Made by a program: the position numbers and the translations under genes. 64,000 bases of DNA from Candidatus Peregrinibacteria bacterium CG11_big_fil_rev_8_21_14_0_20_49_14 (GTDB lineage Bacteria; Patescibacteriota; Gracilibacteria; Peribacterales; Peribacteraceae). The stretch covers positions 17,425 to 81,424 of the forward strand of contig PCVP01000016.1 of NCBI GenBank assembly GCA_002787035.1, given 5' to 3'. A model generated the notes under the pieces. The model was not told the DNA's origin and ran no database searches. It was given only the letters and a program-made list of their open reading frames with translations. Positions 1 through 64,000 of this stretch are shown here, piece by piece; the stretch's first letter is position 1; each line of letters starts with the position of its first letter.

Positions 1-425
1 GTGCTCAAAAAATCCAGAAACGCATCAGCGCTCCTTTGCTCGATAGAATCGATTTAACCATTGCGGTTGAACCTGTGGATATAGACGATTTACAGAGAGG
101 GCCGAAAGGGAACGAGGAAACGAGTGCCACGCTCCGCGAAAGAGTTATTTCGGCTCGCAAAATGCAGCGCGAGCGACTCCGCGGCTACGGCATAAGCACG
201 AATAAGGAGATGGGAGTCACTCATATTGAAACCCTCTGCCCACTTGATGATGTTTGCCTGGGATTACTCAAGCAGGCAGCGCAACGATTGGGTCTTTCGG
301 CACGTGCGTATCACCGGACCATCAAGGTGGCCAGAACCATTGCAGATCTGGCAAATTCCCAAAGCATACAAAAGGTGCACATAGCCGAAGCCTTGCAGTA
401 CAGGCAAAGCATCGGCGCGGAGTAG
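1..425 (+). CDS. comM: ComM/YifB-family Mg-chelatase-like AAA ATPase, C-terminal part (5' truncated)
   Basis: Only the C-terminal ~141 residues are present, because the reading frame (codons from position 3) is open at the window edge. The track's TTG start at 36 is an artefact: the frame upstream reads 'AQKIQKRISAPLLDRIDL', which matches the ComM/YifB motif 'RISGPLLDRIDL'. The distal part ends in the family's C-terminal helical domain, with 'LSARAYHRTIKVARTIADL'. ComM-type proteins are hexameric helicases that promote branch migration during natural transformation; that role is family knowledge, not shown here. A ComEC-like protein lies near 51.4 kb, so uptake of DNA is plausible. The next gene starts 16 nt downstream, which suggests co-transcription. 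Confidence 0.9.
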   Translation, partial: AQKIQKRISAPLLDRIDLTIAVEPVDIDDLQRGPKGNEETSATLRERVISARKMQRERLRGYGISTNKEMGVTHIETLCPLDDVCLGLLKQAAQRLGLSARAYHRTIKVARTIADLANSQSIQKVHIAEALQYRQSIGAE

Positions 426-441
426 GTGGTATATTGCCTCT

Positions 442-1014
442 GTGATTCATGCGTTTTTGGAACAATCCGGCATTCCTGAGCTACAAGGGAAAGCCCGCAT
501 TGTGCGGTTGGCACATACGGTCTGTGCCATTCCTTGGGGAGAGGCACGCACGGTGGAAGATGTACTGCAAAAGAATGTGGGTACATGCACAGGGAAACAC
601 CTGCTGTTTCAAGCGTGCTGTGAGGAACTCGGCATACGGTATCGTCCTGTTGTTTGCACGTTCTTCTGGAGTGCTCAGGAAATTAAGTTTCCTGAAAATC
701 TCCTGCATATTCTTCGGGGACGGGAATGGGAACACGGACATAATTTCGTACAGATACAAAACAGTGATGCACAGTGGATAGATGTGGATATCACGTGGGA
801 TGCACCGCTTGCTCCGTACGGATTTGCCACCTTCCCGGAAACGTGGGACGGAGAAACCTCTTTCGTTGGACTACGACAGATAGAGAAAAGATGGGAGGGG
901 GCAGATGTTTCTAAGAAGAAGAAGGAAATAGTACACAGCCTGTCTCCCGACCAAAAAAACAGGCGAGATGTTTTCTTGAAAGAATTCATTCATTGGATCG
1001 ACTCCCTCCGTTAG
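442..1014 (+). CDS. Transglutaminase-like domain protein
   Basis: A 190-residue cytosolic protein with a transglutaminase/cysteine-peptidase-like core. The nucleophile candidate is in 'VGTCTGKHLLF' (around residue 49), the histidine in 'EHGHNFVQI' and the aspartate in 'QWIDVDITWD', so a Cys-His-Asp triad occurs in the expected order. There is no signal peptide or membrane segment. The start is GTG at 442, 16 nt after the comM stop; no ATG lies nearby in frame. Many such proteins are peptidases or act on amide bonds, but the substrate cannot be told. pyrF begins 20 nt after its stop, so the three genes probably share a transcript. The assignment rests on motif order rather than close similarity. 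Confidence 0.7.
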   Translation: MIHAFLEQSGIPELQGKARIVRLAHTVCAIPWGEARTVEDVLQKNVGTCTGKHLLFQACCEELGIRYRPVVCTFFWSAQEIKFPENLLHILRGREWEHGHNFVQIQNSDAQWIDVDITWDAPLAPYGFATFPETWDGETSFVGLRQIEKRWEGADVSKKKKEIVHSLSPDQKNRRDVFLKEFIHWIDSLR

Positions 1015-1033
1015 CTGTGGAATAGTATAAGCG

Positions 1034-1873
1034 ATGCACTTCGCAGATGCTCTCACGCAGCGCTCTCAGAACACAGCTCCTATTTGTGTGGGGTTGGATC
1101 CGAATCTCTCCAAACTTCCGGACGGTATTACGAAAGATGCTGCGGGGGTACTGAGTTTTTCCAAAGGAATCATAGATGCGGTGAAGGATATCGCCGTATG
1201 TGTAAAGCCGCAGATGGCCTACTACGAAGTATTGGGCTGGGAGGGTATGAAGGTATTCTGGGAATCATGCGCGTACGCAAAAGAGCAGGGGCTTCTTGTA
1301 ATTGCAGACGGAAAGCGCAACGACATCGGCTCCACATGCGATGCATATGCGGATGCATACCTGCATGAGCACAGCCCCATAGATGCGCTTACCGTTTCAC
1401 CCTACCTTGGATCTGACGGCATCAAACCGTTTATGGAACGTTGTGCCAAAAATGAGAAAGGGATCTTTGTCTTGGTAAAAACAAGCAACCCCAGTTCGGG
1501 CGAACTGCAAGACCTGCCGTGCGGAGATGAAGTCGTACACGAACACATGGCTCAATTGGTGGAGAGTTGGGCAACCGAACACTTGGGATCTGCATCCGGT
1601 TTCTCTTGTATCGGGGCAGTTGTGGGAGCCACCTACCCCGAAGAACTGACGTACCTGAGAACTCTCATGCCTCATGTTCCCATTCTTATTCCGGGCTACG
1701 GAGCACAGGGTGGAGAAGCGGAAGATGTACGACCGGGATTCGTACCGAACGGAACGGGAGCAATTGTGAACTCTTCACGAGGAATCATATTCGCAAGCAG
1801 CGGCAACGACTGGCAAGAAGCAGCTTCAAAAGCTGCCCACGAAATGGCAGAGGTTATTACGGGTCTGTTCTAA
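1034..1873 (+). CDS. pyrF: Orotidine-5'-phosphate decarboxylase, PyrF type 2
   Basis: Catalyses the last step of UMP synthesis, OMP to UMP. The 279-residue length and 'ICVGLDPNLSKLP' near the N-terminus fit the longer type-2 PyrF family. The catalytic Lys/Asp cluster is in 'IADGKRNDIGSTCDAYADAY', and a phosphate-binding region occurs in 'PGYGAQGGEAEDV' and 'NSSRGI'. With pyrB and pyrC at 46-48 kb, it shows that this genome encodes de novo pyrimidine steps, though pyrD and pyrE are not in the window. Its TAA stop overlaps the TAG stop of the convergent SLH gene by 3 nt. ATG start at 1034. Confidence 0.96.
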   Translation: MHFADALTQRSQNTAPICVGLDPNLSKLPDGITKDAAGVLSFSKGIIDAVKDIAVCVKPQMAYYEVLGWEGMKVFWESCAYAKEQGLLVIADGKRNDIGSTCDAYADAYLHEHSPIDALTVSPYLGSDGIKPFMERCAKNEKGIFVLVKTSNPSSGELQDLPCGDEVVHEHMAQLVESWATEHLGSASGFSCIGAVVGATYPEELTYLRTLMPHVPILIPGYGAQGGEAEDVRPGFVPNGTGAIVNSSRGIIFASSGNDWQEAASKAAHEMAEVITGLF

Positions 1874-3528
1874 TACGTCCAGACTGTGCCGCTCGGCAAC
1901 GGGATTTGCGCATCTACCCACTGAAAATCGGCAGATCCGTCTGTCCATCGAATATCGCCTTGGCCGGATAGAGAGCCGTAGCTTTCTATATTTACCTGCA
2001 TAGAATCACCGCGAGAAGCCTGACTAAGGTTCACATTGCCGTACAAATCAAACACATCTCCCCGCCCTATTTCTTCCGGCAGAGCCAAGCAATTTACCGT
2101 CATGCGATCGAGAATATCATCGTTCTCTGTTGTGCACGGATACGTTCCAAAGTCACCTTCGCTCCTTACCTCCCAATTTGTAAGCTGAATTCCGGACGCA
2201 TGCTGCACATGGAATTGAAGGTGGCGCACGCGAAAATTCACACCCGTAACCACTTCTCTTTCTATACGAAACGACGCAAGTTTTCGTGCATTACTCTGCT
2301 GCAACTCGCCGGTATCCTGTAATTCATTTTTTACACCCGTAATGCGTGCCTGTGCGGTTTGGTGCATGGGATAATGCGCACCTGAAGGCACAATTTGATA
2401 ACTGACGGTTGCATCTTCCGTCTCTCCGACAATGACGAACATCGTTTTCACTTCTACTAAATCTTCCGAGAAGCCTCCCGTACCTCTTTCTTTCAGTAAC
2501 GCGTGCACCACTATCGTAGTCGGCTGCCCCGCAGGGAAAATATATCCCGTATCTCCGGGATTGAAGTCCGCTATCCATGTTTCATTGTCTCGATCACGCA
2601 AATCCAATTTTAATGTACCCAGATATGCTCCGCTTGCATCTTCCACGGAGAGTGACTGCAGGCTGCGAGCCTCTTTCTCCAACGTGATTTTCACTTGCCG
2701 AAGCTCTACGGGATTATCTCGCACAAACAACTTCGCATCTGCTATCGGAGTACTCTCACCCACCAGTAGAATGCTGCTTTGAATCGGTAAACGTATGCCC
2801 GGTTCAGGAGAAGGAAGTTCGGGCTGAGGTTCGGGCTGAGGTTCGGGTTCGGGCTTTGGCTGCGGTTGAGGTGGTGTAATGACAACGACATGCTTACCCA
2901 GTTCCGCCTTTCTGTAGTCTCCCAGAAGGCCGTCGAACTCCGCACGATATGCGGCAGCAAGCCTCGCCATCTGCCCGCGTGTTATATACCTGTCGTACGG
3001 AAGAGAAATAGGCAAAATCGTTTTATGATTTATGGCAGCCTGCACGTAGAACTCATACCATGGCGCATCCTGCTCCGCATATGCGGTGTATTCGTATAAC
3101 TCTCCCAAAATTTTCAGTGCTTCGGCATAGTTCACGGGGTTACCCGGACGAAAGTTTCCGTCAGGATACCCTGCGATGATATTGCGCTTCTTGGCCAAAC
3201 ACACATACGGCGAGAACCAATCTTCTGCTTGCACATCCGGAAAACACCTCTTGGAATCCGAAGTGGATACTGCAATGCGGGGGTAGCTGAGAATCGCAAT
3301 CTTTAGAAATTCCGCTCTGTTAAGAGTGCGTGCCGCAAGAAACGTGCCATCCGGATTGCCTTGCACGGCTCCGATATTGGTAAGCAGACTTATACCCGCA
3401 GCTTCCGCGGGACGAAAAGGAGCATCCGTATACATAAGGCTCTGGTCTGAGAAATCCAGAGCAGCCACTCCGAGCGGTAAAACCACACAACCGATTACAA
3501 TCGCAATACGTCGCATGGAAGACATCAT
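1870..3528 (-). CDS. Secreted protein with S-layer homology (SLH) domains
   Basis: Probable surface protein. The N-terminus 'MRRIAIVIGCVVLPLGVAA' is a signal peptide. Three SLH-like repeats follow over about residues 35-200: 'IGAVQGNPDGTFLAARTLNRAE', then a clear copy with 'FPDVQAEDWFSPYVCLAKK' and 'IIAGYPDGNFRPGNPVNYAE', then a weaker third ending 'YITRGQMARLAAAY'. A Pro/Gln/Glu linker ('PQPQPKPEPEPQPEPQPE') separates them from a ~300-residue beta-rich C-terminal part that I do not recognise. SLH domains normally bind secondary cell-wall polymers. The track extends to a TTG at 3567, but the ATGs at 3528/3525/3516 fit the signal peptide better; the exact one is uncertain. Divergent from the MarR gene. 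Confidence 0.88.
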   Translation of the reverse strand: MMSSMRRIAIVIGCVVLPLGVAALDFSDQSLMYTDAPFRPAEAAGISLLTNIGAVQGNPDGTFLAARTLNRAEFLKIAILSYPRIAVSTSDSKRCFPDVQAEDWFSPYVCLAKKRNIIAGYPDGNFRPGNPVNYAEALKILGELYEYTAYAEQDAPWYEFYVQAAINHKTILPISLPYDRYITRGQMARLAAAYRAEFDGLLGDYRKAELGKHVVVITPPQPQPKPEPEPQPEPQPELPSPEPGIRLPIQSSILLVGESTPIADAKLFVRDNPVELRQVKITLEKEARSLQSLSVEDASGAYLGTLKLDLRDRDNETWIADFNPGDTGYIFPAGQPTTIVVHALLKERGTGGFSEDLVEVKTMFVIVGETEDATVSYQIVPSGAHYPMHQTAQARITGVKNELQDTGELQQSNARKLASFRIEREVVTGVNFRVRHLQFHVQHASGIQLTNWEVRSEGDFGTYPCTTENDDILDRMTVNCLALPEEIGRGDVFDLYGNVNLSQASRGDSMQVNIESYGSLSGQGDIRWTDGSADFQWVDAQIPLPSGTVWTY

Positions 3529-3576
3529 AGCGTGAATGTGAGAATCACGAAAACTACGGTTTTTCAATTCATTCGT

Positions 3577-3606
3577 TTGACAAGTACTTTACGTATCAAG
3601 TATTAT
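3577..3606 (+). promoter_or_regulatory. Promoter of the marR-family gene
   Basis: TTGACA (3577-3582) and TATTAT (3601-3606) are separated by 18 nt, a good sigma-70-type promoter ending about 10 nt before the ATG at 3615. The spacer and flank contain two 'CAAGTA' copies spaced 16 nt apart, which might be part of an autoregulatory site, but no strong palindrome is visible. Confidence 0.7.
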
Positions 3607-3614
3607 ACAAGCAT

Positions 3615-4043
3615 ATGATTACTACTTCTCCCGAATTGAAACTGCTTATGAATATTGCGACTGTTCAAGCGGTCATGAGCAGAAAATTTGACGGAAGGCT
3701 TGGCAGCCTTGGTTTCACTGAATTTCTTATTCTATTTCATCTAAATAACGTAGCAAGTGGCAAACTTCGTCGTGTAGACCTGGCAGAACAAGTAGGGCTT
3801 ACTGCATCTGCAGTAACGCGGTTGCTTGCACCCATGGAAAAAATCGGTTTGGTGCAACGCGAGCAGAACGCTAAAGATGCGCGTGTAAGCTATGTCAGCC
3901 TGGCTACGGGGGGCAAAAGAATGCTTCGAGAATCGATGGAAAACGCAGAGGAGCTGGCAAAGAGTCTGCTTTCGGAATCTGATAAGCAAGCTTTGGAAAA
4001 TGCTTCTGTTCTCATGCGGAGACTGGGTGGAACTGTGCAATAG
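3615..4043 (+). CDS. MarR-family winged-helix transcriptional regulator
   Basis: A 142-residue protein with the MarR layout: an N-terminal dimerisation helix, then the winged helix with 'RRVDLAEQVGLTASAVTRLL' as helix-turn-helix, the wing in 'GLVQREQNAKDARVSYVSL', and C-terminal dimerisation helices. MarR proteins usually repress adjacent genes and release DNA on binding phenolic or oxidised ligands. It is monocistronic in appearance. The convergent gene downstream is a membrane methyltransferase and the divergent neighbour is the SLH protein, so either could be a target; this is inference. It has a near-consensus promoter and a very short leader. Confidence 0.9.
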   Translation: MITTSPELKLLMNIATVQAVMSRKFDGRLGSLGFTEFLILFHLNNVASGKLRRVDLAEQVGLTASAVTRLLAPMEKIGLVQREQNAKDARVSYVSLATGGKRMLRESMENAEELAKSLLSESDKQALENASVLMRRLGGTVQ

Positions 4044-4071
4044 AGATTGCGTGATGGTAACCAGAGCTTTT

Positions 4072-4659
4072 CTATTTATTGGACGTTGGTTTTTGTTTTA
4101 CCATTGATAAAAAAGAGGGGAGAAACCTAGCAGTGTGCTGCATGTATTTTTCGTATTCTTCTCCGTAAGCATTCAGAAGCTCACGTTCTTCAATTGGTGT
4201 GCGAACAATCATCACAATTAAAACAACCAGTAGAAATCCTCCACCAAGAAACCAGTTAGCAGTTAGGAATAATATTCCTGTCCCTAGCAATAGAAACACC
4301 AGATACATCGGATGGCGGACAAATGCGTACGGTCCAGTTTTTACCACGTGTCCGTCGGGGCGAATTTGTACGGTGCCTGTGAAATTTCTTGAGAGATGTT
4401 TCTGCACCCAAAGTATTGCAGGCAATGATAAAGTCATAAGAAGCGCACCAGCCCAACGCAGGGCATCACTCAGTGGCAAATGTGACCACTCCATAAGCGG
4501 CGGCCATGCCATGTATGCCAAAAATCCAATTGCAAGCGGCAAACCAAAGAGTGCTCGAATAATGACAAATGCACCCTCGCCTTTTGTATTTTGGCGTACG
4601 CCAGATGCACCATCCGCATATCCACTGAAGTAGAGCCGAATGCCAGTAAAAAGCATCAC
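4072..4659 (-). CDS. Isoprenylcysteine carboxyl methyltransferase-like membrane protein
   Basis: A 195-residue protein with about five hydrophobic segments, of the ICMT/PEMT (NnrU-like) membrane methyltransferase family. The SAM-binding C-terminal signature is clear: 'TGPYAFVRHPMYLVFLLLG' followed by 'RTPIEERELLNAYGEEYEKY'. Bacterial members methylate small molecules or lipids and the true substrate here is unknown. The start is GTG at 4659 or ATG at 4656. The frame stays open upstream with plausible sequence ('ETQYPYHTAFLILV') but offers no start codon there, and the TATAAT at 4714-4709 would put transcription start close by. Confidence 0.85.
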   Translation of the reverse strand: MMLFTGIRLYFSGYADGASGVRQNTKGEGAFVIIRALFGLPLAIGFLAYMAWPPLMEWSHLPLSDALRWAGALLMTLSLPAILWVQKHLSRNFTGTVQIRPDGHVVKTGPYAFVRHPMYLVFLLLGTGILFLTANWFLGGGFLLVVLIVMIVRTPIEERELLNAYGEEYEKYMQHTARFLPSFLSMVKQKPTSNK

Positions 4660-4708
4660 TAGAATAAGGAAGGCCGTATGGTATGGGTATTGAGTTTCTA
4701 TAGAAACG

Positions 4709-4714
4709 ATTATA
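4709..4714 (-). promoter_or_regulatory. -10 element of the methyltransferase gene
   Basis: On the minus strand the sequence reads TATAAT, a perfect -10 hexamer, about 50 nt before the GTG start. No convincing -35 element was found at 16-18 nt spacing. Confidence 0.5.
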
Positions 4715-4744
4715 TCAAAAAACCACGTTGTGTTTTAGTAAACT

Positions 4745-4837
4745 ATCGCGAAGCGCGGCTTTGCCGCGCTGGAGCGATTCCATTAAAGGGAAAGGGGTTC
4801 CGTAGGGGAAAACCGTAGGTTTTCCCATGCGACGAAG
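4745..4837 (-). repeat. tRNA-trailing hairpin repeat, copy 1
   Basis: Lies immediately 3' of tRNA-Arg. It holds a perfect hairpin GCGCGGC-TTT-GCCGCGC (4753-4769) and a second GGGAAAACC-GTA-GGTTTTCCC (4806-4826). A related element lies immediately 3' of tRNA-Thr (18119-18231). The two share 'TCGCGAAGCG', 'GCCGCGCTGGAGCGATTC' and an '(A/G)GGAAA(A)CC-GTA-GG(T)TTTCC(T/C)' hairpin in the same order. The hairpins may end or process the tRNA transcripts, although no U-tract follows them. Confidence 0.75.
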
Positions 4838-4912
4838 TGGTGCTCCCGGCGGGAATCGAACCTGCATTTGCCCCTTAGGAGAGGGCTGTTCTATCCATTG
4901 AACTACAGGAGC
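4838..4912 (-). tRNA. tRNA-Arg (anticodon CCU)
   Basis: The minus strand folds as a full cloverleaf: acceptor GCTCCTG/CGGGAGC with one wobble, D-arm GTTC/GAAC, anticodon stem GCCCT/GGGGC around loop CTCCTAA giving anticodon CCT, and T-arm with loop TTCGATT. The T-stem has one A-C mismatch. The 3' CCA is encoded (4838-4840). The decoded codon AGG is rare in neighbouring genes. Confidence 0.95.
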
Positions 4913-4980
4913 ACACATAAGAAAAAGATTATGCCACAAAGACTACTGACGAGTACCCACCCCTACAAGCAATCTCGGCA

Positions 4981-5517
4981 CTATCCCTTCTTCAGCACCA
5001 CCACTTCACGTCCTTCCACCGGCAATCCCTTTACCTTGTATTCGCTCACAGCCTCCTGATTCTGCGCTCCACAGACATTCAATATTTCTGCATAGGTAGC
5101 TTCATCTCCGTTTGGAACGGGAATGAAGATACGAGGGTCTATTTCATCGACCAGTTTTTGTACCAACTTGGGATTGTTTGACGGGAGAACCAGCACATCT
5201 ATGTTCCCCAGCAACTCCAATTCATGGTCTTGCCATTCCTGAAGAGGAGCAGAAAGAAAACCAATGCGCACATCGTCCATTTCGACTGAGTATGAAACCT
5301 GACCCCCTTCGTTCTGCCCAATGCCACGAATGGCAATATTCTGTATATCGAACTCTCCGGGCCAAGAAATTATACCCTCCTGCGGAATTTCTTCCGGTTG
5401 TGCGCACAGAGTAAGCAGTGCATTCGCCTTCTCTATTTTATCCGGGAAGACAACGACCGCTTTGTCGCCCCATTCGCAGCGAACAGATGCACCCTTTGGT
5501 GAGCTAAAAACTAACAT
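4981..5517 (-). CDS. MBL-fold-like protein lacking metal ligands
   Basis: A 178-residue cytosolic protein. The segment 'EGIISWPGEFDIQNIAIRGI' resembles the strand pair of UlaG-like metallo-beta-lactamase-fold proteins ('PGEYE..gv.v.gi'), and 'IDVLVLPSN' matches the later core strand. The HxHxDH metal motif is not present, so enzymatic activity of the usual kind is doubtful. The fold assignment is an inference from a partial pattern, and the family function is unknown. ATG start at 5517. It is divergent from the permease-ASPIC gene, with 110 nt between the two starts. Confidence 0.5.
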   Translation of the reverse strand: MLVFSSPKGASVRCEWGDKAVVVFPDKIEKANALLTLCAQPEEIPQEGIISWPGEFDIQNIAIRGIGQNEGGQVSYSVEMDDVRIGFLSAPLQEWQDHELELLGNIDVLVLPSNNPKLVQKLVDEIDPRIFIPVPNGDEATYAEILNVCGAQNQEAVSEYKVKGLPVEGREVVVLKKG

Positions 5518-5574
5518 CGCAAAGATGATACTGGAGGGAAGGATACACGCAAAGAAATTTGCTCGGGATTCGTA

Positions 5575-5608
5575 CTCCTTCTAAAGGAGAGATACTATCT
5601 GATAGTAT
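5575..5608. promoter_or_regulatory. Two adjacent inverted repeats, candidate operator
   Basis: CTCCTT-CTA-AAGGAG (5575-5589) is followed directly by a perfect 8-bp repeat ATACTATC-T-GATAGTAT (5592-5608), 20 nt before the likely ATG of the permease fusion gene. The second palindrome has the size and symmetry of a dimeric repressor site. No matching regulator gene is adjacent. Confidence 0.5.
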
Positions 5609-5627
5609 ATTGATATCAATTTGTTCT

Positions 5628-8600
5628 ATGCGTAGTACTTTCGATAAGCGATTGGTCATCATAGGGATTATTTCTGCGGTTATAGCCGTTCATTTCTGGG
5701 CGGGTTCTCGTATTCCACAACTGAATGAAAAAGCGTCGATGGGTACGGAAATGAGTATGAATGCCCTTGGTTTCTCCACGGTATTGGAAGTGCAACCCTC
5801 AGACTCATGGGCGAAAGAAATTGCCTACACATCCATAAACTGGGCACAAACGAATAAGAAAGGAATGACATTCGGAGTCCTGTTTGCCACTTGTCTCATG
5901 ACTATTTTCTCATTGCTGCGAAAGCGTGGAACGAAGGGTAGATTTTCAAACAGCTTCCTCGGCTTCTGTATAGGAGCACCACTGAGCGTATGCGTAAACT
6001 GTGCGGCACCTATGGCTCAGGGTCTTTCAGCCCGCGGTGCAAAAATGGAAACGACTCTCGCAGTAATGATGACCTCTCCGACAATGAACTTCATTGTCCT
6101 TACAATGCTCTTCTCGTTGTTTCCTCCGTATCTCATTGGAATCAAAATCGTATTTACCGTCGTATTTATTCTTGTGGGCATTCCTCTGCTCTCTCGCTTT
6201 GTCTTACAAAAGGAATCCGAAAAGGCGCAAGACTGCGAGTTGCCTGCGTCGCTTATGCAGTCATGCCCTGCCGATACGGCACATACTCCGGAGGGAGAGA
6301 AAGCCGCTACACATTGGTTTCCCGCACTGCTTTGGACTGTAAAAGAACTGTGTAAAAATTTGTGGTTCATATTCAGAACGACTGTTCCTCTCATGCTTGC
6401 CGCAGGAATATTGGGTGCGACGATGATTACGTTGCTTCCGTGGGATTCTATCGTGGAACTTCTCCCAAATGGTGGCATTCTTTCCACTGTCATTGCCATG
6501 GTTGCCCTTGCGGCCGTCGGAACATTTTTACCGGTTCCAATCAGCTTCGATGTACTGACCTGTGCGGTATTACTTGCCGCAGGAATGCCTCCTCACTACG
6601 TAGCGGTGCTGCTGTTTACGTTGGGCATTTACAGTGTTTATTCATTCATGATCGTATGGCAGGCAATTTCACCGAAGACGGCAATCACGCTCTTTCTCTC
6701 TGTCACCCTACTCGGAGTGGCAGCAGGATGCTCGGGCTATGTTCTGCATCAAAGGGTGATTGCAAAAAATATGGCACAGATTTCCCTGTTGCTTTCGGAA
6801 GAAACCGACGAAAAAATGCAACCTGCTCCCCGCATGGAATCTTCTGTACCGATACCGAGAGAGCTTCCGACTGAAGAGGTGCTTCGACCATTTGCAATAC
6901 AAACAGCAAGTGGCATTTCCGTTCTAATATCACCGCTTGCTACACGCTCGGCACCTGCCAAAACACTCTTTACAAAAGTTCCCGCATCTTCCGTAGGACT
7001 GGATGAGCCGTACATATTCTCCTTTTTACGGATGAACTTCCCATTCGAGCAAGGGTACGGCAGGGCAATTGCTACCGGAGACATACACAATGACGGATGG
7101 GCGGATGTTTTGTTTACCTCCGAAGCGGGACTGTCTCTCTATGCAAACTACGACGGTCATTTTGAAAAACAAGAAATAAATGTGCCGGAAATGAAGCAAC
7201 ACATCATTACGAATGCTGCTTTGGTCGATGTAAACAATGACAACTGGTTGGATATTTTCTATACCACCCTTACGAAAGGGTCTCACATTATTTTCAATAA
7301 TCATGGAGTATTTCAGTCGGAGGGATATCGCCCCGTAACGGAGGACAATGTCTCCATTATGACAACGGCAATGGGTTTTGGTGATTTGGATAACAACGGT
7401 TTCATAGATGTTGTACTGGGCAAGTGGGACTGGTCGCTCGATGGTGTCACCAAAACTTCGGCAAATTCAGAAATTCGACTCCTGATGAATGACGGAGATA
7501 TTTTTCGCAGTGTGCAACTGTTGGCCGCACCTGTAAATCCGACCAGTATTCTCATTACGGATTTCGACGCAGACGGTTACCGAGACATTATTGTAGGAAA
7601 CGATCTCTCCTCTCCGGATTTGTACTATCTCGGGAAAGGCAACGGTGAATTTAGTGTAATAAACCATAAGCAAAAACTTATTTCCAATACCACTTCCCAC
7701 ACGATGAGTGTTGCGGGAGCGGATATAAATAACGATCTTACGCAGGAGATTCTCCTGGCCAACATCGCACGGTACGAAGACCATGATCATGCATCACCCT
7801 CGTATGAAGAAGCATGTGAACTTCTCAAGAATGAAGAGAAACTGTCATGTAAGAGAGACTATCTGTTGCAAGAAACATTCTCATTGGCAAAAAAGAATGA
7901 AGATGTGTCTGTCTGTATGAAGATAGAAGACAAATCGTACAGAAAGCAGTGTATTTTGTATTACTACGTCCGAGAGAAAAATTGTGAAAAAATTCCTACT
8001 TCATGGGAAGAATCTTCCTTCGTATGCAATGCACTGAAGAAGGAAGCCAGCAGGCATTTTAAAAACCCAATTTTCAATTTCTCCATTCCGCAAACGGTTA
8101 AGAAGAATGTGTTGCTGGTACGAAACGGGAGTGGCGGATTTACGGATATGGCTGAAGAATACGGAGTAGATAAGGCGGGCTGGGCTTGGAATATGCAATT
8201 TGCCGATATGAATAATGATGAATGGCAGGATATTTTTACCGTCAACGGTTCCACTATTGCTGTCAAAATTCGTGAATCCAATTACGCATTCATCAACCAA
8301 AGAGGAGAAAATTTTGTAAACGCAACGCAAGAACTTGGCTTAACTTCCCACAGTACTACGAACTCATACAGCTATATGGATATCGATAACGACGGCGATT
8401 TGGATATCGTCACTATTCCTATAAATGCCCCCATAGAGGTATACATGAACAATGAAAACGACAATAACGCAATTGCTGTGGAGCTGCGTGACTCCAAAGG
8501 AAATTCGTTTGGAGTGGGCAGTCTTATCTCTCTCTATTATACGGACGGAACTGCGCCTCACCAACTGCGAGAAATCGTAGCCAGCGGAGGGAAAGGGTCA

Positions 8601-8744
8601 TTCCATGCGCCCGTCGGATTTTTTGGTCTCGGCAAAAGTACAAAAGTGGATCGCATGGAAATCGTATGGCCGGATGGAATTCGCACCGTCCTGAGCGGGG
8701 AATTCATGGCAGGCAACAGATATCGAATAGAGAGAGAAAACTAA
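5628..8744 (+). CDS. Permease (PF03773/UPF0718-like) fused to VCBS/FG-GAP repeats and an ASPIC/UnbV domain
   Basis: A 1038-residue protein counted from ATG 5628; the track's TTG at 5559 adds an unlikely tail. Residues ~1-395 are a polytopic permease with the family's cysteine motif 'SVCVNCAAPMAQGL' and 'SPTMNFIVLTML', as in ArsP/YraQ-type permeases for arsenicals or small solutes. After a linker come at least seven Ca-binding FG-GAP/VCBS loops such as 'DVNNDNWLDIF', 'DLDNNGFIDVV', 'DMNNDEWQDIF' and 'DIDNDGDLDIV', then an ASPIC/UnbV C-terminus ('VDRMEIVWPDGIRTVL'). A Lys/Cys-rich helical insert interrupts the repeats near residues 725-815. The repeat part is presumably extracytoplasmic. Substrate unknown. 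Confidence 0.85.
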   Translation: MRSTFDKRLVIIGIISAVIAVHFWAGSRIPQLNEKASMGTEMSMNALGFSTVLEVQPSDSWAKEIAYTSINWAQTNKKGMTFGVLFATCLMTIFSLLRKRGTKGRFSNSFLGFCIGAPLSVCVNCAAPMAQGLSARGAKMETTLAVMMTSPTMNFIVLTMLFSLFPPYLIGIKIVFTVVFILVGIPLLSRFVLQKESEKAQDCELPASLMQSCPADTAHTPEGEKAATHWFPALLWTVKELCKNLWFIFRTTVPLMLAAGILGATMITLLPWDSIVELLPNGGILSTVIAMVALAAVGTFLPVPISFDVLTCAVLLAAGMPPHYVAVLLFTLGIYSVYSFMIVWQAISPKTAITLFLSVTLLGVAAGCSGYVLHQRVIAKNMAQISLLLSEETDEKMQPAPRMESSVPIPRELPTEEVLRPFAIQTASGISVLISPLATRSAPAKTLFTKVPASSVGLDEPYIFSFLRMNFPFEQGYGRAIATGDIHNDGWADVLFTSEAGLSLYANYDGHFEKQEINVPEMKQHIITNAALVDVNNDNWLDIFYTTLTKGSHIIFNNHGVFQSEGYRPVTEDNVSIMTTAMGFGDLDNNGFIDVVLGKWDWSLDGVTKTSANSEIRLLMNDGDIFRSVQLLAAPVNPTSILITDFDADGYRDIIVGNDLSSPDLYYLGKGNGEFSVINHKQKLISNTTSHTMSVAGADINNDLTQEILLANIARYEDHDHASPSYEEACELLKNEEKLSCKRDYLLQETFSLAKKNEDVSVCMKIEDKSYRKQCILYYYVREKNCEKIPTSWEESSFVCNALKKEASRHFKNPIFNFSIPQTVKKNVLLVRNGSGGFTDMAEEYGVDKAGWAWNMQFADMNNDEWQDIFTVNGSTIAVKIRESNYAFINQRGENFVNATQELGLTSHSTTNSYSYMDIDNDGDLDIVTIPINAPIEVYMNNENDNNAIAVELRDSKGNSFGVGSLISLYYTDGTAPHQLREIVASGGKGSFHAPVGFFGLGKSTKVDRMEIVWPDGIRTVLSGEFMAGNRYRIEREN

Positions 8745-10015
8745 ACTTCTCTCGCTGTCTCTATTTTTACAATTTTTGCGCCTAAGCTACGCAGTTTTTC
8801 ATCGAGACGGTCGTACCCTCTCTCTATATAGCGAACATCGGTAATCGTTGTTTCTCCTTCCGCACAGAGTGCGGCGATAACCATGGCAGCCCCTGCGCGA
8901 ATGTCGTTACTGGCAACCGTACGGCTTCGTAGGGGAGTGGGCCCGATAATCAGCGCTTCGTGAGAGTTCAGTACCTCCACATGCGCTCCCATCTTTTCCA
9001 GTTCGTACAGATATGCCATACGCCCTTCGAACAGTCGCTCGAAAATACGACTGACTCCCTTGGCCTGCGTAAGTGCCACTCCCATTGGTGCCTGCAAGTC
9101 GGTTGGGAAGCCCGGGAAAATATTGGTTTTTACATTCAGTGATTGCAGCGAAGAAATCTCACCGTCTACAAAAAGCACTCCTTCGTCGTTGTACTTACAT
9201 ATCCCACCAAGTCGTTGAATCGTATCTAAGAAAGAAAGCAAATGTTCCGGGTCCGTGCCGTGCAAACGCACTTTTCCTTTCGTCACCAATGCGGCAATAA
9301 CAAGGCACCCCGCTTCGAGGTAATCGAATGGTACGGTTGCAGATACGCACTGCAATGACTTCTTTCCCCGAACAACAACAGTGTGCGTTCCTATGCCCTC
9401 GACCTCCGCACCCATATCTCGGGCCATCATCTCCACTGCTTGCACGTGAGGTTCTGCGGCTGCGATATCTATGCGGGTTTCACCTTCCAGGAGTGCTGCT
9501 GCAAGAACAGCGTTCTCTGTGGCAGTGACAGAGAACTCAGGCAGTACTATGCGACCGGGTCGCAGTTCCCCCTGCAAATGCAGTACTTCCTCCGTACTCA
9601 TATTCTGAGCACCGAGTTGCTCCAACGCTCCGATATGCGCTCCGACAGGACGCTTCCCGAGTACGCATCCGCCGGGATACGCCATTTCCACCACTCCAAA
9701 CCTGGCCAGAAGAGGACCAAGCAGTACGATGGATCCGCGTAACTTGGAAACAAACTCGGATGAAATAGGCTTACTTTGCAGGTTGTGTGTGCGTATGCGT
9801 ACCGTGCCGTTTTGAAACGATGTCTCCCCACCGAGAAATTCAAGGATGGAAAGCATGGAACGTACGTCTCGCAAGTCCGGCACGTTATGCAGTACCGTCT
9901 CTCCGCTACAGAGAACGGACCCTGCCATCATGGGAAGAGCGGCATTTTTCGAGCCGCCTATGGTCACATCTCCGCGAAGCGCGGTGCCACCCTGTACTCT
10001 GTATTGAATATCCAT
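8741..10015 (-). CDS. murA: UDP-N-acetylglucosamine 1-carboxyvinyltransferase
   Basis: First committed step of peptidoglycan precursor synthesis, transferring enolpyruvate from PEP to UDP-GlcNAc. The N-terminal 'GGSKNAALPMMAG' carries the essential Lys-Asn pair. The catalytic loop 'YPGGCVLGKRPVGAH' keeps the Cys that fosfomycin alkylates. The C-terminal half has 'GFPTDLQAPM' and 'DIRAGAAMVIAAL'. I use ATG 10015, giving 424 residues, the normal family size, and discard the 43-residue track extension. The stop overlaps the stop of the convergent permease gene by 4 nt. lspA ends 67 nt upstream on the same strand, so the two envelope genes may be co-transcribed. Confidence 0.97.
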   Translation of the reverse strand: MDIQYRVQGGTALRGDVTIGGSKNAALPMMAGSVLCSGETVLHNVPDLRDVRSMLSILEFLGGETSFQNGTVRIRTHNLQSKPISSEFVSKLRGSIVLLGPLLARFGVVEMAYPGGCVLGKRPVGAHIGALEQLGAQNMSTEEVLHLQGELRPGRIVLPEFSVTATENAVLAAALLEGETRIDIAAAEPHVQAVEMMARDMGAEVEGIGTHTVVVRGKKSLQCVSATVPFDYLEAGCLVIAALVTKGKVRLHGTDPEHLLSFLDTIQRLGGICKYNDEGVLFVDGEISSLQSLNVKTNIFPGFPTDLQAPMGVALTQAKGVSRIFERLFEGRMAYLYELEKMGAHVEVLNSHEALIIGPTPLRSRTVASNDIRAGAAMVIAALCAEGETTITDVRYIERGYDRLDEKLRSLGAKIVKIETAREV

Positions 10016-10082
10016 GAGGCTAGAAGTATAGCGTATGCGCAAGTAACGGAAACAGACATCGAAGATATTCTGCACCCACCTT

Positions 10083-10523
10083 TTACGACTCCATATTCGC
10101 TTTCTTCCGTATAAGAAGCATTTCCAGCAATAAGAGAGCCACACCGATTGTTATGCAGCTATCCGCCGTATTGAAGATAGGAAAAGTGCCAATTTGAAAT
10201 AAATCGGTCACTTTGCCATCTAAGAATCTGTCGACGATATTTGCCATGCCACCACCAAGAATGAGCCCGAATCCGAGTGCACTCTCTCTGCTCTTTGCTG
10301 TACGAAGAGCCATGGAAAAAAGCACCGTGACCGCCACCGCAATCAGCAATGGCTCAAAGAGCCCTAATTCAAGCCCAAAAGCCACTCCGGAATTCTTAGA
10401 TGGAGTAAGCCCTACCGCAGAACCAATAATGGGAATTCGCTCATGTAAATAGCGCTCAGTAAGCAATGTGGATATCACGCTTCCGATAAAACTGACGGCC
10501 GTTGTACCCCAAAAAAGACGCAT
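10083..10523 (-). CDS. lspA: Lipoprotein signal peptidase (signal peptidase II)
   Basis: A 146-residue aspartic membrane peptidase with four hydrophobic segments that cleaves prolipoprotein signal peptides. The two catalytic aspartates sit in 'GGMANIVDRFLDGKVTD' and 'PIFNTADSCITIG', and 'TPSKNSGVAFGL' matches the family's 'xxNxGaaFg' loop. ATG start at 10523. On the minus strand a TACAAT -10 box at 10538-10533 lies so close to the ATG that the mRNA may be almost leaderless. murA follows 67 nt downstream. Its presence implies that lipoproteins are processed in this cell. Confidence 0.93.
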   Translation of the reverse strand: MRLFWGTTAVSFIGSVISTLLTERYLHERIPIIGSAVGLTPSKNSGVAFGLELGLFEPLLIAVAVTVLFSMALRTAKSRESALGFGLILGGGMANIVDRFLDGKVTDLFQIGTFPIFNTADSCITIGVALLLLEMLLIRKKANMES

Positions 10524-10532
10524 ATTCTGCCG

Positions 10533-10580
10533 TATTGTACCCCCTCCGCACTTGATTTACCCCTTAAAAGGGGTACAATA
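10533..10580. promoter_or_regulatory. Divergent lspA/nusA promoter region with nested inverted repeats
   Basis: TATTGTACCCC (10533-10543) and GGGGTACAATA (10570-10580) are perfect 11-bp inverted copies, each supplying a TACAAT -10 box, one per direction. For nusA, TTGATT (10552-10557) lies 16 nt before TACAAT (10574-10579). The nusA spacer is itself palindromic, TACCCCTT-AA-AAGGGGTA (10558-10575). Confidence 0.65.
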
Positions 10581-10680
10581 GATTTGACCGTTGATGATGA
10601 TCAATTTTCACTGCTTCAGTTCTTACTGAAACGGTGGTTTTCCAGTCAGTTGTCTTTTCCATTCTTTTCAATCCCGCACT

Positions 10681-11985
10681 ATGCGCGCCTCATTCATAGC
10701 AGCCATTAACCAGATTTGTTCCGAAAAAAACGTCAGCCCCGAACAGGTGCTGGAGGCCATCAAACAAGCCATTGCCACCGCGTACCGCAAAGACTTCGGT
10801 AATCGTGAGCAGGAAATTCGTGTGGAACTCGAAGAGGGAAGAGATATGCCAACTATCCTTCTTATTAAAGAAGTGGTGGACGAGGTGGAAAACGACAACT
10901 TCGAAATTAGCCTCGACGATGCACGAAAAATGAAAAAAGATGTCGATACGGGAGATGAGCTGGAAATAGATGTGACTCCTACGGGATACGGACGAATTGC
11001 GGCGCAAGCTGCGAAGCAGGTTATTTTGCAAAAACTCCAGGAGGCGGAGAAGCAGAGTTTGTACGAAATGTTCAAAGATCGCGAGGAAGAACTTCTTACG
11101 GCCACCGTTACAAAAGTGGAACCGAACTGGGTAACACTGGAAATAGAAGGCATGACTGTCAGTCTTCCGTGGAAAGAGCAAATTCCCGGTGAGCATTACT
11201 ACACGGGAAAGCGTATTCGCGTATACCTCGATACGGTGGAACTTACGGGAAAAGGACCTCAGTTACGTATTTCACGTACGCACCGAGGATTGGTTCGCAA
11301 GCTGCTCGAATTGGAAATTCCCGAGGTACGCAATGGTGATGTTGAAATTAAGGCTATCGCACGAGACCCGGGCTTCCGTAGCAAAGTGGCTGTTGCAAGT
11401 TCGGATCCTCGAATTGATCCTATCGGTGCGTGTGTCGGTCAGAAGGGTGTGCGCATTCAGTCGGTTATGGAAGAGTTGAACGGAGAACGTGTGGATATGA
11501 TTGAATGGTCCGAAGACCCCATTCGTCTTATTTCAACGGCACTGCAACCTGCGGCAATTTCCGCAGTTATCATCGTAAACAACGAAGAGGGTGTGGACGT
11601 AGAAGGACGAAGAATTAAAAAGCGTGCCGCTGTGTTCGTGGAAGAAGCACAACGCCCCATGGCAATCGGAAAGAAGGGGCAAAATATTCGTCTGGCCACG
11701 GAGCTTTCGGGCTATGAACTGGATATGTACAACTACGAAGAACTCCCGGCCTTCAAGGCAAAGCTGGCAGAGCTTACAGGCTTGGATAACATCCAGATAA
11801 AGGAATTGGCATTGGAAGATGCCGAAGAAGGAGAAGATGCTCCTGCGCCTGCAAAAGCCGCTCCCAAAGCAAAAAAGGAAGAAACACCTGCGGAAAAAGA
11901 AGATGCTGTCGCTGAAACCGAGGAAGCAAGCATCGGGCCCGTTGCGGAGGAAGCCACAGAAGAAACAGAAGAAACCAAGGAATAA
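10681..11985 (+). CDS. nusA: Transcription termination/antitermination factor NusA
   Basis: Binds RNA polymerase and nascent RNA to modulate pausing, termination and antitermination. Domain order is the N-terminal RNAP-binding domain (about 1-125, 'SEKNVSPEQVLEAIKQAI'), an S1 domain ('TATVTKVEPNWVTLEIEG'), then two KH domains ('RDPGFRSKVAVAS', 'GACVGQKGVRIQSVM', 'GKKGQNIRLATEL'). A low-complexity acidic Ala/Glu/Lys tail of about 65 residues ends the protein, in place of the acidic repeats of proteobacterial NusA. ATG start at 10681. The ~95-nt leader holds a small hairpin (TTCAGT-TCTT-ACTGAA). Confidence 0.96.
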   Translation: MRASFIAAINQICSEKNVSPEQVLEAIKQAIATAYRKDFGNREQEIRVELEEGRDMPTILLIKEVVDEVENDNFEISLDDARKMKKDVDTGDELEIDVTPTGYGRIAAQAAKQVILQKLQEAEKQSLYEMFKDREEELLTATVTKVEPNWVTLEIEGMTVSLPWKEQIPGEHYYTGKRIRVYLDTVELTGKGPQLRISRTHRGLVRKLLELEIPEVRNGDVEIKAIARDPGFRSKVAVASSDPRIDPIGACVGQKGVRIQSVMEELNGERVDMIEWSEDPIRLISTALQPAAISAVIIVNNEEGVDVEGRRIKKRAAVFVEEAQRPMAIGKKGQNIRLATELSGYELDMYNYEELPAFKAKLAELTGLDNIQIKELALEDAEEGEDAPAPAKAAPKAKKEETPAEKEDAVAETEEASIGPVAEEATEETEETKE

Positions 11986-12002
11986 CTTCATAGGAAATTA
12001 CC

Positions 12003-14318
12003 ATGTCCCGATGGCGGCTCACCCGCTACCATCGGTTCATGCAGTTCCCAAATCTTCCGCTCGTTGTCTTAGACACAGAAACAACAGGACTCGTACCGCG
12101 TGTGAATAAAATCATTGAATTTGCATGCGTGCGACTTCGTAACGGAGCGGTGGAAGAAGAGTACGAGCAGCTTATTTCCGTCGAGGTTGCCATTCCTCCG
12201 CAAGTGGAAGTATTGACGCGCATTAAAAATGCGGACCTGGAAGGAAAACCCATATTTGACGATGTCCGAGATGAAATTGTACGTCGCATCGGAGAAGATA
12301 CGATCATAGTCGGACAGAATATTCCGTACGACATGGCTATGCTGAAAGCTGAGGGAATAGACCTTTCAGACCGGCCGTGGATAGATACATCCATGCTCGC
12401 ATCTCTCGTGTTTCCGAATCTCGAAAGCTATTCTCTGGGGTACGTAAGCACCGTGCTACGACTGAATCATGCTCCTGTACACCGCGCACTGGGCGACGTG
12501 CATGCGACCATGGAACTGCTTGGCTCTTGCTGGGAACGCCTGTTGGAACTTCCCGATGATATGCGGAAGCAAGCGCAGAACCTCATGCAGAAAGCGCCGG
12601 AAGGGTACGGAAGGTTTTTCGATGCGTTACCCGCAAGCACCAACAAGAAAGCGCCCGTATGGCTGACAGTAACAAAGCGCGATGCAGGCGAAGCAAAGGC
12701 CGATATTTTCGGCATAGCTCTTACAAAACCGGAGGGTGCCGTCACTCTTATAGAAGAGCCTCCCGCACCCGGCGTACTGGAGGAAATAATTACGACTGCA
12801 GCGGCAGACAGTACTACCGTTCATTGGATTGCAGTGAAGAATTTGGAAGCAACGTGTAAGAGGTTGATTCTACCCGATGGGGTACGCGTGCTGTCGCCAC
12901 CGTTCCTGCTGCCGGATCCTGACTCACAAGATGCGCTGCTCGCACAGGAATCTCTGACCGCAGACGAGGCGACGCTCGCACTGAAGCTTTTATGGTATTC
13001 GCCATCCATGCAATCGGATTTTCCTCTTCATGGAGATGAAATTTCTGTCTGGAATGGCAAAATTGCCTGCACGGAAGAATCTCCTGCGTACATACGTCAA
13101 TTCGAAAATCTTCCCAGTGTCATTCTTTTGGATCACAGGCAATTACTCTCATTTGTAGCGGATCCTGCCCACACAGCGCACGGTGCCCTTTCGGAAGATG
13201 CGCACATTATTATAGATGATGCTTCCATGCTGGAAGATACCGCGACCAAAGCATACGGCTGGCAATGCGCGGTGCCTTACTTGCGCGCCGCTGCGGAAGG
13301 AAATGAGGCCCTCACAAAACTGGCCGATATAACCGCCTTGTGGGCGGAACGCACGCGCAACGGGCAGGACATTCGGTATCTTGCCGTGAGTGATTTACGT
13401 AATCCTGATGTGCAAGGAATGTGTGCCATTCTGGAAGAAGCACTGGCCAACACTGCGCTGCCAAAACTTGCATTACGGCAGCTTTCTCATCTGCTACAGA
13501 TACTGCAACCGGAAAATCTGCATGATCGAATCGCATACATTGAAATGCGCTATAACGGAGAACTTCATATTCAGTCCGTACCGGAGCGCATCGGAAGTTT
13601 TTTACAGCAACACTTGTACGGAACGTACCCCACGAGCCTGCTTATTCCTCCGGGGTCTGCGCAGTCTCTTGCCGAAATATTGCCTGTCGGAACCGCAACG
13701 ACTCTGTATTCCGACATAGTGGCAGATATTCCGTTCGCGCTGAGCTACCCGGAAGACTGCCAACTGGAGTCGCTTCTGCAAAACCCTTCGGAAGGAAAAA
13801 GTATTCTTCTTCTTGGAAGCAAAAGAAGTATAGACGGAGCATACATACAACATGCGGAAGAAATGGAACAGAGAGGTATTACACTCATATGCCAAGGGCT
13901 GTGTGGTGGAGCGGGTCGTATGAGGGCAAACTTTATCGCGTCGGAAAATACGACGCTCTGGTTACTCACTCCGTGGGCATACGAAGGAGTAAGCTTGCCG
14001 GAAGGGGAGGCAGACAGGCTGATTATTTTCAGTCTGCCATTCGACCACCCTTCTCATGCGGTTCTCAGCAGAAGAGCAGAGCACTACCAGAACGCTTTCG
14101 AGCAGTATTCGATGGCAAGACTCCTTCATAGACTTTTCCGTCTCCTGCGAACCTTCAGCACACAATGTTCGAAAGGCGCGAGTGTGCAAATAATGGATGA
14201 TAGGCTGCGTACAAAAGGGTACGGCAAATACATTCTTTCATTCTTGTCGCAATTTGTTGTGGAACATACGACAGAGAATGCGAAAGAAGTACCCGGCCAA
14301 CCTTCGCTATTTTCGTAA
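12003..14318 (+). CDS. DnaQ-family 3'-5' exonuclease fused to a degenerate DinG/XPD-like helicase
   Basis: A 771-residue protein. Residues ~15-185 are a DEDDh exonuclease: 'VVLDTETTGL', 'IVGQNIPYDM', and 'HRALGDVHAT' with the last His and Asp. The remainder follows the DinG layout: 'ILLDHRQLLSFV', 'IIIDDASMLEDTATK' where the DEAH box should be, and a good C-terminal motif in 'WAYEGVSLPEGEADRLIIFS' plus 'QRGITLICQGL'. No Walker A (GxGKT/S) is found, and DEAH has become DDAS, so ATP-driven unwinding is unlikely. The exonuclease residues look intact. ATG 12003 is used; ATG 12039 (MQFPNL) is possible. It starts 17 nt after nusA, so probably the same operon. Confidence 0.82.
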   Translation: MSRWRLTRYHRFMQFPNLPLVVLDTETTGLVPRVNKIIEFACVRLRNGAVEEEYEQLISVEVAIPPQVEVLTRIKNADLEGKPIFDDVRDEIVRRIGEDTIIVGQNIPYDMAMLKAEGIDLSDRPWIDTSMLASLVFPNLESYSLGYVSTVLRLNHAPVHRALGDVHATMELLGSCWERLLELPDDMRKQAQNLMQKAPEGYGRFFDALPASTNKKAPVWLTVTKRDAGEAKADIFGIALTKPEGAVTLIEEPPAPGVLEEIITTAAADSTTVHWIAVKNLEATCKRLILPDGVRVLSPPFLLPDPDSQDALLAQESLTADEATLALKLLWYSPSMQSDFPLHGDEISVWNGKIACTEESPAYIRQFENLPSVILLDHRQLLSFVADPAHTAHGALSEDAHIIIDDASMLEDTATKAYGWQCAVPYLRAAAEGNEALTKLADITALWAERTRNGQDIRYLAVSDLRNPDVQGMCAILEEALANTALPKLALRQLSHLLQILQPENLHDRIAYIEMRYNGELHIQSVPERIGSFLQQHLYGTYPTSLLIPPGSAQSLAEILPVGTATTLYSDIVADIPFALSYPEDCQLESLLQNPSEGKSILLLGSKRSIDGAYIQHAEEMEQRGITLICQGLCGGAGRMRANFIASENTTLWLLTPWAYEGVSLPEGEADRLIIFSLPFDHPSHAVLSRRAEHYQNAFEQYSMARLLHRLFRLLRTFSTQCSKGASVQIMDDRLRTKGYGKYILSFLSQFVVEHTTENAKEVPGQPSLFS

Positions 14319-14322
14319 GAAA

Positions 14323-14348
14323 TAGCCCCGGCAAAGCTGCCGGGGCTA
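14323..14348. terminator. GC-rich hairpin between convergent genes
   Basis: TAGCCCCGGCA-AAGC-TGCCGGGGCTA is a perfect 11-bp stem with a tetraloop just after the exonuclease-helicase stop. The minus-strand side continues TTTCTT, so it may terminate transcription in both directions. Confidence 0.7.
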
Positions 14349-14377
14349 CGTGTCGCTCATCACTTCGTCTTCGTGGG

Positions 14378-14524
14378 TTACTTCTGTTGCGTGTCCATCT
14401 GGTTTGCAACGTTACCAAAGACATCTTTGGTCTTCCGGCCGAGAGGCCTGAAAATGTGCGTCGCAATCACGACGACCACAACAACGAGAAGTGCGCACCC
14501 AACAAGTCTGTCTAAGCGGGTCAT
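14378..14524 (-). CDS. Small single-pass membrane protein (48 aa)
   Basis: ATG 14524 is preceded by the strong Shine-Dalgarno 'AAGGAGG' at a 6-nt spacing ('AAGGAGGTCATCATG'), so this start is preferred over the longer track ORF. The product has a single hydrophobic helix ('LVGCALLVVVVVVIATHIF', about residues 7-25) and a short basic, Gln-rich tail. No family is recognised. Its gene is flanked by the hairpin at 14323-14348, which can serve as its terminator. Such a perfect ribosome binding site is uncommon in this window and suggests high expression. Confidence 0.7.
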   Translation of the reverse strand: MTRLDRLVGCALLVVVVVVIATHIFRPLGRKTKDVFGNVANQMDTQQK

Positions 14525-14626
14525 GATGACCTCCTTAAATGAGCAACTGTCGACAAGCTGCTCGCCCCTGATTCTTTCCATGTTTGTCGACTATATAATT
14601 ATACAATTATTTAATATTTTTGTAAA

Positions 14627-14962
14627 TTACTCCTGCGGTATGCAGAAAACGCCTCTGTCTTCTCCCCAGTCATTGCAGGCAGGCAGAAGCTCGCACTGGG
14701 ACGCCGTACCGTCCGCATACAGAATGTAGTGCGGAGTGTTCAAGCGACACTGCTCTGCGCATTCATGCGGGCTCTCAGCTCCCTGTGAATAGTTGTATTC
14801 CACAGCGATGGGATCTCCTTGGCAGGGATCTCCATCCATAATTGCACTCGGAGAACGGTCATTCTTTGGCAATGCCAACGACTGCATAAGCACTATGACA
14901 AATACAAAAGAGCATACAACTACGTAGAGCGTGTTCTCGGTATGTAAGTCGCTTTCAGGCAT
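14627..14962 (-). CDS. Membrane-anchored Cys-rich exported protein, PAN/Apple-like pattern
   Basis: A 111-residue protein. An uncleaved N-terminal hydrophobic anchor ('LYVVVCSFVFVIVLMQSLAL', about residues 12-31) precedes a small exported domain with six cysteines. The spacing in 'SPHECAEQCRLNT' and 'SQCELLPACNDWG' resembles PAN/Apple modules, which bind proteins or sugars; this is a pattern resemblance only. The gene lies 18 nt downstream of the sugar-phosphate transferase on the same strand, so it may be co-transcribed with it. Confidence 0.6.
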   Translation of the reverse strand: MPESDLHTENTLYVVVCSFVFVIVLMQSLALPKNDRSPSAIMDGDPCQGDPIAVEYNYSQGAESPHECAEQCRLNTPHYILYADGTASQCELLPACNDWGEDRGVFCIPQE

Positions 14963-14980
14963 AAGGAGAGTATACAGGTG

Positions 14981-16372
14981 CTACCTGCTTTCGCGCATCC
15001 AGACTACGAAAAATGTTCTCCAGAGAATCCAGAGATCTAGGAATAGGGACCATTCTTCAATGTATTGGATGTCCAAACGCACTTCCTCTTCGAAACGAAG
15101 ATTACTTCTGCCGGATATTTGCGCGAGCCCTGTAATGCCGGGCTTCACCGCAAACACGCGCCGCTGCTGAGGAGAATAGAGATCCACCTCCGCAGGCAAA
15201 TGAGGACGCGGACCCACCAGAGACATCTGTCCCACAAACACATTGAGGAGCTGCGGAAGTTCATCGAGGTCGAACCTTCGCAGAATATGACCGATGCGGG
15301 TAATGCGAGGATCGTTCGGTATCTTAAAGAGGGGTCCGTCATTACGCCGGTTGTCTGCAAGCAGTTTCTCTTTCTGCTGTTCGGCATCTTGTACCATCGA
15401 CCGGAATTTCAGTACTGGTATGCGGCACCCTGCTTTCTCTCCCACCCGCCAAGACACGAACACAATCGGCCATCCGGAATCAACAATAATAACAATGGCA
15501 ATGAGAAGAAAGAGAGGGGAAAGCACCGCAAGAAGCATGCCGCTTACTGCCATATCGAACGCGCGTTTCCATACGCGCCCCCATCCGTCCAATGGCGTCG
15601 GTTGAAAACGCATCATGGGAAACAGCCCCAAACGCTCCACAGCCAGCTGGTGCGGCACGTCCGCAAATACGGGAGGCAGAAAGGCGTACCCTATGTGCTG
15701 TGAGCGACAGTACTCTATGAGTGTGATTGTTTCGTTACTTTCGGGGTTCGGATCTGTTTGTACCACCAAATCGAGTTTATGGTCGGATGACAATGCCGTA
15801 AGAGAAGCGAAGTCGGGAAGATGTCCCAAATATTTGTATCGAATGTCTCTGAGGAGAGTATCACGTGCACCCTGCGCTATGGGCTGCATTCCCAATGAAA
15901 CGACGTGCCTTACACCTACGCCCGCACGCAAAAACGATCGCTGTAACAGTACGACTGCCGCACGAGAAGTCAGCACAAAGAAGGCGATGAAAAACGTCGC
16001 GTGTAACAGGAGCACACGAGAGTAAAACAGCTGTTTACGCACCAAAAAATACCACCCAATGACCACCACAATCCAGAGAGCACTGGCAACGATAATACTC
16101 CCGACCTCATTCCATGCGCTGCGCGTACTGCGAAGTGAGTACATATGCAGCAATCCCGCTATGAGGACAAAAAGCACCATGCCGGGCAGAGCAAACGAGT
16201 GAAAATATACATCTATGGACGGCAGTGTTGTTGCGGGGTCCAGAAGTTGCACACGGGGAATAAGGTCTACGCTTGCTTCACGCAAACGGTAGCTAAGAAG
16301 AAGCGCAGCCATAACAGCCAATGCATCCAAAGGAATGCGCAGTATGCCGAAAAGTACCTCAGACTTCTTCAC
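14981..16372 (-). CDS. Polyprenyl-phosphate sugar-1-phosphate transferase (WcaJ/WbaP-like)
   Basis: Initiates glycan assembly by moving a sugar-1-phosphate from a nucleotide sugar to undecaprenyl phosphate. The 463 residues contain four N-terminal transmembrane helices, a Rossmann-like central region and the C-terminal catalytic domain. The latter shows 'KRAFDMAVSGMLLAVLSPLF', 'PVLKFRSMVQDA', 'RRFDLDELPQLLNVF', 'MSLVGPRPHLP' and 'VKPGITGLAQISGRS', all hallmarks of the family. GTG start at 16372. The acceptor glycan cannot be inferred, but the flippase (48.4 kb) and GlmU-like enzyme (52.2 kb) could serve the same pathway. Confidence 0.94.
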   Translation of the reverse strand: MKKSEVLFGILRIPLDALAVMAALLLSYRLREASVDLIPRVQLLDPATTLPSIDVYFHSFALPGMVLFVLIAGLLHMYSLRSTRSAWNEVGSIIVASALWIVVVIGWYFLVRKQLFYSRVLLLHATFFIAFFVLTSRAAVVLLQRSFLRAGVGVRHVVSLGMQPIAQGARDTLLRDIRYKYLGHLPDFASLTALSSDHKLDLVVQTDPNPESNETITLIEYCRSQHIGYAFLPPVFADVPHQLAVERLGLFPMMRFQPTPLDGWGRVWKRAFDMAVSGMLLAVLSPLFLLIAIVIIVDSGWPIVFVSWRVGEKAGCRIPVLKFRSMVQDAEQQKEKLLADNRRNDGPLFKIPNDPRITRIGHILRRFDLDELPQLLNVFVGQMSLVGPRPHLPAEVDLYSPQQRRVFAVKPGITGLAQISGRSNLRFEEEVRLDIQYIEEWSLFLDLWILWRTFFVVWMRESR

Positions 16373-16457
16373 AAGATAGCAGTGTACTACAGCTTACGCG
16401 TATGATCCGTAAAATATGAGCGAAGTGGAAATACCCGACAAAAGCAGTATTGCTTAC

Positions 16458-17957
16458 TTATTCGACACACATAAATCCAAATCGTCCTTCCAGTCTTCTG
16501 TTCACGCGATCGAGCATCTTTTCATCGCTTTTAAACCACCGCATTACCCTATCGCACACCCTTCCTTTAAATGATTCACTTACCACTTCTCGCACCGGAA
16601 TTGCGCGATTTTGAGAATTGTTTTGCTGCAAAACATGTGCATTCAGACGATTTTGGATACGTTGTACTTCGGGTGAAACAATATCTTCTTGTTGACGCTC
16701 CACAGTTCGCACGGCCATTTTAGATGGTGTCATATCCACCTTTACCACAGGTTCATCGCTCTCCGGAGCAGCCCCTTTAAGAGCCTCTTGTGCTTGCCTG
16801 GCGCGAAGTAGTTGTAAGCGTGCCGCCTTTCCCGCACCACCATGACTTCCCGTACCTGTGGTCGGAGAAGATGTTGATGCTAAATCTGCCGTATCCGTAC
16901 TTGCCAATGCATCTTGTGCATCTGTAAATGTGATAGTGATAAGCTGACCGTTTGCTGCTTCCAGAGTACCGTTTTCCGATGTGGGACTGGAATTTGCAGA
17001 CGGTATGGAACCTGTAAATTGCGCAGAAGTATTATTTGTTTCTGTAAGCGTGACGGTTTCGGAGTCTCCGTTACCGAGTGATACGGTAATGGAAACCGTA
17101 TCTTGCGCCGTACCACTGATGTTTTCATCCTGTTCTGTGAGGCTGAAGTAGACCGTCGCACCGAGCGGAAAACTGGATTGTGCCGCAAGGTACGTACTGT
17201 CACTCACAATGAAACTTGTTGCAGTATGCGTAACTTTTCCTGTGCCTTCGTTGAGAGTTGCGAAGTTTATAATGCTTGCACCTGTGGCAAAGAGTGTATT
17301 GCTGCCAAGCGCCAACGTGGAACCCGTATTAATCTGTACCGTGCCGGTCACACTGTGATTACTGGAAAATGTGGTACTCGTACCGGAGGCAATGGTGATA
17401 CTTGCAATGGTTGCATTGTTCGTATCGACTGTTTGTGTGCCTCCATTAAATACAAAAGTGCCTGTTGCAGTAAAAGTAACCCCTGCAGAAATCGCAAGAC
17501 TTCCCGAAAGAGTCACGGTATTTTGCAGCCCTGTGACCGTACCTCCTGTTTGTGTAAAGTTACCTGATGTATTGATTCTTGCATTACCACCCGTAAACGT
17601 ACCTCCTCCTATGCTTATACCGGAAGACCCGACTGTCAGAGTGCCCGTACCCTGTAGCACCGCACCGGTCCAAACATTATTCAGCTCGATACCTCCGACA
17701 TTCACAGCACTTCGAATAGTCACTGTCGACCCGCTGTAGCTAAAAATAGCCGTATCGGATGCTCCCGGCACACTCGCTCCCGTCGCCCCCTTCGGGGAAG
17801 TAGACCAGTTGTTCGTGTCTTCCCATCGATCACTGTTATTTACCGCACCGACCCAGTGACGATCTGCGGCATACGCAGTGGAAGAAAGGAGCATGAGTCC
17901 CGTCACTCCGAAGAGCGTGGGAAAAAACTGCCTTCTGTACATTTGATTGCTATACAT
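16458..17957 (-). CDS. Secreted beta-rich surface protein
   Basis: A 499-residue protein with a signal peptide ('FFPTLFGVTGLMLLSSTAYA'). Residues ~30-260 are a Gly/Thr/Ser-rich repeat run ('GGTFTGGNARINTSGNFTQT', 'SGSLAISAGVTFTATGTF') typical of a right-handed beta-helix. Then comes an Ig-like segment with 'TVSITVSLGNGDSETVTL' and 'FTDAQDALASTDTADL'. A charged, predicted helical C-terminal region of ~120 residues ends in Arg-rich 'RVNRRLEGRFGFMCVE'. No catalytic residues are seen; an adhesin or envelope structural role is likely but unproven. A run of 11 G on the coding strand lies ~47 nt upstream of the start. Confidence 0.75.
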   Translation of the reverse strand: MYSNQMYRRQFFPTLFGVTGLMLLSSTAYAADRHWVGAVNNSDRWEDTNNWSTSPKGATGASVPGASDTAIFSYSGSTVTIRSAVNVGGIELNNVWTGAVLQGTGTLTVGSSGISIGGGTFTGGNARINTSGNFTQTGGTVTGLQNTVTLSGSLAISAGVTFTATGTFVFNGGTQTVDTNNATIASITIASGTSTTFSSNHSVTGTVQINTGSTLALGSNTLFATGASIINFATLNEGTGKVTHTATSFIVSDSTYLAAQSSFPLGATVYFSLTEQDENISGTAQDTVSITVSLGNGDSETVTLTETNNTSAQFTGSIPSANSSPTSENGTLEAANGQLITITFTDAQDALASTDTADLASTSSPTTGTGSHGGAGKAARLQLLRARQAQEALKGAAPESDEPVVKVDMTPSKMAVRTVERQQEDIVSPEVQRIQNRLNAHVLQQNNSQNRAIPVREVVSESFKGRVCDRVMRWFKSDEKMLDRVNRRLEGRFGFMCVE

Positions 17958-18003
17958 ATACTTCTTACGGACATAGTACCACTGTTGAGTGATCTACATG
18001 AAG

Positions 18004-18014
18004 CCCCCCCCCCC
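18004..18014. repeat. Homopolymeric C11/G11 tract upstream of the surface-protein gene
   Basis: Eleven consecutive C residues on the plus strand (G11 in the direction of the 16458-17957 gene), ~47 nt from that gene's start codon. Tracts of this length are prone to slippage. Confidence 0.8.
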
Positions 18015-18118
18015 ATTTGCCGCTTGCAAAAGCTTACATTTGTCTTTTTATATCTCTGGAGCCACCGGTTTTTCGTTCGATACAGCTTATAGCGTCATTC
18101 AGGAATTCTAAAGAAGCC

Positions 18119-18231
18119 ATCGCGAAGCGTGGCGAGTTTATCCTGAGCTTGTTGAAGGGCCGCGCTGGAGCGATTCTTTACAAGGGAAGGAGAGTCCGTG
18201 AGAGGAAACCGTAGGTTTCCTTTCACGAAAC
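18119..18231 (-). repeat. tRNA-trailing hairpin repeat, copy 2
   Basis: Immediately 3' of tRNA-Thr. It shares with copy 1 (4745-4837) the blocks 'TCGCGAAGCG' and 'GCCGCGCTGGAGCGATTC' and a hairpin AGGAAACC-GTA-GGTTTCCT (18203-18221). Between the first two blocks it carries 'TATCCTGAGCTTGTTGAAGG', which resembles the widespread dispersed motif 'CCTGAGC..GTCGAAGG'; copy 1 lacks this insert. Confidence 0.75.
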
Positions 18232-18308
18232 TGGAGCCACCTCCGGGATTCGAACCCGGGACCTACCGCTTACAAGGCGGTCGCTCTAACCAGCTGAGCT
18301 AAGGTGGC
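18232..18308 (-). tRNA. tRNA-Thr (anticodon UGU)
   Basis: On the minus strand: acceptor GCCACCT/AGGTGGC, D-arm GCTC/GAGC with 'AGCTGGTTA', anticodon stem ACCGC/GCGGT around CTTGTAA (anticodon TGT), T-arm CCGGG-TTCGAAT-CCCGG and an encoded CCA at 18234-18232. All stems are perfect. It is divergent from rnpB. Confidence 0.97.
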
Positions 18309-18331
18309 AGTTCACAAAGGCTACGAATTTG

Positions 18332-18360
18332 TTGAATGAAACGCAAGAAAGTAGGATACT
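18332..18360 (+). promoter_or_regulatory. rnpB promoter
   Basis: TTGAAT (18332-18337) and GATACT (18355-18360) are 17 nt apart. The expected transcription start (~18367) coincides with the first base of the P1 helix of RNase P RNA. Confidence 0.75.
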
Positions 18361-18367
18361 TAGATAC

Positions 18368-18837
18368 CCTGTTCTTTGAGATGATCGCCCCGCATCTGCG
18401 GGGAGGAACGTCCGGGCACCAATGGAACGCCCTGCGGGTAACGCCCGTCGCCGCGCCATATATACGGTAAAGGCGCAGTAGGACCAGTGCCACAGAGACG
18501 AGTCCCGCACTTGCTGCTTGCAGCATGCGGGGATTGAAACGCCTCGGAGTACCGAGGGTGGTGGCTTGCAATCTGCATTGAACTGATTCAGTTCCGTGCC
18601 TTCGATACCTTCATGGATTTCTAATCCTCCAAGTATCAAAGTGTGAGTTCACGACCGGTAAACTCTTGGCGGTGCAAGGAGGATTTGGGTAGGAGGAATT
18701 TTGCTCTGGTTCCGGAGCACCACCTACTCCTCCGCGTTGAGGTCTGCGAGTAATCGCGATCCCAGATAGATGATCATCACTCCGTACCAAGCAGTGTCGA
18801 AGTACGGAGGACAGAACCCGGCGTACCGAAGGACAGG
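18368..18837 (+). ncRNA. rnpB: RNase P RNA (catalytic subunit)
   Basis: The catalytic RNA that matures tRNA 5' ends. The 5' conserved region 'GAGGAACGTCCGGGC' forms half of P4, and the distal conserved region has 'AGATAGATGATCATCAC' followed by 'ACAGAACCCGGCGTAC', the other half. The central 'GTGCCACAGAGACGA' is also diagnostic. P1 can be drawn as an 11-bp helix, CCTGTTCTTTG (18368-18378) with CGAAGGACAGG (18827-18837), which fixes both ends at ~470 nt. The 3' end is 4 nt from the stop of the convergent histidine kinase gene. Overlapping track ORFs here are spurious. Confidence 0.96.
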
Positions 18838-18841
18838 AACA

Positions 18842-21091
18842 CTATTGCGAAGACTCCGAAGATTTTTTCTTCGGTGTTTTTCGCACTGTCTTGGGAAGTG
18901 TAATCGTAAAAATACTTCCCTTTTTCTCCGTACTTTTAAAACGTATGGAGCCGTGCAAATTTTCCATCAACATGCGCGAAATGTAGAGTCCGAGTCCGCT
19001 TCCGTCCGTATCCGTAAGCAGTACGTTCTCCGCTCTAAACAGGCGTTCGAAAATTCTTGGTTGAGACTTTTTAGGAATACCGATGCCATTATCTTCTATG
19101 TGAATTTCGTATTCTCTATTTTTGACGTTCATGGAAACTTTTACTTGTCCGCCCTCTATGCCGTATTTTACGGCGTTAGAGAACAAATTCTGAAACACAA
19201 TATGCAAAAGAATGGGGTCCGTATTGACCATGTATGGCCTCTTTGGAATTTGTACTTCACAAGAAATTTTTGAAACCTTCGCCAGAGAACGAAGTTCTTC
19301 GGATATATCTTGCACAAATTCCGTGAGATTAATTTTTTGATTTGCAGGCGAAATATTATTACCCTCCAAACGAGCGGCATGCAAAAGCGCATCCACCAGT
19401 TTCGCCATACGCTTCGAGGCGGTATCCATTTCCTGCAGGTATTCTTTCTGTACCGAAGAAAGTTTTGGCTCTCCCGCACTGCCGAATAATTCAATGTACC
19501 ACTGCAAAGAAGAAAGGGGGGTACGCAGCTGGTGAGAAGCCAAAGAAATAAATTCTGATTTTATGTAATCCACTCGTCGTTCATCGGTCGTGTCATAAAA
19601 CACCGCTATTCCACCCAATACTTTTTTCCTTGCGAGCACCGGGCTCACGCTGATGGTAATGGGGATCAGCTGCCCCGATACCCGATACAAACTCCAGCGT
19701 ATTCCCGGCTCCGTAGGCACTGCCTTTTTCTGGGTAAGACAGCGAAGAACAGGATGAGAGGAAGTGGAAATAAATTTCCCGTGCTGCGTGAGTCGAAGCA
19801 CTGAATTAATCGGCTTTCCTACGACATCTGCCTCCTTTTCTCCTATCATATCCGCTGCGGATTTATTGATATCTGTAATGACTCCCTTCGCATCCACTGC
19901 GACTATTCCGTGCTGTATGGATTGCAATATTGCCCTGTCTTTTTGAAACTGCATACTCAATTCCTTCGTGCGTTGGCGTACCTGTCCTTCCAGATCCTTG
20001 GAGAATATATCCAAGCGCTTTGCCAAATCCGCGGCTACGTTATCCAGTACTTCCAGCTCATCTCCCGTATGCACCGACCGACGATATTGCCAATAGCCGG
20101 GCTGCAGCTTTGCCATTCGCGTACTCAGGGTTCTTACAGGTTCGGTAACATGACGTGCCAAAATAACAGAAAGCAGAGCAGCCAACAGAATAATAACAAG
20201 CCCGACTGTTGCGAGAGTTGCCCTAAGAGCAAGTACGCCTGCCATTGCCTCGCGTACGTCCATCTTCACCACAAGCCCCCATCCGAATGTGGGGAGATAC
20301 CTGTATGCGGCAAACACATCTGCTCCTTCGTAATCTTCGGTCCTTCCCATTCCCTCTTCTCTGCGTACCGCTTTCGCCAAAAATTCTGACTCATCGTATT
20401 CTTCCTGCAAAGACCCAAGGAACAGCAGGCCTCCTACCTCTTCCGCATATCTGTGATGAAGGAGAATAAGATTCTGCCCATTTTCCCGACCCAGAAGAAC
20501 TTCTGCGGTATCACCCAGTGAGGATACGGACAGAATATTCTGAAGTAATGCACCTACGTCATACCGAATGGCAAGTGTTCCCAGTACCATACCGTTGTCA
20601 TCTTGTATTTGTGCGTATGCAATATGTCCGCTCCATCCCTTTTCTCCCACTACGGGGATAAGGAGTGTCGGAGCCATGGTTTTCGGCAATAATTCCACAG
20701 GCACTCCAATGCCCATAACAGGGTTTCGTGCGGCATTAAATACGGTAATACCGGCCACAGGTACTCCTTCGTCCAAAAGTTGTACGAACAAAGACTCTAT
20801 TGCTTCGGATTTTTTTGCATCCATCGCGCTGCGACGAACCGCATCCCAAGAGGAAAGCAGCGCGGCTCTCTCACGGTCTTGCTGCAGGCGAGCTTCCAGA
20901 AGGTTTTCTTTCGTTGCCACACTGTCTGAAAGTTGCGCCAGTATGGCATGCTCCGTATGTGCGTTCGCAATAATGAAAGCTGCGACAGAAAGAGTGCATA
21001 CAGCCACAATCGCAACTCCAAGAACGCACCATGTCACCTGCCACAGAAAGGATCTGCGCTTCTGAAATCTTTGCTGAGACGTACTCGACAT
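18842..21091 (-). CDS. Sensor histidine kinase with extracellular Cache-like domain, HAMP and PAS
   Basis: A 749-residue membrane sensor. TM1 (~17-40) and TM2 ('ATVGLVIILLAALLSVILA', ~295-317) flank a ~250-residue extracellular domain of dCache type ('GWSGHIAYAQIQDDNGMVLG', 'LPTFGWGLVVKMDVREAM'). HAMP, a coiled linker and a PAS domain follow ('QHGIVAVDAKGVITDINKSA'). The kinase core has the H-box 'FISLASHQLRTPLSSLQW', N-box 'FQNLFSNAVKYG', G1 'DNGIGIP' and G2 'GSGLGLYIS'. It follows the pilin genes on the same strand, beyond a strong terminator at 21144-21169. The stand-alone receiver at the head of the pilus operon is a possible partner; that pairing is inference. Confidence 0.93.
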   Translation of the reverse strand: MSSTSQQRFQKRRSFLWQVTWCVLGVAIVAVCTLSVAAFIIANAHTEHAILAQLSDSVATKENLLEARLQQDRERAALLSSWDAVRRSAMDAKKSEAIESLFVQLLDEGVPVAGITVFNAARNPVMGIGVPVELLPKTMAPTLLIPVVGEKGWSGHIAYAQIQDDNGMVLGTLAIRYDVGALLQNILSVSSLGDTAEVLLGRENGQNLILLHHRYAEEVGGLLFLGSLQEEYDESEFLAKAVRREEGMGRTEDYEGADVFAAYRYLPTFGWGLVVKMDVREAMAGVLALRATLATVGLVIILLAALLSVILARHVTEPVRTLSTRMAKLQPGYWQYRRSVHTGDELEVLDNVAADLAKRLDIFSKDLEGQVRQRTKELSMQFQKDRAILQSIQHGIVAVDAKGVITDINKSAADMIGEKEADVVGKPINSVLRLTQHGKFISTSSHPVLRCLTQKKAVPTEPGIRWSLYRVSGQLIPITISVSPVLARKKVLGGIAVFYDTTDERRVDYIKSEFISLASHQLRTPLSSLQWYIELFGSAGEPKLSSVQKEYLQEMDTASKRMAKLVDALLHAARLEGNNISPANQKINLTEFVQDISEELRSLAKVSKISCEVQIPKRPYMVNTDPILLHIVFQNLFSNAVKYGIEGGQVKVSMNVKNREYEIHIEDNGIGIPKKSQPRIFERLFRAENVLLTDTDGSGLGLYISRMLMENLHGSIRFKSTEKKGSIFTITLPKTVRKTPKKKSSESSQ

Positions 21092-21143
21092 GGATATGGG
21101 TATGAATCGTTAAATTATAGCATAAAATGCCATTTTAAACCAC

Positions 21144-21169
21144 AAAAACCCCCGGCAGGCGCCAGGGGT
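21144..21169 (-). terminator. Intrinsic terminator after the pilin genes
   Basis: On the minus strand ACCCCTGGC-GCCT-GCCGGGGGT forms a 9-bp stem (one U-G pair) followed directly by TTTT. It separates pilin 1 from the histidine kinase. Confidence 0.85.
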
Positions 21170-21190
21170 CCCGTGAACCGAAAGAAACGG

Positions 21191-21661
21191 TTATCTGGTC
21201 ACTGTTATTGTGCTTGCTGCCTGCTCTGTGGCAGGGGCAGAAACCGTAATTCGTCCATTGGTATCCTGCACAATGAAGTACAAGGTTCCTGTGGAAGTTG
21301 CGTACTGAGGATCTGTCGGCAAGCTCACCAGGTATGTTCCCGAGAGCATACGAAGGTTTACGTCTCCTGCAGCCGTACAAGTAGCAGGAGCAAGAGTCTC
21401 GCGACAAATTTCTCCGGCAGTACCGGAAGGAATGTTGCCGGGAAGGTTGCCGTTATTATCGATAGCATACTGATACACCGCGTTGAGCACGGTGTTCACG
21501 TCGCTGCGACGCTGGGCGTCACGGGCGTCACCAAGCTGCTTGGTGGGGTTGATGGCAACGATGACAATGGAAGCCAGAATCGCGATAATACCGATGACGA
21601 GCAGGAGCTCGATGAGCGTGAATCCCACTCGGCTCATGCGAGGAGAAATGCGTGTGGACAT
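21191..21661 (-). CDS. Type IV prepilin (copy 1)
   Basis: A 156-residue pilin with the class III cleavage motif 'RVGFTLIELLLVIGIIAIL': cleavage after Gly, Phe+1 and Glu+5 of the mature protein. The hydrophobic N-terminal helix assembles the filament and the 'QLGDARDAQRRSDVNTVLNA' segment is typical of CPR and PilA-like pilins. The globular part has one Cys pair ('EICRETLAPATC') and a 'YLVSLPTDP' element. Start ATG 21661; ATG 21637 (MSRVGF) is also possible. Its N-terminal ~65 codons are nearly identical at DNA level to pilin copy 2. A strong terminator follows. Confidence 0.95.
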   Translation of the reverse strand: MSTRISPRMSRVGFTLIELLLVIGIIAILASIVIVAINPTKQLGDARDAQRRSDVNTVLNAVYQYAIDNNGNLPGNIPSGTAGEICRETLAPATCTAAGDVNLRMLSGTYLVSLPTDPQYATSTGTLYFIVQDTNGRITVSAPATEQAASTITVTR

Positions 21662-21742
21662 ACGAAAGAGGGAAGGAAGATAGAGTGCTTACGGGAAGCA
21701 CAGCGAATGCTGGAGAAAAGCTTAGCACACTTTTTCATGCTT

Positions 21743-21773
21743 CAAACCCCCACCTCGAGAAGATGGGGGTTTG
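21743..21773 (-). terminator. Hairpin between the two pilin genes
   Basis: CAAACCCCCA/TGGGGGTTTG, a 10-bp stem, sits 16 nt after the pilin 2 stop. No U-tract follows, so it may be an attenuator or an RNA-stabilising structure that changes pilin ratios rather than a full terminator. Confidence 0.5.
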
Positions 21774-21788
21774 AACGAAAGCAAGAAA

Positions 21789-22244
21789 CTACCGCGTAAC
21801 GCTTATGAGTGCGTCTGCCTGCTCGTACTGATCTGCGGAAACCGTGACACGATTGCTCGCCGTGAGCTGAATGTTGTACATCGTATCGTTTCCTGTTGCT
21901 CCACTCGGATCCACAGGAAGACTGACAAGGTACGTACCTGTAAGGACGCTCAAGTTACAACCGTTGGTCACACCGGCACAGCTATTGGTGAGACAGATGT
22001 TGCGATCTGTCGTATCGATACAGCTCGGCAGCGTGCCATTGTTATCGATAGCATACTGGTACACCGCGTTGAGCACGGTGTTCACGTCGCTGCGACGCTG
22101 GGCATCTCGCGCGTCACCAAGCTGCTTGGTAGGGTTGATGGCAACGATGACAATGGAAGCCAGAATCGCGATGATACCGATGACGAGCAGGAGCTCGATG
22201 AGCGTGAATCCCACTCGGCTCATGCGAGGAGAAATAGTTTTCAT
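21789..22244 (-). CDS. Type IV prepilin (copy 2)
   Basis: A 152-residue pilin counted from ATG 22244 (MKTISPRM); the track's 18-residue extension has no support. It has the same 'FTLIELLLVIGIIAIL' helix and PilA-like segment as copy 1, but a diverged C-terminal head with more cysteines ('SCIDTTDRNICLTNSC', 'GVTNGCNL') and 'YLVSLPVDPSG'. The two paralogues probably give major and minor subunits, or alternative fibres. It is transcribed from right to left with the pseudopilins upstream of it and ends 16 nt before a 10-bp hairpin. Confidence 0.94.
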   Translation of the reverse strand: MKTISPRMSRVGFTLIELLLVIGIIAILASIVIVAINPTKQLGDARDAQRRSDVNTVLNAVYQYAIDNNGTLPSCIDTTDRNICLTNSCAGVTNGCNLSVLTGTYLVSLPVDPSGATGNDTMYNIQLTASNRVTVSADQYEQADALISVTR

Positions 22245-22383
22245 AATAATAGGGAGGGGAAGGGTTGGGAGGGAAGGAGCAGATCGAATACATACCACTC
22301 ACGATCGTACTGTTGGATGTGATTGTAGCAAATATTCGCTACTTACCGCATGTTTGTCTTGACGTTGACCAATGAATATTTTC

Positions 22384-23019
22384 CTAGCTACAAGGAAGTG
22401 TGAACGCGGAAGGGGAGCACGACCCTCCGTTGCAGTACCCCCAGGTAAACATGCCGGTGCCACTGCATATGGGAGCACTGCATCCGCAAGTACCGTCTTG
22501 AGTATCATCCGGAAAGAGTGTTACCAGCGCATCGAAGGTACGCGTGTAGAGGGGATGGTTTGGCAATGCAATGGATTTGGCTATTGTGAATGTAATATAC
22601 ACACTCGACCTTTCTGTGTTCACAGACGTATTGGTAGCAGTAAACTGTGTAGCCTGCAGACTCCCCGAATCCGTAAGCGGACGCAGTACATTTCCCTCTC
22701 CCACCATCAGCGCTCCGCTGAGCAGTCCAAAAAGAGTCGGGTTTTCAGTATCAGACGTCATTTGCAACGTAAGAACAGCGCCAGTAGAAGCCATAGCAGG
22801 AAATAAAATACGTTCTGCCCTTCGCACTCTTCGTGTAACAGTTTGGAGTAATTGAATTCCAGCCTGATCCACTTCTGCAACGGTATTCTGTCTCACTCGT
22901 TGCTCATGGGAAGAAAAAAGCAGTGCCAACACAACGCCGGAAGTAAGCGCAAAAAATCCGAGAAACAGCAACAGCTCCACAAGAGAGGTGCCAGATCGGT
23001 TTGGAAAAGTATGCTCCAT
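22384..23019 (-). CDS. PilW/PulJ-like minor pseudopilin
   Basis: About 211 residues from ATG 23019 (MEHTFPNRSG); the track begins at a TTG 21 nt upstream. The prepilin motif is 'NRSGTSLVELLLFLGFFAL' with Gly-1 and Glu+5. The head is beta-rich and ends with a Cys-rich tail ('DGTCGCSAPICSGTG', 'GYCNGGSCSPSAF'), probably disulfide-bonded. Minor pilins of this type form the priming complex at the pilus tip. The start lies 1 nt after the preceding PilX-like gene's stop, so translation is coupled. Confidence 0.85.
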   Translation of the reverse strand: MEHTFPNRSGTSLVELLLFLGFFALTSGVVLALLFSSHEQRVRQNTVAEVDQAGIQLLQTVTRRVRRAERILFPAMASTGAVLTLQMTSDTENPTLFGLLSGALMVGEGNVLRPLTDSGSLQATQFTATNTSVNTERSSVYITFTIAKSIALPNHPLYTRTFDALVTLFPDDTQDGTCGCSAPICSGTGMFTWGYCNGGSCSPSAFTLPCS

Positions 23020-23020
23020 A

Positions 23021-23440
23021 TCAGTATGAGCAGGAAACAAAGGATGAAACTTCCTGCCATGTGCTTATGGTAACACTCGGAAGAATGCGTTCTATGAGAA
23101 TCTCAATTCTACGAGCCGTATCTCCTCGCACTCCCTCCGTACAAAGAGTGCGATTTTCATTTCCTATCCCACCCACGGAGAGAATTTCACATGTACCGCT
23201 TCCCACTGCCATCTGCTCTCTGCCAGCGTACGTATTATCGGCACGTAAAAGAAGGAGAGCATGGTCCGCACATGCCTGCGCATACGCAAGTGCCTCACCG
23301 GATTGCTCCAGAGAAAGCCCTGTTCTGGCAGCCGATGTGGAAAGCAGGAGAACGGAAGTTGTAATGGCTACAGCCACCGCCCCGACCACCAGTACGCTGA
23401 GGAGAAAAATGTAGCCGGGTTTTTGTGAGTGCTGTTTCAT
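23021..23440 (-). CDS. PilX-like pilus assembly protein
   Basis: A 139-residue protein with an N-terminal hydrophobic helix ('GYIFLLSVLVVGAVAVAITT') followed by 'SLEQSGEALAYAQACADHAL', the pattern of PilX/GspK-type minor pilins. It has Gly before the helix but no Glu at +5, as is usual for GspK-like tip proteins. Paired cysteines occur in the head. The start overlaps the stop of the PilV-propeller gene by 4 nt (ATGA), and its stop is followed at once by the PilW-like gene, making a tightly coupled minor-pilin set. Confidence 0.78.
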   Translation of the reverse strand: MKQHSQKPGYIFLLSVLVVGAVAVAITTSVLLLSTSAARTGLSLEQSGEALAYAQACADHALLLLRADNTYAGREQMAVGSGTCEILSVGGIGNENRTLCTEGVRGDTARRIEILIERILPSVTISTWQEVSSFVSCSY

Positions 23441-24891
23441 GATCCCGGTTTAAAAATTTCCAAAGCATCGTTGGTCGCAAGAAAGATTCTGTCTTTCGCA
23501 ATGTCATAAAAAATACCGTTGGCACTGCCGTTGGCACTGTTGTAAATTTCCACTTCCGCCTGCAGGCCGGAGGAAAGTCTGCCCGGCATAATTATCTGCA
23601 GTTCTTTATCGGGATGATCGGAAGCTATGAAGGCATATCTTCCGCCAGGCTCCACTGCGATATCCAGAGCGGAGCTTCCTATTTCGTGGTACCACGGGCC
23701 CGGAGGAGGAGAAGGAACGGGACTGTCTGCGATATCGAACAGAACAATTTCTTCGATGATTGTTCCATCGAGACGTCCGAGCAGGAGGCCGGTACCGAAT
23801 GTGACTGCCGCATTGCCGTCATAGACATCCGTAAGGTTGTACCCTATTCCCGGAGCATCCTGTATGTCTGCGGGATCAAAGACATCTGCTATGCGCAATT
23901 CTGCGACGTTATCGGTATTCCCCGAGTAGAGATACGCCTGTCGAATTGCAATATCCATATATCCTCCCGGAGCATCGAACGCATCCTGTAACGTTAACAT
24001 TCCGCCGGTGGCAGCATAGGAATATAGCTCACTTTCCGAACCGTCTTCACTCGTACCGACAAACAGTGACTCGTTGAAGTAAGCGAGAGCACGCGCCCTG
24101 TCGTCACCGGGAATATTAATTTCGTGTATGACATCCGTCGGCAACAGTGAAGTGGGAGACGATATATCGTAGGATCTCAGTTCGGATGATGAGTCGGATG
24201 TAAGCACATAGAGCACGTTCCCGACTGCCAGAAGATCGTACCCCGCCGCACTGAGCGAAAATGCATTCGCCACTCGCAATGGGCTGGCAAGATTTGATAC
24301 ATCGAAGACGTACAATCCCGCCCCGTTGATACTGGTGACGTATGCATAGTTACCTTTCACTATGACTTTCTGAAAAAGAGGAAGCCCTCCGTCCACGTAT
24401 GAACCTTCGAGCGAGACATTACTCCAGTTGCCTATGGGCTGCTCTATGCGCCAATTTGTGATTTCTGTGTTCAGTACCACAGATCCGGATCTTCCGAGTC
24501 CGTGATTCCACTGCGTGCGGGCACCGGCCAACACGGTATCGGAGCCCGAAGCGGCAATGGTGACTCGGGACACGTATCCGTCCGATGTCAGCGTACCCGT
24601 ACCAAAGAGCTCCCACACTCCTCCCGCACCTATACGCACTCCGTGATCACCGGGAACGAGAAGATCAAAGTCTTGATCTCGTATGCTGCGCAACGCTTCC
24701 AAAGATTTTTCTGCCAAATACACTCCGCGCATTCTGTCTCCGCTGGAAAGAAATCCTCGCTGACTGAACAGTAAACTTGTACCTGCTGCTGAAATAAAGA
24801 GACCGAAAACAACAATACCCAAAAGCGCATCCAGAAGCAGGAATCCGTCGCGAGCCTTCTTGAAAGAGTGTTGGGCATTCACCGTGCCCAC
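23437..24891 (-). CDS. PilV-like prepilin fused to a beta-propeller (LVIVD-like) domain
   Basis: 484 residues. The N-terminus has a prepilin motif 'ARDGFLLLDALLGIVVFGLF' (Gly-1, Asp at +5 in place of Glu) and a PilV-like stalk 'RGVYLAEKSLEALRSIRD'. From about residue 175 the protein becomes a ~300-residue propeller with LVIVD-like blades: 'VKGNYAYVTSINGAGLYVFD', 'AVGNVLYVLTSDSSSELRSY', 'AYFNESLFVGTSEDGSESEL', 'RQAYLYSGNTDNVAELRIAD', 'RYAFIASDHPDKELQIIM'. Pseudopilins are normally ~150-200 residues. A propeller on a minor pilin would be displayed at the pilus tip and could bind a surface ligand. GTG start at 24891 or 24882. Confidence 0.88.
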   Translation of the reverse strand: MGTVNAQHSFKKARDGFLLLDALLGIVVFGLFISAAGTSLLFSQRGFLSSGDRMRGVYLAEKSLEALRSIRDQDFDLLVPGDHGVRIGAGGVWELFGTGTLTSDGYVSRVTIAASGSDTVLAGARTQWNHGLGRSGSVVLNTEITNWRIEQPIGNWSNVSLEGSYVDGGLPLFQKVIVKGNYAYVTSINGAGLYVFDVSNLASPLRVANAFSLSAAGYDLLAVGNVLYVLTSDSSSELRSYDISSPTSLLPTDVIHEINIPGDDRARALAYFNESLFVGTSEDGSESELYSYAATGGMLTLQDAFDAPGGYMDIAIRQAYLYSGNTDNVAELRIADVFDPADIQDAPGIGYNLTDVYDGNAAVTFGTGLLLGRLDGTIIEEIVLFDIADSPVPSPPPGPWYHEIGSSALDIAVEPGGRYAFIASDHPDKELQIIMPGRLSSGLQAEVEIYNSANGSANGIFYDIAKDRIFLATNDALEIFKPGS

Positions 24892-24917
24892 TATAGTAGC
24901 AGTTGGTATGCCACATG

Positions 24918-24953
24918 AAAAAAGGGGAGGCCCATACCCGCCCCCCTTTTTTT
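24918..24953. terminator. Bidirectional terminator between the giant prepilin and the PilV fusion
   Basis: AAAAAAGGGGAGGC...GCCCCCCTTTTTTT folds into a GC stem bordered by A and T tracts, so it can act on both strands. It closes the giant prepilin gene... on the promoter-proximal side of the PilV-propeller gene, whose start is at 24891; the minor-pilin set may therefore have its own promoter or depend on readthrough. Confidence 0.75.
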
Positions 24954-24964
24954 AGAATCATGAA

Positions 24965-27934
24965 TTATCTGAGATCCTTCACCATGTCTATGATCGCCTT
25001 TCCGCAGCCCGACTGTCTCGCATCTACGGTGTAGAAAGGGAACAAGCCGCGTACGTTGCGATGCAAACGAGGAAACTGCTCGAAATGGTAGGCTTTCTTG
25101 TTTTCAGCAACATCCACAAGCTGTTCACAGCTGCAACCTCTGGTATCTGTGAGGCTGAACTGACTGATTTTCTTGCGAGGTCCTCCTCTGAAAATAGGAC
25201 TGTTTGCGGTGAGTGCGAACCTGCTGAACAGCATGTATGTTTGCGGAACACTTTCGGGCATGTAGGTATCCGGACACAGGTCTTCGTTGTTTGAGATGGT
25301 ATCTCCGTCCGCATCGCTTTCACACGCTCCTTCTCTGTCGCCGTGTGCCTGATGCGCACTCCATGCGGACTCTGCAATTTCGATAGTATTTGCGTTACTG
25401 CGATTGCCGGGAGGGAAGTGGCATATCGTAATTTGTGGTCCCGTATCACCTCCCAAGTCTCCACCCGTGCCTCCGGTATCTTCCCCCGTATCACCGCCCG
25501 TAGTAGTACCGGTATCTCCTCCGGTTGTTGTACTTGTATCCTCACCGCCATCGTCATCGCCACCCCCGCAAATTCCTTGGCTTGACGGTTTTTCCAGTAC
25601 CAATTCAATGACTGCATCTTGGTGATCTGAATTTTCATCCAGTTGCTGCAGTTCGAAGAGAAGCAGCAAAGAAGTCTTGTCGACTGCTATGCGATTGCTT
25701 TGTATTTTTTCACGAAGAAATCCCTTCAGACCCGGTACGTTCGCGTACGGAGTGGTACCTGGCAGAGGGTCATTTCTCTTTAGAATTTTTACACGATTTG
25801 TTCCGTCGGAAGAGTCAGCGGTACTTCTGAAAAGCCATGAATAGCGTCCTTCCACACGAAGGGAGATCGTAGCACCGGAATCGACATCTTCGATTGTCTG
25901 TCGCTCTCCCCCGTCGATATCTCGGAATCCGAACAAGGACTGCCAACTGGCTCCGCCATCCAAACTCATGCTGGCGTATCCGCTTATTTCAGGCCCGCGA
26001 TCACCATAGGTCATATGAGAACCGAGTGCGCGGAAAGAGATGTCTGCAGGTTCATGTATTTGAATCCGGCCGTCCTCTTTCATGGTGTACGCAATACCGC
26101 AAGGGTCGGGCGTTTCATCGTCCAGATCTCCGCCACCGCTTGTGTCGCCACCTGTATCTCCACCCGTTGTGGCACCCGTGTCTGCTCCGGTATCTCCACC
26201 CGTTGTGGCACCCGTGTCTCCACCCGTACCACCCGTGTCACCGGCACCCGGACTCTCCTGCCAGTGAATGAGTATCGCATCGTCCTGTTGTGTGACACGT
26301 GCCTGATACGTGACAGAGAGGTTATCTGCGGCAGTTGTTACTTCATCTCCATGCGCACCGTCATTCACGATTCCATCCAAAGGATTTTCCGTCGCGTTAT
26401 CACTCGTATCATTCTCGACGGAATCCACAACCGCGTCTGCGAATGTGATGGTTGCATCCATAATTTCTTTGCTGCTGTCCGCATGAGAACCATGAAGGAG
26501 TACTCGAATGTATCCGTTGTGCCTCCAGATGGCGAGACCCGGAACATCCTCCGTGAGGAAGTTATCGATGACTGTCACACCGTTATCTTTAAGCGGAACC
26601 CATTGTCCGGAAGTAAACACCATGCCCTGCTCTCCGACGTAAGCCGTGGCAGTCAGGTCACCGTTCCCCATATTTTCGGTACGACTGAAATTCACTTTAA
26701 AACGTGGTTCGCCCACAGAGGCACAGCTTCCGACAGGCTGTGCGAAACTTACTTGTATCACTGCGTCTTGAAAGTCGGCTGTGCTGCCGTTTAAGCTGCC
26801 CAGCTCTGCCAGGTACACCACATCGTACGTGGGGATATCTATATTGCCTTGATCATCGAGAATATCTTGAAGGAATGAGGACAGATCCTGTTGGTTATCG
26901 AATGCCTGATACTCGGGCGGCGCATCGCCGTTACGAAGAGCAACAACGTGACCGTCTTTGCGGTCACTGTTGTCATTTGACTGATACGTTTTATTGAAAA
27001 GCCATGAGTACCTGCCGTTCACTCTTACAAGCACCTGACTTCCCGATGGCAAACTCAGAAGAGTTTGCTGTTCTCCGCCGTCAACATCTTGCCCCCCGAA
27101 GAGCGAAGTCCATGTGGATCCTCCGTCTATGCTCGCTTCAACCCGTACCTGCACTTCAGGACCTCCCGCACCGTACGTAATTTCCGATCCTAATACCGTA
27201 AAAGTCGCATTCACATTTCCTGTAGTTGTAACGGTGCCGTTTTCAGACACCGAAAATCTGTCTTCACATGCGGTTCCTCCTTGCGTGTTTCCTCCGGAAT
27301 CACCACCGGAAGCTCCCCCGGTATCTCCGCCTGTCGTACTGCCTCCCGTATCTCCTCCCGTTGTGGTTCCGCCTGTGTCGCCTCCCGTTGTCGTGCCTCC
27401 CGTATCTCCGCCCGTTGTCGTTCCGCCTGTGTCGCCTCCCGTTGTCGTGCCTCCCGTATCTCCTCCCCCATATCCTGCAGTTTCACCACCGTCTTGAATG
27501 CCCGAAGAACCCAGCACACCGTCTACGCTGACTACTATAATGCGCTTCTCTCCGTTTAATCCCTGAATAATAATTTCTCCCGTTCTGTCTGGTATGCCAT
27601 CGGGTTGGGTAAATACCACTTCGGGAAGACCCGAAGTATTGATAGTAGACGGTACGGGGTACGTTTCATCGTACTGCGGATCACGTATGGCATACGCATC
27701 TCCTTGAAACAACGTTCCTTCCTGCACATACAGCCCCCATGCGGAATTATTTTCACCGGATTGTGAAAGAATCTGAGCGCGACGCAATGCCTGCACAGTT
27801 TGCTCTGTTACAAGATCCAAATCGCTTCGCACTTGATAATTGCGATACATGGGAACTGTGAATCCCGCTGTAAGAGCTATGATTCCAAAAGTAAGTGCCG
27901 TCTCTATGGCGGTAAATGCTCTGCGTTTTCTCAT
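24965..27934 (-). CDS. Giant prepilin-like surface protein with GGDTGGTTT repeats
   Basis: 989 residues. A FimT/GspH-like N-terminus ('AFTAIETALTFGIIALTAGF', Glu+5, Ala instead of Gly at -1) leads into a ~150-residue pseudopilin domain. A linker of 9-residue repeats 'GGDTGGTTT' (residues ~156-226) follows, then a beta-domain with 'SLFGGQDVDGGEQQTL' and 'GRYSWLF', a second unit, another Gly/Thr linker, and a diverged copy of the first domain ('SLFGFRDIDGGERQTI', 'GRYSWLF'). Next come a 'CHFPPGNRSNANTIEIAESA' module and a thrombospondin-3-like Ca loop ('DADGDTISNNEDLCPD'). It looks like a long adhesive pilus-associated protein. ATG start at 27934. Confidence 0.85.
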   Translation of the reverse strand: MRKRRAFTAIETALTFGIIALTAGFTVPMYRNYQVRSDLDLVTEQTVQALRRAQILSQSGENNSAWGLYVQEGTLFQGDAYAIRDPQYDETYPVPSTINTSGLPEVVFTQPDGIPDRTGEIIIQGLNGEKRIIVVSVDGVLGSSGIQDGGETAGYGGGDTGGTTTGGDTGGTTTGGDTGGTTTGGDTGGTTTGGDTGGSTTGGDTGGASGGDSGGNTQGGTACEDRFSVSENGTVTTTGNVNATFTVLGSEITYGAGGPEVQVRVEASIDGGSTWTSLFGGQDVDGGEQQTLLSLPSGSQVLVRVNGRYSWLFNKTYQSNDNSDRKDGHVVALRNGDAPPEYQAFDNQQDLSSFLQDILDDQGNIDIPTYDVVYLAELGSLNGSTADFQDAVIQVSFAQPVGSCASVGEPRFKVNFSRTENMGNGDLTATAYVGEQGMVFTSGQWVPLKDNGVTVIDNFLTEDVPGLAIWRHNGYIRVLLHGSHADSSKEIMDATITFADAVVDSVENDTSDNATENPLDGIVNDGAHGDEVTTAADNLSVTYQARVTQQDDAILIHWQESPGAGDTGGTGGDTGATTGGDTGADTGATTGGDTGGDTSGGGDLDDETPDPCGIAYTMKEDGRIQIHEPADISFRALGSHMTYGDRGPEISGYASMSLDGGASWQSLFGFRDIDGGERQTIEDVDSGATISLRVEGRYSWLFRSTADSSDGTNRVKILKRNDPLPGTTPYANVPGLKGFLREKIQSNRIAVDKTSLLLLFELQQLDENSDHQDAVIELVLEKPSSQGICGGGDDDGGEDTSTTTGGDTGTTTGGDTGEDTGGTGGDLGGDTGPQITICHFPPGNRSNANTIEIAESAWSAHQAHGDREGACESDADGDTISNNEDLCPDTYMPESVPQTYMLFSRFALTANSPIFRGGPRKKISQFSLTDTRGCSCEQLVDVAENKKAYHFEQFPRLHRNVRGLFPFYTVDARQSGCGKAIIDMVKDLR
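27256..27469. repeat. 27-nt tandem repeat array inside the giant prepilin gene
   Basis: Tandem in-frame 27-nt units encode GGDTGGTTT with small variations, and a second shorter Gly/Thr array lies near 26130-26240 and a third near 25450-25550. Copy number is likely to vary between strains, lengthening or shortening the linker without a frameshift. Confidence 0.85.
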
Positions 27935-28007
27935 GATGTGAGGAGGGGAGAAAATGTGGAGAACACTCTTGGGTTATAAGAATGTTTTCCTTGTACGTAT
28001 CGAAGCA

Positions 28008-29474
28008 TCAGCCATTACTGACATTTCCCACGACACTGTATATCGGAACAATGATAGCAAAAGCGATGGTACCTACGAGCGCTCCTATGAAGAGAAGGAG
28101 TAATGGCTCGAGAATGATAGGCAATTTTTCAGCAGTTTCAGATGCCTTCCTTTCGTATATTTTGGCTATTTTAAGCAGAGTTTCAGACAACGTTCCCGAC
28201 CGCTCACCCGTCACCACTAATTGCTGGACAGAAACAGGAAGAAGTTTCTTTGTTTGTGGCATAAGTTCAAATGCTTTCGCAAAAGAGTCTCCGACATTAA
28301 TGCGATGCAAAACTTGTTCATAGAATGTTTTGTATGCGTATACCTGCGTGACTCCCACAAGCGACTCCAATGCTTCCACCAACGGCACACCTGCACGAAG
28401 CAGTCCTCCGAGTATCACACCGAATCGTGCAATGGTCGCTTCTCGTGCCAAGGAGCCGATTCCGGGAATGCGAAACATACACCACTGCGTGACTGCTTTA
28501 AATCTGGTGAACTTGGAAAGAAGCGCCAGAAAAATAAAGAGCCCTATGAGAAGTGGCGCGAGAGTCATGCCGTACGCCTCAAAGAACTTGGTTATCTGAA
28601 TAACAATTCGTGTCGTAAGCGGGAGTTCCACATTCAGGGAATAGAGCACCTGCACAAGGTTTGGCAGCACAAAAATTCCAAGTCCCATGACGATGATAAA
28701 CATCATTGAAAGTACGATAGAGGGGTAAATCATCGCCATTTTTACCTTCTGCTTGAGTGCATGATCTTTTTCCTGCTGTTCGGAAAGATACTCCATGTTG
28801 CGCGCGAGATTTCCCGCATCTTCTCCTATGTGTACCAGTGCGATTTCATACGGAGTGAAAAAATATGTTTTATCCATGGCACGCCAGAGCGGTGCTCCGT
28901 TTTCTACGGATACCAAAATTTTGGCCACCATTTTCTTCACTGCCTTGGAACGAACTTCCGCCTCAAACGCTTTGAGAGAATCCAACAAAGGCAGTCCTGC
29001 ATTCAACATGGTCGCCAGACTTTGAATAAACATATGCCTGTACTTGCCCATGCCGAGATAGTTCAGAGTTTGAAAGAATGCACTCACTCCACTTTCTTTC
29101 TTCTGCTCTCGTACCTCTATGGTAAAAGGCGTATTTGCCGACTCTTCTTCGGGAGCATCTTGCGTCTTTGATTCTTGAGATGTGGAATCTGCTTTCTTCC
29201 GAAAAGAAAACCATTTTCTCCTCTTCGTTTTTTCGGTGCTCTTTTTTAATTTTTTCGTATCCGTTGGAACTTTTTTTCTGTCCCCAAAACTGTTTGTGCT
29301 CTGTGAGGGGCTTTCTTTCACGGTATCCTGAGTCTCTGCCACTGCTTCTGTTGACACCTCTTGTTGAACCGGTGTTGCAGATTTTTTCGTCTTCTTTTTG
29401 TGTGTTGTCGCAGCACTGCGCTTTGGCGCAGTTTTCTTTTTTATTGCCTCAGATTTCTTACTTTTTCTTACCAT
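28008..29474 (-). CDS. pilC: Type IV pilus inner-membrane platform protein PilC/GspF
   Basis: About 488 residues from ATG 29474. The two GspF domains are clear: 'HMFIQSLATMLNAGLPLLDS' with 'LVHIGEDAGNLARNMEYLSE', and 'FGVILGGLLRAGVPLVEALE' with 'LVVTGERSGTLSETLLKIA', each with membrane helices. It anchors the assembly ATPase and extrudes pilins. It carries an unusual ~140-residue Lys/Ser/Thr-rich cytosolic extension before the first domain ('KKKTAPKRSAATTHKKKTKK'). The start overlaps the pilB stop by 17 nt, showing coupling. Confidence 0.95.
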   Translation of the reverse strand: MVRKSKKSEAIKKKTAPKRSAATTHKKKTKKSATPVQQEVSTEAVAETQDTVKESPSQSTNSFGDRKKVPTDTKKLKKSTEKTKRRKWFSFRKKADSTSQESKTQDAPEEESANTPFTIEVREQKKESGVSAFFQTLNYLGMGKYRHMFIQSLATMLNAGLPLLDSLKAFEAEVRSKAVKKMVAKILVSVENGAPLWRAMDKTYFFTPYEIALVHIGEDAGNLARNMEYLSEQQEKDHALKQKVKMAMIYPSIVLSMMFIIVMGLGIFVLPNLVQVLYSLNVELPLTTRIVIQITKFFEAYGMTLAPLLIGLFIFLALLSKFTRFKAVTQWCMFRIPGIGSLAREATIARFGVILGGLLRAGVPLVEALESLVGVTQVYAYKTFYEQVLHRINVGDSFAKAFELMPQTKKLLPVSVQQLVVTGERSGTLSETLLKIAKIYERKASETAEKLPIILEPLLLLFIGALVGTIAFAIIVPIYSVVGNVSNG

Positions 29475-31296
29475 GAGAATCAAAAATAATTTCCGGAGGC
29501 GCTGCCATACGCATGAGCTCTTCTATGGTTGTTATTCCTGCCATCACTTTTTCAAATCCGTCTTCGAACATCAGTTTCATGCCTTGTTTGCGTGCAAGAT
29601 TATTGATGTCCGTGCTTGTTGCTTGGTTAATAATCAGATTTTCAATTTCCTGCGTGATAACCAAGAGTTCATGTATGCCCACACGACCTCTGTATCCCGT
29701 ATTGCCGCAGGAATCACATCCCTTCCCTTTGTAGAGAGTTGTTTTTCCTCGGGTGAAAAACTTTTCCGCTCCCGTAAAGAGCTTGCGAGCTTCCGCACCT
29801 TGGATTGTATAACTGTATCTGCAATGCGGGCAGAGACGACGTACAAGACGTTGCCCTATAACAACCTCCAATGTGGATGCGAGTAAAAAAGGTTCCACTC
29901 CCATTTCTATGAGACGAGGCACTGCCGTGGCGGCATCGTTGCTGTGGAGAGTGGAAAAAAGTAAGTGACCTGTAAGTGCGGCATTCACCGCAATTTCAGC
30001 GGTTTCCGCATCACGTATTTCTCCCACCAAAATGACATCTGGGTCCTGACGGACGAGTGCGCGCAACCCCGTTGCGAATGTAAGACCGGCTTCCGCATTG
30101 GCTTGAATGTGATTGATACCCGTAATTTTGTACTCAACAGGATCTTCGATTGTGGAAATGTTCACATCCGGCGTGTTACGAAGAATGATGAGCGCATACA
30201 GCGTGGTGGATTTACCGGACCCGGTCGGTCCCGTAGTCAGAAGCATTCCGAACGGCTTATGAGCCGCCGCCTCCAATACTTTCTGGTTGTCGGATGAAAA
30301 TCCAAGTCCCGAGAGCGTCAAATGACTGACATAGGAAGAGAGAAGTCGCATTACAATTTTTTCTCCGTCGACCACAGGAACCATGGATACACGAATATCC
30401 ATCACGGAACCGTCGGGTGTTTTGTGACGTATGGCACCGTCTTGGGGAGTGAAGTGTTCGTCTATCCGCATGTTTGCTTCTATTTTTATCAGGTTTACCA
30501 CACCTTCGTAATACACTTTCGGTATGCGACCCGCCTCGTGCATAACACCGTCCACACGAAATCGTACGATGGTGGTTTGCTGTCCTTGCGGCTCGAAGTG
30601 AATGTCCGATGCGCGCAGCTGAATGGCATCGTTTATGATCTCCACAAGAATTTCGGGGGCCACCTCTTGCTCGGCGTCCACAATCTGCTGGAAACGCGTT
30701 GCAAGGGGCTTGCGATATCGTAAGAACATTGCCTCTATTCCCTCTCTGGAGGCATATACATACTCTATTTTGCCGGTAAATTTCTCCGCTTCAGTTTCTT
30801 TTTTCCCCAGTCCGAAAAGCCCTCCGCCGGATTTCTTCTTTACTTTGACTGCAGCCGGTTTTGATTTTTTTGCACCATTGACCTTCGCATCTTTCTTCTT
30901 TTCATCTTCTTCGGGAAGAATCGCCTCTTCTTTTCCCAGATTTATGCGAATAATTTCATCCAAGTTTTCCATCTGCGGATCTGTGGTTGCAACGGTGACC
31001 GCATTACCCTTGCGTGCAACAACGATGATGTAGAACTTACGTGCAACAGCCTCTGGAAGAGAAGCGATATCGTCTCCGGCCGGCGGCTTGGACTGTAAAT
31101 CATAAAATTCCAATTTGTAGTGTTCCGCCAACGCACTCTGCACAAGATTCGGCGTGAGCAAACCTTGCTCCGTGAGCACGCTCATGAGCGTGGTCTTTTG
31201 TGACTTCGCTTCAAGCAGTGCGGTGTTGAGCTCTTCTTCGGAGAGATAGCTCTGCTGTACCAGTACTTTGCCGATGTCTGTATCTTCAAGTGGCAT
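29458..31296 (-). CDS. pilB: Type IV pilus assembly ATPase PilB/GspE
   Basis: 612-residue hexameric motor that drives pilus extension. It has an N-terminal MshEN-type domain ('GKVLVQQSYLSEEELNTALL'), then a Lys-rich insert ('KSKPAAVKVKKKSGGG', ~residues 130-160), then the ATPase with Walker A 'GPTGSGKST', Asp box region 'STIEDPVEY', Walker B 'DVILVGEIRDAETAE', His box 'GHLLFSTLHSND' and the tetracysteine Zn site 'CPHC...CDSC'. This zinc motif separates PilB from the retraction ATPase PilT, which is not in the window. It begins 4 nt after the response regulator gene. Confidence 0.96.
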   Translation of the reverse strand: MPLEDTDIGKVLVQQSYLSEEELNTALLEAKSQKTTLMSVLTEQGLLTPNLVQSALAEHYKLEFYDLQSKPPAGDDIASLPEAVARKFYIIVVARKGNAVTVATTDPQMENLDEIIRINLGKEEAILPEEDEKKKDAKVNGAKKSKPAAVKVKKKSGGGLFGLGKKETEAEKFTGKIEYVYASREGIEAMFLRYRKPLATRFQQIVDAEQEVAPEILVEIINDAIQLRASDIHFEPQGQQTTIVRFRVDGVMHEAGRIPKVYYEGVVNLIKIEANMRIDEHFTPQDGAIRHKTPDGSVMDIRVSMVPVVDGEKIVMRLLSSYVSHLTLSGLGFSSDNQKVLEAAAHKPFGMLLTTGPTGSGKSTTLYALIILRNTPDVNISTIEDPVEYKITGINHIQANAEAGLTFATGLRALVRQDPDVILVGEIRDAETAEIAVNAALTGHLLFSTLHSNDAATAVPRLIEMGVEPFLLASTLEVVIGQRLVRRLCPHCRYSYTIQGAEARKLFTGAEKFFTRGKTTLYKGKGCDSCGNTGYRGRVGIHELLVITQEIENLIINQATSTDINNLARKQGMKLMFEDGFEKVMAGITTIEELMRMAAPPEIIFDSHGKKK

Positions 31297-31300
31297 ATTA

Positions 31301-31711
31301 TCAGAGGGCAGCTTTTACGGTTTTGATTATTTGCGTGATGGGAGTGTTTGATTTTACAAAGTATCCCACCGCTCCGAGTTCTTGCGCACGAATACGATCT
31401 TCTTCCTGACCAAGGTTGGACAGAATGATTACTTTTATCTTTTTCTTTTTTACATCCAGCTCTTCCATGAACGTAAATCCGTCCATTTGCGGCATAATGA
31501 GATCTAAGAGAATCATGTCGAATTTATTTTTTTTCGCCACCTCCAGCGCTTCCAGTCCATTGATGCAGGTGGTGGTTACAAATCCTTCATGACCGAATTT
31601 CAACTCCAACGCATGTGCGAGAGGGCGCTCATCTTCCACTATGAGAATCTTATTTCCCGCCTTGGCTTTGCCGGAGGTTGATTTTGTATCTGGCGCCTTT
31701 TTTGCAGGCAT
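31301..31711 (-). CDS. Stand-alone response regulator receiver
   Basis: About 137 residues from ATG 31711; the track adds 17 improbable residues. A short Lys/Ala N-terminal tail precedes a CheY-like receiver: acidic pair in 'ILIVEDERPLAHAL', phospho-acceptor Asp in 'FDMILLDLIMPQMDGF', Ser in 'KVIILSNLG' and Lys in 'VGYFVKSNTP'. No output domain exists, so it probably acts by protein contact. As the first gene of the pilB-pilC unit, 4 nt before pilB, it plausibly tunes pilus assembly. The histidine kinase at the other end of the locus is the nearest candidate partner. Confidence 0.93.
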   Translation of the reverse strand: MPAKKAPDTKSTSGKAKAGNKILIVEDERPLAHALELKFGHEGFVTTTCINGLEALEVAKKNKFDMILLDLIMPQMDGFTFMEELDVKKKKIKVIILSNLGQEEDRIRAQELGAVGYFVKSNTPITQIIKTVKAAL

Positions 31712-31867
31712 AAGAAGAGCTGTAAATCCTCTTATTCTAGCAGAAAAACAGATTTTGGGCAATATGCTCTATTTCTCCGATAATTACGGGGAACTCTGCT
31801 GGTAAATTGCGGGGCAGACTGTACACTTTTGTCGTAGTTTTCCTTTCTGCACACGTCGTTCTCTCCC

Positions 31868-33379
31868 ATGAACAAACGAGCTCTGATTTCCGTCTCTGAC
31901 AAGTCCGGTATCGAAGAATTTGCACGCGCACTTACGAACCTCGGCTATGAAATTCTTTCCACAGGAGGAACTGAGAAAGCCCTAACGGAAGCCAAAATAC
32001 AAGTAACACCCGTGGAAGACATCACGCAGTTCCCGGAATGTTTCGGCGGTCGCGTAAAAACCATGCACCCGATGATTATGGGCGGTGTTCTGTTTCGCAG
32101 AGACAATAAACAAGACCAAAAAGAGGCTGTGCAACACGGCATAGGCCCCATAGATATCGTCGTTGTGAATTTATATCCGTTCGAAGAAACGGCGAAAAAA
32201 GGAGACGCCACGTATGCAGAGCTTATAGAGAAAATTGATATCGGAGGACCCACGCTGCTTCGCAGTGCGGCGAAAAATCATGCCGATGTAACGGTGGTAT
32301 GCGACCCTGCGGATTACGACCGTGTACTGGAAGAATTGCAAAGTGAAAAAAACACTTCGGATGCACTGCGCAAAGAACTGGCATTGAAAGTGTTCACACA
32401 TACCGCTGCCTACGACAGTGCCATTGCCCAAACCCTTTCGGAAAACTCCGTGCGAGGACTCATACTCACCAATGGTATGAATCTTCGGTACGGAGAAAAT
32501 CCGCACCAGTGGGGACAATTTTTTGACTTCCATAACAAGGAGCGCACATGGCAAGTGCTACAGGAGGAAAAGCAGATGAGTTACCTCAATATTTTGGATG
32601 CGGATGGTGCCATGAATTTGGTGTGCGAGTTTCCGGAGCCTGCTGCTGCGTGCATTAAGCATGCCAACCCAAGCGGAGTGGCTTCTCATAGCGATATTGC
32701 AGAAGCTTTCCAGCGCAGTTACGACGCAGACAGGCTCTCTGCCTTCGGAGTGATAATCGCCTTCAATCGAGAGTGTCCGAAAGAAGTGGTGGAAAAAATT
32801 CTGGAGCAGAAGATTTTTGCCGAAGTGCTTATAGCCCCTTCTTTTTCCAAAGAGGCGCTGGAGTTGCTCCGTAAGAAACCCAAAATTCGCGTGTTGCAAT
32901 GCAAGTGTCCTCAGCAGACGGAGCAAATAACATATCGCTCCATGCTAGGCGGAATACTGGTGCAAGACGCCGATACGAAGGTGGTTACAAGAGAAGATCT
33001 GACGTGTGTGACAGATGTGAAACCCACGGATGCACAAATAGAAGATCTGCTCTTTGCATGGAAAGTCGTAAAACACGCCAAGAGTAATGCCATCGTTTTC
33101 GCGAAGAATAACGTGACCACGGGCATAGGGTGCGGACAAACAAGTCGCGTGGATTCCACGGTCATTGCTGCCGGTCGCGCAGCCGATAAGGCAAAGGGGT
33201 CTGTAATGGCAAGTGACGCATTTTTTCCGTTCCCCGACTCCGTGGAAGAGGCGGCAAGAAACGGAATAGTTGCGATTATTCAGCCGGGAGGTTCCATACG
33301 GGACGACGAGGTGATCGCAAAAGCAAATACACTCTGTATTCCCATGGTCACCACGGGCATACGAGGGTTCAGGCATTAG
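31868..33379 (+). CDS. purH: Bifunctional AICAR formyltransferase/IMP cyclohydrolase
   Basis: Catalyses the last two steps of IMP synthesis. 503 residues: an N-terminal MGS-like IMP cyclohydrolase domain ('MNKRALISVSDKSGIEEFAR', 'EILSTGGTEKAL', 'DIVVVNLYPFEETA') and a C-terminal AICARFT domain ('CIKHANPSGVA', with the catalytic Lys-His; 'AWKVVKHAKSNAIVFAKN'; 'ASDAFFPFPDSVEEAA'). The length is normal (~510-530), so both domains look complete. ATG start at 31868. Transcribed away from the pilus locus. No other pur genes lie in the window. Confidence 0.97.
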   Translation: MNKRALISVSDKSGIEEFARALTNLGYEILSTGGTEKALTEAKIQVTPVEDITQFPECFGGRVKTMHPMIMGGVLFRRDNKQDQKEAVQHGIGPIDIVVVNLYPFEETAKKGDATYAELIEKIDIGGPTLLRSAAKNHADVTVVCDPADYDRVLEELQSEKNTSDALRKELALKVFTHTAAYDSAIAQTLSENSVRGLILTNGMNLRYGENPHQWGQFFDFHNKERTWQVLQEEKQMSYLNILDADGAMNLVCEFPEPAAACIKHANPSGVASHSDIAEAFQRSYDADRLSAFGVIIAFNRECPKEVVEKILEQKIFAEVLIAPSFSKEALELLRKKPKIRVLQCKCPQQTEQITYRSMLGGILVQDADTKVVTREDLTCVTDVKPTDAQIEDLLFAWKVVKHAKSNAIVFAKNNVTTGIGCGQTSRVDSTVIAAGRAADKAKGSVMASDAFFPFPDSVEEAARNGIVAIIQPGGSIRDDEVIAKANTLCIPMVTTGIRGFRH

Positions 33380-33400
33380 GAAGCCGGTATTCCGATTCGA

Positions 33401-34360
33401 TTATCTGGAGAATTTTTTTGTTTTTGCAATGTTGCGGATTTCCTTTCCTATGCCGAGGAAGGAATGGTAGTTCAGCGGAAACTCCAGGAAGACGTGGAGC
33501 AAACTGAAAAAGCCGAGAGTGGCTATGCCAAGACGATAATCTGCCACATACAAACCGACAGATGCCCCCCAAAGGAGCAGCGTGGTTACAACGAATGATG
33601 TCGGTACCTTGTGCCACTTAATAATGGATGTTTTGGAGAACCAGTTGAGATAATGATACGTGTAGGCGAACGCAATGAATCGCATGATCATAATTCCTAT
33701 GACGGAATTATAGATATCACCGGAATCCGCCAATGACTCAAATCGTAAAAATTTGGCTATGGAAAAATGAAGTGTTTCAAAATATCCGTAGCTCACCCGA
33801 ATGTACTCACTGACCACCGATGAACGCTCCGGTACCAGTACAAAGCACAGTACTGCCGAAAGCAGAAGTACCGCAACGGAAAGAAGTCCGGGGATACTTC
33901 TGTTTCTTAACGCCCCGAAAAGCATGAATGCTCCCGTGAAGAAATACACATGAATAATGCTTGGGATAAATATGGCGAGATAGAAGAGGTTATTTAAAAG
34001 AAGCAGACTGATAAAACTGATGGCAACAACCGCAAATATTTTCAAGGAAACGGATCGGATAACTATAAGCGCGAGAGAGGCTAAAAACGCACTGTAAATG
34101 ATGGTGGGCTGCACATATTGCATTGCAGGTACAAAGTGACCTGCGAGGGAAGCGGCGGCAAACGATACGAGAAAGAGGTAGTCATACTTACCGCTCGTGT
34201 AATAATTCTTCGTGTGGAGCCATCCGATTTCCGTGAAGTAATGCAGCGGACCGAGTACCGCGTACGAAAAAAGAAACAGTTCAAATGGCACTGCAAAAGC
34301 AGTGAGCAACGAGAGAATCATTAAACCGATATTGAGGTAGTCGAGTGATGCGGTCTTCAT
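33401..34360 (-). CDS. Polytopic membrane protein with intramembrane histidines, possibly Brp/Blh-like
   Basis: 319 residues from ATG 34360, with about nine hydrophobic helices. His residues with acidic neighbours recur inside helices: 'GPLHYFTEIGWLH', 'SIIHVYFFTGAFMLFGA', 'TYHYLNWFSKTSIIKWHK' and 'SLLHVFLEFPLNYHSF'. This arrangement recalls the Brp/Blh beta-carotene dioxygenase family, whose iron is held by intramembrane histidines. The resemblance is a weak motif impression; no carotenoid gene or rhodopsin is nearby. Otherwise the function is unknown. recR begins upstream on the same strand and ends 16 nt before this start, so the genes are probably co-transcribed. Confidence 0.6.
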   Translation of the reverse strand: MKTASLDYLNIGLMILSLLTAFAVPFELFLFSYAVLGPLHYFTEIGWLHTKNYYTSGKYDYLFLVSFAAASLAGHFVPAMQYVQPTIIYSAFLASLALIVIRSVSLKIFAVVAISFISLLLLNNLFYLAIFIPSIIHVYFFTGAFMLFGALRNRSIPGLLSVAVLLLSAVLCFVLVPERSSVVSEYIRVSYGYFETLHFSIAKFLRFESLADSGDIYNSVIGIMIMRFIAFAYTYHYLNWFSKTSIIKWHKVPTSFVVTTLLLWGASVGLYVADYRLGIATLGFFSLLHVFLEFPLNYHSFLGIGKEIRNIAKTKKFSR

Positions 34361-34376
34361 AGTGGCATCGTAGCAC

Positions 34377-34973
34377 CTACAGGCTCCTGCGACCCGCAAG
34401 TGACTCTTTCAAGGTGACTTGATCTGCAAATTCTATGTCCGCCCCCATGGGAAGTCCGTGCGCCAAACGTGTGACCTTGAATACGATTCCTTCCAACTGC
34501 TGTCGTATGTATGTTGCTGTTGCTTCTCCTTCTATGTCCGGATTTGTGGCAACAATCACTTCGTCCACTCCGCCCGCTCTGCACCGTTGCAATAACTCTG
34601 CCAATTTCAGTTGTTGAGGCCCCATGCCATCTATGGGGGAGAGTACCCCGTGCAGCACGTGGTACACACCCTTGTACGATGCCCGCTCGAAAGCGATGAC
34701 ATCCAACGGATCTTCCACTACAAGAATGGTACTTCTGTCGCGAGAAGAATCCGTGCAGATGGGACACTTGTCTTGGAGAGTGACCATTTCACAATCAGAG
34801 CAGTACTTCAGCTCTGTTTTGAGTTGAACGAGTGATCTTCCCAGTCCTTCCGGAGACGCTTTGGAACTGCGTAAGAGGTGAAAAGTGAGACGCTCTGCTG
34901 ACTTCGGACCAATGCCGGGCAACTTGGAAAACTCTTCTATTGTCTGCTGAATTTGAGGAGGGAGGAGAGACAT
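34377..34973 (-). CDS. recR: Recombination mediator protein RecR
   Basis: 198 residues, the usual RecR size. It works with RecO (and RecF) to load RecA onto gapped DNA. Domain order: N-terminal helix-hairpin-helix ('FSKLPGIGPKSAERLTFHLL'), a four-cysteine zinc finger ('YCSDCEMVTLQDKCPIC'), a Toprim domain ('ILVVEDPLDVIAFE', 'EVIVATNPDIEGEATATYI') and a C-terminal Walker-B-like segment ('THLAHGLP' type: 'VTRLAHGLPMGADIEFADQ'). smpB ends 14 nt upstream on the same strand; a dense smpB-recR-membrane protein unit is likely. Confidence 0.97.
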   Translation of the reverse strand: MSLLPPQIQQTIEEFSKLPGIGPKSAERLTFHLLRSSKASPEGLGRSLVQLKTELKYCSDCEMVTLQDKCPICTDSSRDRSTILVVEDPLDVIAFERASYKGVYHVLHGVLSPIDGMGPQQLKLAELLQRCRAGGVDEVIVATNPDIEGEATATYIRQQLEGIVFKVTRLAHGLPMGADIEFADQVTLKESLAGRRSL

Positions 34974-34987
34974 CTTTTGCAGTATAC

Positions 34988-35428
34988 CTAGTACTCCTCT
35001 CCTTTGCGTAACTTCTTTCTTATTTCCTTTTCCCGTACTTTTTGCCTCTTATCCAGTCTGGATTTTCCCTTTCCCAAACCAAGAAGTACTTTGATATATT
35101 TCCCTGCTCTCATTTCCAGCGGAATAAGAGAAACACCTCTCTCGGCCAAAGCCGAATTGAGTCGTTCTATATCTCGTGTGGAAAGCAGCAGCTCTCTGTC
35201 TCTTCCGGGATTGTACGTTTCCAGTCCCGATGCATACGGGTACGCAGCGATGGTAGAGCTCTTGAGTACGGGCTTTCCGTGCAAAAAGGAGACATATGCC
35301 CCCGCTAAGTTTGCATGGCCCATACGGCAAGATTTGGCCTCTTGCCCCGTAAGCATAAGCCCGGCCTCCAGAGTATCTGTAATCTCGTAGTCGAATGACG
35401 CTCGCCTGTTTGTAGCCACAGTCTTCAT
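34988..35428 (-). CDS. smpB: SsrA-binding protein SmpB
   Basis: 146 residues from ATG 35428 (MKTVATNRRA). SmpB delivers tmRNA to stalled ribosomes. Family motifs: 'ATNRRASFDYEITDTLEAGL', 'LTGQEAKSCRMGHANLAGAY', 'KYIKVLLGLGKGKSRLDKRQ' and a basic C-terminal tail ('REKEIRKKLRKGEEY'). The track's earlier TTG-type start adds 13 unlikely residues. No tmRNA gene was recognised in the window. A structured RNA candidate is encoded divergently just upstream. Confidence 0.96.
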   Translation of the reverse strand: MKTVATNRRASFDYEITDTLEAGLMLTGQEAKSCRMGHANLAGAYVSFLHGKPVLKSSTIAAYPYASGLETYNPGRDRELLLSTRDIERLNSALAERGVSLIPLEMRAGKYIKVLLGLGKGKSRLDKRQKVREKEIRKKLRKGEEY

Positions 35429-35506
35429 GCTGATTGGCAGTATGCTTGAAATAGCTTTTAGAGCCAATAAAAAGCGGTTATTCGCGGATATCAGACGGGC
35501 AATTAC

Positions 35507-35535
35507 TTGACAGCCTTGACAAATTTCAGTAATAT
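35507..35535 (+). promoter_or_regulatory. Near-consensus promoter of the small RNA
   Basis: TTGACA (35507-35512), 17 nt, TAATAT (35530-35535). Predicted transcription start is ~35542. This is among the best promoter matches in the window, and no long gene lies downstream of it on the plus strand. Confidence 0.8.
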
Positions 35536-35541
35536 TCCCAC

Positions 35542-35700
35542 GTCAGCACTGCTTTCCCTGCGTATTCTTCCCGGTGTGTTTTATGGCAAATCGAGCAGAA
35601 TACGCAGCGGCGAACGCCGATGCGATTCGCAAAATAAGGCATTAAACTGCTGGCACAGATTTCCGGGCTTTTCTGCTCTTGTAGGAAAGCCCGATTCTTT
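35542..35700 (+). ncRNA. Candidate structured small RNA (unassigned)
   Basis: A ~159-nt transcription unit bounded by a strong promoter and a terminator hairpin. The expected 5' end GTCAGCA (35542) pairs with TGCTGGC (35648-35654), enclosing an 11-bp perfect stem CTGCGTATTCT/AGAATACGCAG, a CGGC-GAAC-GCCG hairpin and a GCG-ATT-CGC hairpin. This nested layout is what a stable RNA would show. It also contains a 20-codon ORF (ATG 35583, stop 35643, 'MANRAEYAAANADAIRKIRH') without a Shine-Dalgarno. It does not match tmRNA, SRP RNA or RNase P. A 6S-like regulator or a CPR-specific RNA is possible. Confidence 0.6.
35664..35700 (+). terminator. Intrinsic terminator of the small RNA
   Basis: CGGGCTTT (35664-35671) pairs with AAAGCCCG (35686-35693) across a 14-nt loop and is followed by ATTCTTT. 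Confidence 0.7.
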
Positions 35701-35703
35701 ATG

Positions 35704-36492
35704 CTACCAAAAAAAGAGAGTCGCACATTCTTGCACGGACCGCAGAACACAGGAAAGAATTTCTTCTCCTTTCCAGAGCGCTACAAATGCTCCCAGTGCT
35801 ATGAACGGTCCGAATGCTATGGAACTGTTTCGTTGTATGCGCTTGGTAAGCAGAAGTAACACTGCAACGGCAGCACCGAAAATGTAGGAGGAAAATAGCA
35901 TAACAGTAACGAGCTCCCATGTTCCAAGCAGTGCGCTGATGCCTATGGAAAGCAGTATGTCTCCGCTTCCTATCCATCTCCCCTTACTCACCAGCCACTG
36001 GCCGGCAAAGAATCCTACCCCGAGAGCAAAAGCCCAAGGGTCAAAAACGCCGCGTTCTGCCATAAACAACAGTGCTGTTCCAATGAACGTCGCATTCAAG
36101 ACATCCGGTATGCCCTGTGTTCTTATGTCGATTGCAGCAATAAGAAGCAATGACCACAGTGCCATACTCAGAATAATGGCGGATGTTATGGTTTCGGCAT
36201 GAATCCAAGCGAAGACAAACAGTAAACCTGAGAGTATTTCTACCGTGGGATAGATCACTGAAATATGTTTTTTGCAGTACTGACACTTTCCTTGTAAAAA
36301 CAAGTAACTGAGTACCGGTACGAGATCTGTGGCACGAAGTACATGCCCGCAACTCATGCAAGAGGATCGTCCTCCCAAGCTGCGCCCGCAAGGCATACGC
36401 ATAATGAGCACATTTCCAAAGCTACCGAAAACAAAACCCATAACCAAAAAGCTTAGTGTGAGAAATACCGTCATGAGTCCGGAGCTAAACAT
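35704..36492 (-). CDS. pilD: Type IV prepilin peptidase (leader peptidase/N-methyltransferase)
   Basis: 262-residue polytopic aspartic protease that trims and may N-methylate prepilins. The N-terminal domain has 'GFVFGSFGNVLIMRMPCGRS' and the zinc cysteines 'CMSCGH' and 'CQYCKK'. The two catalytic aspartates are in 'IAAIDIRTQGIPD' and 'GSGDILLSIGISALLG'. It must serve the seven or so prepilin-like genes at 21-28 kb although it lies 8 kb away. ATG 36492 or 36474. It ends 3 nt from the end of the convergent small RNA unit. Confidence 0.95.
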   Translation of the reverse strand: MFSSGLMTVFLTLSFLVMGFVFGSFGNVLIMRMPCGRSLGGRSSCMSCGHVLRATDLVPVLSYLFLQGKCQYCKKHISVIYPTVEILSGLLFVFAWIHAETITSAIILSMALWSLLLIAAIDIRTQGIPDVLNATFIGTALLFMAERGVFDPWAFALGVGFFAGQWLVSKGRWIGSGDILLSIGISALLGTWELVTVMLFSSYIFGAAVAVLLLLTKRIQRNSSIAFGPFIALGAFVALWKGEEILSCVLRSVQECATLFFW

Positions 36493-36517
36493 GTACGAAG
36501 AAGACTATCACAGTATT

Positions 36518-37270
36518 CTATCCTCGCACGAGCTTCGCTATGCGCTTTGAATGAATGGCGAACACTCCGCAAAGTGCCAACATGGAGGCAATCCACAGTT
36601 CGATTCCCGAACTCGGAAGATTGTCCGGTGAATGAGTCATGGGAGCCACTTCCGTCGGAGCAACGTACTCATGCATGGCAGCCACTTGTGTGTCAGGTGC
36701 GACTGCTTCTCCTTCCCATGCGGTATCTTCCCATGTGTCATTCCAATCATTGGGAGCAGCAAGTTCATCTTGGTTGTAAGCAAGATCTTGCAACGCTTCG
36801 AATTCATCGTCCCATGTGTCATCCCATACGGCATCCCAGTTATCTGCAGACCCTTGATCTTCTTCCGAAGCCAAAGGCGGATCCGGCCACTCGTCGGTGT
36901 ACCCTCCCCAGCCTTCATCTTCCGTAGTTTCCATATTTGCGATGGCGTCGAGATCCCAGTTTTCAGGTACGCCCTTCTTCGGAGGTGGAGGATCGTTACG
37001 CTGACCATACTTGTCCACAACATACTGCGCACGCTGGGAAATTCGTGCTTGTTCGCCCTCCTTTAAGCTTTTCTGTGCGGACGTGGCATCGGAAACAGTG
37101 TACTGATCCTGCGGTACGGTCAGCCATGCGGTTACAACCGGAGAACCGTACTCGTAGGTGTAATAGATTCCAAGAGCCAACGTACCGCCTACCACAGCAC
37201 CGGAGAGCTGCCTCAGAACCGAGGAGCCATGTACGTTTTTCTTTGTGCTGGTTTTCTTTTTTGTGGGCAT
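36518..37270 (-). CDS. Surface-anchored acidic Trp/Asp-rich protein with a sortase-like tail
   Basis: 250 residues. A Lys-rich start and N-terminal hydrophobic helix ('LSGAVVGGTLALGIYYTY') precede a hydrophilic, very acidic region rich in Trp and Asp ('DAVWDDTWDDEF', 'NDWNDTWEDTAWEGEA'). The C-terminus has 'NLPSSGIELWIASMLALCGV' followed by 'HSKRIAKLVRG': a short LPxxG-like motif, a hydrophobic segment and a basic tail, as in cell-wall sorting signals. The Fn3 protein at 49.9-51.3 kb ends alike. No known family; no sortase gene is in the window. pilD lies downstream on the same strand, 25 nt after the stop. Confidence 0.6.
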   Translation of the reverse strand: MPTKKKTSTKKNVHGSSVLRQLSGAVVGGTLALGIYYTYEYGSPVVTAWLTVPQDQYTVSDATSAQKSLKEGEQARISQRAQYVVDKYGQRNDPPPPKKGVPENWDLDAIANMETTEDEGWGGYTDEWPDPPLASEEDQGSADNWDAVWDDTWDDEFEALQDLAYNQDELAAPNDWNDTWEDTAWEGEAVAPDTQVAAMHEYVAPTEVAPMTHSPDNLPSSGIELWIASMLALCGVFAIHSKRIAKLVRG

Positions 37271-37323
37271 TTTTTTTAAATGTTCTGGTCAGTATAGCAG
37301 ATTTTACATCTTTCGCCAAGGGG

Positions 37324-37716
37324 CTAGTGCTTCTTTTTGGAGCGTAGCAGGCTGCTTTTGTATTTCTTCGGTTCATAGGAATCCAATCTCTCAACGCTGC
37401 AATGCAGTAAATCCTCTGTAATGCCCGGAGGAAGCTTTTGGTCATAACCCAACACTATAAGATCCGGTTGAACCGTACGTACGGGATACATGTAGTCACT
37501 TTCATCCCCCAGCAATACCCTGGCTTCAGGATACTCTTTCCGGATTTCCATCATTCTCTTTTTTTCATTATGTGTGGGGAAAAAACCTTTGATGCGTTTT
37601 ACAGTCGTATCCCGCGCTATGACAACAGAGAGGTCACCGCGTGAACTTGCCTCTTTCAGAACATAGTGATGCCCCGGATGCAGATGATCGAATGTTCCAA
37701 AAACAAGTACTCGCAT
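37324..37716 (-). CDS. Cytidylyltransferase-family protein, RibL (FAD synthase)-like
   Basis: A 130-residue nucleotidyltransferase of the cytidylyltransferase superfamily, with the HxGH-type motif in 'VFGTFDHLHPGHHYVLKEA' and later 'VVIARDTTVKRIKG' and 'PDLIVLGYDQKLP'. The short length and the 'ARDxTV...KG..P' and 'LGYDQ' elements resemble archaeal RibL FAD synthase more than bacterial RibF or TagD. RibL adenylates FMN to FAD; glycerol-3-phosphate cytidylyltransferase is the alternative. The basic C-terminal tail is 'LLRSKKKH'. ATG start at 37716. Confidence 0.75.
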   Translation of the reverse strand: MRVLVFGTFDHLHPGHHYVLKEASSRGDLSVVIARDTTVKRIKGFFPTHNEKKRMMEIRKEYPEARVLLGDESDYMYPVRTVQPDLIVLGYDQKLPPGITEDLLHCSVERLDSYEPKKYKSSLLRSKKKH

Positions 37717-37763
37717 AGGAAATCATGCTATCGGAATTTACCTCTGTGGAAGAATCGAAAGTA

Positions 37764-39716
37764 TTATTTATTTCCAAGATCCACCGCGTAGATGCTCTTG
37801 GAATCCAAGACATAGAGCCGAGATTCATCGGGATCCACGTATATGTCTTTAAGAATATCTATTTCGCCTTCCAGCACGTACTGGCGAATATAGGTGGATT
37901 CTCCCGTTGCGCCTCCGTCCGCCACGACGATTACTCGCTTATTGGCAGAATCGAGGAAGTAGAGATTTCCGTCCAGCACTTTAAAGACCTTTGTGGCATT
38001 CTCGAGGATAGAACCGGGAAGATGGCGAATAACGAAGGGTCGCTGCTCTCCTCTAAACAGTTTTACCACCTCTCCGTGCTCTTTAAGTACGTAGACATTT
38101 CCGTCTATGGTCATATCTATCGCACCGTTTAAATCGCCGTTCACGTTGTATTCCGAAGGGGCCGCATAGCGGTTCGAATATCTCTCATATTTGTAAATTT
38201 GGTTGTTCTCCGGTGAAAGAACATACATATAGCGAAGCCAGGCCTCCATGTCTTTTCCGGTGATCCACCCTGCGGGATCTTCTGTTTTCATGGAAGTCGG
38301 CTGGTCTGCAATAAGCTCTATGACACTGTTCGCATTTGTTTGGAATACGAGAGTTTGGTATCGGGGGAATGACACTCCATGAAGTATTTGCTCATTGTTT
38401 GTGATGGAATCCGGGTCTTCTATGGAATTTAACAGCACACGATAAATGTCTGTTTGGTCATAGACGGCAAACTCTCCGTCTGCAAGACCGATAAGTCCTT
38501 CGGCTGACACGTTCTGATTTTTGCCGGTCAGACTGACGACCGTACGAGGAGAGAGACGAATGATATTGTTGATTTCCTCTCTCTTGGTGCGAATGCGGCC
38601 GAGCAGATCGTGAGCCTGCGATCGAAACAACTTGTCTTCGTTATCCATGACCTGTTTGGCACGCTCTTCTGCTCTTTGCAATATGGCATTGGATGAATCC
38701 ACTTCACCGGTCAGATACCTGTTTTCTGCCGTGCGTAAATCGGTCTCTATTTCTTCTATAAGTTGCTCAAGTTCCGCGCGCGTTTTGCTCCGTTGACTGT
38801 ACGTAGACAGATTCACTGTCATCCATACTATGAGAAATACGGCCAAAATTCCTGCGAGCAAGAACATGTTCGCACGTTTTTTCTTCGCAGGATCTTTCAA
38901 GTCGGAAACGAATCCTGTTGCCTTGTCCGATACGCGTCCGAACAATCCCAAGGAAGAAATGGCATCTGCAATCCGCGACCACACTCCTTTCAACCCTTCC
39001 ATTAGGGTTGTCATAATTGATTGTGATTGTGAAAAAGCATGCTGTCCTTTTCCCGAACGACGACGATCGGATCGTTGTTTCAGCGGCGCACTTCTTGAGG
39101 GAGCGACCCCTTCCACATGCATAATGCCAATCGCTGCCATTTCCTTCTCTGCTTCCAGTGCAATGGTAAGCTCATCTAACAACTGATCTCCTCGAACCGC
39201 ATTCTGCGCAAGTTGTGCCGGAGTCAGTGTTCGCAGAAGACGTTGTGTGCTGAATATAAGGACATCTTTAGGCTCTACGACTCCGCTCGCGATATGGACG
39301 AAGGCGGGGGTGGGTTTTCCGCGTGTGTACTCCGTTATTTGACTCGCAGCTCCGGCTCGCACCACATAGGCCTCTGCTCTTCCTGCGTGCGAAACATGCA
39401 GTGTGTGATCTGAATCCACTATGGCAATAATTGCATGAATATCATCAATTTTACGTGCCAACAACAAGCCTTTAAAGAGGCCGTTGAGTTCTTTCAGCGT
39501 ACCATCCAAACGAGAACCGGGTTCTCCCTCGGTGTCCAAGAGAGCATTTTTTACAATGCTCAAAGACTCTTTCTCCAGTGTTTTAGCCTCCTGAGCGCTC
39601 GCATGAACCTGCAAAAGAATGCATACTTTTTCCCCCGCATTCGATTTTAAACCGGTGGCGAGAAGCTTTATGCCTCCGACGGATTTGGTATGCCCAGTCT
39701 GCACGCTAATGTCCAT
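37764..39716 (-). CDS. Membrane protein with PP2C-like N-domain and beta-propeller-like C-domain
   Basis: 650 residues. Residues ~60-200 look like a PP2C-type phosphatase core ('LHVSHAGRAEAYVVRAG', 'VVEPKDVLIFSTQRLLRTL') but the metal-binding 'DGxGGH' motif is not evident, so activity is doubtful. A basic linker leads to one transmembrane helix ('MFLLAGILAVFLIVWMTVNL', ~residue 290), a helical stretch ('ELEQLIEEIETDLRTAENRY') and a ~280-residue beta-propeller-like domain with NHL-like blades ('AIDMTIDGNVYVLKEHGEVV', 'DGNLYFLDSANKRVIVVADG'). Orientation suggests cytosolic N-domain and external propeller. Function unknown; signal sensing is a guess. Confidence 0.6.
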   Translation of the reverse strand: MDISVQTGHTKSVGGIKLLATGLKSNAGEKVCILLQVHASAQEAKTLEKESLSIVKNALLDTEGEPGSRLDGTLKELNGLFKGLLLARKIDDIHAIIAIVDSDHTLHVSHAGRAEAYVVRAGAASQITEYTRGKPTPAFVHIASGVVEPKDVLIFSTQRLLRTLTPAQLAQNAVRGDQLLDELTIALEAEKEMAAIGIMHVEGVAPSRSAPLKQRSDRRRSGKGQHAFSQSQSIMTTLMEGLKGVWSRIADAISSLGLFGRVSDKATGFVSDLKDPAKKKRANMFLLAGILAVFLIVWMTVNLSTYSQRSKTRAELEQLIEEIETDLRTAENRYLTGEVDSSNAILQRAEERAKQVMDNEDKLFRSQAHDLLGRIRTKREEINNIIRLSPRTVVSLTGKNQNVSAEGLIGLADGEFAVYDQTDIYRVLLNSIEDPDSITNNEQILHGVSFPRYQTLVFQTNANSVIELIADQPTSMKTEDPAGWITGKDMEAWLRYMYVLSPENNQIYKYERYSNRYAAPSEYNVNGDLNGAIDMTIDGNVYVLKEHGEVVKLFRGEQRPFVIRHLPGSILENATKVFKVLDGNLYFLDSANKRVIVVADGGATGESTYIRQYVLEGEIDILKDIYVDPDESRLYVLDSKSIYAVDLGNK

Positions 39717-39982
39717 TAGGCTTGCAGGCTACCTTATTTTAATAAAATCGAGCAAGCGCGGTCTCTTGCGCTTCGCTCCTCTTGCCTCCGCATATCCTCT
39801 CGATATTCGCATCTTTTCCGAAGATTTTTTATGTCCAAAACAAATTTCTCGAATAAAAATTTGTTTACCTTAAGCCATAAAACCGATGCTCCTGCAGAGA
39901 GGCCATTGCATAAATTACCAAAAAAGAGTAGGCTGCGGGCAGATGAGAAATCATCGTATCTACTATTTACACAACTCTACGA
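39717..39982. other. Divergent intergenic region with several hairpins
   Basis: 266 nt between the PP2C-like gene and rnj. It holds ATTTTA-A-TAAAAT near 39736, a bulged stem GAGCAAGCGC/GCGCTTCGCTC (39750-39778), ATCTT-TTCCG-AAGAT followed by T6 (39811-39831), and AACAAATTT/AAATTTGTT (39839-39865). No ORF or known RNA family is recognised; an rnj leader or a small RNA is possible. Confidence 0.4.
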
Positions 39983-41851
39983 ATGAAGACAGTTGGAGAG
40001 TGGTTGCAGGGAAGTAACAATTCCCCTCAACCGGAAAAGCGAGAAAGGGTAACGCCGGAAAATCGCTCTCAATCTCAAAAGCCCGGGTCGAACAGACGAC
40101 CGGGACGAAATTACCCCGCCCGACATGGCGGAAAACAAGGACAGCCTCAGCAAGCAGCTGCGGCAGGAAAACCACAAGGCGACCGCAACGGTTTGCGTAT
40201 TTATCCTCTCGGAGGATTTGAGCAAATCGGTCGTAACTGCATGTGCATAGAAGTGGATGGAGACATCTACATTGTGGATCTGGGACTTCAGTTCCCGGAT
40301 GAAGACATGCTGGGTATCGATTACCTCGTACCCGATATCTCTTGCCTGAAAGGAAGAGAGCATCGGATTAAGGGGATGCTCTTTACGCACGGTCACTTGG
40401 ACCACATCGGAGCGGTGCAACATCTGCTTCCGGGGCTTCATTTCCCCACGTGCTACGGCACCAAGTTGACCATGGCATTTGTTCGCAAACGCCTGGACGA
40501 GGAAAAGCTCACCGGTAAGGCGCGGCTCAATGCCGTTAACTACGGTGAAAAAATTCAGCTCGGCAAAGTGCAGGTGGAATTTCTGCGTGTCACACACAGT
40601 ATTCCGGACTCCGCTGCCATCGCATTGCACACTCCGTACGGAACAATAGTGCACACCGGAGACTTTAAATTTGACCTTACGCCCATGAACGAGCCACCCG
40701 CAGACTTTCAGCGGTTGGCCGAATTGGGAAAACAGGGAGTATTGGCGATCATCGCTGACTCCACGAATGCAACGAAGCCCGGAAACAGTACGAGTGAGTC
40801 GGAAATTTCGGAGACTCTTTTCAATCTCATACGAGATGCCGACGGACGTCTTATTATTTCCACATTCAGCTCACTCTTAAATCGCATTCAGCAGGTCGTG
40901 GACCATGCGAAACAGTTCAACAGAAAAATTTTCATATCAGGCAGAAGCATGCAAACGAATATCGAAATTGCACAGAATCTCGGATACATAAAAGCTCCGC
41001 GAGGACTTATTCGAAAAGCCGGCCCCGGTATGGAAAAATTCCCGGACAAGGAAGTGCTTATTATTACAACGGGAAGCCAAGGTGAAGAAAATGCGGGCTT
41101 GGCTCGCATCGGACTCGGTACACACAGGCAAATTGCCGTGAAGAAAGGCGACACTGTCATTTTGAGTTCAAACCCGATTATCGGAAATGAACGTGCCGTC
41201 TCCAAGGTAATCAGCAACCTTCAGTTGAAGGGTGCAAAAGTAAAAACAAATGCGGAACTGGCTTTGCATACCACAGGTCACGGACATCAGGGAGACTTGC
41301 TGATGATGCACAGACTCGTACAAGCTCGTCATATTATTCCCGAGCACGGCGAACCGCACATGCGTCAAACCCATGCGGATCTTGCGCGAAAAATCGGGTA
41401 TCAAGACAACCAACTTCACCTGCTTTTGAACGGTGAAATTCTTGAGTTCGATACAGACGGAAACGCCAGAAAGAGTAAGCAGAAATTCACGGTAAACGAC
41501 ATCATCATAGACGGTCGCAGCAGCGCAAGTGAAGGACAGCGAGTGATAAACGATCGCAAGATTATGAGCGAAGGAGGTATGATTTCCATCATCTTCCGCG
41601 CCTACGCCGAAAGTAAGCGTCTTGTGGGGAATCCCGACATTATTACGCGCGGTCTTATTTACGGGTCTGAGCAGCAAGAAATAACTGCCGAAATTATTCA
41701 GACTGCAAAAAAAGCATACGAAGACGCATTGAACCGCGGTGAGAAAGACCGCAAAGCCCTGAAGCGAGCGGTAAACGGAGCACTCTACCGATTCTTTGAT
41801 CGTAAACTGAGCAGAGAACCGATGATCGTTCCGATTATTGTTGAGGTATGA
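39983..41851 (+). CDS. rnj: Ribonuclease J
   Basis: 622-residue metallo-beta-lactamase/beta-CASP RNase with endo- and 5'-exonuclease activity in RNA decay and maturation. The metal site is 'LFTHGHLDHIGAVQHLLPG', with further ligands in 'VTHSIPDSAAIAL', 'IVHTGDFKFD' and 'IPEHGEPHMRQTHADLA'. The beta-CASP domain has 'FSSLLNRIQQVVDHA' and 'ITTGSQGEENAGLARI'. An unusual Gln/Gly/Arg-rich tail of ~70 residues precedes the catalytic domain ('NRRPGRNYPARHGGKQGQPQ'). ATG 39983. The TGA stop overlaps the ATG of the HAD gene (ATGA), coupling the two. Confidence 0.96.
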   Translation: MKTVGEWLQGSNNSPQPEKRERVTPENRSQSQKPGSNRRPGRNYPARHGGKQGQPQQAAAAGKPQGDRNGLRIYPLGGFEQIGRNCMCIEVDGDIYIVDLGLQFPDEDMLGIDYLVPDISCLKGREHRIKGMLFTHGHLDHIGAVQHLLPGLHFPTCYGTKLTMAFVRKRLDEEKLTGKARLNAVNYGEKIQLGKVQVEFLRVTHSIPDSAAIALHTPYGTIVHTGDFKFDLTPMNEPPADFQRLAELGKQGVLAIIADSTNATKPGNSTSESEISETLFNLIRDADGRLIISTFSSLLNRIQQVVDHAKQFNRKIFISGRSMQTNIEIAQNLGYIKAPRGLIRKAGPGMEKFPDKEVLIITTGSQGEENAGLARIGLGTHRQIAVKKGDTVILSSNPIIGNERAVSKVISNLQLKGAKVKTNAELALHTTGHGHQGDLLMMHRLVQARHIIPEHGEPHMRQTHADLARKIGYQDNQLHLLLNGEILEFDTDGNARKSKQKFTVNDIIIDGRSSASEGQRVINDRKIMSEGGMISIIFRAYAESKRLVGNPDIITRGLIYGSEQQEITAEIIQTAKKAYEDALNRGEKDRKALKRAVNGALYRFFDRKLSREPMIVPIIVEV

Positions 41852-42495
41852 GGCACCGTGCAGTCCTCTTTGATCTCGACGGAACACTGGTAAACACGAT
41901 AGGTCTCTGGGCGGAGGCCTATCTTGCAACACTTCGTGAAGCGGGAGTGGAGTTGAGCATGGAAGATTTTCTGAAAACGACCTACACGCAAAACCGTCAC
42001 TTCGAAGAAGTATTGAAAGACTTTTCATTGGATGTTTCGCGAGCAGACTCTTTTCGTTCGAGCCGAGATGGCAGATATATGGAACTTCTCCGTACTGCGC
42101 CATTGTGGCTTGAAGGTGCGCAGGAGGTTCTTGGTCTTGTGCAGAAAACGTACATGACGGGCATTGTCACGGGATCTCATCTTCACTACATAGAAGCGAT
42201 GGAAACGCAGTTGCCGCTGCGAAGCATCGTTCCGATTATCATCACTTGTGATGACATGAAAGGTCGCACAAAACCGCATCCGTACGGACTGCTTCTCGCA
42301 TGCGAAAGGCTTGGCGTCGCACCCGAAGAGTGTGTGTATATCGGAGATCAGGAATTTGATATTGCCGCAGCAAACAGTGCGGGCATGACCAGTTGCCTGT
42401 TGTGGACTCACTACACTCCTGCCACGGCAGACGAGTACGCAGATATGACCGTAACATCTCTTCGGGAGATTCCGTCGCTGCTTGGTATCAGCTGA
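41848..42495 (+). CDS. HAD-superfamily hydrolase (phosphoglycolate phosphatase/beta-PGM type)
   Basis: 215 residues with all four HAD motifs: I 'VLFDLDGTLVNT', II 'GIVTGS', III Lys in 'KGRTKPHPYGLLLACE', IV 'CVYIGDQEFDIAAA'. The helical cap after motif I marks subfamily I, which dephosphorylates small sugar phosphates or phosphoglycolate; the substrate cannot be inferred. Its ATG overlaps the rnj stop. The 3' end overlaps the convergent M20 peptidase gene by 8 nt. Confidence 0.92.
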   Translation: MRHRAVLFDLDGTLVNTIGLWAEAYLATLREAGVELSMEDFLKTTYTQNRHFEEVLKDFSLDVSRADSFRSSRDGRYMELLRTAPLWLEGAQEVLGLVQKTYMTGIVTGSHLHYIEAMETQLPLRSIVPIIITCDDMKGRTKPHPYGLLLACERLGVAPEECVYIGDQEFDIAAANSAGMTSCLLWTHYTPATADEYADMTVTSLREIPSLLGIS

Positions 42496-43654
42496 GAATT
42501 TCCGGCTGCTCTCCCAAGCGCTGAAGAATGTGAACCAATGCCCAGGTGACACGAATCACATCTCGCATGTCCACCCACTCTTCCTTGGTGTGCACTCTGT
42601 GTGCGCCGTTGGCATAGTTGATAGTCGCTATTCCTTTGTTGGTAAGGTCTCCGGCATCGCTGCATGCACGGGTAATTTGCATGTCTGTGGTAATGCCAAG
42701 CTCTTCATGTACGGAACAGATGGCTTGTATGAGCGGCATGTTCGGATTGTGCTCATACCCTTCGCGACGGGCGGTATATTCGAGATGCACATGGGGATCG
42801 AATTCCCCCGACGCACTGAACTGATACTTAATGCTGTCGATAATGCGTTGATACTGTTCCAGAAGGTTCTCGGCATCGAGAGAACTGAACGCACGAACCT
42901 CTCCTTCCAAAACAGCAGTCTCCGCAACCTGGTTGACGGAATCTCCGCCGTGAATTTTTCCGATATTTGCATACAATCTCTCGTTAATCTTTCCCTGCGG
43001 GAACTGTGCGACCGCAGCAGCCGCCATATGAATGGCGCTCACTCCTTTCTCTGCTTCGAATGCGTGTGCAGCAGTTCCTACGAACACGACTCGAAAGTTA
43101 CGCTTGTACGGACCTGCAATAACAAAAGCACCAGGGTCGTCCGCACGGTCGAGCAACATGCCCTGCTTGGCACGCAAATAGGACTTCTGAAGACTGTTGA
43201 CACCTACGCCGCCTATCTCTTCTCCGACTGTAAAAAGAACGTCCACGGGGCAACAGGGGAGGTTGTTCTCTTGTACGAAACGCAGTGCTGTCAGAATCTG
43301 AAAGAGGCCTGCTCCGTCATCCGCCGTAAGCACGGTCTGACCGTTGCTGTGTAGAATATTGCCCTTCCGTATGACTTTTACTTCCTTGCAGGGCATGACA
43401 CTGTCCATGTGCCCGCCGAGCATGAATGCATTTTCTCCTTCTCCTATCTGACCGATAAGGTTACCTGCGGGGTCAATGCGAGTACGTGCTTTTAGGTGCA
43501 GAAGTTCCTTTTCCAGAAGCGCACACATTGCCTTCTCCTCCCCCGGAGGGTTATCGGTTTCCAGAATCTCCACGAAGAACGGATATCGCTCTTCTACAAA
43601 GTCAGAGAATGATTTTGGATACGTTTTCACGAAGGCAATTGTAGCATGGTACAA
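42488..43654 (-). CDS. M20-family metallopeptidase (PepT/ArgE-like)
   Basis: About 388 residues. Two-zinc peptidase signatures: 'FMLGGHMDSVMPCKE' (His, Asp), 'TVLTADDGAGLFQIL' (bridging Asp), 'VLFTVGEEIGGVGVN' (catalytic Glu-Glu), and 'NGAHRVHTKEEWVDMRD' with the last His. The dimerisation domain has 'GTAAHAFEAEKGVSAIHMAA'. PepT-like enzymes trim tri- or dipeptides. The start is uncertain: TTG 43654 or GTG 43630, with no Shine-Dalgarno. It is the last gene of the pyrB-pyrC-DUF1704-ATP-grasp-M20 series, 11 nt after the ligase gene. Confidence 0.9.
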   Translation of the reverse strand: MYHATIAFVKTYPKSFSDFVEERYPFFVEILETDNPPGEEKAMCALLEKELLHLKARTRIDPAGNLIGQIGEGENAFMLGGHMDSVMPCKEVKVIRKGNILHSNGQTVLTADDGAGLFQILTALRFVQENNLPCCPVDVLFTVGEEIGGVGVNSLQKSYLRAKQGMLLDRADDPGAFVIAGPYKRNFRVVFVGTAAHAFEAEKGVSAIHMAAAAVAQFPQGKINERLYANIGKIHGGDSVNQVAETAVLEGEVRAFSSLDAENLLEQYQRIIDSIKYQFSASGEFDPHVHLEYTARREGYEHNPNMPLIQAICSVHEELGITTDMQITRACSDAGDLTNKGIATINYANGAHRVHTKEEWVDMRDVIRVTWALVHILQRLGEQPEILS

Positions 43655-43665
43655 AACAATCTACA

Positions 43666-44967
43666 TCAAATAGGCTCGGTTCGTATGGAATTTCGTATGG
43701 AGAGTAGTAGTTCCCGGGATCTTGAGTCTGCTTCTTCGTATGAATCCGCCGTGAGCAGGAATTTCAGCACAAACGAATGTCCGCCCGATGCCCTGCCGAC
43801 CATATCGCCGATGTTGCGGTTGTGCGTGACTGAAAAAATAGCATTCTGCCCGTTGAGACAAGAGTAATCGATCTCTTTTAAAATACCGTTTTCAGGAGCA
43901 AAAACTTCTGCGACGGCAGCGTACAAAAACGGCGTGGATGCAACACCCGGGTCCGTGCCGAGTGCGGAACGTATCAGCCCCATGTCAAAATCTCCTCCGC
44001 ATGTGTGTTGCACCATTTCCGCGCGGAAACCTCCGCCTCGCGATGCGACTTCTATGAGCCTGCACTCCTGCTTTGCCCTGTCGAAAAATACTTCGACATG
44101 CGTGGCACAATAGTTTGCTCCGAGTGCCTTGAGAGACTGTATGACCGCAGTGTTTACGATATCTTGCTCCTCTGCGGTGAGGTCGTAGGGCATGATGCGA
44201 ATGGGAAGATGGTGATCTCTAAAACCCATGTCTTCCGGAAGCACATATTTACAAATGGGAGTCAGGTACGGCTTTCCGTTCACGACGAACGCGTCGACTG
44301 TCAGCTCTTCTCCGGTAATACATTCTTCCACAAGCAAGTGGTTGCGGTAGTCAGGTCCGTCTATTTCCTTGGGATAATGATGCAACTGACCGAGGAGAGT
44401 GCCCTCTTCCCCCGCGAGAGCATCCAGAAAAAAGCGGATAGTGGAATTCAATTCTTCTTCGTTTTCCACACGAGCGACATACTTGGAATGAATGCCCGCT
44501 ATCTGTTTTACAATGAGTGGAAAACCATGTTTTTCCACCAGTGGTCGGGCATCTTCCGCGGAGGTGACCAACACGAAATCTGCGGAGGGGACACCGCTCT
44601 CTGCAAAAGCTTTTCTCATCAAATATTTATTTCGGAACTTCGGAGCGTCCTCCATGGAAACGGAGGGGAGTCCCAAATATTCTGCCACAGCGGATACCAG
44701 CAACGTAAAATCTTCAAAGCGGGTGAGAACGGCATCGTACTGTGCCCCTTCAAGCACCTTCTCTATCTGTCTCCAATCAAAAATATCGTCCAACACATGA
44801 ATGGTACCGAAATCGGATTTGTATTCGTCTTTCACTTCCGACGCATCTATGAGGAGATCTAGTTCCATGCCTGCATCGCGAGCGGAGACCAGATGAGAAT
44901 GTTTGCCGCGAAAGCCGATAAAGAGAATGCGTTTACCTGTAAGTTCCATGAGATTGTGCGTGATCAT
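43666..44967 (-). CDS. ATP-grasp carboxylate-amine ligase (BacD-like)
   Basis: 433 residues of the ATP-grasp fold that joins a carboxylate to an amine through an acyl-phosphate. Visible parts: a preATP-grasp domain ('ILFIGFRGKHSHLVSARDAG'), the entry to the ATP site 'NKYLMRKAFAESGVPSADF', the Lys strand 'HGFPLIVKQIAGIHSKYVA', 'LLVEECITGEELTVDAFV' and the Mg-binding 'THVEVFFD...LIEVASRGGGF'. The layout resembles L-amino-acid ligases such as BacD or carnosine synthase, so a dipeptide or amino-acid tag may be made. It sits between a DUF1704 metallopeptidase (10 nt) and an M20 peptidase (11 nt). ATG 44967 or 44949. Confidence 0.88.
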   Translation of the reverse strand: MITHNLMELTGKRILFIGFRGKHSHLVSARDAGMELDLLIDASEVKDEYKSDFGTIHVLDDIFDWRQIEKVLEGAQYDAVLTRFEDFTLLVSAVAEYLGLPSVSMEDAPKFRNKYLMRKAFAESGVPSADFVLVTSAEDARPLVEKHGFPLIVKQIAGIHSKYVARVENEEELNSTIRFFLDALAGEEGTLLGQLHHYPKEIDGPDYRNHLLVEECITGEELTVDAFVVNGKPYLTPICKYVLPEDMGFRDHHLPIRIMPYDLTAEEQDIVNTAVIQSLKALGANYCATHVEVFFDRAKQECRLIEVASRGGGFRAEMVQHTCGGDFDMGLIRSALGTDPGVASTPFLYAAVAEVFAPENGILKEIDYSCLNGQNAIFSVTHNRNIGDMVGRASGGHSFVLKFLLTADSYEEADSRSRELLLSIRNSIRTEPI

Positions 44968-44977
44968 AACACATGTT

Positions 44978-46012
44978 TTATTGCGACAATTCGAGCAATG
45001 CGGGAATGGGGAACACCTCCATATCCGCCTGTGAGATCAGCAGTTCTATTTCGGAAGGGTGAATGGGGGCGGAAAGAAGCGGTGCAAACTCTCCTCCTTC
45101 TTCAATGTACGTACGAATCTCTTCGTAGCCCTGCGCATAGACCGCATCCTTGGTGAACGCACCGTGAGAGGTGCCGTCTTTTAATCCGCGTTTCACTCGC
45201 AACGTATGTGTCCATGCATCTTCTTTTGTGCATCCTTCATCGCACAGAAGTTGCCACGTTTCTCTGAAAGAATGATTCAGTGCGGTGCGCACGGCCAAGT
45301 GACGTTGGAATATCCGCGGATGACCCTGCGGATTTTCTATGTAGCAAGCCACACCCTCCTCCACCAGTCGTCCGCGAAGAGTGCCAACGTGCAAAATCGG
45401 CTCCTTCTGCGCTCTGCCCCTCTCGCTCCTGAGTACATGCACACCTATCTCATGACGCACCAATGCAGGCAATTCTTCTTCCGAAATAAGCACGTCCGAA
45501 CGGACGGCCACTTTTTTGCTCCACTGATTCACGTACATTCTGCTGGAACAGTCTTCGACGATTTCCAAGGTCCATCCTTCGGCAGCACATTCTTTCATGG
45601 CTACCTGAAAAGCGGCAATGACAGCGTTTGCATCTACATTGCCTTCTTCGAGAGGCGATTCTCCCGTCGGCATATCGCTTACCTCGGTCACGGGGAAAAG
45701 TACCTGACTCAGTTGTGAAAATTCATCGTCCTGACCGACGAGCTGCAGAAGAAGTGCAACCCCCTTCGTGTGTCCTATGCGATCTCTGTAGAGAGCGTCT
45801 GTTTCGTGCTCCACCATAAAATCGGGGAACTCCGGAGCAAGAACGTGCTGATCTTTGTAGGTAAAAAGAGGTTCCTGAATTTCCCCCGCAAAAAATTTCT
45901 CTCTCTGTTCCCTTTCGTTTGATGGGTGTAAACACACCGAAAACTCCATATGCGCTTCGGCATCCACTATGGCCTTCGTAATTTCTTGGAATAGGGTGCG
46001 CTGATTGCTCAT
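44978..46012 (-). CDS. DUF1704/MATCAP-like zinc metallopeptidase
   Basis: 344 residues. The catalytic signature is 'LPALVRHEIGVHVLRSERGR', an HExxxH zinc site, followed by 'RLVEEGVACYIE', the conserved second Glu of the 'EEGLA' motif that names this family (also annotated as the 'QEGLA' or KIAA0895 family). Animal relatives (MATCAP) remove the C-terminal tyrosine of tubulin; bacterial substrates are unknown. There is no signal peptide. ATG start at 46012, 9 nt after pyrC. The ligase-plus-peptidase neighbourhood suggests addition and removal of an amino acid on a peptide or protein C-terminus, which is inference. Confidence 0.85.
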   Translation of the reverse strand: MSNQRTLFQEITKAIVDAEAHMEFSVCLHPSNEREQREKFFAGEIQEPLFTYKDQHVLAPEFPDFMVEHETDALYRDRIGHTKGVALLLQLVGQDDEFSQLSQVLFPVTEVSDMPTGESPLEEGNVDANAVIAAFQVAMKECAAEGWTLEIVEDCSSRMYVNQWSKKVAVRSDVLISEEELPALVRHEIGVHVLRSERGRAQKEPILHVGTLRGRLVEEGVACYIENPQGHPRIFQRHLAVRTALNHSFRETWQLLCDEGCTKEDAWTHTLRVKRGLKDGTSHGAFTKDAVYAQGYEEIRTYIEEGGEFAPLLSAPIHPSEIELLISQADMEVFPIPALLELSQ

Positions 46013-46021
46013 ATCTCTAGC

Positions 46022-47347
46022 CTACACGACCTGCGAAGGATTCTCAGGAGGAAGTTGAAAATCTTCCGACGCCTTCAATACGTATTTGGATCTTCCTTGC
46101 GCCGCGAAACCTTCGAACGGTGTCCACCCGCACGCGGAGTGAAGTTCGCTTGCACGTACAATCCATTTTTCAGACGGATCTATGATGAGAATATCCGGAC
46201 TGGAACCCTCCGTGATATCCTGTTTCCCCAGTCGATAGATGGCGTTGGGATTTGTGAAGCAGAGACGAATAATATCACCGTAAGAAATAATTCCTTTTGC
46301 GGCGGACGTAAGCAGCAGAGGAAGCATGGTCTCCACTCCGGGAACGCCACTGGGCGCGGAGAGCGGGGGATGCTGCCGCTTTTCTTCCAGAAGATGCGGG
46401 GCGTGGTCTGTCGCAATACAATCCACTGTTCCGTCCGCAATTGCTTTCCATAGCGCCGCAGAGTCGGCATCGGAACGGATAGGAGGATTCATTTTGACCA
46501 ATGTTCCCAATTCTTTGTAGTGGCCCGTGTGCAGGTAGAGGTGATGAGGTGTGACTTCGCAAGTCACCGGCAGTCCTTCCGCTTTTGCCTGGCGCACATA
46601 ATCCGCACCCAACGCAGTGGAAAGATGTGCCACATGAAACCGTGTTCCGAAGTTCCGCACGAGCGTGACTGCGTACTCTATGGAGATAGCTTCGGACTCA
46701 GCAGGTCGCATGATGTCGTGTGCCGACACGTCATTACTGGTCGTGGCGGCCGCAGCCGTTGCATTTGCCAAAGGGTCTTCGCAGTGTGCCGTAATGGAAC
46801 AACCTATCTCGCTGCACATTTTAAATGCTTCATGCACCGTCTCCGGCTCTATTTTCAGGTTCCCGGTCGAGTTTTCCAAAAAGAGCTTTAAACCGCAGCA
46901 ACGCTTTTTAAGGTGCTTCATTTCTTCGGACGTACCGGTCCACACGGACCGAAGTTCCTGCAAATGCTCGGGTTGCGTGGCTCCCATAAAAAACCTGATG
47001 TCGCAATCTTGCACCTGCTCCGCTCGCCGGACTTTATCTGTCAAAGCTTCCACGGTGAATGTGGGAGGATTCGTGTTGGGCATTTCACAAACGGTGGTTA
47101 CGCCCCCCGCTCGCGCCGCTTTCGACTCCGAAAGCATCGTCGCTTTATGTGTGAGCCCCGGTTCGCGGAAATGAACGTGGCAATCTATGAGTGCCGGAAC
47201 AATGAGCATACCCTCCGCATGAATTTCTCTGTCCGCAGTTTGTTCTTTTGCACCCAGAGAAACCACTCCGTTTTGAATATATATGTCCGTTATGCTTTCA
47301 CCGTTTTGATGTATGAGTGTGCCACCTCGGATAAGAAGAGAGCTCAT
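46022..47347 (-). CDS. pyrC: Dihydroorotase
   Basis: 441 residues from ATG 47347, class I type. It closes carbamoyl-aspartate to dihydroorotate. Metal-binding 'DCHVHFREPGLTHKATMLSE' gives the HxH pair; further ligands occur in 'SITAHCEDP', 'FHVAHLST' and 'CIATDHAPHLLEEK'. The substrate-binding 'MPNTNPPT' is present. The track's 48-residue N-terminal extension overlaps pyrB and is not used; ATG 47347 overlaps the pyrB TGA in an ATGA, showing translational coupling. Confidence 0.96.
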   Translation of the reverse strand: MSSLLIRGGTLIHQNGESITDIYIQNGVVSLGAKEQTADREIHAEGMLIVPALIDCHVHFREPGLTHKATMLSESKAARAGGVTTVCEMPNTNPPTFTVEALTDKVRRAEQVQDCDIRFFMGATQPEHLQELRSVWTGTSEEMKHLKKRCCGLKLFLENSTGNLKIEPETVHEAFKMCSEIGCSITAHCEDPLANATAAAATTSNDVSAHDIMRPAESEAISIEYAVTLVRNFGTRFHVAHLSTALGADYVRQAKAEGLPVTCEVTPHHLYLHTGHYKELGTLVKMNPPIRSDADSAALWKAIADGTVDCIATDHAPHLLEEKRQHPPLSAPSGVPGVETMLPLLLTSAAKGIISYGDIIRLCFTNPNAIYRLGKQDITEGSSPDILIIDPSEKWIVRASELHSACGWTPFEGFAAQGRSKYVLKASEDFQLPPENPSQVV

Positions 47348-48264
47348 TTCGCAGCACCGAGAAGCATACTCAAGAGTGCCATGCGAGTAACCACTCCGTT
47401 GTGTGCCTGGCGAAAGTACGCTGCTTTGGGAAGGTGATCCACCGCCGTATCTATTTCGCCGACTCGAGGAAGCGGGTGCATAACGATACAATCTTTCCCT
47501 TCAAGATGTTTGGTGGTGAGCACGTACTTGAGCTTCAGACGCTCATACTCGGAGTGATCTGCAAATCTCTCCTTTTGTACCCTTGTCATATACACAACAT
47601 CTGCGTGGAGACCTTCTTCTATTTCTTCGACCTCTTCGTATTTCAGACCTTTCTCTGTAAAGAAGCTCGTAACTTTCTGAGGCATGGTGAGTTCTTTGGG
47701 TGATACCAAAGTAAAGGACACGTTTTTGTACAGGCCAAGCAGGAAGCTGAGCGAATGTACCGTTCTGCCGTAACGCAAGTCTCCGACCATGGTGATGTGC
47801 AGTCCGTCTATTTGTCCGTGCTCTTTTTGAATGGTGTACAAGTCCAGAAGTGCCTGCGTAGGGTGCTGACTCGGTCCGTCACCTGCGTTTACGAACGGAA
47901 CCGGGCTGACACTTGCCGCCTTGTCTGCACTGCCTGCATCGGGATGGCGCATGCAGATAATATCTGCGTACTGGCCCACAACCATGATGGTGTCTTCTAT
48001 GCTTTCTCCTTTGTACAGAGAGCTGAACTGAAACCCGTCTGCCGTCACAACGTCTCCGCCCAGGCGATGCATTGCAGCCTCGAAACTCAAGCGTGTACGT
48101 GTGCTGGGTTCATAAAAAAGACTGGCCAAAATTTTCCCCTTCAGTCGGTCGTCTCCTCCGCTTCGCAACACGACCTCCATCTCTTTGGCAACGCGCAAAA
48201 TAGCGTCCGTGTCGTCTCGTGAGAGCTGTTTAGTGGACGTTAAGTGCTGGAATGGCAGCGTCAT
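47344..48264 (-). CDS. pyrB: Aspartate carbamoyltransferase catalytic chain
   Basis: 306 residues, the standard catalytic chain. It condenses carbamoyl phosphate with aspartate, the first committed step of pyrimidine synthesis. The carbamoyl-phosphate site is 'FYEPSTRTRLSFEAAMHRLG'; the aspartate side is in 'HPLPRVGEIDTAVD'. 'VNAGDGPSQHPTQALLDLYT' is diagnostic for ATCase. No regulatory PyrI gene accompanies it. ATG 48264; pyrC follows with a 4-nt overlap. It is divergent from the flippase gene, with 107 nt between their starts. Confidence 0.97.
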   Translation of the reverse strand: MTLPFQHLTSTKQLSRDDTDAILRVAKEMEVVLRSGGDDRLKGKILASLFYEPSTRTRLSFEAAMHRLGGDVVTADGFQFSSLYKGESIEDTIMVVGQYADIICMRHPDAGSADKAASVSPVPFVNAGDGPSQHPTQALLDLYTIQKEHGQIDGLHITMVGDLRYGRTVHSLSFLLGLYKNVSFTLVSPKELTMPQKVTSFFTEKGLKYEEVEEIEEGLHADVVYMTRVQKERFADHSEYERLKLKYVLTTKHLEGKDCIVMHPLPRVGEIDTAVDHLPKAAYFRQAHNGVVTRMALLSMLLGAAK

Positions 48265-48371
48265 TTTGTGCCCGTAGAGTAGGGAGAATGTGCATAGTTG
48301 TCCAACGAATTACGCAGTTCTTCTTTGGCTCGAATGTGGAGTATGCGCGGAAAAACGCTACAATTTGCCCA

Positions 48372-49820
48372 ATGTCCACCCGCGCCATAGCCACCTCCAC
48401 CCTCTGGCAGCTCGCCAGCCAAGTAGCTATGGCGGCATTGAGCATTCTTACGGTGAAGTTTGTGGCCATAGGTCTTTCCAAGGAACTTGCCGGAAACTAC
48501 AACTCCGCGTACGGGTATTTGCAGATGTTCGGCATTCTTGCGGACTTTGGTTTGTATGCGGTTGCCGTACGGGAGGTGAGCAAAGCAACGAACAGGGAAA
48601 AGGTGTTGGGAACGCTTATTGTCATACGACTCATGATTCTTGTGCTGTCTCTTGCTCTCGCACTTGCGCTCGTCTGGTTGCTTCCCATGTGGCAAGGAAC
48701 ACCGCTGCCACTGGGTGTGACCATTGCCGCACTTGTTCCGTTTTTTACATTGCTTGCAGGCATAGTGCGTACGGTATTTCAGGTGAACTACAAAATGCAC
48801 TATGTCTTTGTGGCGGAAGTTACCCAGAGAATTGTAACGGTGTCTCTCATTTCACTTTTTATTCTAAGCGGCGTGCGGGGCAGCACGGATTTGCATGTGT
48901 ACCATCTGTTCCTTTTCGTTGGAGGAGTGGGAGCATTCATACTGTTTTTCATCTCTCTGTTCTGCGGAAACAGAATTATGAAAATTCGCCCTCACTTTCA
49001 GTATGCACTGCTGAAAACATTGCTGCGCAGTGCGGCTCCGTACGGTATCGCATTCCTCTGCATGGCTCTGTACAGACAATTTGATGTGACCATGATCGCT
49101 CTGCTTCGACCCGACTACGAACTGCAAAACGCATACTACGGCTTCGTGGTACGCATGACAGATATGGGATTTTTAATTCCCACTTTCCTTTTAAATTCCA
49201 TATTGCCCGTCTTGAGTGAACGGGACAGTAACGGAGAAGATACGCAGTCTCTGTTGGGCAAAACTTTTCTCACCCTGCTGCTGTTTGGAGCTATCGCCTT
49301 TCTTTTCTCGGCACTGTGGTCTCGCCCTCTCGTACAGCTGCTCACCACAGATTCGTATCTCAGTACGCCGCAAAGACCGGGTTCCGATACGGCGCTTCGG
49401 CTCATGAGCATTCCGCTTCTTTTAAACTCAGTTGTTCTCTACAGCTTTTACGTTCTGCTTACGAAGCACAAGTGGAAACAACTCGCCTGCACACTTCTTG
49501 TGGGAGCAGTGTGCTCACTTGGGCTCAACAGCATTCTCATACCTCTCTACGGATTTGTGGGTGCCGCCACCACATCGATTATGACACACGGCATTCTGAG
49601 CATCTTACTGCTCCCGCAAAGCTTGAGGGCTATGCCCATACGTATTGCCACGTATCAGGTACGCTCTCTCCTGTTCTTCCTCTGTATTCTTGCGGCGGGA
49701 TTATGGCTGTACAAACCACTTCTCACAGGGGAAATTTCCACGCTCATAGGTCTTGCGAGCATGACTGTGCTCATGGGAAGTGCCGTTGTAGGCACGAAAT
49801 TAAAGGGGGCACTGATGTAG
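48372..49820 (+). CDS. Wzx-like polysaccharide flippase (MOP superfamily)
   Basis: 482 residues from ATG 48372 with about 12-14 membrane helices. The N-terminus 'TSTLWQLASQVAMAALSILT' and the following 'LAGNYNSAYGYLQMFGILAD' are typical of Wzx/RfbX and MurJ-type MOP exporters. It moves lipid-linked oligosaccharides across the membrane. Later features include 'PTFLLNSILPVLSE' and 'SIPLLLNSVVLYSFYVLLT'. The track's 40-residue extension overlaps the promoter (TACAAT at 48357-48362) and is rejected. It likely works with the sugar-phosphate transferase at 15-16 kb and the GlmU-like enzyme nearby. Confidence 0.9.
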   Translation: MSTRAIATSTLWQLASQVAMAALSILTVKFVAIGLSKELAGNYNSAYGYLQMFGILADFGLYAVAVREVSKATNREKVLGTLIVIRLMILVLSLALALALVWLLPMWQGTPLPLGVTIAALVPFFTLLAGIVRTVFQVNYKMHYVFVAEVTQRIVTVSLISLFILSGVRGSTDLHVYHLFLFVGGVGAFILFFISLFCGNRIMKIRPHFQYALLKTLLRSAAPYGIAFLCMALYRQFDVTMIALLRPDYELQNAYYGFVVRMTDMGFLIPTFLLNSILPVLSERDSNGEDTQSLLGKTFLTLLLFGAIAFLFSALWSRPLVQLLTTDSYLSTPQRPGSDTALRLMSIPLLLNSVVLYSFYVLLTKHKWKQLACTLLVGAVCSLGLNSILIPLYGFVGAATTSIMTHGILSILLLPQSLRAMPIRIATYQVRSLLFFLCILAAGLWLYKPLLTGEISTLIGLASMTVLMGSAVVGTKLKGALM

Positions 49821-49824
49821 AGGA

Positions 49825-49853
49825 TTGGCTCAAAACGGAAAATCTGCTATAAT
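49825..49853 (+). promoter_or_regulatory. Promoter of the Fn3 surface-protein gene
   Basis: TTGGCT (49825-49830), 17 nt, then a perfect TATAAT (49848-49853). The leader to ATG 49868 would be under 10 nt. Confidence 0.75.
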
Positions 49854-49867
49854 GAAGAGAATATTTT

Positions 49868-51343
49868 ATGCAAAAACAAATACAGCTTTTGGGTTTGACC
49901 CTCTCTGCGTTGCTTGCGCCGGGAATATTGTTTGCACAATCCGCTCCGTCTCCCGTTACGGGCATTGCAGCCGCAGTGCAGGGAAATCAAATCACAGTGA
50001 GCTGGAACGCGCCCGCAGAAACCGACATTTCATACTATCGTGTGTATCTCAGTTCCAAATCCATTCTTGAAAACGGCGGATCGTACGATGACTTCGAGGC
50101 AACACCGGATGCCAATACGTTTTACACTCTGCAGCACAGGCCCACGTCCGGCTCTGTGTACATTGCAGTTCTTGCCGTAAACAGGGCAGGAATGGAAGGC
50201 GATGTGTTTGTGGAAGAGGCGATTGTGGTTGCCGGTACGCCGAACAATGCACCGACTTTCACTCCCACTCTTAAAACACTCCCTCCGCCGGTAACACAGC
50301 AACCACCTCCGCCTGAGCAAATTTCTCCTCCGGAGAGCGAGCAAACTGCCGTTTCCACTTTCGATGTCACCACCGAGAATCCTGTTAGCCAAGAGGAAGC
50401 GGCTGCTCTGCGTGAACGTATTCAGCAACAGGTGGAGAGTCTTCCGACTTGGGAAGGTGTAAGTTACGGTGGCAAGCTTCACCTTATTCTTACCGACGTT
50501 ATTTCTCCTACGGAAGTGGTGCTCACATTTTCAGGTAACCCGACCGTAGATGTCCAGAGCGCACCGGACGCATTTTCCATCGTCGATTCCGAAGGGGGCT
50601 CACTTCGCATAGAAAGCATACTGATAGAGGGGGACACCATTACGGTTCAAACAGAAAAACAGACTCGTGGCGTACTGTATGAAATAAAACTTAAAGAACC
50701 ACTGCAAGGAACAGACGGCTCTCCGTTGGATGCCACAAATCGCCAGGGATTCTTTACGGGACACCCGACCGGAGCAGAAGCTGTGCAACCCGCTGAAGAA
50801 ACTGCTCCCGTGCCCGAAGAACCCGCAGACCCGAGAAGCATTTCCAATCTGCGACTCACCACCTCTTCACTACTTAATGGGGTGTACACCGTTCATGCGC
50901 GGTGGGAGGTACGCAACGCATACAACGACCTTATCTATTACGCCGTTCGACAATCCAATGACGGCGGTGCCACATTCAGTGACCCCACCATCATGCCATT
51001 TACCATAAACGGCCTGGATGTTCCGGGAGTTTTGCAGGGTCAGTACGGACTGGGTATAACCACAATAAGTATGTTTGGGTATCAGTCCCCGGAAGTGTTT
51101 GCATCTATCGCCGTGGGACCCCAGGAAGTTCCCAAGCCTCCGAAGGTAGTGGAGCTACCTGCCGAAACAGAGCCCTCGGAAGTATTGGGAGTGGAAACCG
51201 TTATTGAAGAGGAGGAGGAAGTGGAAACCGTACCTGCCGTAAACTCAGGAAATTTGAGTCAGAGCGGAGCGGGGATTGCACTCGGAATGGTTGGAACCAT
51301 AGGAGTGTGTGCGGGCTTCTGTAGGAAAAGAAAACAAAGGTAG
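49868..51343 (+). CDS. Secreted fibronectin type III surface protein with membrane-anchor tail
   Basis: 491 residues. Signal peptide 'LLGLTLSALLAPGILFAQSA'. An Fn3 domain covers ~28-120 ('PSPVTGIAAAVQGNQITVSW', 'SYYRVYLSSKS', 'VYIAVLAVNRAGMEG'). A Pro-rich linker ('PPPVTQQPPPPEQISPPESE') follows, then a beta-domain of SLH/CHU-like type ('VLTFSGNPTVDVQSAPDAF', with 'TQTRGVLYEIKLKEPL'), a second Fn3-like domain and an acidic hinge. The end 'NLSQSGAGIALGMVGTIGVC' plus 'RKRKQR' looks like a sorting or anchor signal, similar to the 36.5-kb protein. Function is probably adhesion or cell-surface structure. Confidence 0.8.
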   Translation: MQKQIQLLGLTLSALLAPGILFAQSAPSPVTGIAAAVQGNQITVSWNAPAETDISYYRVYLSSKSILENGGSYDDFEATPDANTFYTLQHRPTSGSVYIAVLAVNRAGMEGDVFVEEAIVVAGTPNNAPTFTPTLKTLPPPVTQQPPPPEQISPPESEQTAVSTFDVTTENPVSQEEAAALRERIQQQVESLPTWEGVSYGGKLHLILTDVISPTEVVLTFSGNPTVDVQSAPDAFSIVDSEGGSLRIESILIEGDTITVQTEKQTRGVLYEIKLKEPLQGTDGSPLDATNRQGFFTGHPTGAEAVQPAEETAPVPEEPADPRSISNLRLTTSSLLNGVYTVHARWEVRNAYNDLIYYAVRQSNDGGATFSDPTIMPFTINGLDVPGVLQGQYGLGITTISMFGYQSPEVFASIAVGPQEVPKPPKVVELPAETEPSEVLGVETVIEEEEEVETVPAVNSGNLSQSGAGIALGMVGTIGVCAGFCRKRKQR

Positions 51344-51366
51344 ATATTGTAAAGCATACTTTACAG

Positions 51367-51390
51367 GCATACAGTGGGTCACCTGTATGC
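51367..51390 (+). promoter_or_regulatory. Hairpin enclosing the ComEC-like start codon
   Basis: GCATACAG (51367-51374) and CTGTATGC (51383-51390) are perfect inverted copies 8 nt apart, and the second one contains the ATG at 51387. Just upstream lies TGTAAAG-CATA-CTTTACA (51349-51366). Both could limit translation of the ComEC-like gene. Confidence 0.5.
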
Positions 51391-52226
51391 GACATTTTTG
51401 TATAACATTTCGGCATATTCTCTTTGTATGCGTGCTGGCAGCCTCACTCTGTGCGCTCGCACTCCGGGAAGTCTTGTTGCTTCCCGATGGGAAACTTCAC
51501 CTCTACTTTTTGGATATTGGCCAAGGGGATGCGACGTTTATTGTTACACCATCCGGGAAGCAAATTCTGGTGGATGGAGGGCCCGATATGAGTACCCTAG
51601 AGCACCTGGGAATATACATGCCGTTTTTTGACAGATCCATAGACCTTGTTGTTCTCACACATCCCAATGCGGACCACATGACTGCGCTGCCGGAAGTACT
51701 GCGTCGATACCATGTTTCCTCGGTCCTTCTGAGTGGCAGTGATTACAATTTGGGAAGATACAGCGCGATGATAGAGCAGATTCTCTTACAGAAAATTTCC
51801 GTTGTACTCGCAGATCCGGCAACAGATATAGACATGGAGGATGGCGTGGTTCTCGATATTCTCTGGCCGCAATCCGACACAGTATCTGATTTTGATGTGA
51901 ACAACGCATCTGTTGCGTTGCGGTTACTCTATAAAGACAACAGTGTGCTGCTCCCCGGAGACATAGAGGCTCTCGCAGAGAATATCATTCTTCAGTCAGG
52001 TGTACCGTTACGATCCACTGTGTTAAAGGCGGCACATCATGGCAGTAAAAGCTCTTCATCCACAGGATTCCTTTTGGCTGCTGAGCCGGAACTTGTGATT
52101 GTCTCTGCAGGCCGAGATAATCGTTTCGGACACCCCCACGCCGGAGTGCTCGATCGCCTTGAAAATATGAGCATTCCCCTGCGTTCCACGGCAAAAGAGG
52201 GTACAATTTCGCTTACGTTTCCATGA
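51387..52226 (+). CDS. ComEC/Rec2-type metallo-beta-lactamase domain protein
   Basis: 280 residues from ATG 51387. A single N-terminal hydrophobic segment ('ILFVCVLAASLCALAL') leads into the periplasmic MBL domain of ComEC: 'LYFLDIGQGDATFIVTPSGK', 'ILVDGGPDMS', 'LVVLTHPNADHMTALPEVL', 'NSVLLPGDIEALAEN' and 'VLKAAHHGSKSSSST'. In full-length ComEC this domain follows the transmembrane competence domain, which is absent here, so this is an exported stand-alone version. It may degrade DNA or act as a phosphodiesterase. Its TGA overlaps the ATG of the GlmU-like gene. Confidence 0.9.
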   Translation: MRHFCITFRHILFVCVLAASLCALALREVLLLPDGKLHLYFLDIGQGDATFIVTPSGKQILVDGGPDMSTLEHLGIYMPFFDRSIDLVVLTHPNADHMTALPEVLRRYHVSSVLLSGSDYNLGRYSAMIEQILLQKISVVLADPATDIDMEDGVVLDILWPQSDTVSDFDVNNASVALRLLYKDNSVLLPGDIEALAENIILQSGVPLRSTVLKAAHHGSKSSSSTGFLLAAEPELVIVSAGRDNRFGHPHAGVLDRLENMSIPLRSTAKEGTISLTFP

Positions 52227-53539
52227 AAACAATCCTTCTTCTCGCAGGTCGTTCCACACGATTTTGGCCGCTTGCCGAAAAGACCCTCTTTCCTGTTTGC
52301 GGGAAAACACTGCTGGAACATCAAATAAGCAGGTTGCGGTCTGGAGGGTGTGACGACCTCGTACTGGTGGGAGGAGAACACAACCTGCAGGATGCGCAGT
52401 TGTTGTATCCCGATATTCCCTGCGTGCAGCAGGAGGATTTGCAGCTTGGAATGCGCGGAGCTCTTTTGAGTGCTTTGCCGAAATTGGGTACTGAAAGCGT
52501 GATGATAGTGAGTGGAAACGATGTTATTCATCCGGACGGATACCGTGCGCTCATAAAAGCTGCATCGAAGAAAGGCGTGGGTGGAGCACTGCTTGCCCAG
52601 AAGACTCAGCGCTATTTTCCCGGCGGATACCTTACGCTGGATAACGGGCGTATTACCTCGATTGTCGAAAAGCCCGGTGAAGGGAAAGAGCCGAGTGATC
52701 TTGTGAATATCGTGGCCCACATTCATAACGATCCTCGTGCACTGCTCGACGCATTGCACAATATCGACAAATCGAAAGATGACGGATACGAGCAGGCACT
52801 GCAGAAGCTTTTTGATTCTCATACGTACCATGCCGTTGCCTACGAGGGTGAATGGCAGGCGGTTAAATACCCGTGGCACCTGCTCTCTCTTCTTGAGTTA
52901 CTGCTTGAAGACTGCACCAAGCTTTTCGTACATGACACGGCGACCGTGCACCCGACTGCGGTAATAGACGGCCCTGTTGTGTTGGGGGAAGGCGTGAAGG
53001 TAATGCCACATGCAACGGTACGAGGCCCCTGCACAGTGGGACCAAATACGGTCATTGCAAATAACGCACTGGTGCGAAATTCGAGTATTGGAAGTGACTG
53101 TGTTATCGGTTACAACACGGAGGTAAAGGGCAGTGTGCTGCACAGTCATGTATGGACACATATGACATATATAGGAGACAGCGTCATTGGCCGGAACGTA
53201 TCGTTTGGGGGAGGTGCAGTAACAGCAAATTTCCGCCTGGATGAACAAGAAGTAACTTCGATGGTGCAAGGAGAGCAAGTGCAGTCCGGCTGCACGAAGC
53301 TGGGGGCGATTATCGGAAACGACTGTCGTCTCGGGATACAGGTCGGTATAAGTCCCGGTATTAAAATAGGATCAGGCTCTTTTGTAAGCAGCGGAACCAT
53401 GGTCACACAGGACATTCCTGAGAACCAATTTGTGCGTATGAAAGACGGAAAATTACATCATTTAGAAAACCGAACGGCAGCCCCGAACCCCGATGAAAGA
53501 GAAAAATACAAACAGGATGTGACCGGTGGAAAGCAGTAG
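52223..53539 (+). CDS. GlmU-like bifunctional sugar nucleotidyltransferase/left-handed beta-helix protein
   Basis: 438 residues. The N-terminal nucleotidyltransferase has 'AGRSTRFWPLAEKTLFPV' (a variant of GGxGTRLxPLTxxxPK), 'SGNDVIHPDG' and 'TSIVEKPGEGKEPS'. The C-terminal half is a left-handed beta-helix of hexapeptides ('PTAVIDGPVVLGEGVKVMPH', 'NTVIANNALVRNSSIGSDCV', 'GSFVSSGTMVTQDIPENQFV'). This is the layout of GlmU and of glucose-1-phosphate thymidylyl- or uridylyltransferases; the sugar and NTP cannot be fixed. The acetyltransferase residues of true GlmU are not obvious. It overlaps the ComEC-like gene by 4 nt. The stretch after it holds the oriC candidate. Confidence 0.87.
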   Translation: MKTILLLAGRSTRFWPLAEKTLFPVCGKTLLEHQISRLRSGGCDDLVLVGGEHNLQDAQLLYPDIPCVQQEDLQLGMRGALLSALPKLGTESVMIVSGNDVIHPDGYRALIKAASKKGVGGALLAQKTQRYFPGGYLTLDNGRITSIVEKPGEGKEPSDLVNIVAHIHNDPRALLDALHNIDKSKDDGYEQALQKLFDSHTYHAVAYEGEWQAVKYPWHLLSLLELLLEDCTKLFVHDTATVHPTAVIDGPVVLGEGVKVMPHATVRGPCTVGPNTVIANNALVRNSSIGSDCVIGYNTEVKGSVLHSHVWTHMTYIGDSVIGRNVSFGGGAVTANFRLDEQEVTSMVQGEQVQSGCTKLGAIIGNDCRLGIQVGISPGIKIGSGSFVSSGTMVTQDIPENQFVRMKDGKLHHLENRTAAPNPDEREKYKQDVTGGKQ

Positions 53540-53866
53540 GCTTTCTCCACAACCCTGTGGAAAGGGAGGAAAGGGAGAATGGAGTGAGTAGAGAAGACTT
53601 TTCCACATACATTCTTTGTTTATGGCTTTGGTAAGCCGAGAATCGCATATTTTCTCTTGCGTGTATTTTATGAGGAGTTATCCACAACTTTTCCACATAT
53701 CTATAACAATAGAACGCTGCTTATTTTGTGATTGGCAATCAAATTTTAAGTTAGATAAAAACTTTACAGGACTTTTCCACGTCATAGACTATGAAATGTG
53801 AATATTTAAAAAGGGTTCACTATTACTACTAACTATTAACATAATATATTCTTTTTCTCTTATTAT
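53540..53866. other. oriC: Putative replication origin (oriC) upstream of dnaN
   Basis: A 327-nt gene-free stretch ending at dnaN. It carries a perfect DnaA box TTATCCACA (53678-53686) and close variants: TTTTCCACA at 53599-53607 and 53689-53697, TTTTCCACG at 53773-53781, and the inverted pair TTCTCCACA/TGTGGAAAG at 53543-53564. The 3' part (~53700-53866) is strongly AT-rich, as for a DNA-unwinding element. dnaA itself is not next to it in the window, so the usual dnaA-dnaN pair is split or lies elsewhere. All genes from 48.4 to 64 kb point rightward. Confidence 0.7.
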
Positions 53867-55039
53867 ATGAAGTTTTCCTGCCAAAAAGACAATCTCCTTC
53901 AGGCACTCACATTGGTGAGTAGGGCAATTGGTGGGCAGCAAGCTCTTCCTATTTTGGGAAATGTTTTATTGGAAGCAGAAGGAAAGCGTTGCAGGGTAAG
54001 TGCCACCGATTTAGAGCTGAGTATTATTACAAGTTTTGAAGCAAATATAGAAAACGAAGGTTCTATAACCATTCCCGCAAAAGCATTTTTAAATTTTGCT
54101 CAATACAACTCCGACGATGAAATATTATTGGAAACAAGTGAGGGTACGCAGTTAAAATGTACTTCCAAGCATACAAAAACTGTCATAGCGGGAGAGCCGG
54201 CGCAAGAGTATCCGACCATTACACCCATTGAAAAAGAAACATCTTTCACTTTGGACATTCCACCGCTTTTAGAGGCACTGCACATGGTGACATTTGCTTC
54301 TGCAAAAACAACACTTAGACCGGTACTTTCAGGTGTGTATCTTCGTGCAGAAAAAGGGCAATTGGTATTTGTGGCGACGGACAGTTACAGGCTTTCTGAA
54401 TTCAGGATGGATGCAGAATCCAGTGGTTCAGATATTTCCTGCATTATACCGGTGAAAGTTTTAGAGGAACTTCGTTCCATTCTCAGTTCCAAAAAAACAG
54501 ATTCTGAGGATAAAAAACAGAAGAGGTCTGCAGATGATGACTCTGAGAAAATAAAAAAGAAGCCGCAAGTGGAAGTGGCTCTCAGTAACCAACAAATTGA
54601 ACTAAGTATCGGAAACACCACTCTTCTCTCACGTCTTATAGATGGTAAGTTCCCTGACTATCAGCAAATTATTCCTGGTGAAGCAAAGACAAAAGTACTG
54701 CTTCCAACCAGAGAACTTATAACCACAGTGAAACGAATGCATTATTTTGCAAAAGAAATTAATAACAACCTGACATTTGAGTTCTCCAAAGACAGTGTTT
54801 ATATCACCACTCCGCAAACACAGGCAGGAAAAGATGAAACAACTTTGAGTGCGGAGGTTACAGGGGCTACCAATAAAATTGCTCTCAGTTCATCATATCT
54901 TTTAGATTTTCTTAGTCATGTGGATGATGAGAATGTAGAATTCCGCCTGACAGACAGCATGCATCCCGCTGTCTTTCATACTACCTCCAATAAACTATTT
55001 CTTCACCTTATAATGCCTTTGCGCATTCAGGAGGAATAG
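53867..55039 (+). CDS. dnaN: DNA polymerase III beta subunit (sliding clamp)
   Basis: 390 residues. The clamp encircles DNA and tethers the polymerase. Family motifs: 'MKFSCQKDNLLQALTLVSRA', 'LPILGNVLLEAEGKRCRVSA', 'ATDLELSI', 'RPVLSGVYLRAEKGQLVFVA', 'ATDSYRLS', 'LIDGKFPDYQQIIP' and the C-terminal 'LIMPLRIQEE'. It is ~15-25 residues longer than typical because of a charged insert after 'SILSSKKTDSEDKKQKRSAD' (residues ~206-235) near the domain II/III junction. The ATG is preceded by the DnaA-box region. Confidence 0.97.
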   Translation: MKFSCQKDNLLQALTLVSRAIGGQQALPILGNVLLEAEGKRCRVSATDLELSIITSFEANIENEGSITIPAKAFLNFAQYNSDDEILLETSEGTQLKCTSKHTKTVIAGEPAQEYPTITPIEKETSFTLDIPPLLEALHMVTFASAKTTLRPVLSGVYLRAEKGQLVFVATDSYRLSEFRMDAESSGSDISCIIPVKVLEELRSILSSKKTDSEDKKQKRSADDDSEKIKKKPQVEVALSNQQIELSIGNTTLLSRLIDGKFPDYQQIIPGEAKTKVLLPTRELITTVKRMHYFAKEINNNLTFEFSKDSVYITTPQTQAGKDETTLSAEVTGATNKIALSSSYLLDFLSHVDDENVEFRLTDSMHPAVFHTTSNKLFLHLIMPLRIQEE

Positions 55040-55122
55040 GATTGGTTTCTTCTCATCACTCCCCCTTTCACACACGTTTTGTGTGTATATAGGGCACATC
55101 ATCATTTTAACTTTTGGCTGCC

Positions 55123-58100
55123 ATGAAGCCTTCTGTCTTTCTAGGAGACGACACTCACAGCGACCTGACCCAACTTCTTCAATCCAAGAGGCGTCTTGTG
55201 TTGTCCGGTGCGTCAAATGAGACTGCGAAGGCACTGCTGACAAGCAATATTTTATTGCATCACCCCCAGCCATCCCTTTTGGTTACAGAGAAGGCAACAG
55301 GTGCGGAAGCATTGCGTCACTGGTTGGACTTTTTTGATCTGCAGGCTCACATTCTTCTTCCAATTGAAAATGAGGACGAAGAAATAGACCCTTCCGCACT
55401 ACAAGAATTCCTTTTGTTTATGAGGGGGGAAGATACCAGGGTTTCCATAGTTACCCGCGACCTCTGGGACTCGGATTTTCCGCTGTTTTCAGAGTTGGAT
55501 TCGCAAAAAATTGTTCTGAAAAAAGGTGATGAAGTTGAATTTACCAACATTGTGGAAGATTTGATAGAGAGGGGATACAGCCATGGAGATGATATTTACC
55601 TTCATCCGGGTGAGTACAGAAGGTCCGGTGATACGTTCGATATTTACCCCATTCAAACGACACAACCCTACAGAATTTCATTCCACTTCAATGCAGTGGA
55701 ATCGATTTTCTCAGTTGATTCAAAGGATTTATCCATCACACAAGACGCAGGAAACACCCTGGAAATCTTCCCTGTTATGTACGAAAATACCGCGCCTATC
55801 AGTAAGCAGCTTCCCGGTAAAACACTGCTTATTTTGGATGATCAGGACGACATAGAGGAGCCCATGCAGGTGCACACGTTACGATTCACCGCATTTCCCA
55901 AAACAGAAGAGAACCACATACATCTTCGGTACCTTTCTGTTTTAAAGTTCTACACACTCTCAGACTTCTTAAATGATGTTCGGGACAAAATCCAACAAGG
56001 ATGGAGTCTCTTTGTGGTGACCAAAAGACAGGAAGAACTTCGAAAAATTTGCGAGGAAGAACACATCCCCCACACGGTAAAAACTGAAAAAAAAGGAAGC
56101 GCCATCACAATAATGTCTGCCGCTTTGGATGATCTGCTTCCACACTCTCTGCAAAATCCGGATCTCAAAATCGCACTGCTCACAGACAGAGAAATCTTTT
56201 CGTTACGCAAGTCCATAAAACAGCGCAGTGTGCAAAAGCTCGCACTGGATTTCATAACCTCTCTCACTCCCGGGGACTACGTGGTCCATATGGAGCATGG
56301 AATAGGGCACTTTGAGGGAATGACACAAAAGGAGGTGGATGGTACATCTCGTGAGTATCTGGAACTTACGTATGCCGAAGGCGATAAGTTGTTTATTCCG
56401 GTGGATCAGGCCGACAAGCTCAGTAAGTTTGTGTATGAAGAAGGCAGTGAGCCTTCGCTGACAAGACTCGGCACCATGGAATGGAAAAAGATAACGGAAA
56501 AAATGAGACAGGAAACGGAGAAGATAGCCAAAGAGCTTCTGGAACTGTATGCAAAGCGCGCAAACGCAAAGGGATACGCGTATCAGGACGACGGGGATGC
56601 GATGAAAAAATTTGAAAGCGCATTTAAGTATCAGGAAACTCCGGGGCAGCTAAAAGCGATAGAAGATATAAAGGCGGATATGGAAGATGACCACCCCATG
56701 GACAGGCTTATTTGCGGAGATGTGGGATTCGGAAAAACAGAAGTAGCCATGAGAGCAGCTTTCAAGGCTGTGCAATCCGGGAAACAGGTGGCAGTGGTGG
56801 CACCTATTACCATCTTGGCGGATCAGCACTTCCATAATTTTCGTGAGCGCATGTCGGAATTTCCGATACGCATAGAAATGCTCAGTCGATTCCGCAGTGC
56901 CAGTCAGCAGAAAGAAATTCTGGAAAAACTTCGGAAGGGTGATGTGGATATCATCATCGGAACGCACCGTCTTATTCAAAAAGATGTTGAATTCTTCAAC
57001 CTTGGTTTGGTTATTGTGGACGAAGAGCAAAGGTTTGGTGTGAAACAAAAAGAGCACCTGAAAGAAATGAGAGCATCGGTGGATATTCTCACTCTTACTG
57101 CCACACCTATTCCAAGAACATTGAATCTCGGACTTCATAAATTACGAGATATCACCACCATTACCACTCCTCCTCCGGGGCGTCTTCCCATTATCACCGA
57201 GGTGCGCAAGTATTCGGACCAACTTGTGCGTCAGGCAATTATGTACGAGTTGGAGCGTGGAGGTCAGGTGTATTTGTTGCATAACAGGGTGGAGACAATA
57301 GATGCCTATGCATCCAAGCTGCAGAAACTTGTGCCAACTGCAAAAATTGTTGTGGGGCACGGTCAGCTGAAGCCCGAAGATCTGGAGCGGAGAATCGTCC
57401 AATTTAAAACAGGAGAGTGCAATGTTCTGGTCAGCTCCACAATCATTGAAAATGGTATCGATCTTCCCAATGCCAACACTCTCATCGTCAATGAAGCGGA
57501 GAGATTTGGTCTCGCACAGCTGTACCAGCTCCGCGGTCGTGTGGGACGCAGCAAGACGCAGGCACACGCTTTCTTCCTCTATCATACCCAGAAGCTCAAG
57601 GACGATGCTCGCAAGCGTCTCAGGGCGATTGTGGAAGCCTGCGAGCTTGGTAGTGGGTTCCAGGTGGCCATGCGCGACTTAGAAATTCGTGGTGCGGGAG
57701 AAATACTCGGCGCGCATCAATCCGGGACAATGCATACCGTGGGCGTAAGCCACTATTTGCGTATGCTCAAACATGCGGTCGAAGAATTGCGCACAGGGGA
57801 AAGAGGTACGGCAGAAGAGGAGATTACAGTTGAAATCCAACTCCCCATAGAAGCACTGCTTCCTTCGTACTACATTCCCGACGAGCAGGAAAAAATATCG
57901 GTGTATCAAAAACTTGCAGGAAGTGAAGACGAAGCGATTCTTGCCGAATTTGAAGAAGATCTTAAGGAAGAATATGGCGATCCTCCGAAGCAGGTACTGA
58001 ATCTGTTCGCCATTCTTCGCCTGAAAATGGTTTGCAGAAGAGTCGGAGTGTTGAGAATAAAAATGGAAGAGAAAGTGGGAGGAGATCGTGAAATTGTTCT

Positions 58101-58320
58101 GACTTTAAGCCCCAGAGTTACTGCCAATGAAATAATGCAACTGCTCAGCAGAAACTCGAAATGGCGCATAAGCGGTTCCAATCTCCGGTTGTATGAGAAG
58201 ATGCTCGCAAGCGGACCGGGTAAAAACGACAGAGAATGGTTGGGAAACCTACAGGAGGAAATAGCTGTCCTGGAAAAGAAAAAGAAAAGTGCAGCCAAGA
58301 AGCCAAAAAAACAGGCGTAG
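55123..58320 (+). CDS. mfd: Transcription-repair coupling factor Mfd
   Basis: 1065 residues from ATG 55123; the track's TTG adds three residues. Mfd removes stalled RNA polymerase and recruits UvrA. Order: a UvrB-homologous N-part (~1-330), the RNAP-binding CarD-like domain ('TPGDYVVHMEHGIGHFEGMT'), the RecG-like translocase with Walker A 'GDVGFGKTEVAMRAA', 'DEEQRFGVKQKEHL', 'LTATPIPRTLNL' and 'GRVGRSKTQAHAFFLY', then the C-terminal TRCF domain ('RDLEIRGAGEILGAHQSG'). Slightly shorter than E. coli Mfd (1148). It begins 83 nt after dnaN; a small ACACAC-GTTTT-GTGTGT hairpin lies in between. Confidence 0.97.
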   Translation: MKPSVFLGDDTHSDLTQLLQSKRRLVLSGASNETAKALLTSNILLHHPQPSLLVTEKATGAEALRHWLDFFDLQAHILLPIENEDEEIDPSALQEFLLFMRGEDTRVSIVTRDLWDSDFPLFSELDSQKIVLKKGDEVEFTNIVEDLIERGYSHGDDIYLHPGEYRRSGDTFDIYPIQTTQPYRISFHFNAVESIFSVDSKDLSITQDAGNTLEIFPVMYENTAPISKQLPGKTLLILDDQDDIEEPMQVHTLRFTAFPKTEENHIHLRYLSVLKFYTLSDFLNDVRDKIQQGWSLFVVTKRQEELRKICEEEHIPHTVKTEKKGSAITIMSAALDDLLPHSLQNPDLKIALLTDREIFSLRKSIKQRSVQKLALDFITSLTPGDYVVHMEHGIGHFEGMTQKEVDGTSREYLELTYAEGDKLFIPVDQADKLSKFVYEEGSEPSLTRLGTMEWKKITEKMRQETEKIAKELLELYAKRANAKGYAYQDDGDAMKKFESAFKYQETPGQLKAIEDIKADMEDDHPMDRLICGDVGFGKTEVAMRAAFKAVQSGKQVAVVAPITILADQHFHNFRERMSEFPIRIEMLSRFRSASQQKEILEKLRKGDVDIIIGTHRLIQKDVEFFNLGLVIVDEEQRFGVKQKEHLKEMRASVDILTLTATPIPRTLNLGLHKLRDITTITTPPPGRLPIITEVRKYSDQLVRQAIMYELERGGQVYLLHNRVETIDAYASKLQKLVPTAKIVVGHGQLKPEDLERRIVQFKTGECNVLVSSTIIENGIDLPNANTLIVNEAERFGLAQLYQLRGRVGRSKTQAHAFFLYHTQKLKDDARKRLRAIVEACELGSGFQVAMRDLEIRGAGEILGAHQSGTMHTVGVSHYLRMLKHAVEELRTGERGTAEEEITVEIQLPIEALLPSYYIPDEQEKISVYQKLAGSEDEAILAEFEEDLKEEYGDPPKQVLNLFAILRLKMVCRRVGVLRIKMEEKVGGDREIVLTLSPRVTANEIMQLLSRNSKWRISGSNLRLYEKMLASGPGKNDREWLGNLQEEIAVLEKKKKSAAKKPKKQA

Positions 58321-58352
58321 TGTTTCATATTCACTACAATCGGTATTTGGTG

Positions 58353-58358
58353 TATAAT
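58353..58358 (+). promoter_or_regulatory. -10 element of the repeat-protein gene
   Basis: TATAAT preceded by TG ('TTGGTGTATAAT'), an extended -10, only 8 nt before the ATG at 58367. The transcript would be leaderless or nearly so. Confidence 0.6.
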
Positions 58359-58366
58359 TATGAGAT

Positions 58367-60133
58367 ATGCCTAAATCTTCTTCTCGCAAAGGCTTGCCTC
58401 TTGATGACGAGGCACTCGAATGGACGAAGGAGCAATGGAACGAATACACTTCGAGCCAGAGTTTTATAGATACATACGTGGATGGGGCGGAGGTGAATAT
58501 CAGTACTCTTATTGCGGATATAGGTCCGAAAAAGTATTTGGCTCTCATGGAGAACGGAACGTACCTGGTGTCCTTTAAAGATAAAGTTATTCACTCCAAG
58601 ACTCGCAAGGGAATGGAGATTTTAGGAAAAGCGTTACGCAGAGGAGAGCTTTCCATACGTAAACTTTCGGAGGCGGATATTATTGCGGGCAATAAGGCCG
58701 ACGATCTCATTCAAGACGCCATTACGATTGCCGGAGAGTATCTGGAGCCGAATGCGGACTGGGATGATGACTCGTATGCGGCGGCAATGCTCTGGGCTCC
58801 GGACCAATGGAGAGAGTGCATTCGCTACAGCAACTTTCGCAAACATTTCGTGAGAGGGGGTGTGGTGCAACTTCCGAAACTTAAAAAGTCCGGAATGCCC
58901 GAAGAGCTTATGAACCGTATGATCGATCGCGCACTCAATTTGGTGCGTGTGGAAAATCAAGTGATAGACGCCGACACGGACGAAGGTGTCATTCTGCTGG
59001 AGAAGGCTTTGGCTGAAGGAAAAGTAAGTCTGTCTCGTATGATAGAAGCTGAGGTTTTTACGCGTCAGGAAGCGATAAACCTGCATCAGGAGGCGGTGCA
59101 TTTTGCGGAAAATAACTTGCATGGTTCGGCGCAGTGGGCAGAGGATCAGCGAAAGGTTGTTATTCCATGGATACCCGAACAGTGGGATGCGTTTGTAGAC
59201 AGCGTCGCATTCGATGAGTTTGTGGAGGAGGGGTTTGTGAATATTCCCGCACTTAAAACAGTGATGGGATCTGACATGGTGGATTTATTGCTTGATAAGG
59301 TACATACGCTTGTGGAGGTCGATTCTCGAATTGTGCACTCAACGACCAAAGAGGGTCGCGCTCATCTTTTACGGGCAATAACGAACGGAAAAATATTATT
59401 GCAGACACTTGTACGAGCCGGATTTCTTCATGCATCAGAGGTTGAAGGTAAGTTGGAAGAGGCGCGAAAAATTGCAAAAGCCTGTTTTCAAAAAGGGGCA
59501 AGATGGGATTCACTCAGTGAGCGAGATGCCATGAAATGGTCTCCCGACGAGTGGGATGCTGCCATAAACTGCATTAATTTTGCGGAGAGATTTACAAAGA
59601 AGGGAGTGGTACAGAAAGATGCATTTACAGGTCTTATGAGCGAGGCATTGTACGGTCGCATGGTGCAACGCTCTTCGTATCTTGTGCAGCTGGGTACCGA
59701 TGTTGTGGACGTGCGTACCAGAGAAGGAAGAGATGTCGCAGAAGCAAGTCTGTGGGAAGGGAATATTTCGGTGCGGATGGGTTTGGTCTTAAATCTCATA
59801 ACCCGTGCACAAGCAGACGAGCTGTATGAACAGGCGCGTGAGGTCGCTCGTCGCAATATTCAAAAAGGAAAAAAGTGGAGCAAAGAAGATATAGAATTGG
59901 CAAAAAGCTGGAGTCCGGATCAGTGGCAGCAGGCACTGGAAGCCACAAACTTTTCCATTATTTTTACGGATGACGGAAAGGTGAACAGAGACAGGGCCGT
60001 TGTTGCCATGACACCCGAACTTTTTGATATTATGGTGGAACGTACGCATGCATTTATACGGGTGGGCTCCACCATCTACGACGGATTCACCAAGAAGGGA
60101 TACGATACTTTAAACAGAATGAATCTTCTCTAG
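58367..60133 (+). CDS. Protein made of five ~124-residue tandem repeats (unknown family)
   Basis: 588 residues with no signal peptide or membrane helix. Each unit opens with a Trp-x-x-x-x-Trp helix: 'WTKEQWNEYTSSQSF' (Trp 19), 'WAPDQWRECIRYSNF' (143), 'WIPEQWDAFVDSVAF' (268), 'WSPDEWDAAINCINF' (391) and 'WSPDQWQQALEATNF' (515), a period of 123-125. Within a unit come 'f...F...G.V', 'D..T.EG...L..AL..G.iS' and a helix ending '.A..A.....W'. The pattern is probably an all-helical solenoid. It matches no family that I recognise. It sits between mfd and a small membrane protein, possibly in one operon with the next gene, which starts 3 nt after the stop. Confidence 0.7.
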   Translation: MPKSSSRKGLPLDDEALEWTKEQWNEYTSSQSFIDTYVDGAEVNISTLIADIGPKKYLALMENGTYLVSFKDKVIHSKTRKGMEILGKALRRGELSIRKLSEADIIAGNKADDLIQDAITIAGEYLEPNADWDDDSYAAAMLWAPDQWRECIRYSNFRKHFVRGGVVQLPKLKKSGMPEELMNRMIDRALNLVRVENQVIDADTDEGVILLEKALAEGKVSLSRMIEAEVFTRQEAINLHQEAVHFAENNLHGSAQWAEDQRKVVIPWIPEQWDAFVDSVAFDEFVEEGFVNIPALKTVMGSDMVDLLLDKVHTLVEVDSRIVHSTTKEGRAHLLRAITNGKILLQTLVRAGFLHASEVEGKLEEARKIAKACFQKGARWDSLSERDAMKWSPDEWDAAINCINFAERFTKKGVVQKDAFTGLMSEALYGRMVQRSSYLVQLGTDVVDVRTREGRDVAEASLWEGNISVRMGLVLNLITRAQADELYEQAREVARRNIQKGKKWSKEDIELAKSWSPDQWQQALEATNFSIIFTDDGKVNRDRAVVAMTPELFDIMVERTHAFIRVGSTIYDGFTKKGYDTLNRMNLL

Positions 60134-60136
60134 TAC

Positions 60137-60664
60137 ATGGTTTCCACCCAATTTATCACCGGAATCCTTTCTTCCGTTATCCTTGTTGTCGGTGCAGCTT
60201 GGCCCATTCGGAAGGTTTCGAAGCCGGCTTACTCCGTAAAAAACTGGCTGTTTCTTGCGGGGGGACTTGGCATGTTTACGTACTCACTTTTGGGATACCT
60301 GGAAGGAGGTCCGATTTTCTTTGTGATACTGCAAGTATTCATTCTCTGTGCGAGCACTCTCATGATGCTCAATACCGGCGATAGGTTTGATGTGACGGTT
60401 CTTTCTTCGTGCGGATTTGCCATGATTCTCTGGACTCTTACAAATTACGAAGGGATAAGCACTGTTTTTTTCATTCTGGGTCTCTGTGGTATTGGTATCG
60501 GTTACGCACTTAATACGGGCACACTTCGTCGCAATGTTATGCTGGTGCTTGGGAGCATTATCATTGCCGTATTCAGTTACATTGAAATGAGCTGGATGTT
60601 CTTCTGGCTCAACACTTTTTTTGCCCTCTTTTCGGGGTATCACGCACTGCGCTTGCGCAAGTAA
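60137..60664 (+). CDS. Small polytopic membrane protein (six helices)
   Basis: 175 residues with six predicted transmembrane helices in close succession, among them 'GILSSVILVVGAAWPI', 'NWLFLAGGLGMFTYSLLGY' and 'FFVILQVFILCASTLMML'. There is no signature of a known transporter or enzyme. It starts 3 nt after the five-repeat protein, so the two are almost certainly translated from one mRNA and may act together at the membrane. Confidence 0.65.
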   Translation: MVSTQFITGILSSVILVVGAAWPIRKVSKPAYSVKNWLFLAGGLGMFTYSLLGYLEGGPIFFVILQVFILCASTLMMLNTGDRFDVTVLSSCGFAMILWTLTNYEGISTVFFILGLCGIGIGYALNTGTLRRNVMLVLGSIIIAVFSYIEMSWMFFWLNTFFALFSGYHALRLRK

Positions 60665-60707
60665 ATAACCGTTGGTGCCGCACCTGGAAATGAATAGGGT
60701 TTTCTGC

Positions 60708-60713
60708 TATAAT
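60708..60713 (+). promoter_or_regulatory. -10 element of the coiled-coil/giant-protein unit
   Basis: A perfect TATAAT 24 nt before the ATG at 60737. The -35 region (TGGAAA at 60685-60690) is weak. Confidence 0.5.
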
Positions 60714-60736
60714 TTTACGATACACACATACATTTC

Positions 60737-61120
60737 ATGGCTGATAACTCCAAAAAAGACGGCTCTACCCCCGTGGCATTGTCACCGGCTCTCGAGCGTA
60801 TGCTGCCCTCCGGCACTGAAATATACGACGCACTTATGAGCGCCATAGAGCCCGAGCTACTCAGCGCCAACTTGCCGAGTTTGGAGGAAAAGTATGCCAA
60901 TGAAACACTGCGGCAGAAGAAGGAAAGAGAGATGCGGTACCAGAAAGCTTTTGCCGCATACGACAAAGCATACAAGGGGTGGATCGCAGACCTCAGTTCT
61001 GCAGTAGAGGCAAAAAGGAGAGATGCATACGAGGTGGCGGAAGAAGAAACCAAACATAAAGACGAAGCACTTCTGGGCGACATTGAGTCGCAATTTAACT
61101 CTGCAAATTTCTCCTCTTAA
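60737..61120 (+). CDS. Small coiled-coil protein (unknown function)
   Basis: 127 residues, hydrophilic and mostly helical, with a charged coiled-coil-like part in 'LRQKKEREMRYQKAFAAYDK' and 'AVEAKRRDAYEVAEEETKHK'. A 'LPSLEEKYANETL' motif precedes it. There is no signal peptide. It has its own TATAAT and is followed after 3 nt by the giant repeat protein, so it is probably a partner of that protein. No family is recognised; the length and composition are those of a helper or chaperone-like protein, which is speculation. Confidence 0.6.
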   Translation: MADNSKKDGSTPVALSPALERMLPSGTEIYDALMSAIEPELLSANLPSLEEKYANETLRQKKEREMRYQKAFAAYDKAYKGWIADLSSAVEAKRRDAYEVAEEETKHKDEALLGDIESQFNSANFSS

Positions 61121-61123
61121 GTT

Positions 61124-64000
61124 ATGCACAAGTTCAATTTATTCTCATTTTTACCCACAGCGGAAAGGCGTCTGATTTTTGATCAGCAAGGACCTTCGGA
61201 GCAGCCCAGTGTGCCACGAAGCATCGAGGACGCCGTAAGTTCCGAGGAAATACAGAATCTTTTGGATAATCCCGAAGCGCTTCGTGTAGCTTCCGAACTG
61301 AGGAGTGAATCTGCGAGTGGAGAAAGCAGAGCGCAGGTTGCGAGACTGTCATCTAGCACCGATGTCCGCATTTCTGTGGAACCCGGGGACGCAGTCGATA
61401 CCGTATTGCAACGCGGAAGAAGGGCACAGGTGGGGTCAGGAGATCCGGGATTAGAAGCAACAGATTCAGAAAATACAGTTGCAACATTGAGTGCCAGCGA
61501 TGTAGAAAGCATGCGCGAAAAAGGCCTCCTGAATGAAGATCCGGTTATTTCAGATCGTTTTATAGGCCAAGGACTTGAGGTAAGCCCCGAGGAGCAGACA
61601 TTTCTGTTGCAGGTGGAGACCGAGTATCGCAACGCGTTTAACAGGGCTTCACGCCAGCCGAATTTCAATCTCGAACAATTTAAGCAGGAGCAGATTGCAC
61701 TGTTGAGTGCTCGCGTATCCTCTCGTACGAAGTTCCAGTTGAACCCCGGTATCCCCGGATCATTCGGACTCGGATTGCATACCGAAGAAGCGCCATACAA
61801 ACAGCCGACACCCGAACAGGTTCGTGTGCTTCGGGGCATGGAACAGCGATACAACCAGGCACTGCAGGCAGCCCTGAGGCAAAACGGAGGTCGTCGCCTG
61901 CCTCCTCAGCAGCTTATTCAGCTGAAACAACAGCAGATTGCACGGTTTAACCAGGAGCTGGCACAGACGGATATTTCGGTTCGTTTGCATATGGGTATAC
62001 CGGAAAGTTACTCATTCGGAGTGGACTGGGCCGGTGCGGATGCACAGGTTCCACCCTCTCAACTTGCTCTTGTGGGAAACACAGAGGGCCCTGCAGGACT
62101 TGGCTCCCAGTTGGAACTCGATCCGCAGGCACGGGAAATGGCTGAGAAGATCATGAAAATTATCGAAGCAATTCTCCAAGCAATTCTGGATTTCATAGAA
62201 GGAAATGAGGGTGGAAAAGACTCAAAAACAGAAGCGCCTTCGGAAGACCTTCAGGCTGAAATAGATCGCGAGCTTGCTGCTCCCGGTATGACCAAAGAAA
62301 AACTTCGTGAACAAACAGCTTCCGAATTGGCAGAGAGCCGTAAGGAGGCAAAAGATCTCCGTGGAGACATCACTACCGCGGAGACCGCATTGGGAGATCT
62401 TACTACGAAGGAAAGTGACCTTCAAAAGGCCATAGATAATCCGGAAGAGGGTGCGAATGTCGAAGACCTTAAGACACAGCTTGCGGATGTACGGGGGCAA
62501 AAAACAGAATTGGAAGCGCGTCTGAGTTCCATGCGCGCTCGTCTTAAGGAGTTGGAAGATACTATTATTCCTCGTCTCGAACAAAAACTCGCTCTCCTTG
62601 GCGGAGATGCCGAGAGCGGAAACGAGGACGGACCGCAGCTCACAGAAGAACAAAGAGAGGCTGTTAATGCGAAGGTTCAAGAACTTTTGGATCAACTGGA
62701 TCCTGCCATACGAGATGTGCTCGGAGAGTTTAGAGTTGGTCTTACGCAGCAGGGAGAACCTGCACTCTTCCCAACAAGTGACGGTATACTTCGCGATATA
62801 GCAGGAGAGAAGGGGTTCATTACCATCGCAGAGCTTTCAGATCCCGGTTTCATAGACAGAGTGGCAATTGCCATAGATGCGGCACTCAGTGGTATTGAGT
62901 CAGGAAGCGACACTCAGGGGGAAGATTCTACGAATCAGGAACCGAATGAGAGCAACGGACCAAGTGGAACGCCGGAAAATCTGGGAGACAGCATACGCCA
63001 AGCGCAAAACAGCCTGAAAGACTATGTGCAGCACACCGAAGACTTCGTACAGCGTCGAGTAGTTATGTACCGCGCACATGTGCAGGGTACGCAGGCTGAA
63101 ATAGATGATTTAAGCTACTTGAATCCGTTCAATATTCCTGTGCGCAACGCTCTGAAGAAGCAGTTGGCACAAGAGCAGCGTGCCCTGGATGAAGCAATTA
63201 CCGCACTCTCTCAAATAGATGTTGTCCGCAATCAGGTACAAGCAAAAATCGATGAATCGAATGACACATCCAAAACAGGAGAAGAAAGAATTCAGGCTCT
63301 GAAAGACGGAAGGCAGGCGGTGGAGGGTCTTCGCGGGCTCATTCAGGATGTGAATTACGCGCAAATAAATACGGAGCTTGCAATCATAGACGATCAACTT
63401 GGCATGGCAGAGACCATTCTTAACGCGCCCGCGGAGGCTATAGGCTCGATTGTCGACTATATCGGTACGATACCGGATGCAGCGTCTGAAATTTGGAATC
63501 AGGATATTCTTCCTGCTTGGAATAACACTATTGTGCCGGGACTGAACGACCTTGCGGACTGGGGGGCAGAACAATGGGACGCTGCGGGAGTGGCACTGAA
63601 GGAAATCAGTGACGGTTTCGCCATTCTCAACCAAGGTACAGCCTCGGAATTCGGCGCAGGATACAAAGAGCAGTTCCTCGCCATGTACGGCGAAGGAATG
63701 CAACAGCTCGAGGGTGTTCTTACCGATGCGGGTGTGAACCCGACAGACATTGCCGCATTTAAGCAGGTGGTGGAAAACTCCTTCGATTCGGGAATTGATC
63801 TCGCGCAGGATATTCAGGATCGTGGCATTGCCGTTGTGGCCCAGGAGGCATGGGACGGTATTTCTCAGGAAGCCGTGGTCGCATGGAATGAGAACATACA
63901 GCCCACACTCGACAACATCGGAGATTGGACTGATGTACAGCTTGCCCAGTTGAATCAGGCAATGGGAGAAATCAGTGACGGTTTCGCCATTCTCAACCAA
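61124..64000 (+). CDS. Giant repeat protein (3' truncated by window end)
   Basis: An open frame of 959 codons from ATG 61124 to the window edge; the ORF track misses it because no stop is reached. It starts 'MHKFNLFSFLPTAERRLIFD' and is Gln/Glu/Ala-rich and mostly helical, with a long coiled-coil ('ELAESRKEAKDLRGDITTAE', 'QLADVRGQKTELEARLSSMR', about residues 390-490). No signal peptide is obvious. From about residue 786 a repeat region begins with Trp-containing units; 'EISDGFAILNQ' occurs twice, 122 residues apart, with 33 identical nucleotides (63602-63634 and 63968-64000). More copies probably follow. Function unknown; a very large cytoplasmic or exported structural protein is plausible. 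Confidence 0.75.
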   Translation, partial: MHKFNLFSFLPTAERRLIFDQQGPSEQPSVPRSIEDAVSSEEIQNLLDNPEALRVASELRSESASGESRAQVARLSSSTDVRISVEPGDAVDTVLQRGRRAQVGSGDPGLEATDSENTVATLSASDVESMREKGLLNEDPVISDRFIGQGLEVSPEEQTFLLQVETEYRNAFNRASRQPNFNLEQFKQEQIALLSARVSSRTKFQLNPGIPGSFGLGLHTEEAPYKQPTPEQVRVLRGMEQRYNQALQAALRQNGGRRLPPQQLIQLKQQQIARFNQELAQTDISVRLHMGIPESYSFGVDWAGADAQVPPSQLALVGNTEGPAGLGSQLELDPQAREMAEKIMKIIEAILQAILDFIEGNEGGKDSKTEAPSEDLQAEIDRELAAPGMTKEKLREQTASELAESRKEAKDLRGDITTAETALGDLTTKESDLQKAIDNPEEGANVEDLKTQLADVRGQKTELEARLSSMRARLKELEDTIIPRLEQKLALLGGDAESGNEDGPQLTEEQREAVNAKVQELLDQLDPAIRDVLGEFRVGLTQQGEPALFPTSDGILRDIAGEKGFITIAELSDPGFIDRVAIAIDAALSGIESGSDTQGEDSTNQEPNESNGPSGTPENLGDSIRQAQNSLKDYVQHTEDFVQRRVVMYRAHVQGTQAEIDDLSYLNPFNIPVRNALKKQLAQEQRALDEAITALSQIDVVRNQVQAKIDESNDTSKTGEERIQALKDGRQAVEGLRGLIQDVNYAQINTELAIIDDQLGMAETILNAPAEAIGSIVDYIGTIPDAASEIWNQDILPAWNNTIVPGLNDLADWGAEQWDAAGVALKEISDGFAILNQGTASEFGAGYKEQFLAMYGEGMQQLEGVLTDAGVNPTDIAAFKQVVENSFDSGIDLAQDIQDRGIAVVAQEAWDGISQEAVVAWNENIQPTLDNIGDWTDVQLAQLNQAMGEISDGFAILNQ
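63602..64000 (+). repeat. 366-nt direct repeat in the giant protein gene
   Basis: The 33-nt string beginning GAAATCAGTGACGGTTTC is identical at 63602 and 63968. The spacing of 366 nt equals 122 codons. The second copy is cut by the window end. Confidence 0.8.

Follow-up and report, generated by a model that had tools for sequence, protein, structure and literature searches.

A candidate structured RNA gene divergent from smpB in the family Peribacteraceae

In the gap between smpB and pilD of Candidatus Peregrinibacteria bacterium CG11_big_fil_rev_8_21_14_0_20_49_14, we found a putative RNA gene (35542-35703, plus strand) with its own promoter, its own intrinsic terminator, a covarying structure and no conserved open reading frame, the features of a standalone intergenic noncoding RNA. 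Comparative sequence analysis makes it moderately probable that this is a lineage-specific noncoding RNA gene, transcribed divergently from smpB, whose central junction binds a protein. As far as its distribution can be detected, the RNA would be specific to Peribacteraceae. Coordinates refer to the window, the whole stretch of 64,000 nt that was analysed. The first-pass annotation of this window had described an orphan structured RNA with promoter and terminator, a description now borne out by the lack of an Rfam match, by strong covariation and by a site and architecture that are kept across the family.

The locus and the predicted fold

The 1.44-Mb host genome is 98.6% complete, and comparison of SmpB places it nearest, among named relatives, to Candidatus Peribacteria/Peribacteraceae bacteria. 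The RNA unit lies inside a 275-bp gap, and the neighbours named earlier were confirmed as smpB (34988-35428, minus strand; PF01668, E 3.1e-37) and pilD, encoding a type IV prepilin peptidase of the A24 peptidases (35704-36492, minus strand; PF06750/PF01478); recR, also identified, comes after smpB. The start codon of smpB is at 35426-35428, so that the RNA gene and smpB diverge from a gap of roughly 110 bp, whereas pilD is convergent and lies beyond the terminator. A sigma-70-type promoter, TTGACA-17-TAATAT, is present at 35507-35535 on the plus strand as first proposed (-35 element 35507-35512, -10 element 35530-35535, 17-nt spacer), from which transcription would start at 35542 and end at about 35700. 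The intrinsic terminator P4 occupies 35664-35703 (plus strand), with a 13-bp stem at 35664-35693 and the tail ATTCTTTATG; the terminator that the annotation had placed with its end at 35700 is present, but its T-run is weak here (ATTCTTTA) and stronger in several relatives. At the family's RNA loci, TATG or ATATG very often comes right after the U-run of the terminator.

On the opposite strand, a putative smpB promoter (TTGGCT-17-CATACT, 35439-35467, minus strand) has its -10 element ending 10 nt before the ATG. A CATACT-like -10 element was found upstream of smpB in 37 of 70 relatives, 31 of which have it 6-10 nt before the ATG, and the exact TTGGCT recurs at the expected spacing in several genera; the smpB mRNA would seem to be leaderless. 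We rejected a cis-regulatory leader or riboswitch, as no co-directional gene lies downstream: the RNA is not the leader of the next gene because that gene, pilD, is convergent, and a leader of the divergent smpB is not the explanation since the strand antisense to the RNA, on the smpB side, folds weakly (z -1.7) and smpB appears leaderless.

The whole region folds at -63.1 kcal/mol, whereas its shuffled copies average -43.0 (z -5.2; none of 200 shuffles was as good), and the 113-nt core without the terminator gives a z of -3.55. Our structural model closes the RNA with helix P1, joins P1, P2 and P3 tightly in a three-way junction and adds P4 as the terminator hairpin; all features are on the plus strand. 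The closing helix recognised earlier, P1a, pairs GTCAGCA (35542-35548) with TGCTGGC (35648-35654), and all seven P1a pairs of the model have changed on both sides among 27 homologues. It is continued by P1b, in which TGCTTT (35550-35555) pairs with AAGGCA (35636-35641) in both the MFE and the centroid fold. P2 (35556-35610) begins with two CC/GG pairs (35556-35557 with 35609-35610) and a bulged C35608, proceeds through the previously noted 11-bp stem (35558-35568 with 35597-35607) and ends in an imperfect apical part. The two short GC hairpins of the annotation turned out to be a single hairpin, P3 (35611-35629; CGAACGC-CGAT-GCGATTCG), with a bulged A35625 and a tetraloop whose fourth base is U. 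The junction strand J3/1 (CAAAAT, 35630-35635; consensus AAWA, with one A in 23 of 25 sequences) leads back to P1.

The family consensus has the same order: a small internal loop separates P1a (about 7 bp) from P1b (2-6 bp), and after a single U comes P2, whose foot carries the CC/GG pairs and a bulged pyrimidine. P3, with a tetraloop ending in U, follows without a gap; the A-rich J3/1 then leads into the closing strand of P1, and about 10 nt of linker separate this strand from the P4 terminator. The junction strands are 1, 0 and about 6 nt long. P2 is hypervariable in length: it has 7 bp and a 4-nt loop at loci L015 and L066 but exceeds 30 bp at L148 and L152; in some relatives (L140, L144, L148, L152 and L154) it is a very long, near-perfect hairpin of more than 30 bp. 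Energy folding by itself is no test for the three-way junction, because about 67% of shuffled sequences give one too.

Homologues and covariation across Peribacteraceae

A DNA search gave a congener as the only clear match. We therefore report the family-wide comparison for smpB upstream regions, which were available from 70 family genomes (smpB was recognisable in 71 of 74, one of them at a contig edge). Within the first 260 nt from smpB, a promoter scoring at least 9/12 with TTGAC occurred in 60 of the 70 genomes, compared with 1.15 on average after shuffling, and one scoring at least 10/12 in 56, compared with 0.55. Terminators at or above the score cut-off were called at 31 family loci and in none of the shuffles, and the median fold z was -6.0 across the 37 loci with a terminator called. 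Plain MAFFT misaligned P1 and P2 of distant homologues, for which reason covariance models (R1 to R3) were grown from a two-sequence seed. R2 matched 33 of 74 family genomes at E ≤ 0.1, nearly always beside smpB and including genomes outside the model building; R3 matched the locus studied here (genome G000, contig C43, 52965-53125) with E 4.9e-20 in a whole-genome search, the locus itself being among the 27 sequences from which R3 was built. With R3 and local searches together, about 50 of 70 loci were recognised by our own tally over several scans, and in most of the others the promoter, closing helix, two hairpins and terminator are discernible by eye. Neither promoter nor RNA was seen beside smpB in at least five relatives (G021, G076, G027, G067 and G072), so the RNA can disappear or change too far to be recognised.

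Strong matches in whole-genome model scans nearly all adjoin smpB, at what is essentially a single site per genome. Where family loci have long flanks, the next gene 3′ of the RNA is in most cases pilD, in convergent orientation; smpB-RNA-pilD is a conserved block in the family, and the position of the RNA is kept where pilD is missing (L073, L077). That most family members keep the RNA and its near-consensus promoter despite the roughly 1-Mb genomes of Patescibacteria argues that it does something important.

The covarying base pairs that the annotation had called for among orthologous regions were found in abundance. In the alignment of 27 homologues, which was fitted to the structure, double-sided changes occurred at 32 of 36 pairs, and 91.9% of cells were paired, versus 67.5% in shuffled and 40-45% in slid controls; P4 covaries at 11 of its 12 pairs, and the pairs of P3 covary as well. 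Because this alignment had been fitted to the structure, the count was repeated within 11 genera on alignments made from sequence only, each using the fold of one member, which gave 143 compensatory cells versus 46-65 for slid partners and 82% paired cells versus 41-44%. Outside the terminator, the most conserved letters are at the junction. G stands in the column of 35609 in all 27 sequences and in the column of 35607 in 26 of 26; the foot of P2 (U-CC / G-Y-GG), the closing C-G pair of P3 and the A-rich J3/1 make up the conserved set. The U of the P3 loop is kept in 25 of 27 homologues.

Whole-genome scans of other classes and families yielded no credible model match, an absence outside Peribacteraceae that is provisional because more than 40 genomes were scanned under stricter filters and with only a few candidates for each. 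The smpB upstream regions of other families likewise gave no model match and no comparable promoter, save a weak one in L170. Individual matches were rejected when they lay inside the dnaG coding sequence (L127), lacked the junction core (L126) or aligned through P1 and terminator-like parts but not through the P2/P3 core (L128-L130). As no homology was found outside the family, we do not argue from breadth that the RNA is essential. In some other families of the class (L179, L180, L181, L177), smpB itself contains 1 to 10 in-frame TGA codons, as expected with a UGA-reassigned code.

Protein binding or antisense pairing

We propose that a strong housekeeping-type promoter drives the RNA divergently from smpB and that its own intrinsic terminator ends the transcript, which would be an expressed, trans-acting, structured RNA. 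The conserved junction, with the U-CC / G-Y-GG element, the C-G pair closing P3 and the A-rich J3/1, would form a protein-binding site, and the RNA would work in a ribonucleoprotein and not by antisense pairing. The protein-bound mode fits because the gene has its own promoter and terminator, the fold is compact, the conserved letters cluster at the junction, no conserved unpaired seed is present and Hfq was not found in 12 relatives.

sRNA genes typically have a promoter, a terminator and a size of this kind, and P2 differs between species as fast as target-specific regions can, which would suit a trans-acting antisense sRNA in which exposed parts of P2, of J3/1 or of the linker between P1 and P4 pair with target mRNAs without Hfq. 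We consider this unlikely, as the 27-row alignment contains no conserved unpaired stretch of at least six bases, and thus none long enough for an antisense seed, the RNA in the window is almost entirely paired, and the missing Hfq speaks against it too. The hypervariable P2 could nevertheless carry lineage-specific antisense sequence. A further-reaching version of the protein-bound reading appears rather unlikely to us: that the RNA is a lineage-specific housekeeping component of a ribonucleoprotein in Peribacteraceae, with its protein-binding core centred on the junction, and replaces 6S RNA in part or partners SmpB in ribosome rescue. With the covariance model and an exact address, head-to-head with smpB, the RNA can be looked for directly in metatranscriptomes and tested by RNA pull-down.

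Relation to known RNAs

Rfam gave no match at the gathering cut-offs for the RNA locus, in agreement with the earlier remark that no recognised small RNA fits, and none that was meaningful at E up to 10 for this locus and 16 homologous loci, where only chance matches to microRNA, U7 and CRISPR-repeat families appeared, far below their cut-offs; the family was not found in Rfam 15. Elsewhere in the window, an RNase P RNA of class A with a long insertion of about 85 nt (18368-18841, plus strand) adjoins a tRNA-Thr gene.

The RNA resembles 6S RNA (RF00013), an RNA that binds RNA polymerase and templates pRNA, in being standalone, of similar size and closed by a stem, with a long second stem in this species. 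In 6S RNA, a single-stranded central bubble separates the closing stem from the terminal stem (PMC4064990). The new RNA differs in having a three-way junction in place of the bubble, a P2 that may be just 7 bp and its own intrinsic terminator, and a 6S homologue was rejected because the model did not match and the place of the bubble is filled by P1b, P2 and P3. The earlier impression of a 6S-like long stem with bulges hence did not survive the family consensus. RF00013 gave no match in the RNA locus or the 16 homologous loci (E up to 10), nor in the host genome (G000) or that of one congener (G001), and this vacancy, together with the single copy, own promoter, closing stem and long P2 of this species, would be consistent with a non-homologous stand-in that binds RNA polymerase and controls transcription. 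The lack of an open bubble and the short P2 of L015 and L066 make such a stand-in quite improbable, and sister families appear to be without this RNA too.

In some bacteria, ssrA is adjacent to smpB. Like tmRNA, the usual RNA partner of SmpB, the new RNA gene adjoins smpB, but unlike tmRNA (RF00023) it has no tRNA-like domain by ARAGORN or Rfam and no conserved tag frame. tmRNA itself was rejected as an identity, as an intact one-piece gene with the tag ADSLVSRANRIAEGVLARMSLTPQFAMAA lies on contig C3 and ARAGORN detected none in the window. A functional adjacency, with the RNA as partner or regulator of SmpB or of trans-translation, could draw on the fact that most family members have the RNA promoter immediately upstream of smpB and pointing away from it, and on the RNA adjoining smpB wherever it is found, even without pilD. 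It has little probability in our judgement: the linkage needs no function because smpB-RNA-pilD is a conserved block, no tRNA-like fold was seen, and the genome has its intact tmRNA elsewhere. The site beside smpB is most simply a matter of conserved gene order, and a link with trans-translation is possible. That the region is a small protein gene or a decayed stretch instead of an RNA gene is extremely improbable, for although a 20-codon ATG reading frame exists in this genome (35583-35645), it is missing from both other members of the genus and conservation, far from being confined to this frame as the annotation had considered, lies in pairs and not in codons.

With bacterial SRP RNA (RF00169, RF01854), the junction RNA we favour as protein-bound shares a small size, a housekeeping-type character and one place per genome, but its P2 and the P2 loop are hypervariable. 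We rejected an SRP RNA identity, as the homologous loci matched no SRP model and contain neither a helix-8 motif nor a conserved tetraloop. SRP RNA was not found in G000 and 11 relatives, some of them from other families of the class, by either model or by the helix-8 pattern, apart from a single pattern match with one mismatch in G002; these negatives are weak because the models also missed the Bacillus subtilis control. In the literature searched, we found no description of a structured RNA from Peregrinibacteria or of a noncoding RNA from Peribacteria, the motif lists of PMC2864571 and PMC11109978 not having been compared individually. In the kind of object and of evidence, the RNA resembles orphan structured RNAs of comparative genomics (for example PMC2864571, PMC11109978), which are likewise intergenic and covarying and were of unknown function at discovery.
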